A DNA stretch of 64,000 bases from Plicaturopsis crispa FD-325 SS-3. Its lineage: Eukaryota > Basidiomycota > Agaricomycetes > Amylocorticiales > Amylocorticiaceae. Where the stretch lies: NCBI GenBank assembly GCA_000827205.1, contig KN832558.1, positions 185,462 through 249,461 of the forward strand, read 5' to 3'. The position numbers and the translations under genes are program-made. The notes under the pieces were generated by a model. That model did not search any database, had not been told where the DNA came from, and saw only the letters and a list, made by a program, of their open reading frames with translations. Positions 1-64,000 of the stretch are shown piece by piece. How positions within the stretch are numbered: the first letter of the stretch is position 1; each line of letters starts with the position of its first letter.

Positions 1-2233
1 GAATAGTTAGATGATAAACACATAGATAGATCCGAAAGACTGACAACATCCAGTTCAACCTGTGCTCGGTAGTGGCCAAGCTGCCCGGGTCTGACGAGTC
101 GTCTAGAAGTCCGCTCACAGGCTCCACGCGAATCTCGTTCGGGACTTCACTTTCGGGATCATCGTCGGCAAGGATGTCGCCCTTGAGACCTTGATAGCCG
201 GAGAGCTGACTGCGCTGGCGTGCTAGGGCGAGGATTGTGGGGAGGTTGGAGGGCTTCGAAAGGTCCTCCATGCGCTGACGGACTTCAGAGAGGCTTATCT
301 TCTTGCGCGCAGCGTCGGCCTCCGCTTTGTGCCACTCCCCTGCAAACTTCTGCCGCGCTTGACTAACGAGCCGCTTAACACGGCCGACCGCTCGAAGGTA
401 TACCGACATGGCGTCGTCGTCGCTACCGATGCCGACATACTCTTCGATTTCCGTCTGGAACACGGAGAGTCAGGACAGGGAGATGAGTAATAGTGGTGTA
501 CTTACCGTGTGTGACTTCCAATCAACCGCCCCGTCTTCGAGGCACAACTTCATGTTGTGGATCAGCTCTGCGAGGACCGCAAGGGCGGGCTGACGCTGTA
601 GCAGCTGTGCGAAGCTGAGAACGGGGGGCTTGCGGTTCGCGGCGCCGCTAATAGCAATAGTTCAGGAAATGATGCGCGGTGAAATGAGTCTCCGCTTACC
701 GTCGTAGCGCCGCCTCGGTGCCGTCTTGCATCTGCGCTGCACTCTTCGCATCTTCCTTGGCGAGCATGTGGCCGACGAAGTCCACAAACTCCACACCGTC
801 GTCATAATGCGTCTCGAGGGCGGTCGAGCCTGCATTATGGCCCATGGCCTGTCGAGTAAGCTCCGCCCCGACACCACGCCTCATGACACGGGCGAAATGC
901 CGCCGAAAGGCATAGCCGGTGGTGACGGGCAGGCCGACCGCTTCAAACACGAGGCGGAGATATTCACGGCGTCCTTTATCTGAGAGCGGTGAGCTGGTGA
1001 GAGACATGCCTCTCGGACCGCCCGCTCGAAAGAAGGGTTGGTTGAGGACTTCGTCCTTCCACTCGATGTGGAGCTCGTCCCCGTCGATGAGGGACTGCAA
1101 GGATGTGTGGTTCTTGAAGAACCCGAGACGCAGACCGTATGCCACGGTGCAGCAGCCGACGTCCATGATGAGCCCGTGCGAGGTCCGTGTGGGGCCTAGC
1201 CGGAAACGGATCTTGATGCGTTGGCCGGCATGGTAGCCCTTAAACCACCTAAGGGTAACGATAATTGTAAAGTAGCCTCTTCCGTCTTCCCGGATGACCT
1301 CGACATCCTGTGTTATGACTATCAGCGGAGGACGGCGGTAACGGCCACAAGAACTTACCCGAAAACACATGTAACAGTCCTTGTAATTCTGAACCGCGTA
1401 TAAAGACGACGGCCGAGCGCCTAGCATAAGCTCAAAGAGAGTGGCGATGACCTGACCGAGTGCCTGCAAATGAGAAGATTAATTTACAAAGGAGTCTACA
1501 CGCAAGGGTTACGTGCCAGATTGTAGCAGCGCGGTCTGTCTAGCATATGCTCTATGATCAAGCGGGCCTCCATTGGACCGAAATAGCTCTTGAGGCTTTT
1601 CTCCGTGCGTAATTTGAGCCGCATTTGCAGGTCAACACACCACTGTTTGGACAAATATTAGTGAAGGGGAGAAAACCGTGGTGTCTAGTAAGTACTCACC
1701 CGAAAGGTCGTGTCACGGTACTCGACAGCAAGAGGAGTGCCCTGGACGGCCGTCACATCTATGATCTATGAGCAGGGGTATCAGTGTGTGGTTGTATCGT
1801 GACCGATGCCGTACTTACAATCCCAAGAAGGTGCCATCGCAGGGTGAGCATGGACGTGTAGGTCATTAGCACGCCGGGGGCTGCACCGGTCCCTTGCGAG
1901 GTGATGATGCGATTGGTGAACCACTGCCGAAGTCGTGCTAGGGGGGTGGCCGTGCTCGTAAGACTAGTGTTCTGCGAGGAAGCGAAATCACGTACGTTCA
2001 AGGAGTCCTTCGACCTCCCATTCCCTGCCGACGTGCGCAGGATAAACGATCCCAATGAACTCGTGATACGATGCTATCATCGCCGCCCAATCTTTAATTG
2101 TGCGAGTGGCGAGGGGCAAGGTCTGGTCAACGTCGCCCGCCCAATCGACGATGGCTGCCTGTACGGCAGTATTCGAGAGGACGAGCGCACGGGCAATCTC
2201 GCCTTGGCGTCTCCGACGTGCTTGAGGGGGCAT
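1..2233 (-). CDS. Tyrosine recombinase-like protein (DUF3435 / Crypton / Starship-captain type), 3' end outside window
   Basis: Probably a DNA-cutting and joining enzyme of the tyrosine recombinase superfamily that moves the element carrying it. The ATG at 2233 opens a multi-exon gene running leftward off the window. The middle exon carries a box I-like 'LGARPSSLYAV' (catalytic Arg candidate). The exon at about 700-1310 carries 'FRRHFARVMRRG' and 'RQAMGHNAGST' followed by 'HYDDG', which matches the H-x-x-R / G-H / catalytic Tyr arrangement of the family. The N-terminal part (about residues 25-200) is helical, like a core-binding domain. Some 200 further residues follow the Tyr. One intron (1464-1516) looks like a GC-AG intron. 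The first splice junction, near 1990, is uncertain. A TATA-like site lies 38 bp upstream. Two genes on the same strand lie upstream and may belong to the same element. Assignment to DUF3435 rather than another tyrosine-recombinase group is from memory of motifs. Confidence 0.7.
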
Positions 2234-2270
2234 GGTGAATGGTTGTGATGCAAGGCATGCCGGGGCACAG

Positions 2271-2280
2271 TTTTATAAAA
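2271..2280 (-). promoter_or_regulatory. TATA-like box of the recombinase gene
   Basis: The palindromic TTTTATAAAA lies 38 bp upstream of the recombinase ATG at 2233, a plausible core-promoter distance. Confidence 0.4.
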
Positions 2281-2526
2281 CGAAAGGAAAGTTTAATGCT
2301 AATTAGCCAGAGAGCAGCGATGTTCAAGTTCGGCGTGGTGCACAAGTACAGAGCCCCGGGCAGAGAATACGGAATTACACGATATCATGGGGGCACGGAC
2401 GATCCACTCGGAGACAGACAGACGTTCGAAGGAGACCGGGGCAGTGAATACAGCAGAGGGGATGCGAGTGTCCATGGGCACAGAGACAGATCAGGAGAGA
2501 AAGCAGAACACGAGAGGCCGAGAGTA

Positions 2527-3891
2527 CTAGCCGATGTTGGCACGGTCGAATTCGAGACGCTCCTTGTCGAATTCGAGGCGTTCTTTGTCCATATCCATGC
2601 GCTCGTTGTGCATCGTTTGCAGGGCGGAGGTGTGCTCGGTCAGGGCGCGGGTATGCGCATTCTGGCCAAGCACCCCGAAACCGTTAATTTCGAGGGCGGT
2701 CTGGGGGGCGCTGTGCGGATACGGGTTCTGGAGACCCAACGCGCCGCGGAACTTGGATTGAAAGTCGGGGCCATACTGTAGAGGTAAAGTTAGCGGTGCG
2801 AAGCTAGAGGCAACGGGTCATACCTTTTCCGTGCTACTCTTCGAGGGTTTCTTGCCGCGTACGGGCTGAAAAAGCGTGAGCCGGGTGTTTGTAAAGCCTG
2901 GGAGACAAGCTTACTTTTGGAGCCAGAGCCTCCACCTGCTCGTCGTCGAGCACCGGGTCCTGAACCAATGTTAGCCTCTGGCAAAGATCATCATGCACAG
3001 GTCACATACCTCTGCTACGGCCTGCTTATCCTTGCCGGACTTGTTGCTGATCTAGACCTGGGCTCGTAATAAACTGGAATTTGTGGCTGCCTGTGCTTAC
3101 CGTATCTAGGACGGACTCTGCAGTAGACTTGCGGCCACGTCTCTTTTTCTTTTTTGGTGACGGGGCGGCGAACGGATCATCGTCGTCGACTCGTCGTCGA
3201 TGAAGTCGGAGTCGTAGTTTTCCTTATTCGCGACCTTCCTCTTGCGCTTCTGAGGGGGAGGCGAGACCTACGGGGCGCGTGTCATGTAGAGTTTAAAAGG
3301 GTTTGAGAACGGTCACCTGCCTCTTCAATCTCCTCTTCACCGTCATCAGGGTCTTCATTGTCGCCACGCTCTTCCTGCGACGAAGAGCGCGTCGCAAGAG
3401 CTGGTCCGGGAGCCTGTAAGAGGCGGTGTGAGCAGCGTCACCCGACATAATCGCGGGGCACGACATACCGCTTGATGAGGCCGCATGTCTACAGTATACT
3501 GTGAAGTGTCAGCGGGGAACGTGAATGCTGTTCATAGTACTCACGTCGCGTCGGTTTTTGTCGTGCGCGTCGCGTTCTTCTGGCAGCTTGCCTGCTCCTT
3601 CCAGGAGGCGTAAGCGGTAGTTGTGAGTGCTGATACTCTCCGGGAGACCTTGAGAGATTTCCTGGTTGGCGATACTGCACAGAAGTGAGCAGGGTCGGCG
3701 CGACGTGCACGGAATACTCACCTTTCGTGAATATCAGGCCTATCCGTCGCCTTGAAGCGCGCGAGAACGTCTGCGCCTGAGGTGGAAGCGGCCGTGCGTG
3801 AGCCACCTGCAAATGGTACTCGTTGTTCTATAGCTAGCTGGCGGGAGCTACGGTCGGAACTTGAGTGATTCGGGATACCAAACTTTGACAT
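2527..3891 (-). CDS. Uncharacterised acidic/basic coiled protein, probable frame break
   Basis: I do not recognise this gene. It is split into about eight small exons. The last, 2527 to about 2760, ends in a heptad-like tract with 'KERLEFDKERLEFDRANIG' and is probably coiled-coil. Upstream exons give a short acidic stretch ('DNEDPDDGEEEIEEA'), then a lysine-rich tract ('PSPKKKKRRGRKSTAESV') resembling a nuclear localisation signal. The ATG at 3891 (MSKFGIPNH) is the best start I see; the same frame is open further upstream but without an ATG. Around 3185-3205, in a GAC/GAT-rich run, the acidic and lysine-rich parts lie in different frames, so one base seems missing. That is either decay or a sequencing error. 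The gene shares strand and spacing with the recombinase downstream and the gene at 4182, so it may be cargo of the same element. Confidence 0.5.
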
Positions 3892-4181
3892 CTGGTGGTG
3901 GGACTCTGAGATTAAGGCGGTCGAATCGCGCTTGGCTGGAAACTTGAAGCGGAGTTCGAAGATGGTGCCCGTGATGTGGTCGCGTCGCGTCAATTTGCTC
4001 CTGCCCAGCGACCTTGCCGTTTCGTTTGTGCTGCTTTAGAGCCCTGGCCGGTAGAGTTCCGTCATGTAATACTCCTGCACTGTAGCTCAATGGACTGATT
4101 ATTCTGTACAACTAATGATACAAGTTTACAACAACGAGAACACGAATACAGTGACAAGGGAAGCAGAGAACGAGAAGAAAC

Positions 4182-5453
4182 CTAACGCTCGATTGACAAG
4201 TCGGACGGAAAGTCCTGGAGGAATGCGTACACGAAATCGTGCACACCTTCTCCTCCGAGTACGCGGCAGACTTCTCCGATCGTGTTCTCAGTAGCCACTT
4301 GACGCGAGTGGAGCTTCAGTGTGTTGGCGTCGGACAGGCTATCGTAAAATTGTGTGAGAACCGGCCCGAGCGTAGGGGAGACCCGGTTCTCGATGTCCCA
4401 CATTGCTTCCAGCAGGATGCCCGCGCCGAGCTGCACATTGTTAGCGTGAGAGGAACATAGAAGGGAAGGGAACATACCCTCTGGTAGCCATGCCATAGCT
4501 GCCACCGCTTTGAAACGATGGTCTCGTTCTTCCGTTTCCACTGGCTGAACAAGCCGGCAACCTCTGGCTCTGCCATCTCCGCCTTCTTCTGTCGGTCGTT
4601 CATGGATTGGAAGCGCTCGCGGTGTTCCTCAGAGCCTTGGAATGCGATCGTGTACTTCTTCGAGACCCAGGACTTTCCGCCTTCGGCATTGGAATTCGTG
4701 GCCCAGACTATCATGAATTTCAAGTCCTCGATGATGCGGAGGAGGCGGTCGATGAAGACGGATCCGGGGCCAGAGGACGTTGCCGCTATGAGGTGCTGTG
4801 TGACGCGTCAATCGTGGGTTATAGTCGCGACGCTCGGTGGCAGCACGTACCTCGAATCTCATCCTGACACGTTCGTCCTCGTCCTGCTCATCAATCAAAG
4901 TGGACGCGTCGCAGCGTGCTTGGAAAGTCGCGGACGTGGCCTGGTGGCGCGTAAGGAGACGTATCTGTACGCGAATGGTCAGTAAGCACTTAACGGTGTG
5001 AATTCGCAACGTACCCATTCAGCGGTGGGAACGGACCCATATCCGCGCACGGTGCGACAGAGCGCCTGGTCCTCTACCAGTACCTTGGTTTTGGGAACGT
5101 TCATAGAGAGAACGGTTCCCGCAGTGGTGACCGGCGAAATAACTTCCTCGCCGATTTCTGCACGAAGGGACGCGACTCGCTCCTCGATCTTTGCCTGGCG
5201 TTCGGCCTTGTGCTGGTACGTTTTTGAGACAATGGTCGCGTTATTAGCAACTCCGACTCACATTCTCGCTCGACTTTTTATTTCCCGCGCCGTTGTCGCC
5301 ACCCGTAACCGACGTGTTCAGAGAGGACGAGACGCGCCTCAATGCGCTGCGTACGCGACCTTGGGTGGCAGGCGACGCGTTTTTCGTATCATTGACGACA
5401 TTCTCGATGTTTTCTACGAGAGCTTTCAGGTGCTCGGATGAGAGGGAAGACAT
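4182..5453 (-). CDS. Uncharacterised intact five-exon gene beside the recombinase
   Basis: I do not recognise the family. Five exons join cleanly with canonical GT-AG introns into about 310 residues, from ATG at 5453 (MSSLSSEHLKALVENIENVV) to the stop at 4182. The N-terminal ~65 residues are Ser/Asn-rich and end before a charged helix ('HKAERQAKIEERVASLRAEI'). The centre holds 'IVWATNSNAEGGKSWVSKK', and the C-terminal half is helical and acidic with no obvious membrane segment or catalytic signature. Every intron keeps the frame, so the gene looks functional. Its place between a probable tyrosine recombinase and a truncated gene suggests element cargo or a partner protein, but that is inference only. 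Confidence 0.65.
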
Positions 5454-5710
5454 GGTGGACAAGCAGCAGTGTGGTAGGAGAGAATCGGAGATGGTGGTGG
5501 AAGGAAAGCAAGGAGCGCGAGAGCAGGACTTTGACGCGACAGTCCTGTGCCCCTGATCCTCGCGCATTCGTACATGTGTTTGCATGTATAAAAGTGTACA
5601 CGACTTACACGAATTTCGAGCACCCTCACTTGGACAAACAAGAGAGGAACGAGGGAGAACATTACAGGAAAGTGTTTATTTGTTAATACACAAGGCAACT
5701 CGACGCTAGA
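5454..5710. other. Short spacer upstream of the gene at 4182
   Basis: Promoter side of the minus-strand gene starting at 5453. It contains an AT-rich stretch near 5585-5600 and no gene. If the truncated gene next door marks an insertion, the element edge lies at the right end of this spacer. Confidence 0.4.
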
Positions 5711-6205
5711 AACCCCTTCACGACGTGCGACCTCCGCCTCGCGAATGGCAACCTGAGTCTCGCGAGCGATGGGGGCTTGCGTTCGCTTGGGAGTGAGGTA
5801 TCCGAGCAGTCCATCAGCCTTTCCTTCACCGTTCGGGCCCACAGCGCCCGCTGTCTGTGAAGGCAGCGAAAGCATCACTGCGAGAACGGCGAGGATGAGA
5901 GAAAGGACGAGGAGGAGTGTGGTGGATGAGATTGTGCGGTGATGATGGTGTGAAGACGAACGCTCGCGCTCGCTGCGGTGGCGGCGTTCATGATTGCGAT
6001 CGTGGTGAGATGAAGAAGGGTTTGCCATCCTGACGCTAATCGAGCTCGACGGCGACAAGGATGTAGAGGTGGGTGCACCGCGAAGAATGGACGTCGTGGT
6101 GAAAGAAGGGCGGGAGACGAGGGGGGCGCGCGCAGGAGAAGGTATTTTCGTTAGCTGGACGTGAAGACAACGTGGGTAGCACTTGGACTTGGGTCTCGCG
6201 CGCAT
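5711..6205 (-). pseudogene. Truncated 5' part of a single-pass membrane protein gene
   Basis: The reading frame opens at 6205, or more likely at the inner ATG at 6029 (MANPSSSHHDRN). It encodes a His/Ser/Arg-rich cytosolic head, a clear hydrophobic segment ('TTLLLVLSLILAVLAVML', about residues 38-55 from 6029), then 'GYLTPKRTQAPIARETQVA' and 'IREAEVARRE'. From memory, fungal proteins with this juxtamembrane stretch continue as a long coiled coil ('...ARREAEL'). Here similarity stops after ARRE and the frame runs on into unrelated sequence next to the recombinase block. I read this as a host-type gene broken by insertion or deletion at about 5711. The rest is not in the window. Confidence 0.5.
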
Positions 6206-7157
6206 GTCCGAGGTGTAGGCGCGTCACTGACGGATGTGCGGTAGGTATGGCATATGCATTCGCAATGCCATCCTAAAGCTCCCTTGTATCAGCATTGTTT
6301 CTGGTAATTAAAGCACACAGAAACGAGAAAAATTTCACGCATCGCAACGGAGAGTACCCGCAGTCCCTGGCGAGAGTTCGCGTAGTCTCCACCGTCACGA
6401 TGCGCGAAGTGCAAAACTCAACGAGCGGCATACAGATACACCCGCGGTCCGGGCTCGAACCAGCAGGGCACTGCCATGCTACTCGCGAGCTGTGCAGAAC
6501 GTCGAGTGAATAGCTTGCTTACCTTTCTGTGCGCATTTGCTTGAAGCCCGACGCGAGCTGCTCGATAGGTGGCGCCTGACGTCGCCCAGCGCGTTGCACT
6601 CACCGCTACTCACCGCTGAGATAGTCGTCTTTCCACGCTGCGAGGGTGTGAAATGAGGTCAGCGCTGTGAATTGAGTCGAAGTCCGCTAGAACGCGAGCA
6701 TGCCGGGCGACGCGAGCTGCTCGAGAGGTCGCTAGGCGCTCAACGTCGCCCAGCGTATCACTCGCGTTCGTAGCGTAAATGAAAACTCACGATTTGCATA
6801 CACTCTTCGAGCCCACTCCACACCACACATCCGCGGACCGTCTCCTGGGGCTCGTGTATCCGTACCCGCCGTTGCTACTTGGAAAAGAAAATTGCGGTCC
6901 TACTCTAGAACAGTCAACCTCGAAAGCTCGAAGCCTTGAAAGACTTGTGAAGAACGTACGTTTCTGCTCGTGCAGGTGTGGCTCTGTAGGGCAATTTGAT
7001 GGTAGGGGGCACGGGTAGATGCCAGTGGGTGCAATGAACTGGGGGCGCACTTGTATTTGAGAAAGTTGCAGTTGAAGTTTGGTTGAAGTTCCTGCGTGCG
7101 AATGGTCGACAGTTATGTCTCCGATAGCCCCTATCGTCTCATAATGACATAGGAACC
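6206..7157. other. Gene-free region
   Basis: Only short open frames without family signals. It holds the direct repeat at 6546-6768 and, on the minus strand near 6440-6470, a GGTTCGAGCCC motif resembling a pol III B box without a foldable tRNA around it. Confidence 0.5.
6546..6768 (+). repeat. Two-copy direct repeat
   Basis: A ~50-bp unit containing 'GACGCGAGCTGCTCGA' followed by 'ACGTCGCCCAGCG' occurs at about 6549-6593 and again at about 6710-6763, the same way round and about 160 bp apart. No coding sense is visible in either copy. It could be the remains of a tandem duplication or of a small repeat element. Confidence 0.55.
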
Positions 7158-7736
7158 TAGTGTTGCGGAAAAAACTCATAGGTTAATAACACAATGTTAA
7201 TAACATAGTAAATAACGGTAAATAACGGTTATTAACAGGTCCTCCCAAAAGGGCATGTAAATAATGTAATTAAGTACTTAGGGGCAGTGGTGGCGGCGGG
7301 GGTCAGGGCTGGCCAGGGTAGCAGGTCCGGAACGCTGAGGGCGGCAGTGAGGGCGTCGGGCGTGCGCATATCCACCTCCCGGGCCTCCGACTCAAGAGCT
7401 CTCCGGAGATGCCACTCCCGCCATGGCCACCCGCCAAAACGCGCGCGGCATGATTTGCTTAATTTTGCCTACATTATTGCAACATTATGTCTATGTTTTC
7501 CTCGGCACGCCGAACGACATCCTAGTAGAATCTAGTGTTGTAGCTTGTGCGCTCCTGGGCTCTTCTGGGACGCCCGTAGGGCCCTCCAGCGCTTTTTCCG
7601 GTCCTTGCGCCACCGAAGGTAAAAAAATGGTAAAAAATGGTAATTAACGGTAAATAACACCATTTTTCGCGCCTCCGGCGGGGGCCTGTGTAACTTACCG
7701 TAAATAACAGCAGCTTTAGTTATTTCCGCAACACTA
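7158..7736. mobile_element. hAT-type MITE (non-autonomous DNA transposon)
   Basis: A 579-bp element bounded by inverted repeats: TAGTGTTGCGGAAAAAACT on the left and TAGTGTTGCGGAAATAACT read inward from the right, 19 bp with one mismatch. It is flanked by a perfect 8-bp duplication TAGGAACC at 7150-7157 and 7737-7744. An 8-bp duplication with termini beginning TAG.G is the hAT signature. Inside both ends lie repeated GTAAATAACGG / GTTATTTACGG-like motifs (about 7204-7235 and 7640-7710), as expected for subterminal transposase-binding sites. No transposase is encoded. The intact duplication suggests a fairly recent insertion. Confidence 0.9.
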
Positions 7737-9823
7737 TAGGAACCTGCGGGACACTACACAGTCAGGCCTCGCGTGGACCCTGCGGGGCTACACAGTCGCG
7801 TCCCTGGCCACGAGTCTGCGGGGAAACATGGCAAGGCCTTTCGCAAGGACCTCGCGGTGCAATTTCGCGTGGAACGCTTGCCAGCTCGCACCCAGGGCTC
7901 GCCAGCTCGCGGACCCCGAAGACCTCGCTTCGTTCGGCGGAAACGAACCGGTCTCTTTCAGATGGCAGCGCCGGGTTCGATTCCCGGTACCGGAAGTCCT
8001 TTTGCTTGAGGTATGAAGGTACAATTCATCCTCGACGAAGGGGACCTTTTTAACGGTCGAAACAAGTCGAGGAGGAAAGCGCTCCCTATTTTTGTCTGAA
8101 AACACGGGCTTTTATTAGGCAGACAGTAGCTTGTCGTGCTTGTGCAGATGCTCCCGGAGTTGAGCTGCCTTGCCGCGGGATGGTGACCGACACGTCGCTT
8201 ATGAGATTTCGAGAGCTCAAACTCCCGCGGCTAACTTTTTCAATTGTTACAGACTTGAATTGCACGGTGAAATTAAGACAAGTAGACTACATGGAGTAGT
8301 AATACACATGCCAGCCAAATGCTGTAGCAACGTGGCGGGTCAGGACAAGGTACTTAGCCGGCTACAAGGGGATTCCCAGTTGAGGAGAAGCTGAACGCCA
8401 CGATTTTACGTAACTCCCGTGAAGCATCCCTCGGCGTCCGAGTTTCGTTCAACTTGAAAAGTCTCTGAAATGCTTAATAGACACTCTGGGCCTCTTACGC
8501 CTCCGTCCCATCGATTTACTAGACTTTCGCAGACTTCGAAGTGTAATGGCATCCTTGTCAGTGTTGTCACTGTCTATAGCCGACAATTTTTCTACCGCGG
8601 TCTAGTGAAGTCACAGCCGTGTAACTTGCCCATCGCACTCCGAAACCGAAGGACTCCGACGCCGCTTCGAATGTTGATAGGTGGCAGTGATAGCCTCGTG
8701 CTTGGAATGCTGCCCCTCCTTGCTGTTTTCGGTACGGGCGTCTACATATTCGGAGTACGATGCCACGATAATCTCTTTCAAGCAGGTCTGTCATCAATGA
8801 GCCCCAGTGAGCTAGTCTGAGGGCCCGGGATGACTAGCTCTGCCTACTTAGACAGGGCAATTCGATCCAGTAATGCCTAGGTTCTGAAGTTCGTGGTTTT
8901 GCGTTTGGTGACTGAGCACTGAAACTCTGATGCCAGGCCGCCACGTTCTTGATGCTCCTTAGGCTGCGAATTATCTCGAGGCCCAGCCCACACACTTCAT
9001 CGCGGCAAGGCCCCACGAAATTTTCTCGCTTGCACGTCCCCGCAGCTCCCAAGTCGATACAACGGTAATAAATTGACTTGTCAGTGGCAGACCCTCCGCG
9101 CTGATACGAAGTTCGAATGCAGCGTAGAGTCTCACGAGAAATACACGCTATTATCTTCCAACCAGGCATCCAATCGCGACACGTCTCGTGCACGAAAACA
9201 CGGCATTCCCGCTCCGTCGAGGCCATTCCATCGACAAGATCAGTGCTCCCACGTCAAAAACTTCCACGGATACGCTAGCGCCTGTCATAAATATGAAGCA
9301 CAATCTAATGTCTGTCCAACTTCGTTCCCCTCGCAACTACCCCGCATTTCCTACCGTCTTTCAGTTTAGTCTCATGTGCTTATCCCAGGTCTCCCGGTTC
9401 ACGATGCCTCGTCCGATATAATCTAGCATCACCCGCTCGCAATGTCACTGGACTCCTTTCTCCGCCTAACTGCTTCTTCCGGGAACCGACCAATATGCAT
9501 TTCAGTCCAGTCTTACATCTAGTTCGATGCTACGTGTTATTTTATTTGGGGGGGAGAGTTATCTATTCGCGTTGAGTGTTTGTCTCTTGCTTTTACGCGT
9601 GTATGTCGCGCAGGATGGCCGGTGGCATATGAGCACACGTAAAGCCGCAGCATGCATTCGATAACGCATAAGCCTTGGCCTGTCCCCGTGCCTCCCTTGC
9701 AAAGAACCCCTCGCTTACAACTCCTTCTCTCTAACCTTCCACATCTCACTCATTTTTGTCTCATACTAGTATATTCGCTCCCTCCTCTGCCCCTTCCACG
9801 TTCATTCTTGTTCACTTTCGCTA
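7737..9823. other. Gene-free region with a tRNA-like remnant
   Basis: About 2 kb without a convincing gene. Near 7971-7995 the + strand has a perfect T-arm (CCGGG-TTCGATT-CCCGG) followed by a T-run, but no matching 5' acceptor or D-arm, so it looks like a tRNA-derived scrap rather than a tRNA gene. The start of the stretch repeats 'CTGCGGG..CTACACAGTC' twice. The last 300 bp are pyrimidine-rich and probably promoter for the gene at 9824. Confidence 0.45.
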
Positions 9824-10991
9824 TGTCGACGCCACGGAACCATGCTGACAAGGTAGCTTGCGTCACCCTTTCCCCGACAAGTGATTTAATGTTTTGTAGG
9901 TCTTGTTGGCCTTTTCAGATCACCCTGACCAGCACCGCCGTTTCAGCGATGCCTATGTTGGACCTGTCATCTGGACCTTCAGCAGCACATCGGCTGCATT
10001 CAAAATCGAGCTCGCGCATGGTTTGCGCCCAAGGATCCTGCCCGCCTCTGCGATGGATGTCGCCGCAGTCAATGGGGTGAGCCGTCCGTGCAACGTCGAG
10101 ACCCGTTCTACGAAATAATGTCCACGCCCAGATCATCGCACAGTGTGCAGTCAACTCAAGCGAGTACACTGGCTTAGTGCCATTCCTTGCAGCGCACACC
10201 CCACCCGCTGGCGTGCCCATGCTAGTAATCCCGTATTACCGCAACGGTTGCCTTCTCGCTTATGTCAAGAAACACCCAGAGCAACGCATAAGGCTGGTGA
10301 GAGTCTTCAACTGATACTTATGCTGCATTCTATGCTGATCTTCACCCACTTAGCTTCAAGAGGTGGCCGGCATCATCCGCTCACTTCATGTCGACGGCAT
10401 TGTACACGGTAGCATCTGTCCCGTGCGTGGTATTTACTATGCTATCTCTATGATCCTGCGCACTCAACATGCATACATGTTACAGGACAACATCTTCATC
10501 AACGATGACGGTCAGGCTTTGATCATGGACAGCACCTTTGACGACGGCCTATGCAGGATGACTGGCGAGATGAACCAGAGTCCGCAGAGCTGGGAGTATA
10601 TTTCGGAGCGCATGTGTCCCCGTGAAGACTCGGACACGAGTATCAAGCCTATCAAAGACGACGATGTCCATGCTTTCTTATGCACGGTGCACGAGGTTGG
10701 CAGTCCACCGCTCTAGCTATTACCGTAACACTTCTAATGAAGAATCTACAAGCTCTCACAGGCTCTCCTCCCCTCAAGTTGAATAGGCCGGAGGTGTCGG
10801 CATATGCCGGTGTGGCACGAATCCTCACTGATGGCTACGGACAACTTACCCAGCCCCCTGCGATCCCGGACGAGCTTTGGGCGCTCATGAAGGCATGCTG
10901 GGCACCCAGTACCGCCCCGAGCACGGGCATGTGCCCATCAATCTTGGAGGTCGCTAGCTGCCTCCAAGGCCTTCTTAATACCTTCACCTGA
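9824..10991 (+). CDS. TKL-like pseudokinase
   Basis: A protein-kinase fold that has probably lost catalysis. Six exons from ATG 9824 (MSTPRNHADK) give roughly 290 residues. The hinge and alphaD region 'VIPYYRNGCLLAYVKKHPEQ' and helix E 'EVAGIIRSLHVDGIVHG' align with the four TKL-like kinases further right. The catalytic loop reads HGSICP|DNIFI instead of HGDLKx|xN, so the catalytic Asp is Ser, and the DFG position reads DST. The N-lobe is short, and I see no glycine loop or VAIK lysine. An intron splits the catalytic loop at exactly the same point as in the four paralogues. The C-lobe ends 'LWALMKACWAP', which matches the family's 'CW' helix. It may be a signalling scaffold or a decaying copy; the open frames across all exons favour the first. 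Confidence 0.7.
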
Positions 10992-11784
10992 GCGATTGGT
11001 ACCCTCAGATCATGGCGAGTAATATCTAGTTGCTGCCGCTCGCTTCTGTTATTAACGGTCGTAATCCAGGGACCGGCGTGACTCCTCGGGAAGGGGTCAA
11101 CCCTCTTATTTCATGCAGCACAGATACTGTAACACGGGCTTGGGAATTGTCACAAACACCCCGAGCTTGCGTCGCATTGGAGGCACCGTGGACCTTGCCA
11201 TACCAGGTGGTCATACAAGGCCTTATTTAAGCTCTTTATGTCTTCCGCAATACTACTACCTATTACTGACACTGGCTATGGTACTTTTCATTCAGTGGAA
11301 TGGTTACGAGCCAGCGACCCGCTGGGCGGCCCCTTACCGATATGGATGCGCGGGACGCGCCGGTGCTCGCTTGTACTATCAAACGTCGCCTCCATCCTAT
11401 CCACAATGTAGAGCTGGCTACCGTCATAAAATTACACTCATTGACAAGACCTGCTTACCGCAAGTGCTATCTACCTACGATGGAGCCTGTTTGAATTGGT
11501 CGTGTACATGATCAGTTTCCCGTAGGCATCCCCTTCAAGAGTAAAGACAGTCGTTCACCCTAGCTTGAATCATACCGATATTACAACGAAACATAGGATA
11601 CATTATTGTATTGAGCCTTGCACGCAGTACAAGGTAGCGGTACATACATCGATCGACATGCTGTAGCATACATAACACACATCCCCTTCAAAAATCTCAG
11701 ATGATACACTTCCCCACGTCCCAAATACATATCGTAACAACCTCACTTTGTGCAACGTCCTGTCCCTTCGAGCATAACATCGCC
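10992..11784. other. Intergenic, no gene seen
   Basis: Convergent spacer between the pseudokinase and the FHA gene. The open frames here are short, carry no family signal and have no matching introns. Confidence 0.4.
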
Positions 11785-14119
11785 TCAGCTGAACGCCAGT
11801 GCTGACCAGGCGACGACGGCGCCGACAGTGACAGCGGTCGTAGTCTGCACGACAGCAGACACGATCCTGCGTGCTCGTTTCCGCGACGGCACGACGACGG
11901 TCTCCGGAGCCAAAGCCTGCGCAAGTGCGACGTCGCCGATCTGCCTGAAAGTTTCATCCCCATCATCGGGTAGAGAGCGCTTGCGCTTCAGCGCAACGCC
12001 CTTGAGCTCCTACGAACAATCAATAATGGGCCTTGGACGCTGGACCGTGAGGCTCACCTCGACTTCGCTCTTGATTTGACCCACGGCGTCCCTGCCCGCT
12101 AACTTTACCGCCTCGAGCTCGGCCGCCATCTCAGTCTTAGTCATTTCATGGAGAGACTTCATCTCTAGCAAAGATAACGGATTAAGCGGACGAAAGATGA
12201 ATTGGCCGAGAGTTTATCTTTTACCTGCGACTAGGGCACGCAAGGCCGCAACGTCGGACTTGATGTCGTCCTGCTCCATAAGATCCTGCTGTGGAAGTAG
12301 TCGTTCTGGGGGATGGTCGACCCGCTCTTGCAAAGTCGTGATTTGCTCGTATAGAGTCGGGATATCAACGTGCATAGCATCCTCAATTTGATCGGCGAGG
12401 CCGGTGTACTCTGATTGAACGTCGGCCAACTGGTCCTCCAACGCCTCTAGTCTTTCTGAAATCGTGTGCACATTCGAGTTGAAGCGAGCCTTGTACTTGC
12501 GACGGTGACCATGAAGTTTCGATATCTCTTGCTATAGAGGAGACGATCAGTGAGCAGCCTACTATATGATGGCGAGTATAGATACTTGAATAAGCTCTAC
12601 CGCTGCATTCAAGGATGCAACGTCATCTTTCGCCGGCTCGTGCGAAGGGCCATCAGTAAACAACGAGGAATATGGGGGAAAGTCATAGTCGGTGTCATAA
12701 TGAGGGCCATCCGCCGATTGGGACGGAGAGTGGACAAAATGGGCCGTGTGTGTGTGTATCGCAGGTAGAGGCCCGGATGACGGGGGTGCAAGGGTGGCTC
12801 GCATGCTCGCTTGGACGGGCGCATCGTTTCTCTGCGCCTGCGAAAGACTACATTGGTCTCTCCGGATGGATTCTTCCTCTCTCATCTCGCCTTCCTCGTC
12901 TCGAACATCGTATGCATCGTGAACATCGTTCTCCCGCAGGGATAGGTCACCAGCTATTTGCATATTGATTCTATCAGCATCGCCGAGATCTGGAAGACCC
13001 GCCTCCAAAGCGGGAAGTGGGCGGGATAGATCGAGGTCACCATTCGACGACGAGTTCCACCAGGGGCGGCACGTCACGGCAACGCTACCCTCGGGTGCGG
13101 GCGAGGGGCTCGACAGTTCCATTGGTGAAGTGTGCCTGGAATGTAAAGACTCATTGCCGTCTCCAGGCGCTTCAGGGAGACTAGACGATGTAGCACTCTG
13201 GGATACTGTAGGACGGGATGCAGCAGAAGGATGATGCGCAGGCGGGACGAGCCACTTCAAGATGTCCAACGCGCGGAAGGAAGGTAATGCGCGCTGAGAG
13301 CTGCATCTGCTCTCCTCGACACTCTGCTGAGCGTTCGGGGAAGTTATTTCCTCGATATCGGAGTCGCGGTCGGAGGAGGACTCAGAGGAGCCATCTGATA
13401 GACCGTATCGGCCGGAGATCAAATTCGTGGACGATGAGTCGACGACTCTCTCCATGTGATCAGCGTGCGTGGAGGCCACTGCGACTGGGTTACCATATAA
13501 AAGTTCTACGCGTGCCGTCACTGGCCGCACGAGCTCGTCCCCTTTGCCAACGGTCTTCCCGAACGTTACGGTATCGCCGTTAGCCAGCATGGTTGCATTA
13601 TCTGGTTCAAGCATCCTAGACGCCATTTCGAACGGCTTCAGGATGTGGGTTCCATGATGGGAGTTTAGATCCACGATGAACACCTATGGTGAATGCCATT
13701 AGCTACCCATTCGATTGGAATAAGACAAACATAACGTACATGCCCGCCTTCAGAGAACGCAATTCTCGAGTGCCTGCGACTGATCACGGGGCACCTAAAT
13801 AATGCTTTGGCGTTTGTGCTGTTGTCATCTTTCCTCGGCTCGTCTTCAGAGCTCGATCTCCTGCCTACAAGGATGGAGGTGGTCTTCGATTTAAGAAATT
13901 CCAATTTAGAGGCATGTTCATAAGCATTGTCCTTAATGTGTAAAACGATCCCTGAGCGATCCAGCGGGAGCGTTGTTAGTGAACAGCATCGTGTACAGAC
14001 GTAGCCGCCTCACCTGTTACTTGTGGTTGATCAAGATGATGAAAGGGGGTCGTTCTGGTGGGCGATATATCGTACGGAGCAGGTCTGGTACCCAAGTATT
14101 GTACTTCTTCGTCCAACAT
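11785..14119 (-). CDS. FHA-domain, coiled-coil, tail-anchored protein (Far10/Vps64/SLMAP-like)
   Basis: FHA domains bind phosphothreonine. Proteins with an N-terminal FHA, a coiled coil and a C-terminal anchor (Far9/Far10, SLMAP) target the STRIPAK phosphatase complex to membranes. Start is ATG 14119 (MLDEEVQYLG); exon 1 is 14014-14119, exon 2 13740-13952, and exon 3 begins at 13683. The FHA spans about residues 35-130, with 'ILVGRR', 'CPVISRRHSRI' and 'DLNSHHGTHI' holding the phosphopeptide-binding Arg, Ser-Arg-Arg-His and Ser-His-His-Gly residues. A long acidic, low-complexity middle follows, then a coiled coil ('ERLEALEDQLADVQSEYTGL') and a last hydrophobic segment ('VVQTTTAVTVGAVVAWSALA') at the extreme C-terminus, typical of a tail anchor. 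Length is about 660 residues. It sits directly downstream of SAC3 on the same strand, 306 bp away. Membership of the Far10 group is by architecture only. Confidence 0.75.
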
Positions 14120-14425
14120 GGCTGCCGCTTACTGACGGAAAGTGAAAGGGCAGATGAACGGAGGAGTCAAGCAGTTACGCCACAGCAAGCACGGCGCCTT
14201 ATCAGCGTCAATAGTTAGGGGCCACTTCCGGATTTAGATTCCGGCGCAGCATTCATATGTGTGAGTCAGCGGCCGACCTCGACTTTCGAGTGAAAGGTAG
14301 GAATAGGACTAGTAAAGCATTGCGAAAAAGCGTATCGATAGCGTACATGAGTAAGAGGAGATAATAATTTAGATGAATCCCAATGACAGATAAAAATGAA
14401 CATAATCGCCAGAGATTCGAACGAA
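14120..14425. other. Spacer between SAC3 and the FHA gene
   Basis: Contains the SAC3 3' region and the FHA gene's promoter on the minus strand. No gene is seen. Confidence 0.5.
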
Positions 14426-17400
14426 TCAAGAACTCGTCACGTACTTCCGCTTCAGGTCCTGCGTCAACGAACGTAGCATTGCGACAGTGACCAAAGGTGC
14501 GCTGTCGTCCACCGTTGATGCCCGGGTGCTGGGCGGAGAGAACGGGGAAGGGCTATCGACGCCGTTAACGTGAACTCCGTCCTCGGGAGGAGCAGAACTC
14601 AAGTCAGAAATCGACATCCGCCTCCGTTTGGCGGGTGACGGCGAGCTAACGACAAGGTCAGTAGACAGCAATGGTGCAGGAAGCAAAATGGGGACGAACC
14701 TGTCTAAAGACTCTGATGCGGAATAAGTGCTTTGGCGTTTTGGGGAACGAGTTGCGAGAAATATTGGCAGACTCTCCAAGCTGGTCGCAGAGGACCGAAG
14801 CCGGTCGCGAAAATGGTCGAGGGCGGCCTTCGACTCGGCTTTTGGAATGTAGAATGATGTCGACTCCTTGTCGACACTTTTCTCGATACGATAGAGTACT
14901 AATTGGCATAGGTGGTCCACGAATACCTCACAGGGGAATTCTGGAGTGATGTATGTTAGTTCGAGCACGTGGCGGTAGGAGGCATCGTATAAAACTACCT
15001 CTATCCATTTCCCCGTGTGATTTCAGGTCCGCTCGAACATGGGCAACAGCAGATTTAAGAGCATCGTCCTCAACTCCCGCGAGTTTCTCCAGGAAGGAGG
15101 AAACAGCATCATAGGTCGATCTGTGACATCTAGGATTAGAGATGGATCGGATTTCAGGTCAAATGATACGCACTCTGAATCTGCAATGAGACGGGAAAAC
15201 GTTTTGAAGGACGGTAGAGGGTCGGAGAGACCCTCGATCTCGACCATTCCCACAAGATCGGATACTAAGCCATTGAGGAGATTGACTGACGCGTCGATGA
15301 CACGACCATATCGTTCCCAGTCAACTATGCACGCAACAACAATTCAGTAACCTCCTTCGTGTAAAGAGAATTTCCCACGTACATTCCCCGTGCGATATGC
15401 ATTTGGCCGTCCACTCGGACACAAAAGCTTTCCAGGGTTGTTGGAAGAGTTTGAATATTCCTTTCAACGTCAGTCTCTCCACTAATGCGCCTTCGGTGTC
15501 GAGCGTCACGGATCGTAAGACGTGGCGTAACTTGTCGTCCACGTCTTTTGTCACGGCCGTCATGGGGAAGACAGAGTAGCTGCCTAGCGTTCCCTCCTCG
15601 AGCAGCTGTTTAATCTACATAGACACCGATGAACATCATGCCCGCGGAATCGAAGCGAATAAATCTCTAACCATGTCCGAGAGGTCAGAAGGAGAATCCG
15701 CGTGGTTGGCCTCGTTCCACGATATCGTAACGAGCGAGGGAACGAAATAGCGCTTCGATGGTAGGCCATCGATGATATTCCGCAAGCGGTAACAATCGTC
15801 GAGGATGCGATATTTCCTTTCCAGTTGATCTGACACCCCATCGAGTGGGGTACACTCGAACACAATAAGTCCAGGGTACTTGGCTGAAGTTGCGCCGACA
15901 TTTGTCAAAGGAATGGAGAATATGCTGTCCGAAGCCCAAGTTCCTGAAGCAGGGACATCAAACTTGCGCTCAAGCCATATTGCAGTTGCATCGCTGTCCT
16001 GGTTCATGGAAAGCCAGAGGCTCCACTGAGAAGGAGTGTGGCTGGACTTCGCCTTCACGAATGCCCTGATGACAGCAAGGAAAGACCCTTGAGCCCAACG
16101 GCGCTCGTGCTCTTCGTGATTCTGCACACGTCATGAGCAAACAAGGCAGTAGCGCCGAACTACTATTAGGCGCACCTCTTGGAACCGCCGTGCCAGTTCT
16201 TCGTCAGTGCGCGGAGGCTGATACTCGCTGGACATGCGTTTCCTCACACGTTTTCGCAACGTCGGTGTTTCCGGGAGTATGCCAGATACACGCCGCCGCT
16301 TTTTATCGATCGAAGGAGTAGCGCTCGCAGATGCTCGTTCGCGCTGAATTTTCTGGCTATACGCGTCGCTTCGTCTGCACGCATCCGCCCAAGCAGCCCT
16401 GTCCATGGTCCGCTGCAGCCAGCGGCTGAAGGCGTTTCGGATGGTGGACGATTTCTTGACGAACTGAAGAGCAAGTTCGTCCAGGTCCACTCGGGATTTT
16501 CTGCTCGTCCCAATCGAATCGACTGCTTCAAGGGCAGCGGGTGACTTGCTCGGAGACGTGGTGGGTGTCGACGTCTGAGAAATAGATAACGGACTACTTC
16601 GCTTGCCTCCGAGATCCCCATTGCTGAGAGCAGCTATAGGAGATACCCCGATGGTCTTGGAGTCGACCGACGGTTTACGTTGTGGCAGGCCCAGTGGTGA
16701 CATGGGCGCAGATCCCGTCGAGGTGAAGCTCCAGCTCCCTGTGGCAGACAGCTGCTTCGAAAACGGGTTCGGGGAGAAATTGAGCGGACTAAGGGCCTCA
16801 TTCGACTTCGGTAAACCGTTCGTCATCAACGATCCAAACTTCGCCGAACTGACTGCACTCGGATGGGGTGTCAACGTCGGTGTCGACGGAAGTGAGACGG
16901 GCTGCTGCCTGTTCAACGGTGGCGGAGCGGAAAGTGGGGTGCGTGGTTCGTCCTGTGAGGCTTGCACTGCATCGACATTGATCGTAAGTCGAGAAGCGAC
17001 CGCGGTTGAGCGCGAAGATGGAGGATGTGCGTCCGGAGGAGTGCCTACGGTTTCTTTCGGCTCCTTTGAGAAGCTAAATGAGGACTGTCGGGAGCCAGAT
17101 GCATTCGACGGTTCGGTGGTATGGGATGACGTCGGAGTGCTTTCTGGCAATATGGAGGGTACCCCATACCCATTGTAAGAGGTTGAGGGTGTCTGACTGG
17201 GATTCAGCACCGGTTCTGTCGGGACGGACTTGAGTGGGCTGCCTGTCGGTGTAAATGTAGGGGCGGCGGGATTTAATGGTGGTGCGGATGCGAAAGAAAG
17301 GGTAGGTTTTGCAGTATCGGCAGCTGTTGCAGATGTAGATATGGTCCGGAATTGGGGGGATGAGGATGAAGGGGGGAGAGGTGCGTTCGTTGGTTGCGTC

Positions 17401-19443
17401 GGAGGGAATGGAGAGGGGAAGGGCAAAGATGCACTCGAAATAGGCGCTGCACTGGCAGATAAAGCCCCGCTGAATGGCGAAGGCAAAGGCGCAGCAGCAG
17501 GTGTGGGGGCTGTCGTACCAAACGCAGACCCTGAGGGTGCGAATGCATTACTGGTACCTGGCGCAGATGAACCGAACGCAGATTTACCAAATACCGAGCC
17601 GCCAAATACGGACGTAGTGCTGAAGGCATTGGGGACGGCTGATAGATTGGCAAAAGCAGATGCCACAACGGGTTTCGGGGCCGCGGGAGTATGCGATGAA
17701 CCAAACGACACCGGTGCAGGGATAGATGAAGGCCCATCAATGGCAGAGGTAGCGCCCAAATTTGACGTTGGCCAGTCTGTCGCCCGTGGCTGGAGCGGGC
17801 CGCCTGAGATGGCATTCGCAGGGGCAGCAGCTGTTTCTGGTTCTGTAGCAATATCTTCTTCGAGATCCTCGGTAACCTCAGTGATACTTCCCCCGTCCCC
17901 AGAGCGGGAGACACCATCGATGATTTCGGGGATGGTCAAATCCCCTCGAATGGCTTCGATATCGTCGATGGTGTCCTTCCCAAACAGTCGTTCGAGGATG
18001 CATGCCATAAGATATATCATGACGACGCTGCCCTGTTCCCTAAGTACAGCTGCGAGTTCACCGAAGATCTCCATAGCGCCAGCATCCACAATAAGAGGAG
18101 TGTTCTTTTTTATCGGTGCGCTCTTGGCCTGGATGTGTCGCCGAAACTTCGTCGTGAGCTTGAAAACCGGATGCTCCTTGATGTGCACAGGTATGTCATC
18201 GCGCTCATGCTGGTTGCGAATTTGCGTGAGTCGCTCATAGATGCGCATCTCGAGCTCGGTAGGCGCCTGATATTTTCCACGAGTGTCTTCGTAGAATTCT
18301 CGCAGGCTCGTTAAGGCTGGATAGCTTCATCAGTGTAACGCTCCAGGACACGAGTGATGAGCCCTACTGTAGTTTAGCTGTTGGTCTTCCATAGACAGTT
18401 CGAAGCCAGGGGTGTCGCGCTCAAGATGGAGCGCCAGGATATGGAACCGCGCACATCGGTCATGGCATTCCACAGCAATGGGTCCATTCTCATGTTGCAC
18501 GGTGAAGTCGTTTCTAACTGCCCGAGTACGATCGCGGATGAAGTTGAAAGTAGCCGAGAAACCGCCTCGGGGAAGAAGTTCGTGAAAGAGGTAGTCGAGG
18601 GTTTTCTACATGCTCGTATGGGTAAGCACTGTTTCACGGGCATAATTGCGCGCGTCACTCACTCGAAGGACCTCGGGTGGTCGTAAATCGGAAGGCAGCG
18701 TCTTGTCTCCGACCGCACGTTCGTATGCTTTGACAGCTCGTTTGTGGTCGATCCGTTTCGTTCCAGGAATCTTAAAATGGATCAGTGCAGTTTTGTGATA
18801 TCCTGGTAAATAATGCCCAACGTACCATTTCCCATTGGAACAGATTTCCTTCTCGTTCACGGCGGTATCGTTCGAACCGCGGACACATGTCCGTGCACGT
18901 CCCGACCATCGTGATAGCATCTTCAAGACGTTTTGCGACCAATGGGTCATCCATTTTGCCCTCTGCGATTGCCTGCTTCTTCTCGAGCTCACGAGCTTTC
19001 ACCAGCTGCTGGAGGGTTAAGCCGCTCTACGACTCTACGTGAAAGATGACACATACCTCATGATAATATGCCTCTCGCTGCTCCTTTGTCTCGAGAATAG
19101 GCTCCTCATCTAGTTCGTCGATTTCTTCTTCTTGTGCCCCGCCTTCGTCGTGTTCTTCACCACCGGACATGCCATCGGCCTCTTCCGCCCCTCTATCATC
19201 ATTTGAAGCATCCGGTGTCGGCCGTGTGGAGAGTGTAATGGACGCGTTTGGGAATCGCCGTGGACCCCCACGCTGGGAAACACGCCCTCTTCCTCCCCGA
19301 TGACCTCCCCGTTCCCACCGCTCGTCGGTGGCGCCACCGCCATCGGCCACCCACTGTTTGTTCCGCGAATGCGCACGTCTTGGATCGGTTGTATCTCTAC
19401 CACGAGCACCCCAAGTGTGGAACGAAGAGGAAGCGTCAGGCAT
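14426..19443 (-). CDS. SAC3: SAC3/GANP mRNA-export factor (TREX-2 scaffold)
   Basis: Sac3 is the scaffold of TREX-2, which ties transcribed genes to nuclear pores and helps mRNA export. ATG 19443 opens exon 1 (to 19057), an RGG-rich and acidic N-terminus. The next exons carry the Sac3/GANP hallmark 'TCTDMCPRFERYRRERE', then 'IPGTKRIDHKRAVKAYERA' and 'NFIRDRTRAVRNDFTVQ', 'ECHDRCARFHILALH', all diagnostic. The large exon (about 16180-18320) finishes the helical domain and then runs into a Ser/Thr/Pro tract with 'FGSSAPG', 'AFGTTAP', 'VFGGSVFGKSAFG' repeats resembling nucleoporin FG repeats. Later exons form the C-terminal Cdc31/Sus1-binding and terminal regions. Near 15023-15130 the best protein reading switches frame twice and one frame has a TGA at 15023, so either an unusual intron or a sequence error lies there. 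Length is over 1,300 residues. Confidence 0.9.
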
Positions 19444-21106
19444 TTTCGTAGCGCGACGCGCTTGTAAGTTCAGAGGGAAGGCCACTCGGAAGGCGTTGTG
19501 TTCGCATAGGCGATTACGTAAGCGAGGGCCTCGTGGTGTGTTGTTCTGTGCTCGATACTATGTGCGCCAAGTTGTGCGCCGCTAAACCGACTATCATCTC
19601 ATATTTCACTGCGGGAGACTATGCTAGTCTACGCATAGCGTCAGGATCATAACGAAGTGCAGCTTGGAAAAGTGCTTAATCCACCAGAGCAGACTTACCA
19701 TCAAGTGGCGATGGACTGCTGCATTACTGGTCTCATCCAGATTTGCTGGGAGATTTCTGCTGGGATCTGTGTAGATTTCTCGTCCGTTCGTGCGTCATTC
19801 TATCTTGACAACTTGAACTCACTTTCAAGTAACCCCGCTAACGTCGTATCTCGGTACATAGGGCATCCTTGCATGGAAACGACCTGTTCGTGTAACCGAA
19901 CCCCGACAACTGAAGAGGTCGAGGGTCTTGGGGAAAGAGAACCGCTGATCGTCGCGGTCAACAGAGAGCCAGCACCACAGCTAGCTATGCAGAGGACATA
20001 GTGGAGATGCTAAATTAGCGTTCGTTTTTGTTGTCTCGCTCGAAGGGGATTTGCAACTCGGAAGTGAGCATACAAAGCTTTCGTCTACGCAGTCATTAGC
20101 TCATCACCATCTGCACTGAGGCTCTCCCGGTTCACGTCACTCTACACCATAGTGCACACGATCCACCGCCTCTGTTACATTGCATAGCGTATCTTCGCGC
20201 TCACTAGCGCTTGTCCTTTTGGCCCAACAGCCCACTCTCCCTGCACTGGCGCTTTCAGGAGTGGTGCTGCATATGGACAAAGGCGGAGTTCACGGGTGTC
20301 TCCACTTGAACCCGACATCTCTCTCTCAGCTCCGGTTCACCGCGATGTTCCGCGTCTGGAAAGTCGTACGTCAAGTCAATCCCGCTTTGTCAGGTGTCGA
20401 GCTGAACATGTTGACACGATAGGGCAACGAGGCAGAGATCTTCCGCTCCTGCTGTCAATCTTGCGGTTTTGAGAAGACCTTCTCAGACCTCGGGGTAAAC
20501 CAAGCGTCGCAGGCCCAAAACTGTCTGCGTAGAATTTGTCGTCGGTGCGCAAAATAATCTTGTTTGCCCCATTCCATCGTCTACCGCTGACTTTGCTGCA
20601 TATAGCCTGTAGAGTAGTGTCTTACTACATTTCAAACGCGCATGTGAAATCGACCCGTCTGTTTAGTTATAGCAATTGTGCAGTAGAGCATTCGACTGGT
20701 GTACATTCCTCGTCTTATCTCCCTTTAAGTATACGAATACCTCGCTCTATTCGACCTCTAATAGTATTACTAGAGCCTCTATTCGGGCGGTCGATTCATT
20801 TCCTCAGTTACATTGGCGAGCCAGCCCTAAACACAACGCCAAAGATACACACCCCTGTCCCAAAATGTAATGTCGATTATTATAATTTATATTTCAGGCG
20901 CCCTGCTCGATTGTAGTGGCACAGCTAAGCACCTCCGCTATAGTACAGACAGGAAGCATAACTTAGCAGTACATAGAGTGTACTATATCCCTTTGATAGA
21001 ACCTCCATAATTAAAGTAGAATCAGATGATAAAGACCGTGTGTAAAGTCTAGAGAAACCGGGAAAATGTCTATATCGAGTCGGAGGGAGGGACTTGGCGG
21101 CCTTCT
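19444..21106. other. Gene-free region upstream of SAC3
   Basis: About 1.7 kb between SAC3's start and the end of the GH16 gene. Open frames are short, have no family signal and do not join across introns. I see no repeats with clear ends. Confidence 0.45.
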
Positions 21107-23407
21107 TTAGCACTGTTGCCACATTTTCACCGAATCGCTAAAAATGTATAACGTGAGCTAGGAGGCAAAGCGTGTAGTCAGATGCCACTTACACTACCAT
21201 GCCGCGCTCAGTGGGATCTTGAGGCCACGTCGAATACCAAGTATCCTGGTTTTTCGCGAAGTCGTGCATCGCGGCTAGAAGACAATAAGGCATTTAAATT
21301 GACGCAAAATCAATCCAAGGCAATGTGGATGCGTACTCAAAGACCCGTCGATCCACGGCTTGTTGTCGGCGTTGTCTGGGAACCACCCGCTGGTTCCACC
21401 CACAGCGACATCCAGGATGAGATAGAACGCTGAAGGTTTCGAAATTTTAGCCAAGTGCGTCCGTATATTTCGACTTGGACCATACGCACGTTGATCGAAA
21501 GGTGCCGCATTGGTACCATTGACCCACGGATTCTCCAAAACAATGGAGTCGGTGCCGTTTTGAACAACAGCGGGGAAATCGCCGCGGTCGAAGAAAGGCT
21601 CGTTGAAGCGCAAACTTAGCGTCCCGTGGAGTCGAGTGTCAGCGTAGGTACGCCTTCGTGAGAGGCCAGCCCATCAGTAAGTTGCTGCAATGTGGCGAAC
21701 GTGAAGATATACGTACAGGAAATCTTCCGTCCACTCGAGAGTGTAAGTATGGAAATCGTCAGCGTAGCTACTGCGCTTCTGGGTCCACCATCCGAACGTT
21801 TTCGCCACAGCGTTGATGAAGGTGACCGGCCCCCAGTTGAGCGAGGCCCGTACATAGTTTGATCCTCTGCAGTAATGTGTTAGAAGGCGCCCTCAGATAA
21901 TCGTGCTATGCATACTGTTTAGAGTACGATATGCCATTGCCCCGTGACTCCATGATATCAATCTCACTGTAGGGCGTAATTAATGTCAGACGCAATGAGC
22001 CAATGCTACATCAATGGAGCGACGTACCCACTCATGGGCCAGGCGCCATAAGTGTTGTTTACGGGCAGCATCCATATAGCAGGCCAAAGCTACGCAGGGG
22101 CGCACGAGGATCAGCTTTGAATTATCGCTTGGTGGGAGTATAATTTGCTCTTACCCAGTCTCTAAAAGTGTTTTTCCAACGTCAACAAAGGCTCCGAGCA
22201 TAAAGAGAGGTTGACTGTTTACCCTGTCGGTAGTTTTGCCCTGACTTCGACCTTCCCGTACCGAATGCTGGCGCTGTTCCTGGTCGAGAGACGAGCACTC
22301 TGGGCGGGAGGAATCACTGCATCGGTACTGCTATTGCTAACCGCGCCACATGCCTGGTAGTAGGCAGCAGCATTGAAGCTAGACGAGCCCGAAGAAGCCG
22401 TAACAGCCGCCGGGTACACATTCTGCGTGTCATTGTACGTGCAGTCCGTGAGGTTATAGGTGTACCCGTTAAAGATGGCGTCGGCACCGATGTTGTCTGA
22501 TGTGAGCGTGGGGACGATGTAGAGTTTCCCATCGTTAACGAACGAGTTATTGGTAGACGATGTAGTTATCTCGAATTCACCGTTCCTGCGAAGAGCGTGT
22601 AAGCATGCGCGCAAATGAATTGGTGAGACAAATCACTGACCCAAATCCGCCGAGCTCTATCTCCTGGAACCACTTGCCGCTGCTGCTAAACTCCGTACTT
22701 CCTCCGGTGTCGAAGTCGTCCTCAAACACTAAACACAAATTGCTCTTGATCATCGGCACGTCCACGTACCCAAAATAGCACCGTATAGCGGACCCTGCGA
22801 AACCGAGGAAAATCACCGCGTATGTGAGGAAATAAGCAATTCGAGCGAAGGGGTCTCGCGACTCGAGCCACGGCTTCGAAATCGGGGTGCTCTCGGAGAG
22901 CATTGTGGACATTGGACGCTTGGCGGATCCCACGCCGTTCGTGAAAGACCCGGGCGAGGTCGTACTATAAGCTGCGAATGGCCGTGTGGGCGGATGAGCG
23001 AACGATTCCCGCAAATAGCCAGCAGAAGAGGCGCGGATCGGGGGTCGGCTCATCTCTGTGCGGCTCCTCGAGAGAATCGAAGGGCGCAAAGCCTCGGTGC
23101 TCGTCCGAGGGGATATAAGACTGTTGCGCGCGTTATCGTGGAAGGGGAAGTGAACTTGAGATTGATTCTGAGAGCCATCGGGTGTGCCGGGACTATAGCT
23201 CCGGATGCTGGGAGGCGGAGAGAAGGGGTTGACTGGCGGCATGAGTATTGAATCGGGATTCCCTCTGGAAGTTGTGGATGGGGACGATGGCGAAGCTGTA
23301 GCATGGGCGTCCTGCGCAGAGTCAGCGAATGGACCCTCCGAGAATTTGCTGCTGCGGGAAGATGGCGGGCTCCCGTCGAGTGGGTGACTGAAGGAGTTGG
23401 AAGTCAT
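21107..23407 (-). CDS. GH16 beta-glucan synthesis protein, SKN1/KRE6 family
   Basis: Type II membrane protein of the secretory pathway required in fungi for beta-1,6-glucan of the cell wall. From ATG 23407 (MTSNSFSHPLDG) a ~160-residue Ser/Pro-rich cytosolic tail leads to one membrane segment ('IAYFLTYAVIFLGFAGSAI'), then the glycoside hydrolase 16 fold. The catalytic signature 'GEIDIMESRGNG' keeps both Glu and the Asp. Other family blocks are 'CLVFEDDFDT', 'ARLSTRNSASIRYGKVEVRA', 'WPAIWMLPVNNTYGAWPMS', 'VAVGGTSGWFPDN' and the C-terminal 'DSVKMWQQC'. About ten exons. One is only 7 nt long (22155-22161) and encodes the family's Gly-Asp-Trp. The last exon ends at 21107. All introns keep frame, so the gene looks intact. 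Confidence 0.9.
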
Positions 23408-25455
23408 CGGTGCGGGGATAGTACAGGCGCGACGTGACTGTGGAGGTTTTATCGTGTGGGCGGACAACCTGAACGCAGACAAGAAAGTCTGCGAAGGCTT
23501 TAAAGCGAGCTGCAATCAAGGTCTGCAGAGACTTCACAAATAAACTTGAAAAACAGCGTCGCATAAATAGCCAAGGCCTCGGCTGCATACTGTCGGGTGC
23601 CTTCCGTTAATATTGATGTAGAGCGTCAGAGTGATACACCGGACGTACACACGGGGGATGAATTGTTTTCACGAACCCGTCCGACTGGCTGATTACGAGG
23701 AAGACAGTTCTGTGAAGATCGCCCTTATTCAAGATATGGCATATGGACACGAACTTACATTCGTCGTGGCGTCCGGTGAAATTTCCAGCCCTTTTGACCT
23801 TGGTACTGATGGGGAATCCCAGGATGTTTGGTGGCCCTTGTCAGGCTTAGGATTCATAGCGGCTGTGTGCAGGACAGCCTTTGGAGCTTCGACCATTGAG
23901 GGGGCCTACGATTTGCAGCCGTCGAAATCTCAGCCGCTCCGTACGGGTCACCGACAAAGCCACATTGAATGTGAGTGCTTCTTCACTTGGCGGTAGAGTA
24001 CGTGCATGAGCGACGGCGTGAGATTGGATCAGCCTAGGCAATGTCGCACTAGCCACGTTCCTAGCTACATGACAGCGTGCAACAGTGGTGAGGAGCCTAG
24101 AAACATAGGACAGTCAGGATCCCCTGTGAGACGCAAGCTTACGGGCCAATAGAGGTTTGGCACCAACTTTTGAGCTGTCGTTTGGAAGAGCAGATATGCA
24201 CGACCCCCTGCTCTTGCTCTGATCCATTGACAAAATCGGCCTGGATCAGATTTAGTGGCTGCCTTGGATGTTTTTTTTCTAATATCTGGATTGTACCCAC
24301 CGTCGGGCCCGTAGTCTACTCGATCGTGGGTGATGGTTCACACCAGCGATTTGTCCACATCAAGCGCGGTGACGCTCCAGTGACGCCTGGCTATCGCGAG
24401 TTGATCGCGAGATATGTTTTTCTGGCATCACCAACTTGTCATCGACCTTCTGAACGGAAAACGATGGATTCCCATTCTGCCAATCCAAGCTTGAGAATGT
24501 ACCACCGACAGACTTGCCGACAGACAAGGAGATGTAGCAGCGAAAATAACAAGCGCAAGTCGCAGGATGTCTGATGCCTCTAAGCGGCGCTGAGCGCTGA
24601 GCAGTCCATGCCAAAAGTCAAGCCAGAATTATTTCTCCGAGCTCTGGCCGACGCGACTTGGACGCGAATGACGTAAGAGCCCAATAAGGGCCTCCAGTAA
24701 AACGCCGCCAAAATAGCCGGCCACGCGCGTGGCACCAAAGCGGTTGTGGGTCCTACTTATTTTCATTCGAAACAAAATCATGAGACTCTGGATTTCTGTG
24801 GTCCAAGCATGCATCTGAATCGGACATGCATTGATAGGACCCTTGACTATCGTGGTCCTGAAAAAGTACAACACATTCTGGATCGGCACTGACTTCCTGC
24901 CAGGGCTTGGGGTGCCCTGGTGTCATCATCATGCCGCACGGAGAATCGGCGGAGCCCACCCACGTTCCAGTCAACGATGTCTGTGAGCTATTATACGGTA
25001 CAGGCTAGCCGGTACGTTTTGTTGCCGACGTCAGACCTTGGTCAGACCGCGTCAGACATGCCAAAGCATGTCAATGACGAAAAAATTTCGAGGATTAATA
25101 GATTAATCGAGGACGCAATCAAAAATTGTGCTGATGGCCCCGGCCCCCAGGTGAGTACTTAGTGTCCATTGCCCAGGACTCCGTATCTGCATGCCATTTA
25201 CTGACTAGCGTTTTGTAGAAAGTGATGTTTTGTTTGGCGAGCATATAGTTCGAGGTGCGAGGACGGATTACATGTCGGTCAATAGACAAAGTCCCTATCG
25301 CGTGCAATAACAATGGTAGGTGTGTACACAGGTACGATGTTGACAGAGGCACATGAACTTACGATACATTTGGAATCGAGACTGCCCTCCGTCTTTCGCA
25401 AGGTTTGCTGATAGACTATCCGTCTGCCACGCGGGCTTTTTCTACCGCGCCAATA
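23408..25455. other. Gene-free region
   Basis: About 2 kb upstream of the GH16 gene (its promoter is at the left end). No supported gene. The open frame at 24920-25162 has no relatives I recognise and no clean intron joins. Confidence 0.4.
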
Positions 25456-25874
25456 GGGGACGTCAGAGTGCTCGATTCTGGCCGATTCTAAGGTCGATTC
25501 TGAGGCCGATTCTGATTTGGTTCTGGACAGAAACGTAGCAGAATCGAGGTATAGAATCGTTGTAGAATCGACTCGTAAACCAGGGGGGTCAGAGCTGCGA
25601 ACGATTCACTTGCTCGATTCTGGCAAAATAAATAAATAATAGTTTTGCTTACTTAGGTTTGTAAGTCAGTGAAGGCCGACGACGTCGAGAATCGACGCCA
25701 GAATCGACGATTCTCGACCAAGAATCGACTCCAGAGTCGATTCTCCGATTCTGTCGATTCTGTCGATTCTCGCGCTCTCTCGATTCTCTCCTCCGATTCT
25801 CTCAAAATATATCCATAGAATCGACTCGAGAATCGACCTCAGAATCGAGCAGAATCGAGCACTCTGACGTCCCC
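25456..25874. mobile_element. TA-flanked MITE (Tc1/mariner-like) built of GATTCT/AGAATC repeats
   Basis: A 419-bp foldback element. Both ends read inward as GGGGACGTCAGAGTGCTCG followed by ATTCTG (25 bp identical); weaker pairing continues for about 60 bp. It is bounded by TA at 25454-25455 and 25875-25876, the Tc1/mariner target duplication. The interior is almost wholly variants of TCGATTCT / AGAATCGA, twenty or more copies, turning from one orientation to the other near the middle. There is no coding capacity. Identical tips suggest recent activity. Confidence 0.85.
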
Positions 25875-25876
25875 TA

Positions 25877-26367
25877 ATGCATCATCAGCCAAGAATACAC
25901 AAGGGAGCTATATTTGCAGATTTTTCACATCGTATACGTTCAGATTGACATATGGCGATCGGCGATCTCAAACCTCTGCCTATCTTGGCTTCGGAGACAC
26001 GGAGAAGGTACTGGACCAGAGCTTGCTTTCGGAGCCGTCCATGATAGGTGTGTTTCTCCCCCCATTGTCGAGCGTGTGTTCCGTCTAAAGATGCGAATTG
26101 ACTCCCACCGAATGATTGTTCTTCTGCCCGATGTCACTCACACGAACCTGACAGATGTAGCGCTGGATGTCTCCGTGTCACTTCGGGGCGCGAGCACGAT
26201 TGCAGAATGTATCGTGTCGGACCCTGGAATCCGGCGTCGACTTTTGGGCACTCGCGAGCCCGCCAGGCACACGGAGCCAACCGCCATTCATAAGAACTTT
26301 TCTCTGCGGAGGAATGTAGTTCACACAATCGCACCGTCAATACCCTTGTGTGATCCACTCTCGAACA
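25877..26367. other. Promoter-side spacer of the glycosyltransferase gene
   Basis: About 490 bp with open frames on both strands but no family signal or splice joins. It probably holds the promoter and 5' leader of the gene at 26368. Confidence 0.4.
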
Positions 26368-29300
26368 ATGGCTTTCGAATGGGATGCTTACGACGCTCTT
26401 CTCCATCACGTCTTCAAGCAGGTAAGTTTTGCGTCTTCGCGAGTGTATCGTCCTTCATGATCTAACTGGCTTCGACTTTATTCCTTAGACGCAAGGCGAC
26501 TCGTGGTTCAAACCCTCCGAAGAGAACGTCTCCGGCGGCGTCTGCCTGAGAGCTGATACAGGCCAGTTCCGTGTCTTCCCCTACGAGAACCCTTTCCTGG
26601 CACCATTCGAAGCGGCCGTTCGGGTCCTAAATCCAGTCGTCGCAGTCAAAATCCGAAGCGCTTCCGTCCATGCAGCACTCGCAACCGTGTAGGCCACGTC
26701 CACCTCTTTTGCGCAGCGCGTACTCAGACTCTTTCTAGTGCCGAAGACGCGCCTGCCATCTACGTCGATGCAAACACGCGAATTCAGATCGTCGACTCAA
26801 TGAGCCTACTGCCTCGTGCTGAGAAAGAACAATGCGGCGCCTTCATCCGTGACGAGCGCGTGCTGGTCTGCTGGTCTGACGACCTTGACGCCATCATCCC
26901 GCTGTGTCACGAATTTGAGGAGAAGCTGATCAAGCTCGTCTGGCGCGCTCGTGTCCCCGTGGGCCGGTCTGCGACTGCGACGTTTTCGCGCACCCCGTCT
27001 GCCCTTGATCTTGACGAGAAGACTCAAGCGGTCGACAACGCTGCTATGGTGCTTGAGAAGGAGCGCTCCGCCCCGAAGCCCAAGGACGGATCACTCTGGC
27101 CCTCCAAATGGAGCTGGAAATTGATGAAGGCAAAGAATACCGAGGCAGGCAAACAAGGCGATCTCGAGTACGGTGGAGCAAGAAAATCTGCTCGACCTAT
27201 ACGCCTGTTTGCCCCGTTTTACGGCGGATTCGGCGCTGCACTCGCGGTCTGTGAGCATCCTGTCTTTTTCTCTTGTCTTTTTACGGGGCCTTACGGACCA
27301 CGCAGTCTTCATCGGTAGCGGCATCAACGTTCTTCTACAGGAGTCCAAACTGGATGGAAGTTTTACGCGGCTTGCATTGATAGCCACAACACCTTTCCTG
27401 TTCTGTGTATCGCTGGTGAGATATGAGCCTCCTTGTGTGTCTTACCTTCCATATTTCTCACACTCATCATCGTAGTTCTTTGCTCTTCAAGTCGTCACAA
27501 ACGTTTCATACGTGTAAGTAACCTCGCCTATGTCTCCTCCGTCGTGTAGATGTTGACCATCTACGCTGCAGGCTCGGCCCAGTCGCTCAGTACCACGAGA
27601 ACTCCAGATACTACTCCGCCGTCAAACCAGTACCCAATGTCGACGTGGACTCTGCACTCCCCCACATCACCATTGAGATGCCGGTATACAAGGAAAGCTT
27701 AGAACAGACCATGTGAGTACGCTCCCTGAAAATGGATGTGTCTGGAAACTTTGTTCAGAGACAAATGAATACACGTGCCGATCAAGATAGAGTATTTGAC
27801 TCCCGATTGCATTTCCACTTCCGTTCTGCAGCACTTGCCATTCTTGTGCGACAGATCTATATCTGACCATGATATTTCATATACAGCGCTCCTTCGGTGT
27901 TCTCGCTCAAAAAGGCTATGCAGACCTACGCTCGTCAGGGCGGGACGTCGGCCATATTCGTTCACGACGACGGCTTGCAGCTCATCAGCGAGGATGAGCG
28001 CGAGGCACGCATTGCATTCTATGCCAACCACAATATCGGTTGGGTGGCCCGTCCTGGGCACAGCTCCTCTCCTGATGGCTTCAAGCGCGCTGGTCGGTTC
28101 AAGAAGGCTTCCAACATGAACTACGGCTTGGCCCTCAGTCTGAAGATGGAGAAGCACATCATCGCCTTGGAGGCGGAGGAGCAGGCTGCGCGAGCACGCG
28201 GCGAGGACGTCGAAGACACCGACGATCTTGAGGACAGGGCAGTCGCTCTAGCCGTCGAGGAGACTTACGAAGAAAGTGGCCGGAAGTTTCTACCATGGGC
28301 GTGCAACGGCAAGTCTCTTCGTGTCGGAGAGATAATCTTGCTTGTCGATTCAGACACGATTGTGCCCGAGGTACGTACATCCTTAGTGGTAGAAACACAC
28401 ATTTTGCTCATCCCCATTTCACATCCAGGATTGTTTCCGAGATGCTGCTCGAGAGCTTGCCGAATGTCCTGAGGTTTCCGTCCTCCAACATGAATCTGGC
28501 ACGTAATTCTTCGTTAAGTTCAGCTCCACGTTATGCTGATGCATTCCTTGCGTCTAGATGTCATGCAGGTGGCACACCATTACTTCGAGAACGGAATATC
28601 GCATTTCACTCGGCGTATCAACAAGTGTATCTCGATGGGATGTGCCAATGGCGAGATCGCACCATTCGTCGGGCACAACGCCTTTCTCAGATGGTCGGCT
28701 ATCCAGGAAGCGGCCTTTATCGACGCGGACGATGGAGTGAAGAAGATTTGGTCTGAATCCAACGTCTCTGAGGATTTTGATATGGCCTTGCGCCTACAGG
28801 TTGGTGCTCTGGCCTTTAATGATCGTCGCGTCCTCTTTTTTGATTGACTCTTTGTATCCAAGTTGAAAGGCTACATCATCCGCTGGGCAACATATAGCGA
28901 TCGCGGATTCAAGGAAGGTGTCTCCTTGACCGTCGATGACGAGCTCAACAGATGGCAGAAGTAGGACATCTTATCGCTACCTAAGCGCATGAGTACTCAT
29001 CCTTCCTGCTCAGATATGCTTACGGATGCAACGAGCTGATTTTCAACCCGCTCATACACTGGTGGAAACTTGGGCCGATCACCAAGCAATTGCGGACCTT
29101 CTTGTGGACAAAAGTGCCCGTGCACTACAAACTTAGCATGATGTCTTGTGAGTGTTGTTTAAATCACGATCGCCACATATTCACCAAGCGGCTGCCTTAG
29201 ACATGTTCTCGTATTGTGAGTCGATCTGACCAGACTCTTTATCTGCGAAAGTAGCTCGATCGTCTGATTGTCATTCCAGACGGCATAGCAGCTTCCGCGG

Positions 29301-30021
29301 TGCTCTCAGTCCTCAACTATGTCCTCCTCGGCTTCGCGGTCGATGTCGACGGCTTCTACATGCACAGTTTCGAAATCTGGCTAGCGTGTACGGTCGTCTT
29401 CCCAGGCGCCGGTAATCTTGGATTCACTATGCTGGAGTACCGCCTCGGACATCGCAGCATATGGGCATCCCTGAAGGAGAACGTGACATGGATTCCCTTC
29501 TTGTAAGCAACGGTTTCAATGGCTGGGAGTGCCGTGCTCACTTTGCTGCCCTCGACAGCTTTTTCTTCTTCGGCGGCCTTAGCATTCATCTTTCTATTGC
29601 CCTCCTCGCACACTTGTTCTCAGTGAGTTCTGACCTAAACATGCCTCGCATACGTCCCACTAATGTCTTTATGTCTGCGCTAGTACGATATCTCTTGGTC
29701 GGCGACGAAAAAAGAAGTCGAAAGGTCGAATTTCTTCATCGAGGTCCCGAGGATTTTGAAACGCTTCTGGCTCGCCTTTACGCTCTCCTTCATGGCGATC
29801 TTGGGTATGATCATCCTGACAACGTCCCTGGTGCCTCCGAGCTGGCAGATTCCTGGCGTATACTGGGCAATCATTTTGCCACTCTCCATCGTTGCGGGAG
29901 GGCATATCGTGTTCCCGGTAAGCAACGTTCAATCCCTTTCTGCCCACGCTCGTCCCGTTTACTTTGGTCCTTCCCGTTGCAGATCATCTTGAACCCTTGG
30001 TTGATGATCTTCTCATACTAG
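26368..30021 (+). CDS. Family 2 glycosyltransferase, multi-pass membrane protein (chitin-synthase-like fold)
   Basis: A polysaccharide-type GT2 enzyme predicted in the plasma membrane or Golgi; substrate unknown. About 16 exons from ATG 26368 (MAFEWDAYDALLHHVFK) to TAG 30019-30021 give roughly 900 residues. After a soluble N-terminus come two or three hydrophobic segments, then the catalytic domain: 'HITIEMPVYKESLEQT' opening, DxD-like 'LLVDSDTIVPE', 'NAFLRWSAIQEAAF' and the catalytic Asp region 'VSEDFDMALRLQ'. The place of the QxxRW motif is taken by 'LNRWQKYAYGCNEL'. The C-terminal third has several membrane helices ('LSVLNYVLLGFAVDV', 'FWLAFTLSFMAILGMIILTT'). One intron (28499-28557) is GC-AG, and one exon is only 15 nt (29201-29215). 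Similar fungal proteins are known to me only as unnamed GT2 proteins. Confidence 0.85.
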
Positions 30022-30753
30022 ACGACGGACATTGGTCGCTCAAACCCGAGTTTATCCCTCCCTGACACTTCGCTACCTAGATTGCAATCTGTTGCAAATC
30101 ATGTATAGACCGACATTGCATCGGACACTCTTTCCATTCCGTCTTCTCACCCGTGCGCGCTATCTTACTGTCTCGGTTATCTAGATACCTTCCTCGTTGC
30201 CAGCCATGTACGCCCTATGTCAGTGTGGTTATATTACTTACTGTGTGGATACTTATTCCGAGTAATGATTTTGTTCTTGGTTTCTCTTCGGTATGACGCC
30301 TAAATTGTGGCACAGCTGCAGTATGTACTAATACTAGCCGCGCAGCAACTTTCATCGTGTCCACCATATGGCAGTCTAGAGATTTTTCCAAGTGTATTGT
30401 CAACAAATTGTCAACCTTGCAAATCCTAATAAAGCGTACGATACAAGTTAGCAAGAAGCCCGGACAATCATTAGCCTCATGAAAGTACGGGGTAGTAGTG
30501 AAACAACAACCAAGCAACAAGAAAAACATGGGGAGGGCAGCGGTGGGGGTATACGTGAGTATCGAAAACGATGAATGGACCATGTATGGTAATGTACAGT
30601 AGAGTTGACGCTGCCAAGCACTGGGATGGGGGCCTATAACCGTATTATAAAGCAAAATGCACATAACAGCCGAAGGGGGAAGCTACAGAGAAAGCAAGGA
30701 AAGAAACACGATGTCGATGGAACCGGGAAGGGAGAAAATGTCCGGGGCAGAGG
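30022..30753. other. Convergent spacer, no gene
   Basis: 3' regions of the glycosyltransferase and WOPR genes. No supported gene and no clear repeat. Confidence 0.5.
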
Positions 30754-32260
30754 TCATGAAGTGCTGGCATCCGCGGTTTCCGCGACGACAGTGGGTGCGT
30801 CAGTGGGGGGTAGCGTTTTTGTCTCGTCCTGAGCATCTCCGGGGGTTTGCGTGGAAACTTGCGGTGGGGGATACGCCGGGTACGAGTATCCTCCCATCCC
30901 CTGATATCCTGGGTATGCGCCGGGCGCAGGAGGGTAGTACGGGTAGTAGTTGGGCTGGCCGGGTAGCCCAGGCTGAGTGGTATCGGCATTGCCATTCGGC
31001 GACCCATAACCCGTGAATGCGTACTGCGGCGGTGGTTGAGGCGAGCCTTGCGGCGCGAAATTTGATGGAGGGGGCAGCGGCGGCGACTGGGGAGAATGTG
31101 AAGGTTCTTCACCAGAGGAGGATGTATTTGTAGGCGGTGCGCTACCGGGATACGGACTAGCGGGGTACATAAGTGGCGGAGGCGGCGGTACGGAGTAACC
31201 AGGCAGCTGATAGTAGGCTGGCATTCCGTACGTTGGATAATGCGGATGCATACCGGAGGGATCATGATATCCAGGCGGCGGGTGCTGCATTGACGGACTG
31301 TGTGGCTGCAATTCCTGACCGTTTGAAGATGCGGGGTGTCCCGCACTATTTTTTTGTTTTCGCGGCCGCTTTGCAGCATACGGGTCGAAACGTTGCTTGC
31401 GCTTGTTGTTCTCTTGGTGGACTACAGGGCTTCCCGAAGAGAGTGGCGGGGAGATAAGCGGGTCTTGGCCGTCAATGTCGTCTGCCTCGCCCCGATAACG
31501 CGGCAAGCCATCGAGACCAATCTCTACTTTAGGTGGGTTACGAAAATGTGTCTTGTCGAGGTATTCGGGGCTGATATCGAGTGTAGCAAGCTCGGGTAGC
31601 GATGATGGAGACCGTAACCGGCCTTGCTCGACATCTTCGATTTTGTAGTAGGATATGAGATGCTGCGACACGCCTCCAATAGTGAGGGAGAATGTCTGTG
31701 CCGTACGTTTAAATACGATTCATCCAATGAAGGTTTTTGAAACGCACCTTCTTCATGAGCCCATCCGGCTTGAATTTGTAGCTATTCGTAAGACTGCCAA
31801 CGAGGGTACGCTCTCTGTGCTTGTCGACTCCGTGCTGACTGGCATCGTGTTTCGGGCGGCTCAGAGTCTGACCCTCGAGCTTCACGCCTTCGACGTTGTA
31901 GTGCGAATGCTCACTGACGTCTGACGGCCCTGGAGGGTCAGACCGTATGCCCCTGTGCCCTGCCCCCCTTTTGTCGGTCTCGCGATACAGCAGGAAGTTG
32001 CCCAGGATACGGCTAGGACTCCAGAAAAACCCGTCTGTCCACCGTTTTATGCCGCTCTCGTCCTCGTCGAAGACAAATACGGAGCCCGAGGTGATCATCT
32101 TGCGTTCAGAATCAACGAGCCGTCGTGTCACTCGTGGGATGAGTCCTCGTCGAGCTGCTTCGAGAATCAAAAGGGCGTCTCCTGTCGTCTCTATCCATCC
32201 TGACCAAGGAGGTTCGGTCCATGCGCTTGCAGGTGCCGCGCCGGTGCCCACTTGCGACAT
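30754..32260 (-). CDS. WOPR-domain transcription regulator (Gti1/Pac2, Wor1/Ryp1 relative)
   Basis: Fungal-specific DNA-binding regulator of morphology and development. Exon 1 (31748-32260) and exon 2 (30754-31695) join over a 52-nt intron (31696-31747) into 484 residues. The first WOPR half 'WSGWIETTGDALLILEAARR' followed by 'GLIPRVTRRLVDSERKMI' and 'GSVFVFDEDESGIKRWTDG', 'WSPSRILGNFLLYRE' is diagnostic. The second half, 'LMKKTFSLTIGG' to 'VSQHLISYYKIEDVEQGRL', crosses the splice site. The C-terminal ~300 residues are a Pro/Tyr/Gly-rich disordered tail, usual for the family, with a basic patch 'NNKRKQRFDPYAAKRPRKQK' that could be a nuclear signal. The gene looks intact. Which of the two basidiomycete WOPR paralogues it is cannot be told here. 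Confidence 0.92.
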
Positions 32261-33613
32261 GATGCGCCAGCGTCAAAACTGAAAAACGGTGTTCGCCCAT
32301 CGACATTGTTGCATAAGACGTGGAAAAGGAGGGCCATGGCCGTTAAGATGAAAAGGTAGGACATTGGAGATAATCAGCCCCCCATCAAAAAGAAAGTTCA
32401 AATACAAAGTTCGCTCACCGAGCACAAGATTTGCGGGAGGAGGGCCAAAATGTGAGGAAAGCTAGTTTAAGTTCAGAGACCGAACATGTCGCGCCACATT
32501 TTGTCTACTCGTCCAGTCCCTTTCTTCGCTTCCTCCGCACGGTTTACGCCCGTTTTTGCGTTAGAATGTGCCCAGGGCATGTGCACCTCTCAAAATGGCC
32601 CTGCTTTTCCCGTTTTCAGGCCTATCGACGTTGTGGAGGCTTCATGTCGGAGTCGTTTTAGCGCCCAGCGGCGCGATTACATAAGCTTATTTGCTGCCCG
32701 CCACCAAGTCCGCCACCTCGGACTCCGACTTGGTCTGCTTATATCTCGCCGTGTGTTCAATCGAACGTGCTGTATAGTTGTCCAGGTTGATTATCTCAAG
32801 GACATCGACGCACCGCCGTGTCCTTCATCCTCGTTAATTAGAGCTAATGTATGCACTCATCATTTTGGTATTGGCCTAAATTCTTATATCCATTCAGTCA
32901 TGCCGTGACCATGTCGTTTCGCGCGCGCGGGCGTGTAGTCGTGGGGTGAATCTTGCCACGAACGCTGGAAGAGGCGGCATATCGAATGTCCAGCTCTCTG
33001 CGTGAAATTACGCGCAACGAAAGATAAATACCTCAACTACAAAGTAGTTCGAATAAGTTGACAGGGGCCATCGCCGCGCGTCGGCAGCTTCGGCAACTGA
33101 CCGGCCCGATGTTAATCGTCCTCGAAAGCAGCACAGACGCCAACAGTCGTACCTCTTTTACCTGTAGCGAAAAGCTGCGGCGAGCAAGGTCACAAATAAT
33201 CAGAATGCTTCTCAAATTTCAACGGCAAGCACTCTCTGTACGCAGGCAGTGTGTCCATACAAGGACCTTTAGAGCAATCTGATTGTAACAAGATTGCAAG
33301 TCCTTAGTATCTCTGCGGAATCCTCCATGCAATAAATCCCTACAAAATGCAGATGCATGCAGGCTCTGAGGCTGTGTCGGAGCGCTGTAGATGCTGGGAA
33401 CTTCTCAATGAATCTTGTGCCTTACGAATTTCCTTTTATGGCCTCCATCAATTATATCGAGCGTTGACTCTCGGCTCGGCGCAAACAATTCAAAACCATG
33501 CTGAGATGTTCCCTCTTGTCTTCCCGGCCACCGTGACGGTGCAGTACCTCGTCTCTCACTACGGGCGCATAGCTAGCTGTTTGCATAGTCAGCGCCTCAG
33601 AACTTCTCAGGCA
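32261..33613. other. Divergent promoter region of the WOPR gene and QRI7
   Basis: About 1.35 kb. Long upstream regions are common for WOPR regulators. The open frame at 32486-32908 has no family signal; I see no other gene. Confidence 0.45.
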
Positions 33614-35153
33614 TGCTTCGTTGTGGGTCCACGTCTATCCTTCGTGCCATTTCGCGGAAACGGTCGCTGGCCAAACGATTTTCTGTGTTGGCCCTGGAGT
33701 CGTCTGCGGACGATACGTGTGCTGCCATAGTGAAGTCAAACCGCGAAATACTCTCTAATGTTGTCTTGAAGCAACACCACGCGTGAGCTACGCGTCGACT
33801 TTGCATGGAGGACGAAATCTCACGTACTGTATGTACCAGGCACGAAGGTTGTATCCCACTTCTTTTGCAACCCAAGACATCGCGTTTTCTCATGCGTGGA
33901 TTTATGTACAGGCTTCGGAGGTATAGAGCCTACCACTGCCTTTGAACTTCATCAAAAGCGCATGGTCAGTCCCCCATTGCGATACCTGTACCTCGTAGCT
34001 AATCAACACGTTTGACAGCCCGAAGCCATTCTGAAGGCATTGGCAGATGCGCAAATGAGGATAGAGGATGTTGATGGTATCGCTTTTACACGAGGTCCAG
34101 GTGCGGTTTTCGTCTCGATTACATGATAACCAAGCTAATAGCGTGCATAGGGATGTATGCGTCACTTTCCGTCGGTTCCACTGCCGCTAGAACAATGGGC
34201 GCGGTGCTCAAGAAACCAATTGTCGGTGTGCATCACATGGTAAGCTTACTGTTGTCTCTCAATGCCTCTTTGTCTAAAGATGGGTATAGCAAGCGCATGC
34301 TCTAACAGCCCTGTTAACGTCAGAGCCCTCGGACATGCCCCAGTTTCCTTTCCTCACCCTCCTTGTCTCGGGCGGACATACTCTCATACTCCTCGCTACG
34401 TCACCGACCTCGTTCCGTACCCTCGCGACAACTGCCGACGAAAGTATCGGCCGAGCATTCGACAAAGTATCGAGACTGCTTGAAATTCCGTGGGGAAATA
34501 TTGGTCCAGGCGCGGCTCTAGAAAGATTTTGCGCATCTGAGCCTGGTCCAGAGGATGGAATCGCACTCGACATCCCTCAATTCCCCTTAGCAGTGCCTTC
34601 GCAACTTCTGTTCTCGTATTCAGGACAGCACTCCACTGTAGATCGTTTCGTTGCACATAATGGAGGCATCGACCGTCTAAACCAAGCTACGCGGAGAGCT
34701 CTTGCGAGCAAATTTCAGACAGCGGCTCTCGGTCAGCTGGAAGATAAAGTCGCTTTGGCGTTGAAGTTGTGCGCGAAGGAGGGTGTCAGGGTGCAACACC
34801 TGGTTGTCAGTGGCGGTGTTGCCAGTAACTCTGTTCTGCGGTCAAGGTACGTAGAGTACCCTTCCATACTCCGCTCTCGCTCTCGTGTGCTTACGTCTTC
34901 GTTTGCAGGCTGAAAACGCGTTTGGCAGCAATCGATTCTGAGGCGCCAATCTCACTCGTATTTCCCCCGCCGGCACTCTGCACAGGTACCCGCTCGTCCT
35001 GCCCATGGAGTTGTCTCCGTTCTACTCACTTCTGATGCAGACAATGCCGTGATGATTGCGTGGGCGTCTATGCCTCGCTTCCTTGCGAAAGACCACGACG
35101 AGTATTCGATCGGCGTTCGAGTGAAGTGGAAGATTGAGGACCTGCGTCAATGA
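33614..35153 (+). CDS. QRI7: Mitochondrial tRNA N6-threonylcarbamoyladenosine transferase, Qri7/OSGEPL1
   Basis: Transfers the threonylcarbamoyl group to A37 of mitochondrial tRNAs that read ANN codons. ATG 33614 starts an Arg/Ser-rich presequence ('MLRCGSTSILRAISRKRSLA') suited to mitochondrial import. Family blocks follow in order: 'VLALESSADDTCAAIV', 'FGGIEPTTAFELHQKRM', 'GPGMYASLSVGSTAARTMGA', the metal-binding 'PIVGVHHM' and 'QAHALTALLT' histidines, 'LLVSGGHTLILLATSP', 'ADESIGRAFDKVSRLL', 'LVVSGGVASNSVLR' and 'CTDNAVMIAWASM'. Stop at 35151-35153. As I read it, the first splice junction (exon 1 ending near 33784, exon 2 starting at 33911) is one base out of frame. All other junctions are clean, so this may be a sequence error. 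Confidence 0.88.
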
Positions 35154-35501
35154 CCCGTCATACCTCGTCTCGTGTCTCACCCTCATCTATGCTTCTCCCG
35201 CGGGCGTCTGGAGCAGATCTTCAACTGCGTCGTCATCTCATACATGGCGCAATCTCACGCATCTGATTGTAAGTGCACGTTAGCATTAATCACTTTTCAC
35301 ATTGCTGATACCCCATCCGTCAGTATTCTACTTTACAATCTACACTCTATAGTGCTCAGCAATCAATCTCCTTCTCAAACATCGTGGCAGCGGTTCCTCC
35401 CAGGAGGATCGGCCCACAGCCCGCATCTTCTTGTGGTGAATCGATATACTCTTTCTGGGTGCTTTCACAACTGCGTATAACCTACACCCTGTTCTCGTCC
35501 A
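35154..35501. other. Spacer, probable promoter of the kinase at 35502
   Basis: No supported gene. It lies between two genes on the same strand. Confidence 0.4.
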
Positions 35502-36982
35502 TGAAACGCATGTCCTTGAGCCCCGGTCCGGAGGTACGTAGATAGCCATCACAGCTCGCCTTGCGTGTGCGGCGTGTTGTGCCGCCACCTTCATCCTGAG
35601 AGTAAACTCTGGCACCGAGGCGTCTATCGGCGTAGCATCGCGTGTGGGAGCTTGTGGGTCCGTATATACGCGCGATGGTTCCTTCCTCGAGATATCGATG
35701 ACCCTGTTGACAGCTCAACAATCCGTAATTCCCGCTATGTCATCACGAGTATTCTCGTCGAGCGCGCCCGAGCAAGCATACATCGTGCGTAGGACGTCTC
35801 CGGTTTGTTTATTTTCAGGAATCTAACTTCTCCGTAGGATTTGACTGGGCGAGTCCGCAAGACGGAGGTCGACTATTTCGCCTGTGGAGGTTTTTCTGAA
35901 GTGTACAGAGGGGAGACTGTTGATTTACCACATGTGAAGGTCAGTGCACACTCTGCACGATGAACTCCCCAACCAACCGGCTGCCCAGCTTGCGCTGAAG
36001 CTCCTCAGAGGTGTGCACACCGATCCGGTCACCTTCGAAACAGTGAAGCGAGTTCGTCTCCATTCCATCCTGATCCCGTCTGCCTACTCATTTCTCCGCA
36101 GCGCCTCTATCGCGAGACGCGAGTCTGGCACCTGCTTGTGCACCCAAACATATTGCCTTTCCTGGGGCTTGCGCACGAGTTAGGCCCATCGCCTGCGCTT
36201 GTGTCGCCGTTTTACGAAAATGGCGATGCTTTGCATTACTTGAAGACGCACCCTAACGCTGACCGACTCTCGATTGTACGCTTGTTTCTGCCCTGTGTTC
36301 CACATATTGCCCACAGTGACGCAACTTACCGCTTATCGGATAGATTCGCGGTGTTGCTGCGGGACTGGCGTATCTTCATGCTAACGGTGTCATACATGGC
36401 GACCTCAAAGGTGTAAGTGATTTCCAGTTATTTCTAATCCGGAGCATACATTCTTATGACCAAGATTTGGCAGCATAATGTCCTCGTTGACGATTCTGGA
36501 GCGGCGCGGCTGGCAGACTTCGGGCGGTCAAAACTGGTTGATCATCGAGGCTTCACTACCTTGATGGCTGGGTCGACTCGGTTCATGGCACCGGAGCTAC
36601 TCATTGGCCCTATCGACGACGGCTCCGACGATGGCTCCGAGACCGACAGCGAGTTCGTTCCCAGCCTGACGGCTGAGACGGACGTTTATGGGTTCGCAAT
36701 GTGCTGCTTGAACGTGAGTCCGTCTATGTATTCCGTTCCGTTTTACTAATCTAAACACGTTCGATCCAGATTTACACTGGCGAACTACCGTTCCGTCATG
36801 TGGCCATGGACTCTGTTGTTATCTTCCGAGTGTGCGGGGGCCACCGACCGAACAGGTCAGAATGCACGTCGCCTCCGGTGTCGGACAGGTTGTGGTTTGT
36901 GATCACAAGGTGCTGGAGGCAAGACCCCTCCTTGAGGCTGGGTATCAAGGATGTCGTAGTCCTATTGAACGACGCTGTATGA
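35502..36982 (+). CDS. TKL-like protein kinase, paralogue 1
   Basis: Cytosolic Ser/Thr or dual-specificity kinase domain with almost nothing else, of the type expanded in mushroom-forming fungi; targets unknown. The N-terminus is uncertain (candidate ATG 35502). The domain begins at about 35838 with 'DLTGRVRKTEVDYFACGGFS' (glycine loop GGFSEVY). It continues with 'LALKLLRGVH' (ATP-binding Lys), 'HPNILPFLGLA', catalytic loop 'HGDLKG|HNVLV' with an intron exactly at the bar, 'ADFGRSKLVD' (DFG) and 'STRFMAPEL' (APE). It ends with 'FVITRCWRQDPSLRLGIKDV', the conserved C-lobe Arg. Stop at 36980-36982. All catalytic residues are present. It stands 348 bp downstream of QRI7. Confidence 0.85.
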
Positions 36983-37331
36983 TCTTCCAATATACGATAA
37001 CAAATACTGCATCATTGGAGTCACTCCAAAACAAAATATCGAAGGATTTCATTCTTTTGGCGGCGATGCTGTGCAAGTAAGTACCTACCCATCCGTCAGC
37101 TTCATTCGAGATACGTTCGAATGACAGAACATCCTAAATGGGTGGGGTTTCCACACCGCTGACACTCAAGGGGTACAGCATTATTTCAAGGGAAAAGTCA
37201 TTCAGTAGCAATCAAGATCATACACATTCGGAGTTACAGTAGAAATGGCATATTCGAGAGGGGTTGGAAAAAACCTATGCGGGACATGCAAACAAGATAT
37301 GTGGGGAAGAGTGATCGGGGAAGGAGGAACG
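36983..37331. other. Convergent spacer between two kinase genes
   Basis: About 350 bp of 3' regions, no gene seen. Confidence 0.5.
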
Positions 37332-38513
37332 TTAAGCTGAGACCTCAAGACGACGAACAATGGCGGTGGCATCCGGCCGCTTGCTCGCATCTTCATGCCA
37401 GCAAGCCTGCAGCAGCGTCCAGTTTCCATCGGTAATCTTTTTACCTGTGTCATTCGCGCGAACAGGCCGCTTCCCCATGTGGACACGGACAACGACCGTG
37501 CTTACTTGAGTATTTAGAAACGGTGGCTTCCCCGTAAATATCTGGAGAGAATTAGTTGAGGTCAGCAATCCCTTACCGTGCCCTCAGCTCATAATTCGAC
37601 TACTCGTACATACCTGAAATGCTAACATTCCAAAAGCGTACACATCGGTCTCGACTTTAAAGTGGGACGTCGTAACGGCGTTACCGTCAGTCGTACCGTC
37701 GTCATCGGGATCGTCCTTAAACAGCAGTTCTGGGGCCATGAACTGAGTTGCGCCTGCCATAAGATTCGTCGTATAGCCCTTTTGGTCGAGGACTCGGGCA
37801 CGGCCGAAATCGGTCAGGACAACGATGCCTTCATCATTGACTAGGCAGTTTCCCTACATCCAAAATCAGTCGAGGCAAGAAATAAGTAGTGATTGTACCA
37901 AACGTACGGCGTGGAGGTCTCCGTGGATAACTTTTTTCGAGTGTAAATATTCCAAGCCGTCGGCGGCGTCGCGAACCTGTGATTCCCTGAATTAGAAAAA
38001 AATCCATTCAGAAGAGAACTACTACATACAAACGTAGAGCGATTGGCGTCCGGATGCTTGTTCATATATTCCAAGACAGTGCCCTCCTTGCACAAGGGCG
38101 ATATAAGACCGACCGAGGGACCGACGTCCTCGGAAAATCCCAGGAATGGTTGTATATTTCTGTGAGATAACTGGCTCCAAGTCTTTGTCTCGCGGATAAG
38201 ACGCTGCATATCAAGTTGATTTGATTATGGGACGAACAATATGCATGGATGTAAGAGAGGACAGTTACCCTCTTTTCAGCAGGGCCCGTCTTGGCATTGT
38301 GCATCCCACGAAATATCTTGATAACCACTTCCATGGTGCCAAGGTTCGACGTCCATTGCCCGAGATATACGTCAGTAAAACCACCACATGCGTAGGTAGC
38401 ATCATTTGTCTTTTTGACTTGGCCACTAAGGTCCTACAACGATGTTAAGACTTGAATGAGAGTGAAGATACAACGAGACGTACGGGGCCGTGGAGCTCTT
38501 CCGAGATGGTCAT
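37332..38513 (-). CDS. TKL-like protein kinase, paralogue 2
   Basis: ATG 38513 (MTISEELHGP) gives a ten-residue first exon; the next starts 'DLSGQVKKTNDATYACGGFT'. Kinase signatures: glycine loop 'CGGFTDVYLG', 'VVIKIFRGMHN' (Lys), 'LSHRNIQPFLGF', catalytic loop 'HGDLHA|GNCLV' with the family intron at the bar, 'TDFGRARVLD' and 'GATQFMAPELLF'. The C-lobe ends 'LLQACWHEDASKRPDATAIV'. Everything needed for catalysis is present. It faces paralogue 1 tail to tail across 349 bp, so the two form a convergent pair. A run of 11 G lies just upstream of the start (38536-38546). Confidence 0.85.
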
Positions 38514-40159
38514 ATTTATTTGATGAGACGTTTGTGGGGGGGGGGGAGGGGGTGGTTGACCTGGTCAATTCTCATGCCTCGTCTATATACGAGTGCTGCA
38601 TACCTGCCACTCAAAGGTACGTAACACGCGAGGCAGGCGCCGGCGATTCACATGTCGGACACAAATGTCAAGAAGTGAACCTATATCGCCACATCGTGGC
38701 AACGATTTGACGCATGGACCCACTGGAGCCCACCAATCCCTCGCAGGATAGTTCTAATAGGCGCGCGCAAGATGATGATATCAAGTTGAGCCTCAGGCGC
38801 CGCGGCTGTTTCATGGATTCCCGGCACTTTAAGTTTCTAGCAGACAATCCACGTCACCTCAGCTGCGAATGACTTGACACATGCAATTGAACGTACATGT
38901 TATCGGGGACTAGAAACTATCTGGAATGACGGCTGTAGATGTGTCCACCTTGTCACTGTTGCCATATTTCTCCGACTTTCTCGACTAAGAAGGTCAAACG
39001 AAAGGAGCACCAACATGAAGCTTGAAGTTTGAACCTATCTCAGCCACAACAGGTTCTTCTTCTGCGCGGACTTTGAATTCGCTTAGATCTCAGATCTACA
39101 AGCATACCGCCAACTTTTACGTGACCGCTGGCCTTTACACCGCTGGCCTCAAGCTGGCCATTCTGGTCGGATTCAATAATGTAGACGCCTGCATCTCCCT
39201 TTTCTGAACGCTTGGCACCTGGTATGCTCATGCTATATCTCGTGTCTCGGGGAACCTATGGACAACTCGATCGCCGCGCAGTAGCATGTTCCCGCCGTGT
39301 TTCCACTGCTTAACGCCTGGGATGACAATCTTCGTTATTATAGCCAGATTGGATCTACATGAGCGCCTCGGATGGAGCCAAAACCGTGAGTCTCTCACAC
39401 TGATCCACCACGATGCCGCTAATCCATCAAAAACGGTGAACGTATCTCTGCTCTCGCAGGACATTCAAGTGGAATGGCATAGAAGACACTCCACTGCGAA
39501 ATACCGCGGCTGTGGATGCGATTTGGATGAGGATTCAAGTTATTTTGACTGACAGCAAGCGCTAAGGTCGTGGTACACAGTGCGGCAATTTCCCCCGTGG
39601 GCTTTGACCGTTACCACGCCGTATATTATCGCCCACAATCTTGCGCGCTCTCCTAGACATCACGCGTGTAGGCTGGTAGGCCCTCGGACTTAGCGCACCG
39701 AGACACCGCCTACAAACGCCCGGTCTCCGCTTCATCGATTGCTGCCATCCCGGAGGCGACGTCGTCGCAGTACCCACGCTGTCTTAGAATTTATCGTCCT
39801 GACCAATCTCCCTAGGAAACGGAATTGAGGACAGCGTGCGCTTGACAAACGTTTATGACTCGTCTAACTATTACGATCTCACACAGGGCATCCAGGACAA
39901 CACATGCCACCGGCCGCCAATCTCTATCCCCGGAGTGAACCAATCATTCCTTCCCCCGCTTTTCAGCAATATCATCGCTGTATTTGGAGTACGTACTACT
40001 GGCAGGGCTGTACAACAAGGGCCTGGTATCACGATACAAGACAGACATTCGAGACGTGTACATGATTAGATATATTCGTGAATATACTCGCTGACACCCG
40101 CAATCATGACATGAATAAAGGCCCACTGTCAGTGCACTGTGCACTGGGCGACACGCAGC
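38514..40159. other. Gene-free region with a poly-G run
   Basis: The G run is at 38536-38552, interrupted once. The open frames near 39040-39550 on both strands have no recognisable family or splice joins. I see no gene in 1.6 kb. Confidence 0.4.
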
Positions 40160-42238
40160 TCATGCAGTAGCTCCCTGCGTATCAGCCATGAATGTAAACT
40201 CCAAAGAGAGACCATCATCCACCTCCATTCCAGATCCCTCACTACGCAGCAGCTTTGTCGCATCTCGCCTTGCCCGCTTCGCCTCCTTCTTGAGAACTTT
40301 CCTGCTGAGCGGATTACTACGCGCCATCGTCCGCCGCGCATGCTCCTCGACAGGCGCATCGTACGCGGGGACATCCTTCGCGCGCCGTTGCCGCTTGGGG
40401 GCACGCTGCGTCCGCTCGTTGGTGTTAGCCGCGGGAGTAACAGTGGTCGCGACCGACGGCGACCGGGACCGTTTCCGCGGTATGGACGGCGCAAGATCGT
40501 CCGACTCCATCGCGATACCGTCTTCGTCCATCAGCTCAGGCTCGGGTACGTCTTCCTGCTCGCCGTCCGCCATGACCTCGTCCACGGGGCCGAACGCACC
40601 GGCGTCTGCAGCACCGAAGAGACCGGATAACTCGAAGGGTTTGCTGAGCTCGGTGAGAATTTGCGCTTGGCCGACGTTTTCGGCCCCAGGCGCGATCACG
40701 GCGTCGATCGTTGTTGGGATGGACGACGGGTGAATAGCGGGCGGAACTGAGAAGTAGGGAATCTTTTGGTGATTCCAGTCCATAAGGACATGACGCGACG
40801 CTGCTATGATATCCGGTGTTCCGCCCTGTCGAGGATGTTAGAGACTAAGAGCACATTGAGATCAGGTGGATGTACCTTGAGGAGGCGACCGCTTGTAAGG
40901 GCAAGCATGGTGAGAAACTCCAGTGTCGACGAGAATTCCGGAAGACTGTATATTTTCCGTATCGTTTCGGGCTCCGTTCTCGCCAATATCTCCTCGACTG
41001 GCGCAAATATGAGTCCGTGATAAGACGGCTAACGAAGGTTCGTAACTTACCAACGGCAATAGGGTCGTCGATGTCTTCGACTTTGACCACATTCCGAAGT
41101 AAAATGCTACCCTTGCTGTGCGAGCTCTTACCATCTACCGTATCTTCGTCTTCGTCGAAGACTACACCCGGTGAATCAACGATTCGGATGCCGCGCTCGA
41201 GCTGTACAGACTGTAGATCCTTTGTATGTCCCGGCTGTGCAGCGACAGCGCACACCTATGTTAAGACGAAAAATTAACACCATCCAAAAAGCTGACGGCA
41301 AAGAGCGGCCTACCTTCGCTCGCTTTAACGAGTTGATCAAAGAACTTTTCCCGACGTTGGGGAACCCTACAACACCAACGGTGACGCTCTGCGCAGCACT
41401 GGGCTTATACGCCTTTAACAGGCGCACAAGCGACGGTGCTGTGTTCGTCGACAAATTTGTACGCTGGTTCATGGTCGCAGAGCGGAAGGGCAGGGTCGGT
41501 GTAGAATGTCGGAGATGCCGCAGCCATTGCTGCGCATTGGCCCGAGGGACAAGATCTAGTGATTGGATAGAACGTTTGGGATAAGTATAAGGAAGAAATA
41601 TTTGAATACACACCTATTTTATTTAGCACAAATACCAGCTTCTTGCCTTCGCTTTCTCGTCTCCGCACCTCCTCTTCCACCAACCGACTCCTGCATCCTT
41701 CTGGATCACGAGCGTCAAGCACGAGAATGACTATGTCACTCTGGTCTATAACTTTGTGTAACGTCCGGATGTAATGTCTTCGCATCTGCTCCTTGGTCTT
41801 CAGCGCCGACCCGGAGCTCGAAGGATCGTCGTATGTTTGGTCTGGAGTTTGCGAAGACGATGCCAGGAGAGCGAGTGATGAGAGGGTTGGCTCCGATGCC
41901 ATCTGCGTATCTGGGTCATTGTGTTGTACAGGCGGGGACTGCATGCAAGTCCACGGTCAGCCCGATCATGGTCGGTAGTGTCGATCGCGACATACGTTAT
42001 GGGCCCGTTGTTTCTCTGAGTTGCGGACTTTTAGGTCTGGCAATCGCGGGATGCCAGGGTCCTTCTTCAGCTCTACCGATATCGACAACGGTCAGTGATG
42101 GTGGCACAACTTGAAGCTGATCGTGTGTGAGCTTACTGCTTTTCAGCGGAACTGTCGGCTTTCGCGATTCTGGATTTCCGTGAGCTCTTGAGGCAAGTAT
42201 GCTTATGCGGTGAACGACCTACTGTTTCTGCCCATCAT
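40160..42238 (-). CDS. Circularly permuted nucleolar GTPase, nucleostemin/Grn1/Nug1 family
   Basis: GTPases of this group act in the nucleolus in assembly and export of the 60S ribosomal subunit. Start is probably ATG 42238 (MMGRN) with two very small first exons; the N-terminal family tag 'SKLKKDPGIPRLPDLK' follows. The G motifs come in permuted order: G4 'LVFVLNKIDLVPR', then G1 'GVVGFPNVGKSSLINSL', then G3 'VDSPGVV'. This order is specific to the YlqF/Nug/GNL class. Downstream exons carry 'IAVVEEILARTEPETI' and 'GGTPDIIAASRHVLMDW', known from the family, and a Lys/Arg-rich nuclear tail ('APKRQRRAKD', 'KKEAKRARRDATKLL'). Stop at 40160. It lies head to head with the small gene at 42553, sharing a 314-bp promoter region. 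Confidence 0.88.
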
Positions 42239-42552
42239 GGTGAGGAAAGAGGTAGGTTTGACAAGAAACCGACTTTTATTGTATGTAGGTGACACAAAGA
42301 TCCAGATTCCAGAGGCACAAATAAAATTAATTTCAGCGGAAACGGGACCAATTGCTTTCGGGCGGCAAAGCGGACGTCTACTTTAAGGCGATGCGGAGGC
42401 GCTGCGCTCCTAGGTTTTCTCCTGTTCAGTGACTATCTATCTGCGATACATATACATCAAGGCTTGCAGCTTCGTGTCTTTCCTTCCCGCTCTTTCTTCA
42501 GTTTTCTCGGCGCGGCAGTTGTTCATATATCGCACTCCATTCAACCCACAAA
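42239..42552. promoter_or_regulatory. Divergent promoter region
   Basis: Spacer between the heads of the nucleolar GTPase gene and the small gene at 42553. It contains pyrimidine-rich stretches near 42478-42500. No distinct factor site is claimed. Confidence 0.4.
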
Positions 42553-43222
42553 ATGGCTAGCTGGTGAGTTCATAGCTGTTCATGGCGTAGACCGCAGCAG
42601 TACTTGCGCTGACCCGCGGACCGCGCTTCTTCGTTAGGGTCGATGTCGTGTCCTTCCTTTTGGTGCGTCAATTCGGTCTTTTGCACTCTATCGCTTCTTC
42701 TTATACCGGTCGTGTGGTCAACAGACAGCGGGAGCGTTTGTAGGGGTAATCCTTGGCGTATTGTTTGTCGGCAGACAGATATCTCTAGGTGTAGCAGCAA
42801 CCAAAGAATCGTACGTCTTGCGATCGCTATCGTTGTCCGCAGCTCACCGCGGAACTGCCGTTTAGTCTGAAGAACCGAGGATTACACATAACGGACAAGG
42901 GCGTGTCAGTGAAGACCAGCAAGCGCTTCGATCGCGAACATTATGTCGATGCTACTCAGAGGTGCGCAGCAGTTCCGAAATTAAACCTTGTGTACGAAAT
43001 GAACATGTCCATTATCACAGGGGGTTCATAAAAGTGTTGGGCTCGTCGTCGTTTGGGCAGTCAACGGCAACTGCAGACGGAGGGTCGAAGACAGTAAAGT
43101 CAACCCCTGTCCTCTCGCGCCATACCTCCTCGTCGAGCTCTTCAAGTAGCCATAGGAAGGACTCCACTTCGAGTGATGGTAAACGAAAAAGCAGTTTCTT
43201 TGGGAAAAAGCGAGCGGAGTAG
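42553..43222 (+). CDS. Small Ser-rich conserved protein of unknown function
   Basis: ATG 42553 begins a tiny exon (MASW), then a 228-nt intron, then 'CSSNQRI', 'LTAELPFSLKNRGLHITDKG' running into 'VSVKTSKRFDREHYVDATQR', an intron, and 'GFIKVLGSSSFGQ'. It ends in a serine homopolymer-rich tail and 'KRKSSFFGKKRAE' before TAG 43220-43222. It has about 120 residues, no membrane segment and a basic C-terminus. The central part looks well conserved in style (charged, no low complexity), but I do not know the family. The model rests on splice signals and frame only. Confidence 0.6.
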
Positions 43223-43444
43223 TTCTACTCCACCGCGTATGTGTTGCTGGCAAACACGAGTGATGTACTGGGGATGGAGATGGACTCATGCCTCTTGCTT
43301 GTTACTTATTGGCTAAAGTCTCGTTATCGCATGTATATAGGTCATCGCCGTATACTAGGAACGTATACACATTTAGTGAAAGTACGATACAAATACACGG
43401 AGTACACAACACCACTTTCGCCACGTCCTTCGGGCTGTTTGTAT

Positions 43445-44756
43445 TTAAGCTTTTGTCTTTGATTGCACCTGCTGGGCCAATGCTTGTTTAACAGCATCGA
43501 GAACGCGTCCGTGCACCTCCTTCCCAGCGGCCACGACACCGAAATTCTCCCCTAGAGTCCGTCCGAGACCAAAGTTGAGCGGTAATCCGCGCGAGTCAGT
43601 AACAACGCCTCCGGACTCGGCGATCAACAGCGATCCAGGAGCATGATCCTATGCGTAGGATAATCAGATCCTAAGATTAGAACGCGCAGGAAGAGTCGAT
43701 ACACACCCATATTTTCTCTTGATATCCGACGCCGGTTGGCATTCTCAGATAAACACCTCCATCCCCCCGCGCAAGGCTGCAGTATTTCGCTTGGCTATCC
43801 ATTCGCGTCGGGGGGCGCGTGACACCGAGCAGCGAAGCGACCGTGTCGTTGAAAGAGTGCGATGAGTGTGCTGCTTCGACCGATTCGAGGAAATTGAGGT
43901 CGGATGGCGCGGGAGTAGGAATTGATAGATTGCGTGGAGAGCTGCCATCCAGAGTCAACTAAACTCGTCACCAAGAACGACGTCTGATTAATGGTGTGCA
44001 CGTAGATACATGATGAATCACTGACTTGCTGGGCACCTTGACCTCGTACCGCCACAAACAAGCCGCCACGTTCTGAGGATCCTTCGTTGGGAAGATTGGG
44101 GCATCCGATGACGCCTAGAACGACCTGAGAGTCGACGATGAGAGCAAGGCAGACCGCGTATTGTTCGCCGCGCAAGAACCCTTTAGTGCCGTCAATCGGG
44201 TCTAGCGTCCACATGCCTGAACGATAGTCAGTGTTAAGTACATAATGCAAATCAAGCCGTTGGAGACTCACGTCCACTCGTCCCCCCTGCATGACTTCCC
44301 CGGTCGATGGCATCCAGCAACTCCGCTGCGCTACACGCCTGTCCAGCGCCAACACCTAATGCCTTCTCATCCTCAAGACTGTTTGGAAGTTCTGCACCGA
44401 GCGCTTCATTTGCGAGGTCGACGATCCTGTCCCGTAGCGATATATTCGCGTCCTGGCGCAGGTCGTCTGAGTCTTCCTCACCCACAATGGGATCAGATGG
44501 GAAGGCGCGGCTAAGGATAGTGTTGACCACGGCTTGTGCAGCATAGTCCCCCACTAATTATCCAGAAGGAAAATGTCAGAAATAACGCGTCACCGGAGAC
44601 GAAGATAAACATACCGGTAACGGGTGATTTATCGCCTTTCGTCAACGTCTCGTTCTTCACGAGTTTATTGAAAACAGACGACGTAAGCCCACACGCTCTT
44701 CGCACCGCTGCGAGGGCAATCCGCTTCTCCCTAGCGTATGGTAAGGATGTTGACAT
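43445..44756 (-). CDS. MET22: 3'(2'),5'-bisphosphate nucleotidase, Met22/Hal2
   Basis: Removes the 3' phosphate from PAP and PAPS in sulfate assimilation; inhibited by lithium and sodium, hence a salt-tolerance gene. ATG 44756 (MSTSLPYAREKRIALAAVRR) is favoured; in-frame ATGs further upstream (to 44822) are possible. Mg-binding motifs of the inositol-monophosphatase superfamily are all present: 'KGDKSPVT', 'IVGEEDSDDLR', 'WTLDPIDGTKGFL' and 'DHAPGSLLIAESGG'. Also seen are 'YAVCLALIVDSQVVLGVIGC' and 'KYCSLARGDGGVYLRMP', which fit the PAP-phosphatase branch. About five exons with frame kept; roughly 370 residues, normal for the family. It is convergent with the small gene at 42553. Confidence 0.93.
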
Positions 44757-45087
44757 TATACTTGTCATGGAAAAGAGCCGGTGAATAGCAGTTTGAGGAG
44801 ACATGCCGCCGACTTCGAACACGACCCGGATTTAGGTAAGTATTTCCACGCGACGCGACCAGTGAACGCCCCGTATCGTTTCTTACGATCCGAAATGGAA
44901 ATGCCATAGTACGCAACCACTTCAAGTCCCTGATAGGCAACCATTAAGAAAGTAAAGCCAGCCGTCCACTCTGACAAGTATTTTCGCGTGCCAACTGCCA
45001 TGACTACGAGGTATGCATGATATTGCGACCGTGCAATGTGCAGATTTCCATAGCAGTTAAATAACTTTGAGACGGCGCTACTAGTAC
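44757..45087. other. Spacer between MET22 and kinase paralogue 3
   Basis: Promoter side of MET22 and 3' end of the kinase gene. No gene is seen. Confidence 0.45.
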
Positions 45088-46346
45088 TTAGTTTTGAATC
45101 GTCATCAACATATCCACAACAGCAGTCATCTCCGGCCTCGAGTCCGCATCCTGCTGCCAACAAACCTCGAAGACTTTCCATAATGCTTCTGGGACGCTCG
45201 GACTTGTAAATTTCGATCGGTCTGGACGATCACCTCTTTTAGTCTTAACGACGACCGTCCAATCCTGAAGCTGCTTTGGAAAGGGAAGTTCCCCACTAAA
45301 CACCTATGTCGTAGTCGACAGAAAATCAGTGTCGCAGGGGAGGATGAAGTATTGGACAGAAGAGCTCACTTGTAGTGCACACATGGCAAATCCATAAACA
45401 TCGGTCTTCTTAGTAAACACAGGGAGACACTCCGCATCGAGTTCGCCGTGTAGTTCGGGCGCTACGAACTGCACAGAACCCGCTATCAAGGCAGTCGTGT
45501 AACCTCTTTGATCGATCAGTCTGGCACGGCCAAAATCGGCTATTCGGGGCTCTCCGGAGTCATCAATGAGGACGTTGTTCTGTCCCAAAGTAAGTTAGTC
45601 GTAGAGTAATGGATACAATTTAAAAAATTTTAAAAAATTTTAAAAATTAAAAGACGCACCCCCTTCATGTCTGCGTGAATCATGTTCTCCCCGTGAAGGT
45701 ATGCCAGACCGCAGGCGATCCCGCGCAGCTACCGGATATCTAGCCCTGAGGAAACCTTTGACATTGATCTCTAACTCACTATATGGAATCTGTCTTTGTG
45801 AGGATGCACTTTGAGGTAGTTGACTGCATCGCCGTTTGCGTAGAAAGGAGACACAAGGGCCGGAGAGGGGAGGTCCTTCTTCGACGTCTCAATCCCGAAG
45901 AAAGGCAATACGTTCCGATGTGATAGTTTATGCCAGCTGTAGCTCTCGCGGTACAGACGCTGTGAGGTAACGAAACCGCAATGATAAGCATGATTGAACG
46001 GGTCCTTCATTTGAGACACCAACCCTTGTCATAGTTTCCAAGCTCTCTTTCTTGGTATGGACCCCACGAACGATTTTGAGTACCACCTGTCACGAGGAAC
46101 TTAGTACCTACCATACGGCTGTCATGAAGGTGCTTACTATCTGTTCGGTGTCGATAAGTTTTCCCTTGTATACGTCTGAGAATGCTCCAGTCTCGAAGTT
46201 GAATTTCTCAAGGTGGGAGATTTGCCCAGACAGGTCCTGCGTAGCATGACCGTTGAGACTTGTCCACATAAAATACCAGTAGAACACACCTTATACGGAG
46301 TACGTTGTTGCTCTTCTAGAGCCTGGTCGTGCGGTGAGAGTACCAT
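45088..46346 (-). CDS. TKL-like protein kinase, paralogue 3
   Basis: ATG 46346 (MVLSPHDQALEEQQRTPYK). The kinase domain opens 'DLSGQISHLEKFNFETGAFS' with a looser glycine loop (TGAFSDVYKG), then 'VVLKIVRGVHTKK' (Lys), 'LSHRNVLPFFGI', a catalytic loop 'HADMKG|NNVLI' with the shared intron at the bar, 'ADFGRARLID', 'SVQFVAPEL' and 'VFEVCWQQDADSRPEMTAVV'. The G of HGD is Ala here, which should be tolerated. The split intron contains an unusual TTTTAAAAA tandem (45616-45650). Stop at 45088. It is closest to paralogue 1 in the alphaD region ('ALVSPFYANGDAVNYLKVHP'). Confidence 0.85.
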
Positions 46347-48367
46347 AGCGTAAACGGGTTCAACTTAGAAAGTTTACTATGAAGTGGTTGGTCTCTCGCC
46401 AGCATTTAAGGACCCACGGGTGTCAACAGAAAGAAACGCCATAGACGCTTGCTCGTCGAAATCACAACATGAGGCCCCCGCATGTTAGAAGCTGACAGGC
46501 TCGCATTCGGTATGCCGCTCGCTCCACTCGTGCGTTACTTGATAGATTGTAGCGTCTCTAAGAGACGCGCAGGAGATCTATCGACGAGCCGGGACGTTGA
46601 CGAGTGAAAGAAGTGGAGCGGTGGACGACAGCAATGTCAGACAAAAAACCATAACGAGGAATGAGCGCTGGGCTCCGCACCTTGCGGCCTTCTCCATCTA
46701 TCGGACTACTGCGGCCATCATTGAACTCGCGTTATCAGCCGCTGAACTGGCTAATCTGTCGTGGGTTCCTGTCTGACATTGGCGCTACACACTGTAAAGA
46801 CTTGAAATAGTAAGCTAAAGTAGTGAAGCATCTGCGAAGGGCAGACTAATATGGCAATGCCTGCATCCTGGAGACAGAGTAAGCAGTAGCTTTTTCGGCC
46901 TACATAAGTACAACATAACAAACTTACGACTGTCCTCCGTGTATCGTTTGAGCGCGCGGCTGGGGATTCGAAGGGATGCGTTCCACGGTGATTCCCATTG
47001 GCAACACTTCTAAGTCTGACGCCTCGCATTGACGTCTAGAAATCGATAGATTGAGTTTGGAAGCTTATATATGTACCAGGGCAGAGAGACTGCAAGTCGT
47101 ACCTAGCGATTGTGCCCTTTTGAGAACACGGACAAAAAAGGACTTCCGAGGTATTAGCTCGTTTACACACAAAGCAGGGAGCTAACAAACTCCGGGCACG
47201 GATACGCGCGCTGAAATCTCCCGTACAACGCAACATAGCCCCAACGCCCCGTATCATTTGCCTTTGAACATGAATGATTGCTTTTTACCTGTTCCTAAGC
47301 CTTGTATCTGAGTCGGAGAGAATTATGCCCAACGGACGTACCCGAATGCTTTCGTAGTCGCGCAGGGGCTACTAGATTGCTACCACAATCGCGGCGAGGT
47401 GCTATCAGACGCTGTGAAAGCGGCTTAGAGTCAGCTCCAGTAGGAAAACACCCGCTACAAAACAGCTGACCAGATGTCTGTATTGCCGGTCTATTCTGTA
47501 GATAGTATATGCCAGTAATGGTGGGGTACCTGCAGGAAATGGGTGCTAGCGCCGGGAGGGTGAAAGGCCCGAGGCAACCTCGGTTCAAGGCCTCAGGCAG
47601 GCCCACGGTCAGCCGGCACTTTCGGTACGAAGGCTTTAGGAGGCAACGGAGCAACTTTCCAGAAATCATAGAATTTGAGTGGAGCTCAAGTTGGAAGCTC
47701 TTCAACTTGAGACTCACGATGCGTTGTTCTGATCAAGCAAGTGAAAGGTCCCGGGCGCTCCAGTAGCCTGGCATGTGTCTTTGACGGGACGTGAGTCCTC
47801 AGTCAGTGTAAAACGAGTTATTGAACATCATCGAGGCTCACCTACTGCATGTAGCTATCAAGTTTCAGTGCTTCAAAGCTTCACGAGTCACATCCTGCAC
47901 GTACAGGTTGAGGGTAAAATTGATGACATCGTGCAAGGAGTGCGTGCGCCTGTGAACCAATACGACGATAGAAATATTTTGGAAATATTGAAGGTTTGTG
48001 TCGCACGGGTTGGATTTGAGCCTGTTTATACAAATAAGCTGTAGCGGAAATGAAGGCGTCGGTCCAATGGTCTCAGAGAGAAGCCAGGAGAACATCGTAG
48101 CCATACAAGTCCAAGATAAGGGGCGAGACTTCATTCAAAGAAACAAAACATGAAAGGTCATGAGAGGAAAGCATGAGGATAATCATGAAACCGTTGATTC
48201 ACATCAGACCCTTCTCGGGATAAAAAATCCAAGTAATCTTGATGGGACTTCCGTCAATGTTGACTAGCAGCCTGAAAAGATTTGGACGGCGAACCTTGCT
48301 ACAAGGGAGTGACCAGTAGCCGCTAGATTGTAGAAGATGTTGAATGCCTGTCAACGTGTTCAATGTG
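46347..48367. other. Gene-free region between kinase genes
   Basis: About 2 kb that holds the hairpin at 46521-46620. Open frames near 47295-47766 lack family signals on both strands. Confidence 0.4.
46521..46620. repeat. Foldback hairpin
   Basis: Nested inverted repeats. GCGTCTC TAA GAGACGC sits at 46552-46568 inside GATAGAT (46541-46547) / ATCTATC (46576-46582), and GCTCCACT (46521-46528) pairs with AGTGGAGC (46612-46619). Together they form a roughly 100-bp imperfect hairpin. No target duplication could be made out, so it may be a small MITE remnant or a structured non-coding signal. Confidence 0.55.
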
Positions 48368-49707
48368 TCATTTACGAGAGACAATGGAGACGTAGAAAAT
48401 GTTACGAACGGGCTCTGCCTTCAGCCTCACACACACGTCTCCCGCACTCGGGCGGTTCGCGGGCGTCGCGTCCCAGCACTCTCGTATGAGAGATCCCATA
48501 TGCTCGTCAACGAAAGTTGGCACTTCTGGCCGGCGGCCATCTAGGATCGCAAAAATAACGGAACTGTCGTTCTTTTTCTGGCTGAAAGGCACTGCCTCGG
48601 TAAAAATCTGGAACAAATCCGGATTGGCAACGCATTCCAGGGCGGTAGAATATGTGACCGCTCACCTCAATCACAGTCATGGCGAAGGCAAAGATATCGC
48701 TCTGTACCGTGAATGGCGCACCGGCGTCGTTGTCGTTGTCGTCCGCATCATCGAGTGGATTCATAATTTCGGGCGCTGCCCACCTGCAGTTTCCCGCAGT
48801 CTTGACGGAGGTAAAATCAGATGCATTGATTATGAACGCCAGCCCGTAGTCCGCCAGCTTGGCGTTACCATCGTTATCGACGAAAATATTGGCCTTGAAA
48901 ATGACTGTTATGAACACCTTATTTGACGGTAAGACCAACAGCTCACATACTCCACGGATATCGCCATGCACAATGGGTGGTTCCTGTGAGTGCAGGTATT
49001 GAAGTCCATTCGCTATCCCTCGGGTCTGGTAGATAGAAAGTCGTAAGGATTATACATCTAGCTAAGAGGCGAAACGTACAAAGGCCATTTTCTCTTCATT
49101 CGATGCGTTGGCGTGGGATTTCATGTATGATAATACACTTCCCTTCTCGTAGTAAGGCAAGACTAGCGCCGGCATCCGGCCAAGCTCGTAACAAAGCCCG
49201 AAAAAAGGGACGACATTGACATGCTCCAGTACTTGCCAGCGCGATGCTTCATGCTGTAGTTTCTGTACGCGACAATCAGGATGTGGAAGTTGTCGGGAGG
49301 GCGGAGACGCAGAAAAATTGATGCCAGGAAGAGTTGGTGTCTCGCCCCTTCCCGATGAACATAGATGAAAAATCACCTACAATGCGGAATGACAACAAGA
49401 ATCCTCTTTCGTTGGATGCACCGCGTAGAACCTTGAGAGCGACCTAAGTAGACCAAGAGATACTGTAAATCAAATCTTGGTGTCGATGACAAGGAGCTCG
49501 TGAACATACGACTGTGGGGGGTGCTCCGGGATTCGACATCTCTCCCACCCAAACGTCGGAGTACTCGCCGTATGCGACATAGTGATCACCTTTGCGCGTG
49601 ATTCGATGATCTATGATCTTGGTGTACACTAGTTAATTGCTGAGCCATCAAAAATAGGATGGTCGTACCAATCTCGTGTCTACACTTTTAGGATCCAGGG
49701 TGGGCAT
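48368..49707 (-). CDS. TKL-like protein kinase, paralogue 4 (DYG variant)
   Basis: ATG 49707 (MPTLDPKSVDTRL), then an exon 'IIDHRITRKGDHYVAYGEYS' with glycine-loop region YGEYSDVWVG, 'VALKVLRGASNERGF' (Lys), 'LEHVNVVPFFGLCYELG', catalytic loop 'HGDIRG|ANIFV' with the family intron at the bar, 'ADYGLAF' in place of DFG, and 'CRWAAPEIM'. An acidic insertion ('DDADDNDND') follows APE, then 'FTVQSDIFAFAM' and 'IRECWDATPANRPSAGDV'. Tyr for Phe in DFG is known in active kinases, so this is probably active. The C-terminal tail after the domain is short and unconserved. It is the most divergent of the four active-looking paralogues. Confidence 0.83.
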
Positions 49708-50855
49708 CGCAGCTGGATAGCTCGAGAGGGAGAGTGTATGAGTAAGCGCTAACAACATTCCTGAGTACGTAGATTTAAGTAGCACGGATTTAGCGCGATA
49801 TAATACCGGTCACATTCCTTTCACCTTTAGCGCTGGTTAGTCTCCCGTAGAACGTTCCCCGACGAGTGAAGACGATCGTTCACTTCTGCTGCGTACAGGG
49901 CACCAACGTTAAGTATCACCGGATTAGATCAACCATTAAACACCGCTCACCAGGAAGGATATCCATATGTAGACGCTTTCATGATCAAACTCAAGTTTCA
50001 CAGGCCACTATCTGCATCGGGGCGAAACTTCGCGAGGACATGCATGCCGGAGACTCGAAGTAGAAGGGATGCACGCCCTACATGCGAAGTGTGACAGCAC
50101 CACCTCGAGGACCCCACGGTGCACGGAAAGATGCGGTGGCGCCTGCGTACTCCAAATGAATGTGAGTCACTAAGGCGGATGCATAACTGAAGTCATACAC
50201 GCTGTACTATACTCACCCGAAGCAGGTGCGGTGGTAGGATGATGGGAGGCATAAAGACGTGTGCACCGTGGCCGTCTGCGACGCAATGACGTTTCGGTGT
50301 TAACAGGAGACGCCTGCTCGATACGGTGATCGCAATTACTGGTGTTCTGAATCCCGAAAGTGACCGTGGCAGGAACAGGAAACTCCTATAAATGGCCCGA
50401 GCTTCCTTGCTATGGAATTCTATAAGCAGCACGAGCTGGAGATAGCTAAGCTCCGGTGTTCGAGCGCGAGATATGGAACTGTGTCAGTGTCTACCTGGAG
50501 TCCAACGTTAGATAGCTTCAAACTCAAAGATGACACGACAATACGCAACGCACAAGCCTACCAGGTAGTGCAGTCGGATAAAAGGCCAATATATTCACCA
50601 TGAAACGGGCCAATGGCTGTGCCATGCAAGAAAATTCGGTCATTTCATTGCCCTAGGCCCTGATAGACAAAAAGAGAAGGGAAGGGAGCCGCGAGCGAGC
50701 GTGAACTTGAAGAGTTAAAGAGTTGGAACGGTGAAGGAGGTATTCGAAGACGTTGCGGTGAAGCCTTTGCAGAGTCAAGAGGCGGTAGGAGGCGGTAGTG
50801 CTGACGCGTTGACGCGTGGCGTAGTCTGCTTTCTGACGCGTTGGCTTGTCGATTG
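49708..50855. other. Gene-free region left of the Mutator-like MITE
   Basis: Promoter side of kinase paralogue 4, then 1 kb with no gene. Near 50780-50850 short GACGCGTTG-type motifs recur, without clear element ends. Confidence 0.4.
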
Positions 50856-50864
50856 GTTAAATTT

Positions 50865-52018
50865 TAGTCTCGGATCCAGCCGTTGTCGGAGGTTGAAAAC
50901 ACACGACCCAAAACCTCCTACAACGTCTGGTGCACTCAGTAAGAGACACCCCCCATCGGGTCACTTCAGGGGCGTCACGCCCCAAAATTGGTACAATTTG
51001 TTACCTTCTGTAACCTGTGTGACTTCAGTCACTCCCGTGCAAGGTGGGCGCGTCGCGCGATCTGCACTGAACGTTTTGACAGACTACTACTGTACAGGAT
51101 GCGTCGAGTACGCGCATTACTTGACGCGGACGTCGAACAGCGCCTCTCGCTGGGCGTGCTTCAAATCTAGCTGCTCGGGCCTCGTCTATTGGTACACAAA
51201 TGCGGCCCATTGGCTCCCGAAACGCGTCGCGCTCCCGCTGTCCTCGGTCTTAATGCCGCACCAGATATCTCGGACGTCCGTCTCTCGCGAGAGAGCATGA
51301 CGGGTGCTCCTATCTTGTGCTCCATGTCCTCCGCTTGTAGGGAAGGAATATGGGCCGATTAGCTGGCGGTGGAGTTTGCTTAATGGTGTGTTTTGTGACC
51401 CTAGCGGCTCGGATTGTGCGCTGACGATTTCTGCCGCCAGCTGACTAGTACCGGCTCGCCACCACCATGGCCTTTTTTTCTTTTCGTTACATGCCCGCTG
51501 TATCGGCGGTTCATCGTCGCTGGATACTCCTTGCGCACATTGTTCTCGCGATTTGCTGGAAGCATATCTGCAACACGGACCTCCACACTGTGCCTCGAGT
51601 CTATCCTGCTCGTTTGGTGCTGGCCGCGTGCGTTTGGAGTCTTTGCTGGCCGCGTGAATGCATGTCATCGTTAAGCATGCATTTTGCATGCATTTCTGGA
51701 GATACTTACATGCATACCGTACACTCAAATTTACTTATTCTCATGATACGCGCTAGTTCGGCTTAGAATGTAAGCATTGGGCTACCTTGACATCGAAATA
51801 CGCACGCCGACGCACTCCGTGCATTCAATATCATTTACGAGTGCAGCAGCGGCAGCAGCAAGTGCGCTGTTTTGCGCGGAAACTCAGATTACTGCATTTG
51901 GGCCGTGACACCCCTGAAGTGACCCGATGGGGGGTGCCTCTTACGGAGTACACCAGACGTTGTAGGAGGTTTTGAGTCGTGGAAATTCAACCTCCGACAA
52001 CGGATGGGGACGAGACTA
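50865..52018. mobile_element. Mutator-like MITE with ~123-bp terminal inverted repeats
   Basis: A 1,154-bp element. The left end (50865-50987) and right end (about 51896-52018) are inverted copies; both begin TAGTCTCG and share stretches such as GTCTGGTG(C/T)ACTC(A/C)GTAAGAG and CCCCCCATCGGGTCACTTCA. A perfect 9-bp duplication GTTAAATTT flanks it (50856-50864, 52019-52027). Long inverted repeats with a 9-bp duplication are the Mutator (MULE) signature. Each repeat itself holds a hairpin, CGTTGTCGGAGGTT against AACCTCCTACAACG. The interior (about 900 bp) shows no transposase; a 180-codon minus-strand frame at 51186-51728 has no family signal. The repeats differ at perhaps one base in eight to ten, so the element is not brand new. 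Confidence 0.88.
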
Positions 52019-52138
52019 GTTAAATTTAATCGGCGCTTGAATGGCCTTGCAGCGTGAAGCAAGCGCGTCGACGGTGTCGCGCTTCATATACCGTACTCTA
52101 TGACACTGTAATATCTGAACAAAGCTCTATTTATTGAA

Positions 52139-55100
52139 ATGCCTCACGCCGATGCCGGAGTTCAAGCCGGACCACCGTGGGCCGCACTCTCCACCAAGCA
52201 AGTCACTTCTGATTCTCCTACGAGCCGAGAAACACTGGATGATATACTGCTAACGATCAAGAACTCTGGCTGGACTCTCGGCGATTTTCTGCAACGACTT
52301 TTCGTGAAAACCACTCGGAAGGATGCAGGACGATCGCGCGTGCACGCGTCTATCGTCTCGCAATTTCTATCTGGGCGACTCCCCGTAAAGGCTGAAGATA
52401 TCGTCGAACTAATGTACACGAATCACGACGGCGCGGCAAAGGCAATTCGTAACACGAAGAGCCCAGACAAGGAGTTGTCGGCGGTGCGGTTAGCGAAGAA
52501 ATTGAAAGAGAGGGAGAAAATGGGTGCTGCTGCACAATCGCGTCTGCGGGAATGGGCGATCTCGAAGGTGGAAGGTCTGGTGGACGGCGAGGCCGACGCA
52601 CTCTCGGGAAAGGAGGGTGGATTTCATGTTGCGGTAAAGGACATGACTTGGGATTTCGTCCACACATTCTCCTTTGGCGGCATCGCTTCTGCGATGCAGG
52701 AGAAAGCACCGACAACTTTACGGCTTCTCTGCGCGGCGGCTATGGACCGTGACCAGCGCAAGAAAGTCTTACCGTCCGGCTTAGCCTCATCCTCGTTTTA
52801 TTCCGAACACTTTGCGAAACCGCCCGCACTGGGCAGTGGGAACAGCCGCCGGGATCCTCTCGTTGTGAGTACAATTATCTGCTATATAATCGGGCGCTTT
52901 CTGACATATGGTTGCATGCAGATCATCGTTTTCGCGTTCGTCCTTCTCATGGGCGCGCGAAACATGAATTTCTCCGCTTTTCGAAGGATTTTTGGGGTCA
53001 TGTTGTTTGCCTACACTGCCCCACATGGACTCTATACTGTGCTATCCCGGCTGGGTGTATCCGTCTCATATACAACTGTTTTGAAACTTTTACGGCGACT
53101 CTCCGAATCCGCGAAGGAGAATGTCCGGAAAAAAGCCAAATCGCGTGCATTCCTGCTCATCTACGACAACATCAACCGCATGTCGCGCGCCTGGGACCCA
53201 GACGTGGGCCAAAAGGATATCATCCACAATGGAACGGCGGCTACGTATGTCGAGCTTGAGGATTGCGACGTCGAAAAAGCGTTCGATCCAAATACACTCC
53301 GTGCTGCACAGGAGGCGCAGGGGAGGAAGAAGTTGAACATCAATGTCCTACATGACCGAGTCGATTGGGGAAAGCTGAACAAGACACTTGCGCTACAGTG
53401 TGCTTTGATTTTGGTGGACCACGTTCCGACTCTCGATAAATCCAAGCGACACCGGGAAGTCCTGGAGCTACGTCTTCGTGTCGCATTGGCTATTCATCGC
53501 ATGCGTCGAGGCCGTAAATCGGGCATCTATCCTCTCGCAACATCAAATCACAATGAAGGTGTGACGGGGGAGAACGCGTATGTCCTCGATGATCTCGCAA
53601 CGCAGCTGGGACTTACCAAGGAGGAAGTCGCACGTCTCTTGGTGTTGATTGGCGGGGATCAGTCCACGGTGGAGAAACTTCGCGCCCTCAAGAAGTTCCT
53701 TGCGACTTGTCCTCACGGGTACTCAAACTACGGCTGGGTTCTACCGCTGATTCAATTATGGCACATGGGGTGGGCCGACTTGGAGCGTGTTCTGCGGACT
53801 CATTGGGGCGGGACTGGGGTTGATGACATCTCTTCGTTTCGCACCGTCAATGTGCTCCTGGGACGAAAAGTCAAGGACGAGAAACGGCCGGACTATTACC
53901 CCACGCAACACCTCGTATTTGATAACCTCAAGGTCGAAGTTTTGGATTGCTGGAAGTAAGCCATTGTATTCGGATCGGTCTGAATGTCACCGCTACGTAT
54001 TAAGCATGCTGATAATGTCGTCGGCAGGATCTATCTTGGTGCACAAGATCTCGACGAGTATTTCCGCGCACATCCAACAGAGCCGGAAGACTTGCTCAAG
54101 ATGGCGGACGAGCTCTATCTTCAGTACCTCACGACGGAGAGCTATGAGCACGCATTGCGGCCTGACAGCGAAGGGCCTAGCAAATTTGCCGCCGGCACAC
54201 CTTGGACAGACCGTAGGCCGCCCGTCGTAGAGGAGGAGTCACAACCTCCGGTGGATTTTGTAGGCGACCAAGTTCTCGCAAACACCATCCTGCGGATGCG
54301 TGATAGCTTGATCCATTACGAATTCCAGTGTGCGATCGCCGACGGTGACATCGGTCGCGCTATGAATGTTATGGCAGTAAGTATCGCAGCCGCTACATGT
54401 CAATTAATTTTGCACTAACGTCTCGCTGATGAACGTAGGTTTGGACATTCACGTTTACCGGATCCGGGAGGAGCAAATATGCAAACGAACTCCTCGAGCT
54501 GGCGTGTAATTTCGAATATGAATACTCCGAATGGCTTAAGGAAGGTGTACTCAACAATTGGCTCGTTAACTTGTCAGGTCTCGAGGGATGCTGGTTTCCA
54601 ATGGACCTCCTGGAAGAGAAGAACATAAAGCAGCTCAAGAAGATGGCAAAGCGACGGGACATATCATTTGGCAGTGATTTCTTTCGCGACATCGTGGCGT
54701 ACAATATTCGTGCTTTCCTCGAGGCAAAGAAGTCGATGGAATCAACGGTCCGCCTCGCTCACAAGGGCGGGTCGCACCGGCGTGCCAAGAAAGTTGCTGC
54801 CATGAAGAAGCTAACCACGGCTGTCGAAGAACGGGAACTACACAAGTTTCGGGCGGGGCGCACTTTGGGTCACAAAGCTCAGGATGACTTCGAGGTAGGG
54901 TACCTACGACTAGCGGACTCGACAAGGATCGAGGACTTCATAGCACGAACGCTTCGAGATGCTGGGGATATCCACGGGGAGGGTGACGATGTGGAAACTG
55001 AGATGGAGGACATTGATGGTGCGCATAGGGGACCTAGCATGATGATGAACGGTAATCTTGTTAATGATTTGGACTCCGAGCATGAGGACAGTGACGACAG

Positions 55101-55146
55101 CCTGAGTGGTACGGAGGATGGTTTAGATGAGGAGGAGGACGAGTAA
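52139..55146 (+). CDS. DUF6589 protein, possible DDE/RNase H-fold nuclease
   Basis: Function unproven. DUF6589 proteins are numerous in mushroom-forming fungi. Exons 52139-52864, 52922-53955, 54028-54376 and 54439-55146 join in frame into 938 residues. The first intron (57 nt) is also an open frame, so naive calls keep it; removing it restores 'RRDPLV|IIVFAFVLLMGARN', which fits the family better. Family blocks: 'LGVSVSYTTVLKLLRRLS', 'LLIYDNINRMSRAWD', 'LIGGDQSTVEKLRALK', 'KYANELLELACNFEYEYSEW' and 'VLNNWLVNLSGLEGCWFPMD' leading to 'LLEEKNIKQLKK'. D324, D488 and E762/763 are spaced as a DDE triad could be; that is my inference. The C-terminus is basic, then a long acidic tail. It is convergent with a RecQ-like helicase 183 bp away, and its start lies 111 bp from the Mutator-like MITE's target duplication. 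Confidence 0.85.
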
Positions 55147-55329
55147 AAGTGCAGTACTAGATCAGCTATGTAGGAAAAAATGATAAGTATAAGCGGCTTG
55201 GATAGAATTATCGCACAGATATCGTGCAGGTAAATTTGAAGTGAAGGTGACTATAAGAAAGAGATACCAAAAATTAAGGAGTCGGTGTGCATGAGAATGA
55301 ATAGGAATAGCTAGTAATTTTGTAGAGAG

Positions 55330-57987
55330 CTACCGGATGGTATGGGTGGCTGCAGCGGTGCGTGCAGATCTACGCAAGCCCGGAGCACTGTCATGCGGTG
55401 GGGAGTTGTTTTCCTTCCCCCGCGTGGACGTGGTAGACTATGATAAAGCAGTATCAGCAATGACAGAGGAGGTAGTAAGGCACTTGAGCTTACCGATACC
55501 TGCTTAGGCTGCTTGGCATGTACTCGAGCGCGCTTCGATAGTGTGTTGGGCTGCGATCCCAGTATTTCTCGCTTGCCCGCACGGCTAGGGCGTCGAGAAG
55601 TAGATGCATAGAAACGCTTTGGGGGTATGGCGACGGCAGGGGCAGATGCTTTGCGATTGGTAGACTCGTTGTGATGGCCAGGTGTGAGCGGTACTGCAGT
55701 ATTGAGAGCAAGGCGGCTCGGGGGCGTCTCGGGAAGACGCAAGTTCACGCGCTTCACTTGGTCAAGCCCTACGCCAGCTAGAGCAGCTTTGACGTTCGCA
55801 TCAGCCCTCCTCTGATCAGCGGCACGTCGCTTGGCTTTGGCCTCCTCGTGGCGGGCTTCGAGTTTTTCCCGCATGTTGTGGCCGAGAGTCTCTACAACAC
55901 TCCACAACTTTAAACCGAACGCATCCCAGTACCGCCAGCCCTTCATACGATTGGCGAGAGCCTCCTGTGAAGTGACGAGATGAAAATCCCGGGTAATAGC
56001 CTTGATATCGGTGCCCGTGAGAAAGCAGCGGGCGCTCAGGAAGGAGGAGCTGGCTAAAGCCTTTCTGCTCCGACGAATACCGAGCGCCGCGTCCTGTATA
56101 CCCTTCGCAACCTCGTCAACGTCTCGCACCAGGAGCTTCATATATCCTGGTGTTTTGTCCTGCCCGGCACTGGGATCCGTCACCTTCGCGACAGGTACTG
56201 TAAGCGGTCGGGGTCCGTCAATGGTCGGAGGCGGGCGACAAGAGCTGCAGCGTCCGCAATCCTGCGCGACACCAGGGTTTCCGTAAATGATATTAATTTG
56301 CCGTGTGATGCAGAATCTGCGAGCGTGGGCAGCGATGATGAGCTGCAACGCCGTACAAGTGGTTTTGACGGCGGTCACTTGTTTTGTCTTCGGTGGCGCA
56401 CTGGACTTCCCCTTCCCGCCGTTCTTTCCCGCCTTCTTTGGGACCTGATCTGCCGAGTCCACGTCCACGTCAATGTCCATCGGTACGCCCTGTTGCGCGG
56501 AAGCGTCCTCAAACACGGCCGGTGTCTCATCCAGCTCCATCGCGTCCCCGTCGTCAAGATCGGCGTCGGCCTCAACATCAATCTCCATAGTGTCCGAGCC
56601 CGGCGAGGCGCACGGAGCGTTCTCGTCGAACTCATCCCCCCTTAGATCGAGGAGTCCATCATCCTCTCCAGTAGAGATGTTGTCGGAGGCACGGTCTGTC
56701 TCTGTGAGTAAACGGGGATCTGGTGGGTCCGACGCGGCGTATATTAAAGCTGCTTTGGCGTCGTTTTTGGTGACATACACGATACATTGACCGCGCGAAC
56801 CGCGGGCGCGAGCAGGACGTCCTCCTCGCTGTACCAGAGCAGACGCACTGCGAACCTTCGGGTAGAGTACCACGCTGTCAATGTCCGCAACGTCTACCCC
56901 GACTTCAAGGACAGGACTTGTGACAAAAATCGCACATTCCCGATCGTCTCCGGTCTGATAGAGCGCAGCGAGGCTCTCGCGCTTGCAGTCCGGACAGTTC
57001 ATGGAGTGTACGTGGCGGATGAGGAGATGTGCGATGTGTCGTAAATGCGGTGGGACCAGTGTGCGCAAGTACACGGTCACTCGGTGCCCGAGATCGATTT
57101 GCTCGATGTATAAGAGACGTTTGACGACGTCGGAAGCCTTTGTGAGTGTACTGGGAATGAGCCAATCGAGGTCGCGGAACTCAAGACCGGTGCACGGATA
57201 TTTGACGTCCCGAAAAATGAAGTCGACGTTGTGCCGCTCGCAGTCTCGTCTTTCGAAGTGGAACGCGCCAGTTCGGAAGTCGAGCGAGCGTAGGATGGCA
57301 TCTGTTTGTCGCCCGGGCATCACGGAAGCTGACATCCCTACCATCGCAGTGTGGTCCGGTGAGCGAGCGCGCACCGACCAGATGTCCTTGAAGCAAGGGC
57401 GAAAATCCGCGCCCCACTCATCGACAAGATGTGCTTCGTCGACTACAGTTGTAGCCCATCGAGCACGTACGTTCGGGTCCAAAGTCCACGAGTTGAACTC
57501 GGCGGAGCTGAGAGATTCCGGGGAGAGCAGGATGACTTGGTACGTCCCCGTCTTGGCATCCTCCCAAAGGTTGTGGCCGATTTTCGATGCAGCGGCAAGG
57601 GTTTCAGCGTTGATGACAACGGATCTGAGTCCCTTTTGCGCTAGGCTGTTTGACTAAACGAAATTAAAACATGAATCCGAGAGAAAAACACTGGCAACTC
57701 ACCAGGTCGCTTTCGAGAAAGTTGGTTGGCTCAATGACCAATGTGATCGTCCCTTTCCGTGAAATAGCCGGTATAAAAATCAAACCAGACTTTCCATCTC
57801 CTGTAGCACTGACACAAAATACGTCCGTCCCATTGAGAATGGAGGCGGAGCATCGTAACTGGAATTCCGACGGTGTAAATGGGAGGGATGGTCGAACAAG
57901 ATCGCGCAGTTTGTCGAGCCCTGCCGGAGTGCTCCAGTCTAATTCTGACCGTCTGGACCAGTCGAAGGTTGGGTGTATCGCAGGCAT
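55330..57987 (-). CDS. RecQ-like DEAH helicase paired with the DUF6589 gene
   Basis: SF2 DNA helicase of RecQ type. Exons 57703-57987, 55500-57653 and 55330-55437 give 848 residues from ATG 57987 (MPAIHPTFDW). The N-terminus has a Q-like 'PFTPSEFQLRCSASILNG' and Walker A 'SATGDGKSGL' (Lys about 66), which departs from the usual GTGKS. Motif II is 'VVDEAHLVDEWGADFRP' with the RecQ-typical stretch after DEAH, motif III 'GMSAS', motif V/VI 'LEVGVDVADIDSVV' and 'ALVQRGGRPARARG'. At residues about 542-565, 'RRFC...CGRCSSC' matches the RecQ zinc-binding cysteines. A 100-residue acidic insertion (about residues 406-512) separates the helicase core from it. Basic helices and a last exon ('RGKENNSPPHD') follow. 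The gene looks intact. A role alongside the DUF6589 protein is inferred from position. Confidence 0.87.
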
Positions 57988-58363
57988 AGTATAGGAATTA
58001 AATAAAGAGAAATAAATACATGGTGTACATGTCGCGCCTGCAAAGACGATAGTGGGAGGACAGGGAAAATGCTCGACGCGACTTACAGCGCGGAATGATG
58101 GAAATGTTGGCTGTGTTTGTACACAAACGTGACATGCCGGATTGCCGAAGATCACCAATCGACAAGCCCCCCCTTTTAGAAAGCAGACGTCAGACAAGGA
58201 TATCCGAGCCTGCGAGGTTCAAGGAATTGTCTACTACCTGCCTTTGGGAGACTAGCGTGGCGCTTCAAAGTCCGCTTTCAAGGCAGCTGCAAAGTAATAG
58301 ACCGTACACGTCGTCGTTTGTACTGGTCTCCGACGCTGCGTGCTTATATAGCGCCTAGCAAAA
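57988..58363. promoter_or_regulatory. Divergent promoter region, helicase gene / SEC13
   Basis: 376-bp spacer between two heads. A TATATA at about 58345-58350 lies close before the SEC13 ATG, and an AT-rich stretch (58000-58020) lies before the helicase ATG. If the helicase/DUF6589 pair is an insertion, its right edge should be here. Confidence 0.4.
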
Positions 58364-59813
58364 ATGGTAAGCACCCTCATTTACTGCAAGAAAACCGCCT
58401 TAATTCTCCGTCTCTAGCCCTCCGCAAATGTTTCCGACTCAGTACCCATCGAAACCGCCCATGATGATATGATCGTACGTGCGCACTCACTTTCCGTGTT
58501 TTGTGCATGTTGACAACGCGGTGCAATCTACCAGCACGATGCACAACTAGACTACTATGGAAAACGGCTCGCAACCTGCTCTTCGGACAGAACTGTTAAG
58601 GTCTTTGACGTGATTGAGGGCGACGCGCAGCGATCGACTGGGGGGCAGACATTGAAGGGGTGCGTGGTGGTGGGCTGGCACAATATAGTGAAACTGATCA
58701 GAGCGCGTAGACATACAGGGCCCGTCTGGCAGGTGGCATGGGCCCATCCAAAATACGGCCATATCCTCGCGTCATGCTCATACGACGGCAAGGTTCTCAT
58801 TTGGAAAGAACAGCCAGGACAGGGTCCCGCCGGCGGAGGTTGGACGAAAGTAAAAGAGCACACTCTACACACTGCATCTGGTACTATTCCACATCACCGT
58901 GTCGGAGCTGCGCGTACTTACACTCACCTCCTGCAGTTAACTCTGTCTCGTGGGCGCCCCACGAGTTGGGCGCAATTCTAGCCTGCGCATCCTCAGACGG
59001 AAAGGTCTCCGTCTTAACTTTCAAAGGTGCGTTCTTCTCGGGCCTTGGAGTTGTTTCCTCTGCTCCTTGGGCTTCAAATAGCAGCACTCTGCTCCCCCTG
59101 CTCCCCTGCTCATATACCTCCACTCCCACCTTCTACCGGAGCATTTTATTCACCATACTGACATCGCCGAACGCACAGATGACGGCCAATGGGGCGCGGA
59201 TATCTTCGACGGCCACGCAATTGGATGCAACGCCGTATCCTGGGCGCCCGCAATGCAGCCTGGATCCCTCATCACCCCGCAGCAGAATACAACCATCCCG
59301 GGTCAGCCCCCTGCGCCCCTCCAAACGGTCAAGCGCTTCGCCAGTGCAGGATGTGACAACCTGGTAAGAATTTGGGGCTACAGGGAGGACTCACAATCAT
59401 GGGTGCCCGAGGAGACGCTCGAGGGCCACACTGACTGGGTCCGTGACGTGGCGTGGGCCCCAAACATTGGACTACCTCGCAGCTACATAGCTACCGCGTC
59501 ACAGGTGACTAATTTCTGCTCTCAAACTCCGTATTTCACCCACTGAGTGCCAATACGTTGCAAATAGGACAAGACCGTGCTCATTTGGACGAAAGACACG
59601 CCCACGTCTCCTTGGGTCAAAACGCCGTTGGATCCGTCGTCTGCGGCCCCCAGTGGGCCCGCAGCGGCTGGAAAATTCCCTGATGTTGTTTGGCGCGTAT
59701 CATGGAGTCTTGCTGGAAACATTCTCGCTGTCAGTTGTGGAGATGGGAAGGTAACGCTGTGGAAAGAGAACCTGCGTGGCGTCTGGGAATGCGTGAGCGA
59801 TATGACCAGCTGA
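58364..59813 (+). CDS. SEC13: SEC13, WD40 subunit of COPII coat and nuclear pore
   Basis: Sec13 forms the COPII outer cage with Sec31 and the Y-complex of the nuclear pore. The first exon is the start codon alone (ATG 58364-58366), followed by an intron and '[19 protein letters not shown]'. WD40 blades follow in order: '[20 protein letters not shown]', '[20 protein letters not shown]', '[14 protein letters not shown]', '[20 protein letters not shown]', '[18 protein letters not shown]', '[19 protein letters not shown]', '[12 protein letters not shown]' and '[20 protein letters not shown]'. Six blades as in Sec13, about 330 residues. Stop at 59811-59813. All junctions keep frame. It is convergent with MEF1. 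Confidence 0.95.
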
Positions 59814-60363
59814 AGGGTGTTTACTCGCATGCTTGTTGTACCAGTGGCCTGAGGACATTGATATCGAGTAATTATTGCCCACTTTGCCTCTCCGTGTGCC
59901 CAGGCGTTAATGAATAGAACTGAAGTGGAAGTGCTAAACGGGCAACGACGTGCAGCAGTGAGGGTCGACGGTCGACGTCATCTCGGGAGTTGCCACAAGC
60001 ATTGACCACAAGTAAACTAGTAATTACCAATATTAATGCCATAGAACACTCATAGCGCTATAGCGCTCTTCGCATTACTTCGAACGCACCTATTTGCCTG
60101 CTGCAGTCGTGCTGCGGCATGAAATTGTAGACTCTAGAGTTGTCCAGAGTATAAGAGAACACTGATAGACTCGAATCCCGAGGACGCCGAGCGCTTGAGC
60201 TTTAAACGTTGGACTTCCAACTCAGCGACCTCAAGCAAGTACAAGATTGGAAGGTGTAATATGCGGATTGCACTGGTAGTAGTAGTAGTGAATGGGGTTG
60301 TATGTATATGATAAATATATGCTAATCGAGTCCAACGAGAGAAAATAATCTAACCACAGCAGC
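59814..60363. other. Convergent spacer SEC13 / MEF1
   Basis: 550 bp with no gene. Near 60165-60240 the minus strand has an A-box-like and a degenerate T-arm-like motif, but no tRNA cloverleaf closes. Confidence 0.45.
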
Positions 60364-63310
<2,947 letters not shown>

Positions 63311-64000
63311 ACCGCCAGCTTAGAACAAGTCGAGGTAAGACGGAAACGTGAGATGCCTGCTCAAGAAATTTTGGAAATCGCGGTCGTTCGGATCGGAGCT
63401 CGGGACTGCGTCTCAGCGAATTCAGCCTGCCAGTGCCAGGCCGCGGGCTTGACCTTGACGAATACTTATTGCGCGTTCGAACTCCCTCAGACTCTCTTAC
63501 TACGTGCATTACCCGTGGAACCTGTGTGTTATGCCATAATGAACCGCCAAATAATCTCTTCACATGTATACGGTACGCAGCGAGCGAGCTTTAGAGGCGG
63601 CGACAGCCAGATACTGTCCGACAGTAAAGTATGGCGCTCACTGGGATGAAAGCATTCATACGCAAACACAGACCTATCCAATAGTTTGTGACATCTTGGA
63701 TCGTTTGACCCCACTGATCACTTGAGCGCATGAGCAGGCGCCAATGTCTCCTCGAGCGCTCGAAGGCATGCCTAGCCTCGTTCGTACTAACTACTTCATT
63801 ATCCCCGTCGTGCGGTATCCCATTTCCATCCGATGCGGAAGTAACGTGCAATACGGAATTTCCGCTGAACCATTCAGCAACTGCCACATACAAGGTGCGT
63901 AGCTCCTTTTCTGAATATTAATATCTCTCCGCTGAAACGCGTGTTCTGCTATAGCCATCACTGCTGTCCCCATGTTATACTCCAGTTTGCCGCATCTAGC
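63311..64000. other. Region upstream of MEF1, no gene seen
   Basis: MEF1 promoter side. Short open frames on both strands without family signals up to the window end. Confidence 0.45.

Follow-up and report, generated by a model that had tools for sequence, protein, structure and literature searches.

A two-gene DNA transposon, very likely of AcademH type, joins a DUF6589 gene to a RecQ-like helicase gene in Plicaturopsis crispa

Between a kinase gene (PF07714) on the left and a gene for a WD40 protein on the right, two unusual genes converge in the genome of the basidiomycete Plicaturopsis crispa FD-325 SS-3, one encoding a DUF6589 protein and the other a RecQ-like helicase. Are they a mobile element, a defence system or genes that the host keeps for other reasons? 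The original prediction, which had named the kinase and SEC13 as neighbours (the latter gene is supported here as encoding a WD40 protein), placed a mobile or genome-defence module at 52139-57987 of the 64,000-nucleotide stretch of contig KN832558.1 analysed here (the window, to which unprefixed positions refer).

The DUF6589 gene lies on the plus strand (52139-55146) and encodes 938 amino acids in four exons (52139-52864, 52922-53955, 54028-54376 and 54439-55146), the three introns having been spliced by eye. All three stretches of 52139-55146 given to Pfam matched PF20231 (DUF6589; 2.6e-47, 1.2e-20 and 8.3e-36), and nothing else appeared in them besides a sub-threshold HTH. Candidate catalytic residues D, D, H and E are present, and the protein is probably a transposase. 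The earlier suggestion that it may be a DDE-type nuclease gained no backing from any search: PDB sequence searches with DUF6589 gave no meaningful match, none assigned a DDE fold, and an AlphaFold single-sequence model of 52922-53953 alone had a mean pLDDT of 39, too low to interpret.

The second gene, on the minus strand (55311-57987), has two exons (57703-57987 and 55311-57653), and its spliced reading frame is stop-free over 875 amino acids. The product, an SF2 helicase, matches the Pfam families Helicase_C and DEAD, the TIGR00614 recQ_fam model (9.9e-15 and 54.3 bits, under the model's curated cut-off of 219.8 bits) and human RECQ5 (3.5e-16), in agreement with the RecQ-type helicase first proposed. 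Pfam and the splice models also confirm two intact, intron-containing, convergent genes. They stand tail to tail with a stop-to-stop gap of 164 bp (55147-55310) in the splice model, in place of the 183 bp given before.

The unit to which these genes belong is larger than 52139-57987. A DNA transposon with terminal inverted repeats (TIRs) spans 50822-58254; it has TAGTCT termini, and an exact 8-bp target-site duplication, GCGTGGCG, lies directly outside the TAG...CTA ends at 50814-50821 and 58255-58262. The left terminus, on the side of the transposase gene, is short (TAGTCTGCTTTCT...GGCTTGTCGATTGGT, 50822-50857, plus strand), as supported by the inverted match and by a 902-bp copy elsewhere in the genome. 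The right terminus is long: an inner part (GTCTGCTTTCT...GGCTTGTCGATTGGT, 58154-58188, minus strand) matches the left terminus and is followed by an outer 66 bp (TAGTCTCCC...CTTGTCTGAC, 58189-58254, minus strand). The inverted match between 50824-50857 and 58154-58188 scores 37; none of 200 mononucleotide shuffles exceeded 28, the highest score among them.

A second, non-autonomous element of 1,154 bp (50865-52018) is nested in the left end and separates that end from the DUF6589 gene. It has 122-nt TIRs that are 89% complementary and is flanked by the 9-bp duplication GTTAAATTT (50856-50864 and 52019-52027); the right termini of this insertion and of the DUF6589-bearing element at C5:561588-569865 share 93% identity over 105 nt. 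Early end searches for the window element failed because its left end lies beyond this insertion and its two ends are of unequal length. The boundaries were resolved only through the 902-bp copy (on C4) and the TAG...CTA ends with an exact duplication.

Could the window copy be a transposon that the host later took over, its genes held by selection while its ends decay? The genes are intact, yet only 29 of the 35 aligned positions match between the inverted termini, and the nested insertion stands between the left end and the gene, as such a history would allow. The same unequal ends, however, are common to the window element, the element at C5:1217502-1223980, the 902-bp copy and six copies of 968-986 bp, and they are therefore a trait of the family and not a product of decay. 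We regard a takeover as improbable, and it is possible that the window element alone is a domesticated single copy.

Relatives in the same genome bear on whether the pair moves. Rare adjacency of the two genes had been named in advance as evidence against a module; in the P. crispa genome a helicase gene adjoins 20 of the 26 DUF6589 places, 17 times convergently and 3 times divergently. Among 11 gene-bearing loci scanned, an exact 9-bp duplication lies outside TAG...CTA ends at eight and the 8-bp duplication at the window locus, under a TAG...CTA rule that was fixed after the first ends had been seen; none was found at the other two (C1:2474 and C23). A crossed-flank control for these duplications gave 0 of 110. 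A prior scan, which made no use of the TAG rule and instead required 20-nt ungapped ends together with an exact duplication, gave a single match at each of 4 of 10 loci, with identical boundaries. One-mismatch duplications were matched at five loci (once each at C14, C15, C28 and the window, twice at C5:1382) and were not used as boundaries because an exact duplication is present at those loci.

In each of the eight diverged relatives with 9-bp duplications, the DUF6589 gene is accompanied by a complete or partial helicase gene. A relative at C5:37259-43760 has TIRs that are identical at 100 of 100 nt, a sign of recent movement. The nearest relative compared with the window element is 33-35% identical, and no close copy was found. 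No related loci were found in viral contigs. A 1,247-aa frame at C5:563 consists mostly of a run of N.

These observations support the mobile half of the original prediction, through the 20 of 26 pairings and the 8-9-bp duplications at 9 of 11 loci; nothing was found that points to the defence half. A stationary genome-defence or host module, a nuclease and helicase kept by the host, would fit the intactness of both window frames despite the divergence of the nearest compared relative. We reject it, as highly improbable, because at 9 of 11 loci the pair is bracketed by termini with target duplications and because short end-only copies exist, signatures of mobility that rule out a defence module.

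The two proteins also share a history. Over nine elements, DUF6589 and helicase divergence are correlated (Mantel r 0.954, 0 of 5,000 permutations), a result that leans in part on three close element pairs and suggests that the two proteins work together. In the mechanism that we propose, the DUF6589 protein would act as a transposase, presumably with an RNase-H (DDE) fold, that binds the termini, excises the element and inserts it into target DNA at cuts staggered by 8-9 bp. The helicase would belong to the transposition machinery and may open the duplex either at the element's ends or at the gap that awaits repair.

Shorter copies consist of little besides ends. The 902-bp non-autonomous copy, flanked by a 9-bp duplication, repeats the window element at both of its ends: once the nested element is left out, 56 of the first 57 nt of the window element match one end of the copy, and the second shared end has 121 identical nucleotides over a stretch of 128 nt that includes 4 mismatches and 6 gap positions. 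The six copies of 968-986 bp have ends of the window kind and 8-bp duplications. The same enzymes probably mobilize all of these, along with the nested 1,154-bp element. On the helicase side, the outermost 66 bp of the end also occur alone as tiny insertions, with duplications of at least 8 bp at 10 of the 18 places read. One tentative explanation, which we hold to be less likely than its opposite, is that these 66 bp form a self-standing mobile unit with 8-bp duplications and no evident inverted termini, moved by the DUF6589 transposase and the helicase through a one-ended or otherwise non-standard route; the long end would thus have two nested boundaries. If the same enzymes do move them, the solo ends would be among the smallest mobile units as far as we know and would call for an explanation.

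Which known transposons does the element resemble? MULE/Mutator elements make target duplications of about 9 bp and hAT elements of 8 bp; both were ruled out, as neither a MULE transposase domain nor an hAT domain was found in the three Pfam-scanned stretches. Kolobok elements duplicate TTAA, and the duplications here are 8-9 bp of varied sequence. The nuclease of AcademX elements is XPG. In excerpts of PMC9587614, KolobokH is a fungal Kolobok with an additional RecQ helicase, a likeness to our element, and one red-algal Kolobok further resembles it in having the helicase on the complementary strand. A difference is that KolobokH has its helicase downstream of the transposase domain. The duplications rule KolobokH out, and we give this reading almost no weight. 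AcademX, which shares a superfamily with AcademH, is described in part of PMC10045372 as an Academ group with a nuclease, here replaced by a helicase, and with 3-4-bp duplications; as far as that description goes, the 8-9 bp found here rule it out.

The AcademH lineage of Academ DNA transposons, a superfamily with DDD/E transposases, carries a transposase and a helicase and makes target duplications of 9-10 bp (Kojima 2020, Mob DNA 11:15, via excerpts of PMC10045372). It is present at low copy number in Basidiomycota, according to part of PMC10799480, and fungal Academ copies bear PF00270 and recQ_fam, according to part of PMC6416283. As far as these accounts extend, the likenesses are several: transposase and helicase genes within one TIR element, a helicase matching the same recQ_fam family (below its cut-off), and low-copy genes that are readily annotated as the host's. 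Target duplications agree in part, with 9 bp at 8 of the 11 loci, 8 bp at the window element and none found at two. The TIRs expected of AcademH are present (50824-50857 with 58154-58188, and 100 of 100 nt in C5:37259-43760), as is a RecQ-type helicase beside the transposase, by its recQ_fam and RECQ5 matches and the 20 of 26 pairings. The differences from these partial descriptions are the 8-bp duplications of the window element and the six end-only copies, and the pairing of one short with one long terminus.

The same differences could instead mark a transposon of the same kind whose DUF6589 transposase falls outside every described superfamily; it would then be a lineage of its own, having gained a RecQ helicase independently of AcademH. 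Pfam lists the function of DUF6589 (PF20231) as unknown, and a literature search for either name found no relevant paper, which also favours a separate lineage. Against it stand the helicase content, the duplications of 9 bp found at 8 of the 11 loci and the partial descriptions of AcademH and fungal Academ elements, and we judge it unlikely. We consider it very likely that a complete two-gene DNA transposon of AcademH type occupies 50822-58254; to judge by these descriptions, it probably belongs to AcademH itself. The original prediction that no element built from these two genes had been described is, from what the excerpts of PMC10045372 say of AcademH genes and duplications, probably wrong.

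RecQ-like genes can also multiply in other settings. Excerpts of PMC7473861 describe multiplied subtelomeric RecQ helicases in Agaricus bisporus var. burnettii, a likeness in kind and number; those genes are at chromosome ends, whereas the helicase gene in the window sits some 0.24 Mb inside a 1.96-Mb contig and is paired with DUF6589. Subtelomeric RecQ genes were rejected as an explanation because of this position.

DUF6589, which Pfam lists without a known function, thereby gains a likely role as a transposase. TAG...CTA ends with 8-9-bp duplications offer a way to separate such genes from those of the host. Annotations may have to be corrected where they assign DUF6589 and RecQ-like genes to the host or attribute RecQ expansions to host biology. 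Many diverged relatives accompany the window element in its genome, and this one 33-Mb genome, which combines intact elements with diverged subfamilies and with end-only copies, is suited to testing the role of a helicase in DNA transposition.

Both genes of the predicted pair are present in the window. The DUF6589 gene (52139-55146, +) is matched across by PF20231 and encodes a 938-aa protein once its three introns are spliced, whereas the helicase gene (55311-57987, −) has one intron and encodes an 875-aa protein that matches the Pfam domains Helicase_C and DEAD. The splice model used here places 164 bp between them, in place of the 183 bp first given. The helicase is RecQ-like, as first suggested: it matches TIGR00614 recQ_fam (9.9e-15; its 54.3 bits lie below the cut-off of the model), and a PDB search matched RecQ helicases, with human RECQ5 the best (3.5e-16). 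Aligned to these matches, the protein has the ATP-binding GKS, the DEAH box and, towards its C terminus, the motif QxxGRxxR. The kinase named as left neighbour is there; the right neighbour, called SEC13, is a WD40 protein, putatively SEC13-like.

The pair recurs within the genome (33.2 Mb, 49 contigs), whose gene types fit a basidiomycete. DUF6589 was found above cut-off at 26 places (56 matches, grouped by hand) and at one further, weak place below it (C7:1702; such names give a contig and rough position). Helicases were sought with four queries, plus an iterated profile on the loci examined. A helicase adjoins DUF6589 at 20 of the 26 places; with 10 kb allowed to each side, chance would, by our own arithmetic, give about 0.4 neighbours. 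Seventeen pairs are convergent (the window, C5:38, C5:563, C5:876, C5:942, C5:1219, C5:1382, C5:1723, C23, C12, C28, C6:1631, C6:1243, C13, C4, C18 and C1:201) and three divergent (C14, C15 and C1:2474). At C5:563 the readable helicase sequence amounts to a weak match to its start (5.6e-7), followed by a run of N, and at C1:2474 the match is limited to the first exon. Six places, all partial DUF6589 domain matches, have no helicase among the best candidates scored (C15:5655, C2:515, C24:232, C2:2027, C2:538 and C1:216); because the genome search scores best candidates alone, this does not prove absence. Helicases also occur with no nearby DUF6589 match (C6:1124, C2:325, C37:36, C28:55900 and C3:1689).

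Of the two readings first offered, a mobile or a genome-defence module, the mobile one is supported: the window pair lies within a transposon that has both ends and duplications. A first scan of 10 loci, for 20-nt ungapped ends with exact 9-10-bp duplications, gave one match each at four (C5:563, C5:38, C5:1382 and C12). A second scan, for TAG...CTA with a direct repeat directly outside (a rule chosen after seeing the first ends), covered 11 gene-bearing loci, of which eight each yielded a single exact 9-bp repeat bracketing ends that resemble each other: C14 (GACTTTGTA), C15 (CCATTTGCA), C5:563 (CACAGCAAT), C5:38 (AGATCATAC), C5:1382 (GGGTGAGCT), C12 (AAGGCTTAG), C28 (GACTCCGAG) and C5:1219 (GGAAGTCAA). 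The window element (50822-58254) has an exact 8-bp duplication, GCGTGGCG; C1:2474 and C23 showed none in the TAG...CTA scan. In a control that crossed the left flank of each locus with right flanks taken from different loci, none of 110 pairings (292,099 tests) combined an exact repeat with at least 7/12 matching end bases; three exact 9-mers arose, none with similar ends.

Elements measure 6.5-8.3 kb, except that at C12 (16.7 kb), in which an insert of ~10 kb (L032/L033, about C12:959550-969700) splits the DUF6589 gene. The elements C5:37259-43760 (L025/L026) and C12:956923-973662 (L031-L033) have terminal inverted repeats that show no difference over about 100 bp, whether the two ends of one element or the two elements are compared, although their bodies are only 81-87% identical; these ends look as if homogenised or strongly constrained. 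Outside the ends of the C5:1219 element lies a diverged, gapped inverted repeat of ~0.9 kb (L038, C5:1216092-1217006; L010/L037, C5:1224641-1225540), which starts at the edge of the stretch examined and may be longer.

The two ends of the window element are unequal. The left begins TAGTCTGCTTTCT and ends GGCTTGTCGATTGGT; the matching right-end block (58154-58188) scores 37, where the best of 200 shuffles reached 28, and outside it lie 66 bp more, which also begin with TAGTCT. Both ends recur in a copy of 902 bp on C4 (1164285-1165186), which has the duplication CATCCACGC: one agrees at 56/57 nt, and the other has 121 identities across a 128-nt stretch (4 mismatches, 6 gap positions). Six non-autonomous copies of 968-986 bp (L040-L045, on C20, C16, C23, C2, C8 and C4) have ends similar to those of the window element and exact 8-bp duplications, and C5:1219 has one long end and one short. 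Because all of these share them, unequal ends are a family trait rather than damage. A nested element (50865-52018; 122-nt terminal inverted repeats; duplication GTTAAATTT) lies between the left end of the window element and its DUF6589 gene. At the right terminus it shares 93% identity, over 105 nt, with the right terminus of the DUF6589-bearing C5:563, which marks it as a non-autonomous relative that jumped into the window copy. Elsewhere in the window, a short inverted-repeat element (25451-25879; 63-nt arms, 87%; ends GGGGACGTC, with TA on either flank) resembles a mariner-type MITE.

At the right end of the transposon, the outer 66 bp (58189-58254, −) have matches at many of 40 genomic places, 18 of which we hand-picked and read (L046-L063). 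Ten are solo units or close variants with exact repeats of at least 8 bp on both sides (L046, L047, L049, L054-L058, L062 and L063; L054 and L063 exceed 66 bp by roughly 10-15 bp). The scan let each edge shift by a few bases, and a chance 8-bp match is expected, by our own arithmetic, at about 1 place in 1000. Four (L051, L059, L060 and L061) continue into the inner block and therefore belong to larger elements, as their long ends; four are neither solo with repeats nor joined to that block (L048, L050, L052 and L053). The unit starts with TAGTCT and ends with GTCTGAC, and inspection revealed no inverted termini in it. The element's machinery may be able to move this 66-bp part of the end by itself, or a separate tiny element may share the sequence; the long end in the distant relative C5:1219 speaks for the former.

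The two proteins have diverged together. Among nine elements with both readable (C5:563 and C1:2474 were omitted because their helicases are incomplete; the C23 helicase and C5:1219 DUF6589 are partial pieces), pairwise DUF6589 and helicase identities correlate at r = 0.954, with 0 of 5000 label permutations as high, much of this being carried by three close pairs (C5:38/C12, C23/C5:1382 and C14/C15). Identities between more distant groups drop to 15-27% (DUF6589) and 20-35% (helicase); among these nine elements, C5:1219 comes closest to the window pair (35% and 33%). We infer that DUF6589 is the transposase. Its alignment has DQ and a following H in 10/10 rows, YxxE in 9/10 (the C12 frame stops short of this motif) and, in 7/10, the D of DN[IV]N (three frames begin after it); a second alignment of nine rows has another invariant E besides YxxE, so either E could be the catalytic one. 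This conserved D, D, H, E pattern fits a DDE enzyme with these as candidate catalytic residues, although PDB sequence searches with DUF6589 returned nothing meaningful and its structure model (pLDDT 39) gave no fold support. The helicase, kept with the transposase in the nine elements compared, presumably, for that reason, takes part in the transposition reaction.

Published descriptions give duplications of 9 or 10 bp for AcademH and 3-4 for AcademX (PMC10045372), and describe AcademH as low-copy in Basidiomycota and other fungi (PMC10799480). They state that fungal Academ copies, which are often annotated as host genes, encode PF00270/recQ_fam helicases (PMC6416283), note putative non-autonomous Academ insertions in Marasmius oreades (PMC8290104) and define KolobokH as a RecQ-bearing Kolobok of fungi (PMC9587614). 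By these descriptions our elements work like AcademH and are probably AcademH; the 8-bp duplication of the window element falls just outside the reported length. The literature searched by name does not mention DUF6589 (the letters PF20231 appear in an unrelated paper only), so the link between DUF6589 and a helicase-bearing transposon may, within that literature, be new in print. The window gene pair itself is real and mobile, an intact pair accompanied by a nested relative and unusual ends. As the transposon ends 110 bp before the putative ATG (58364) of the WD40 gene, part of that gene's promoter may derive from the element.
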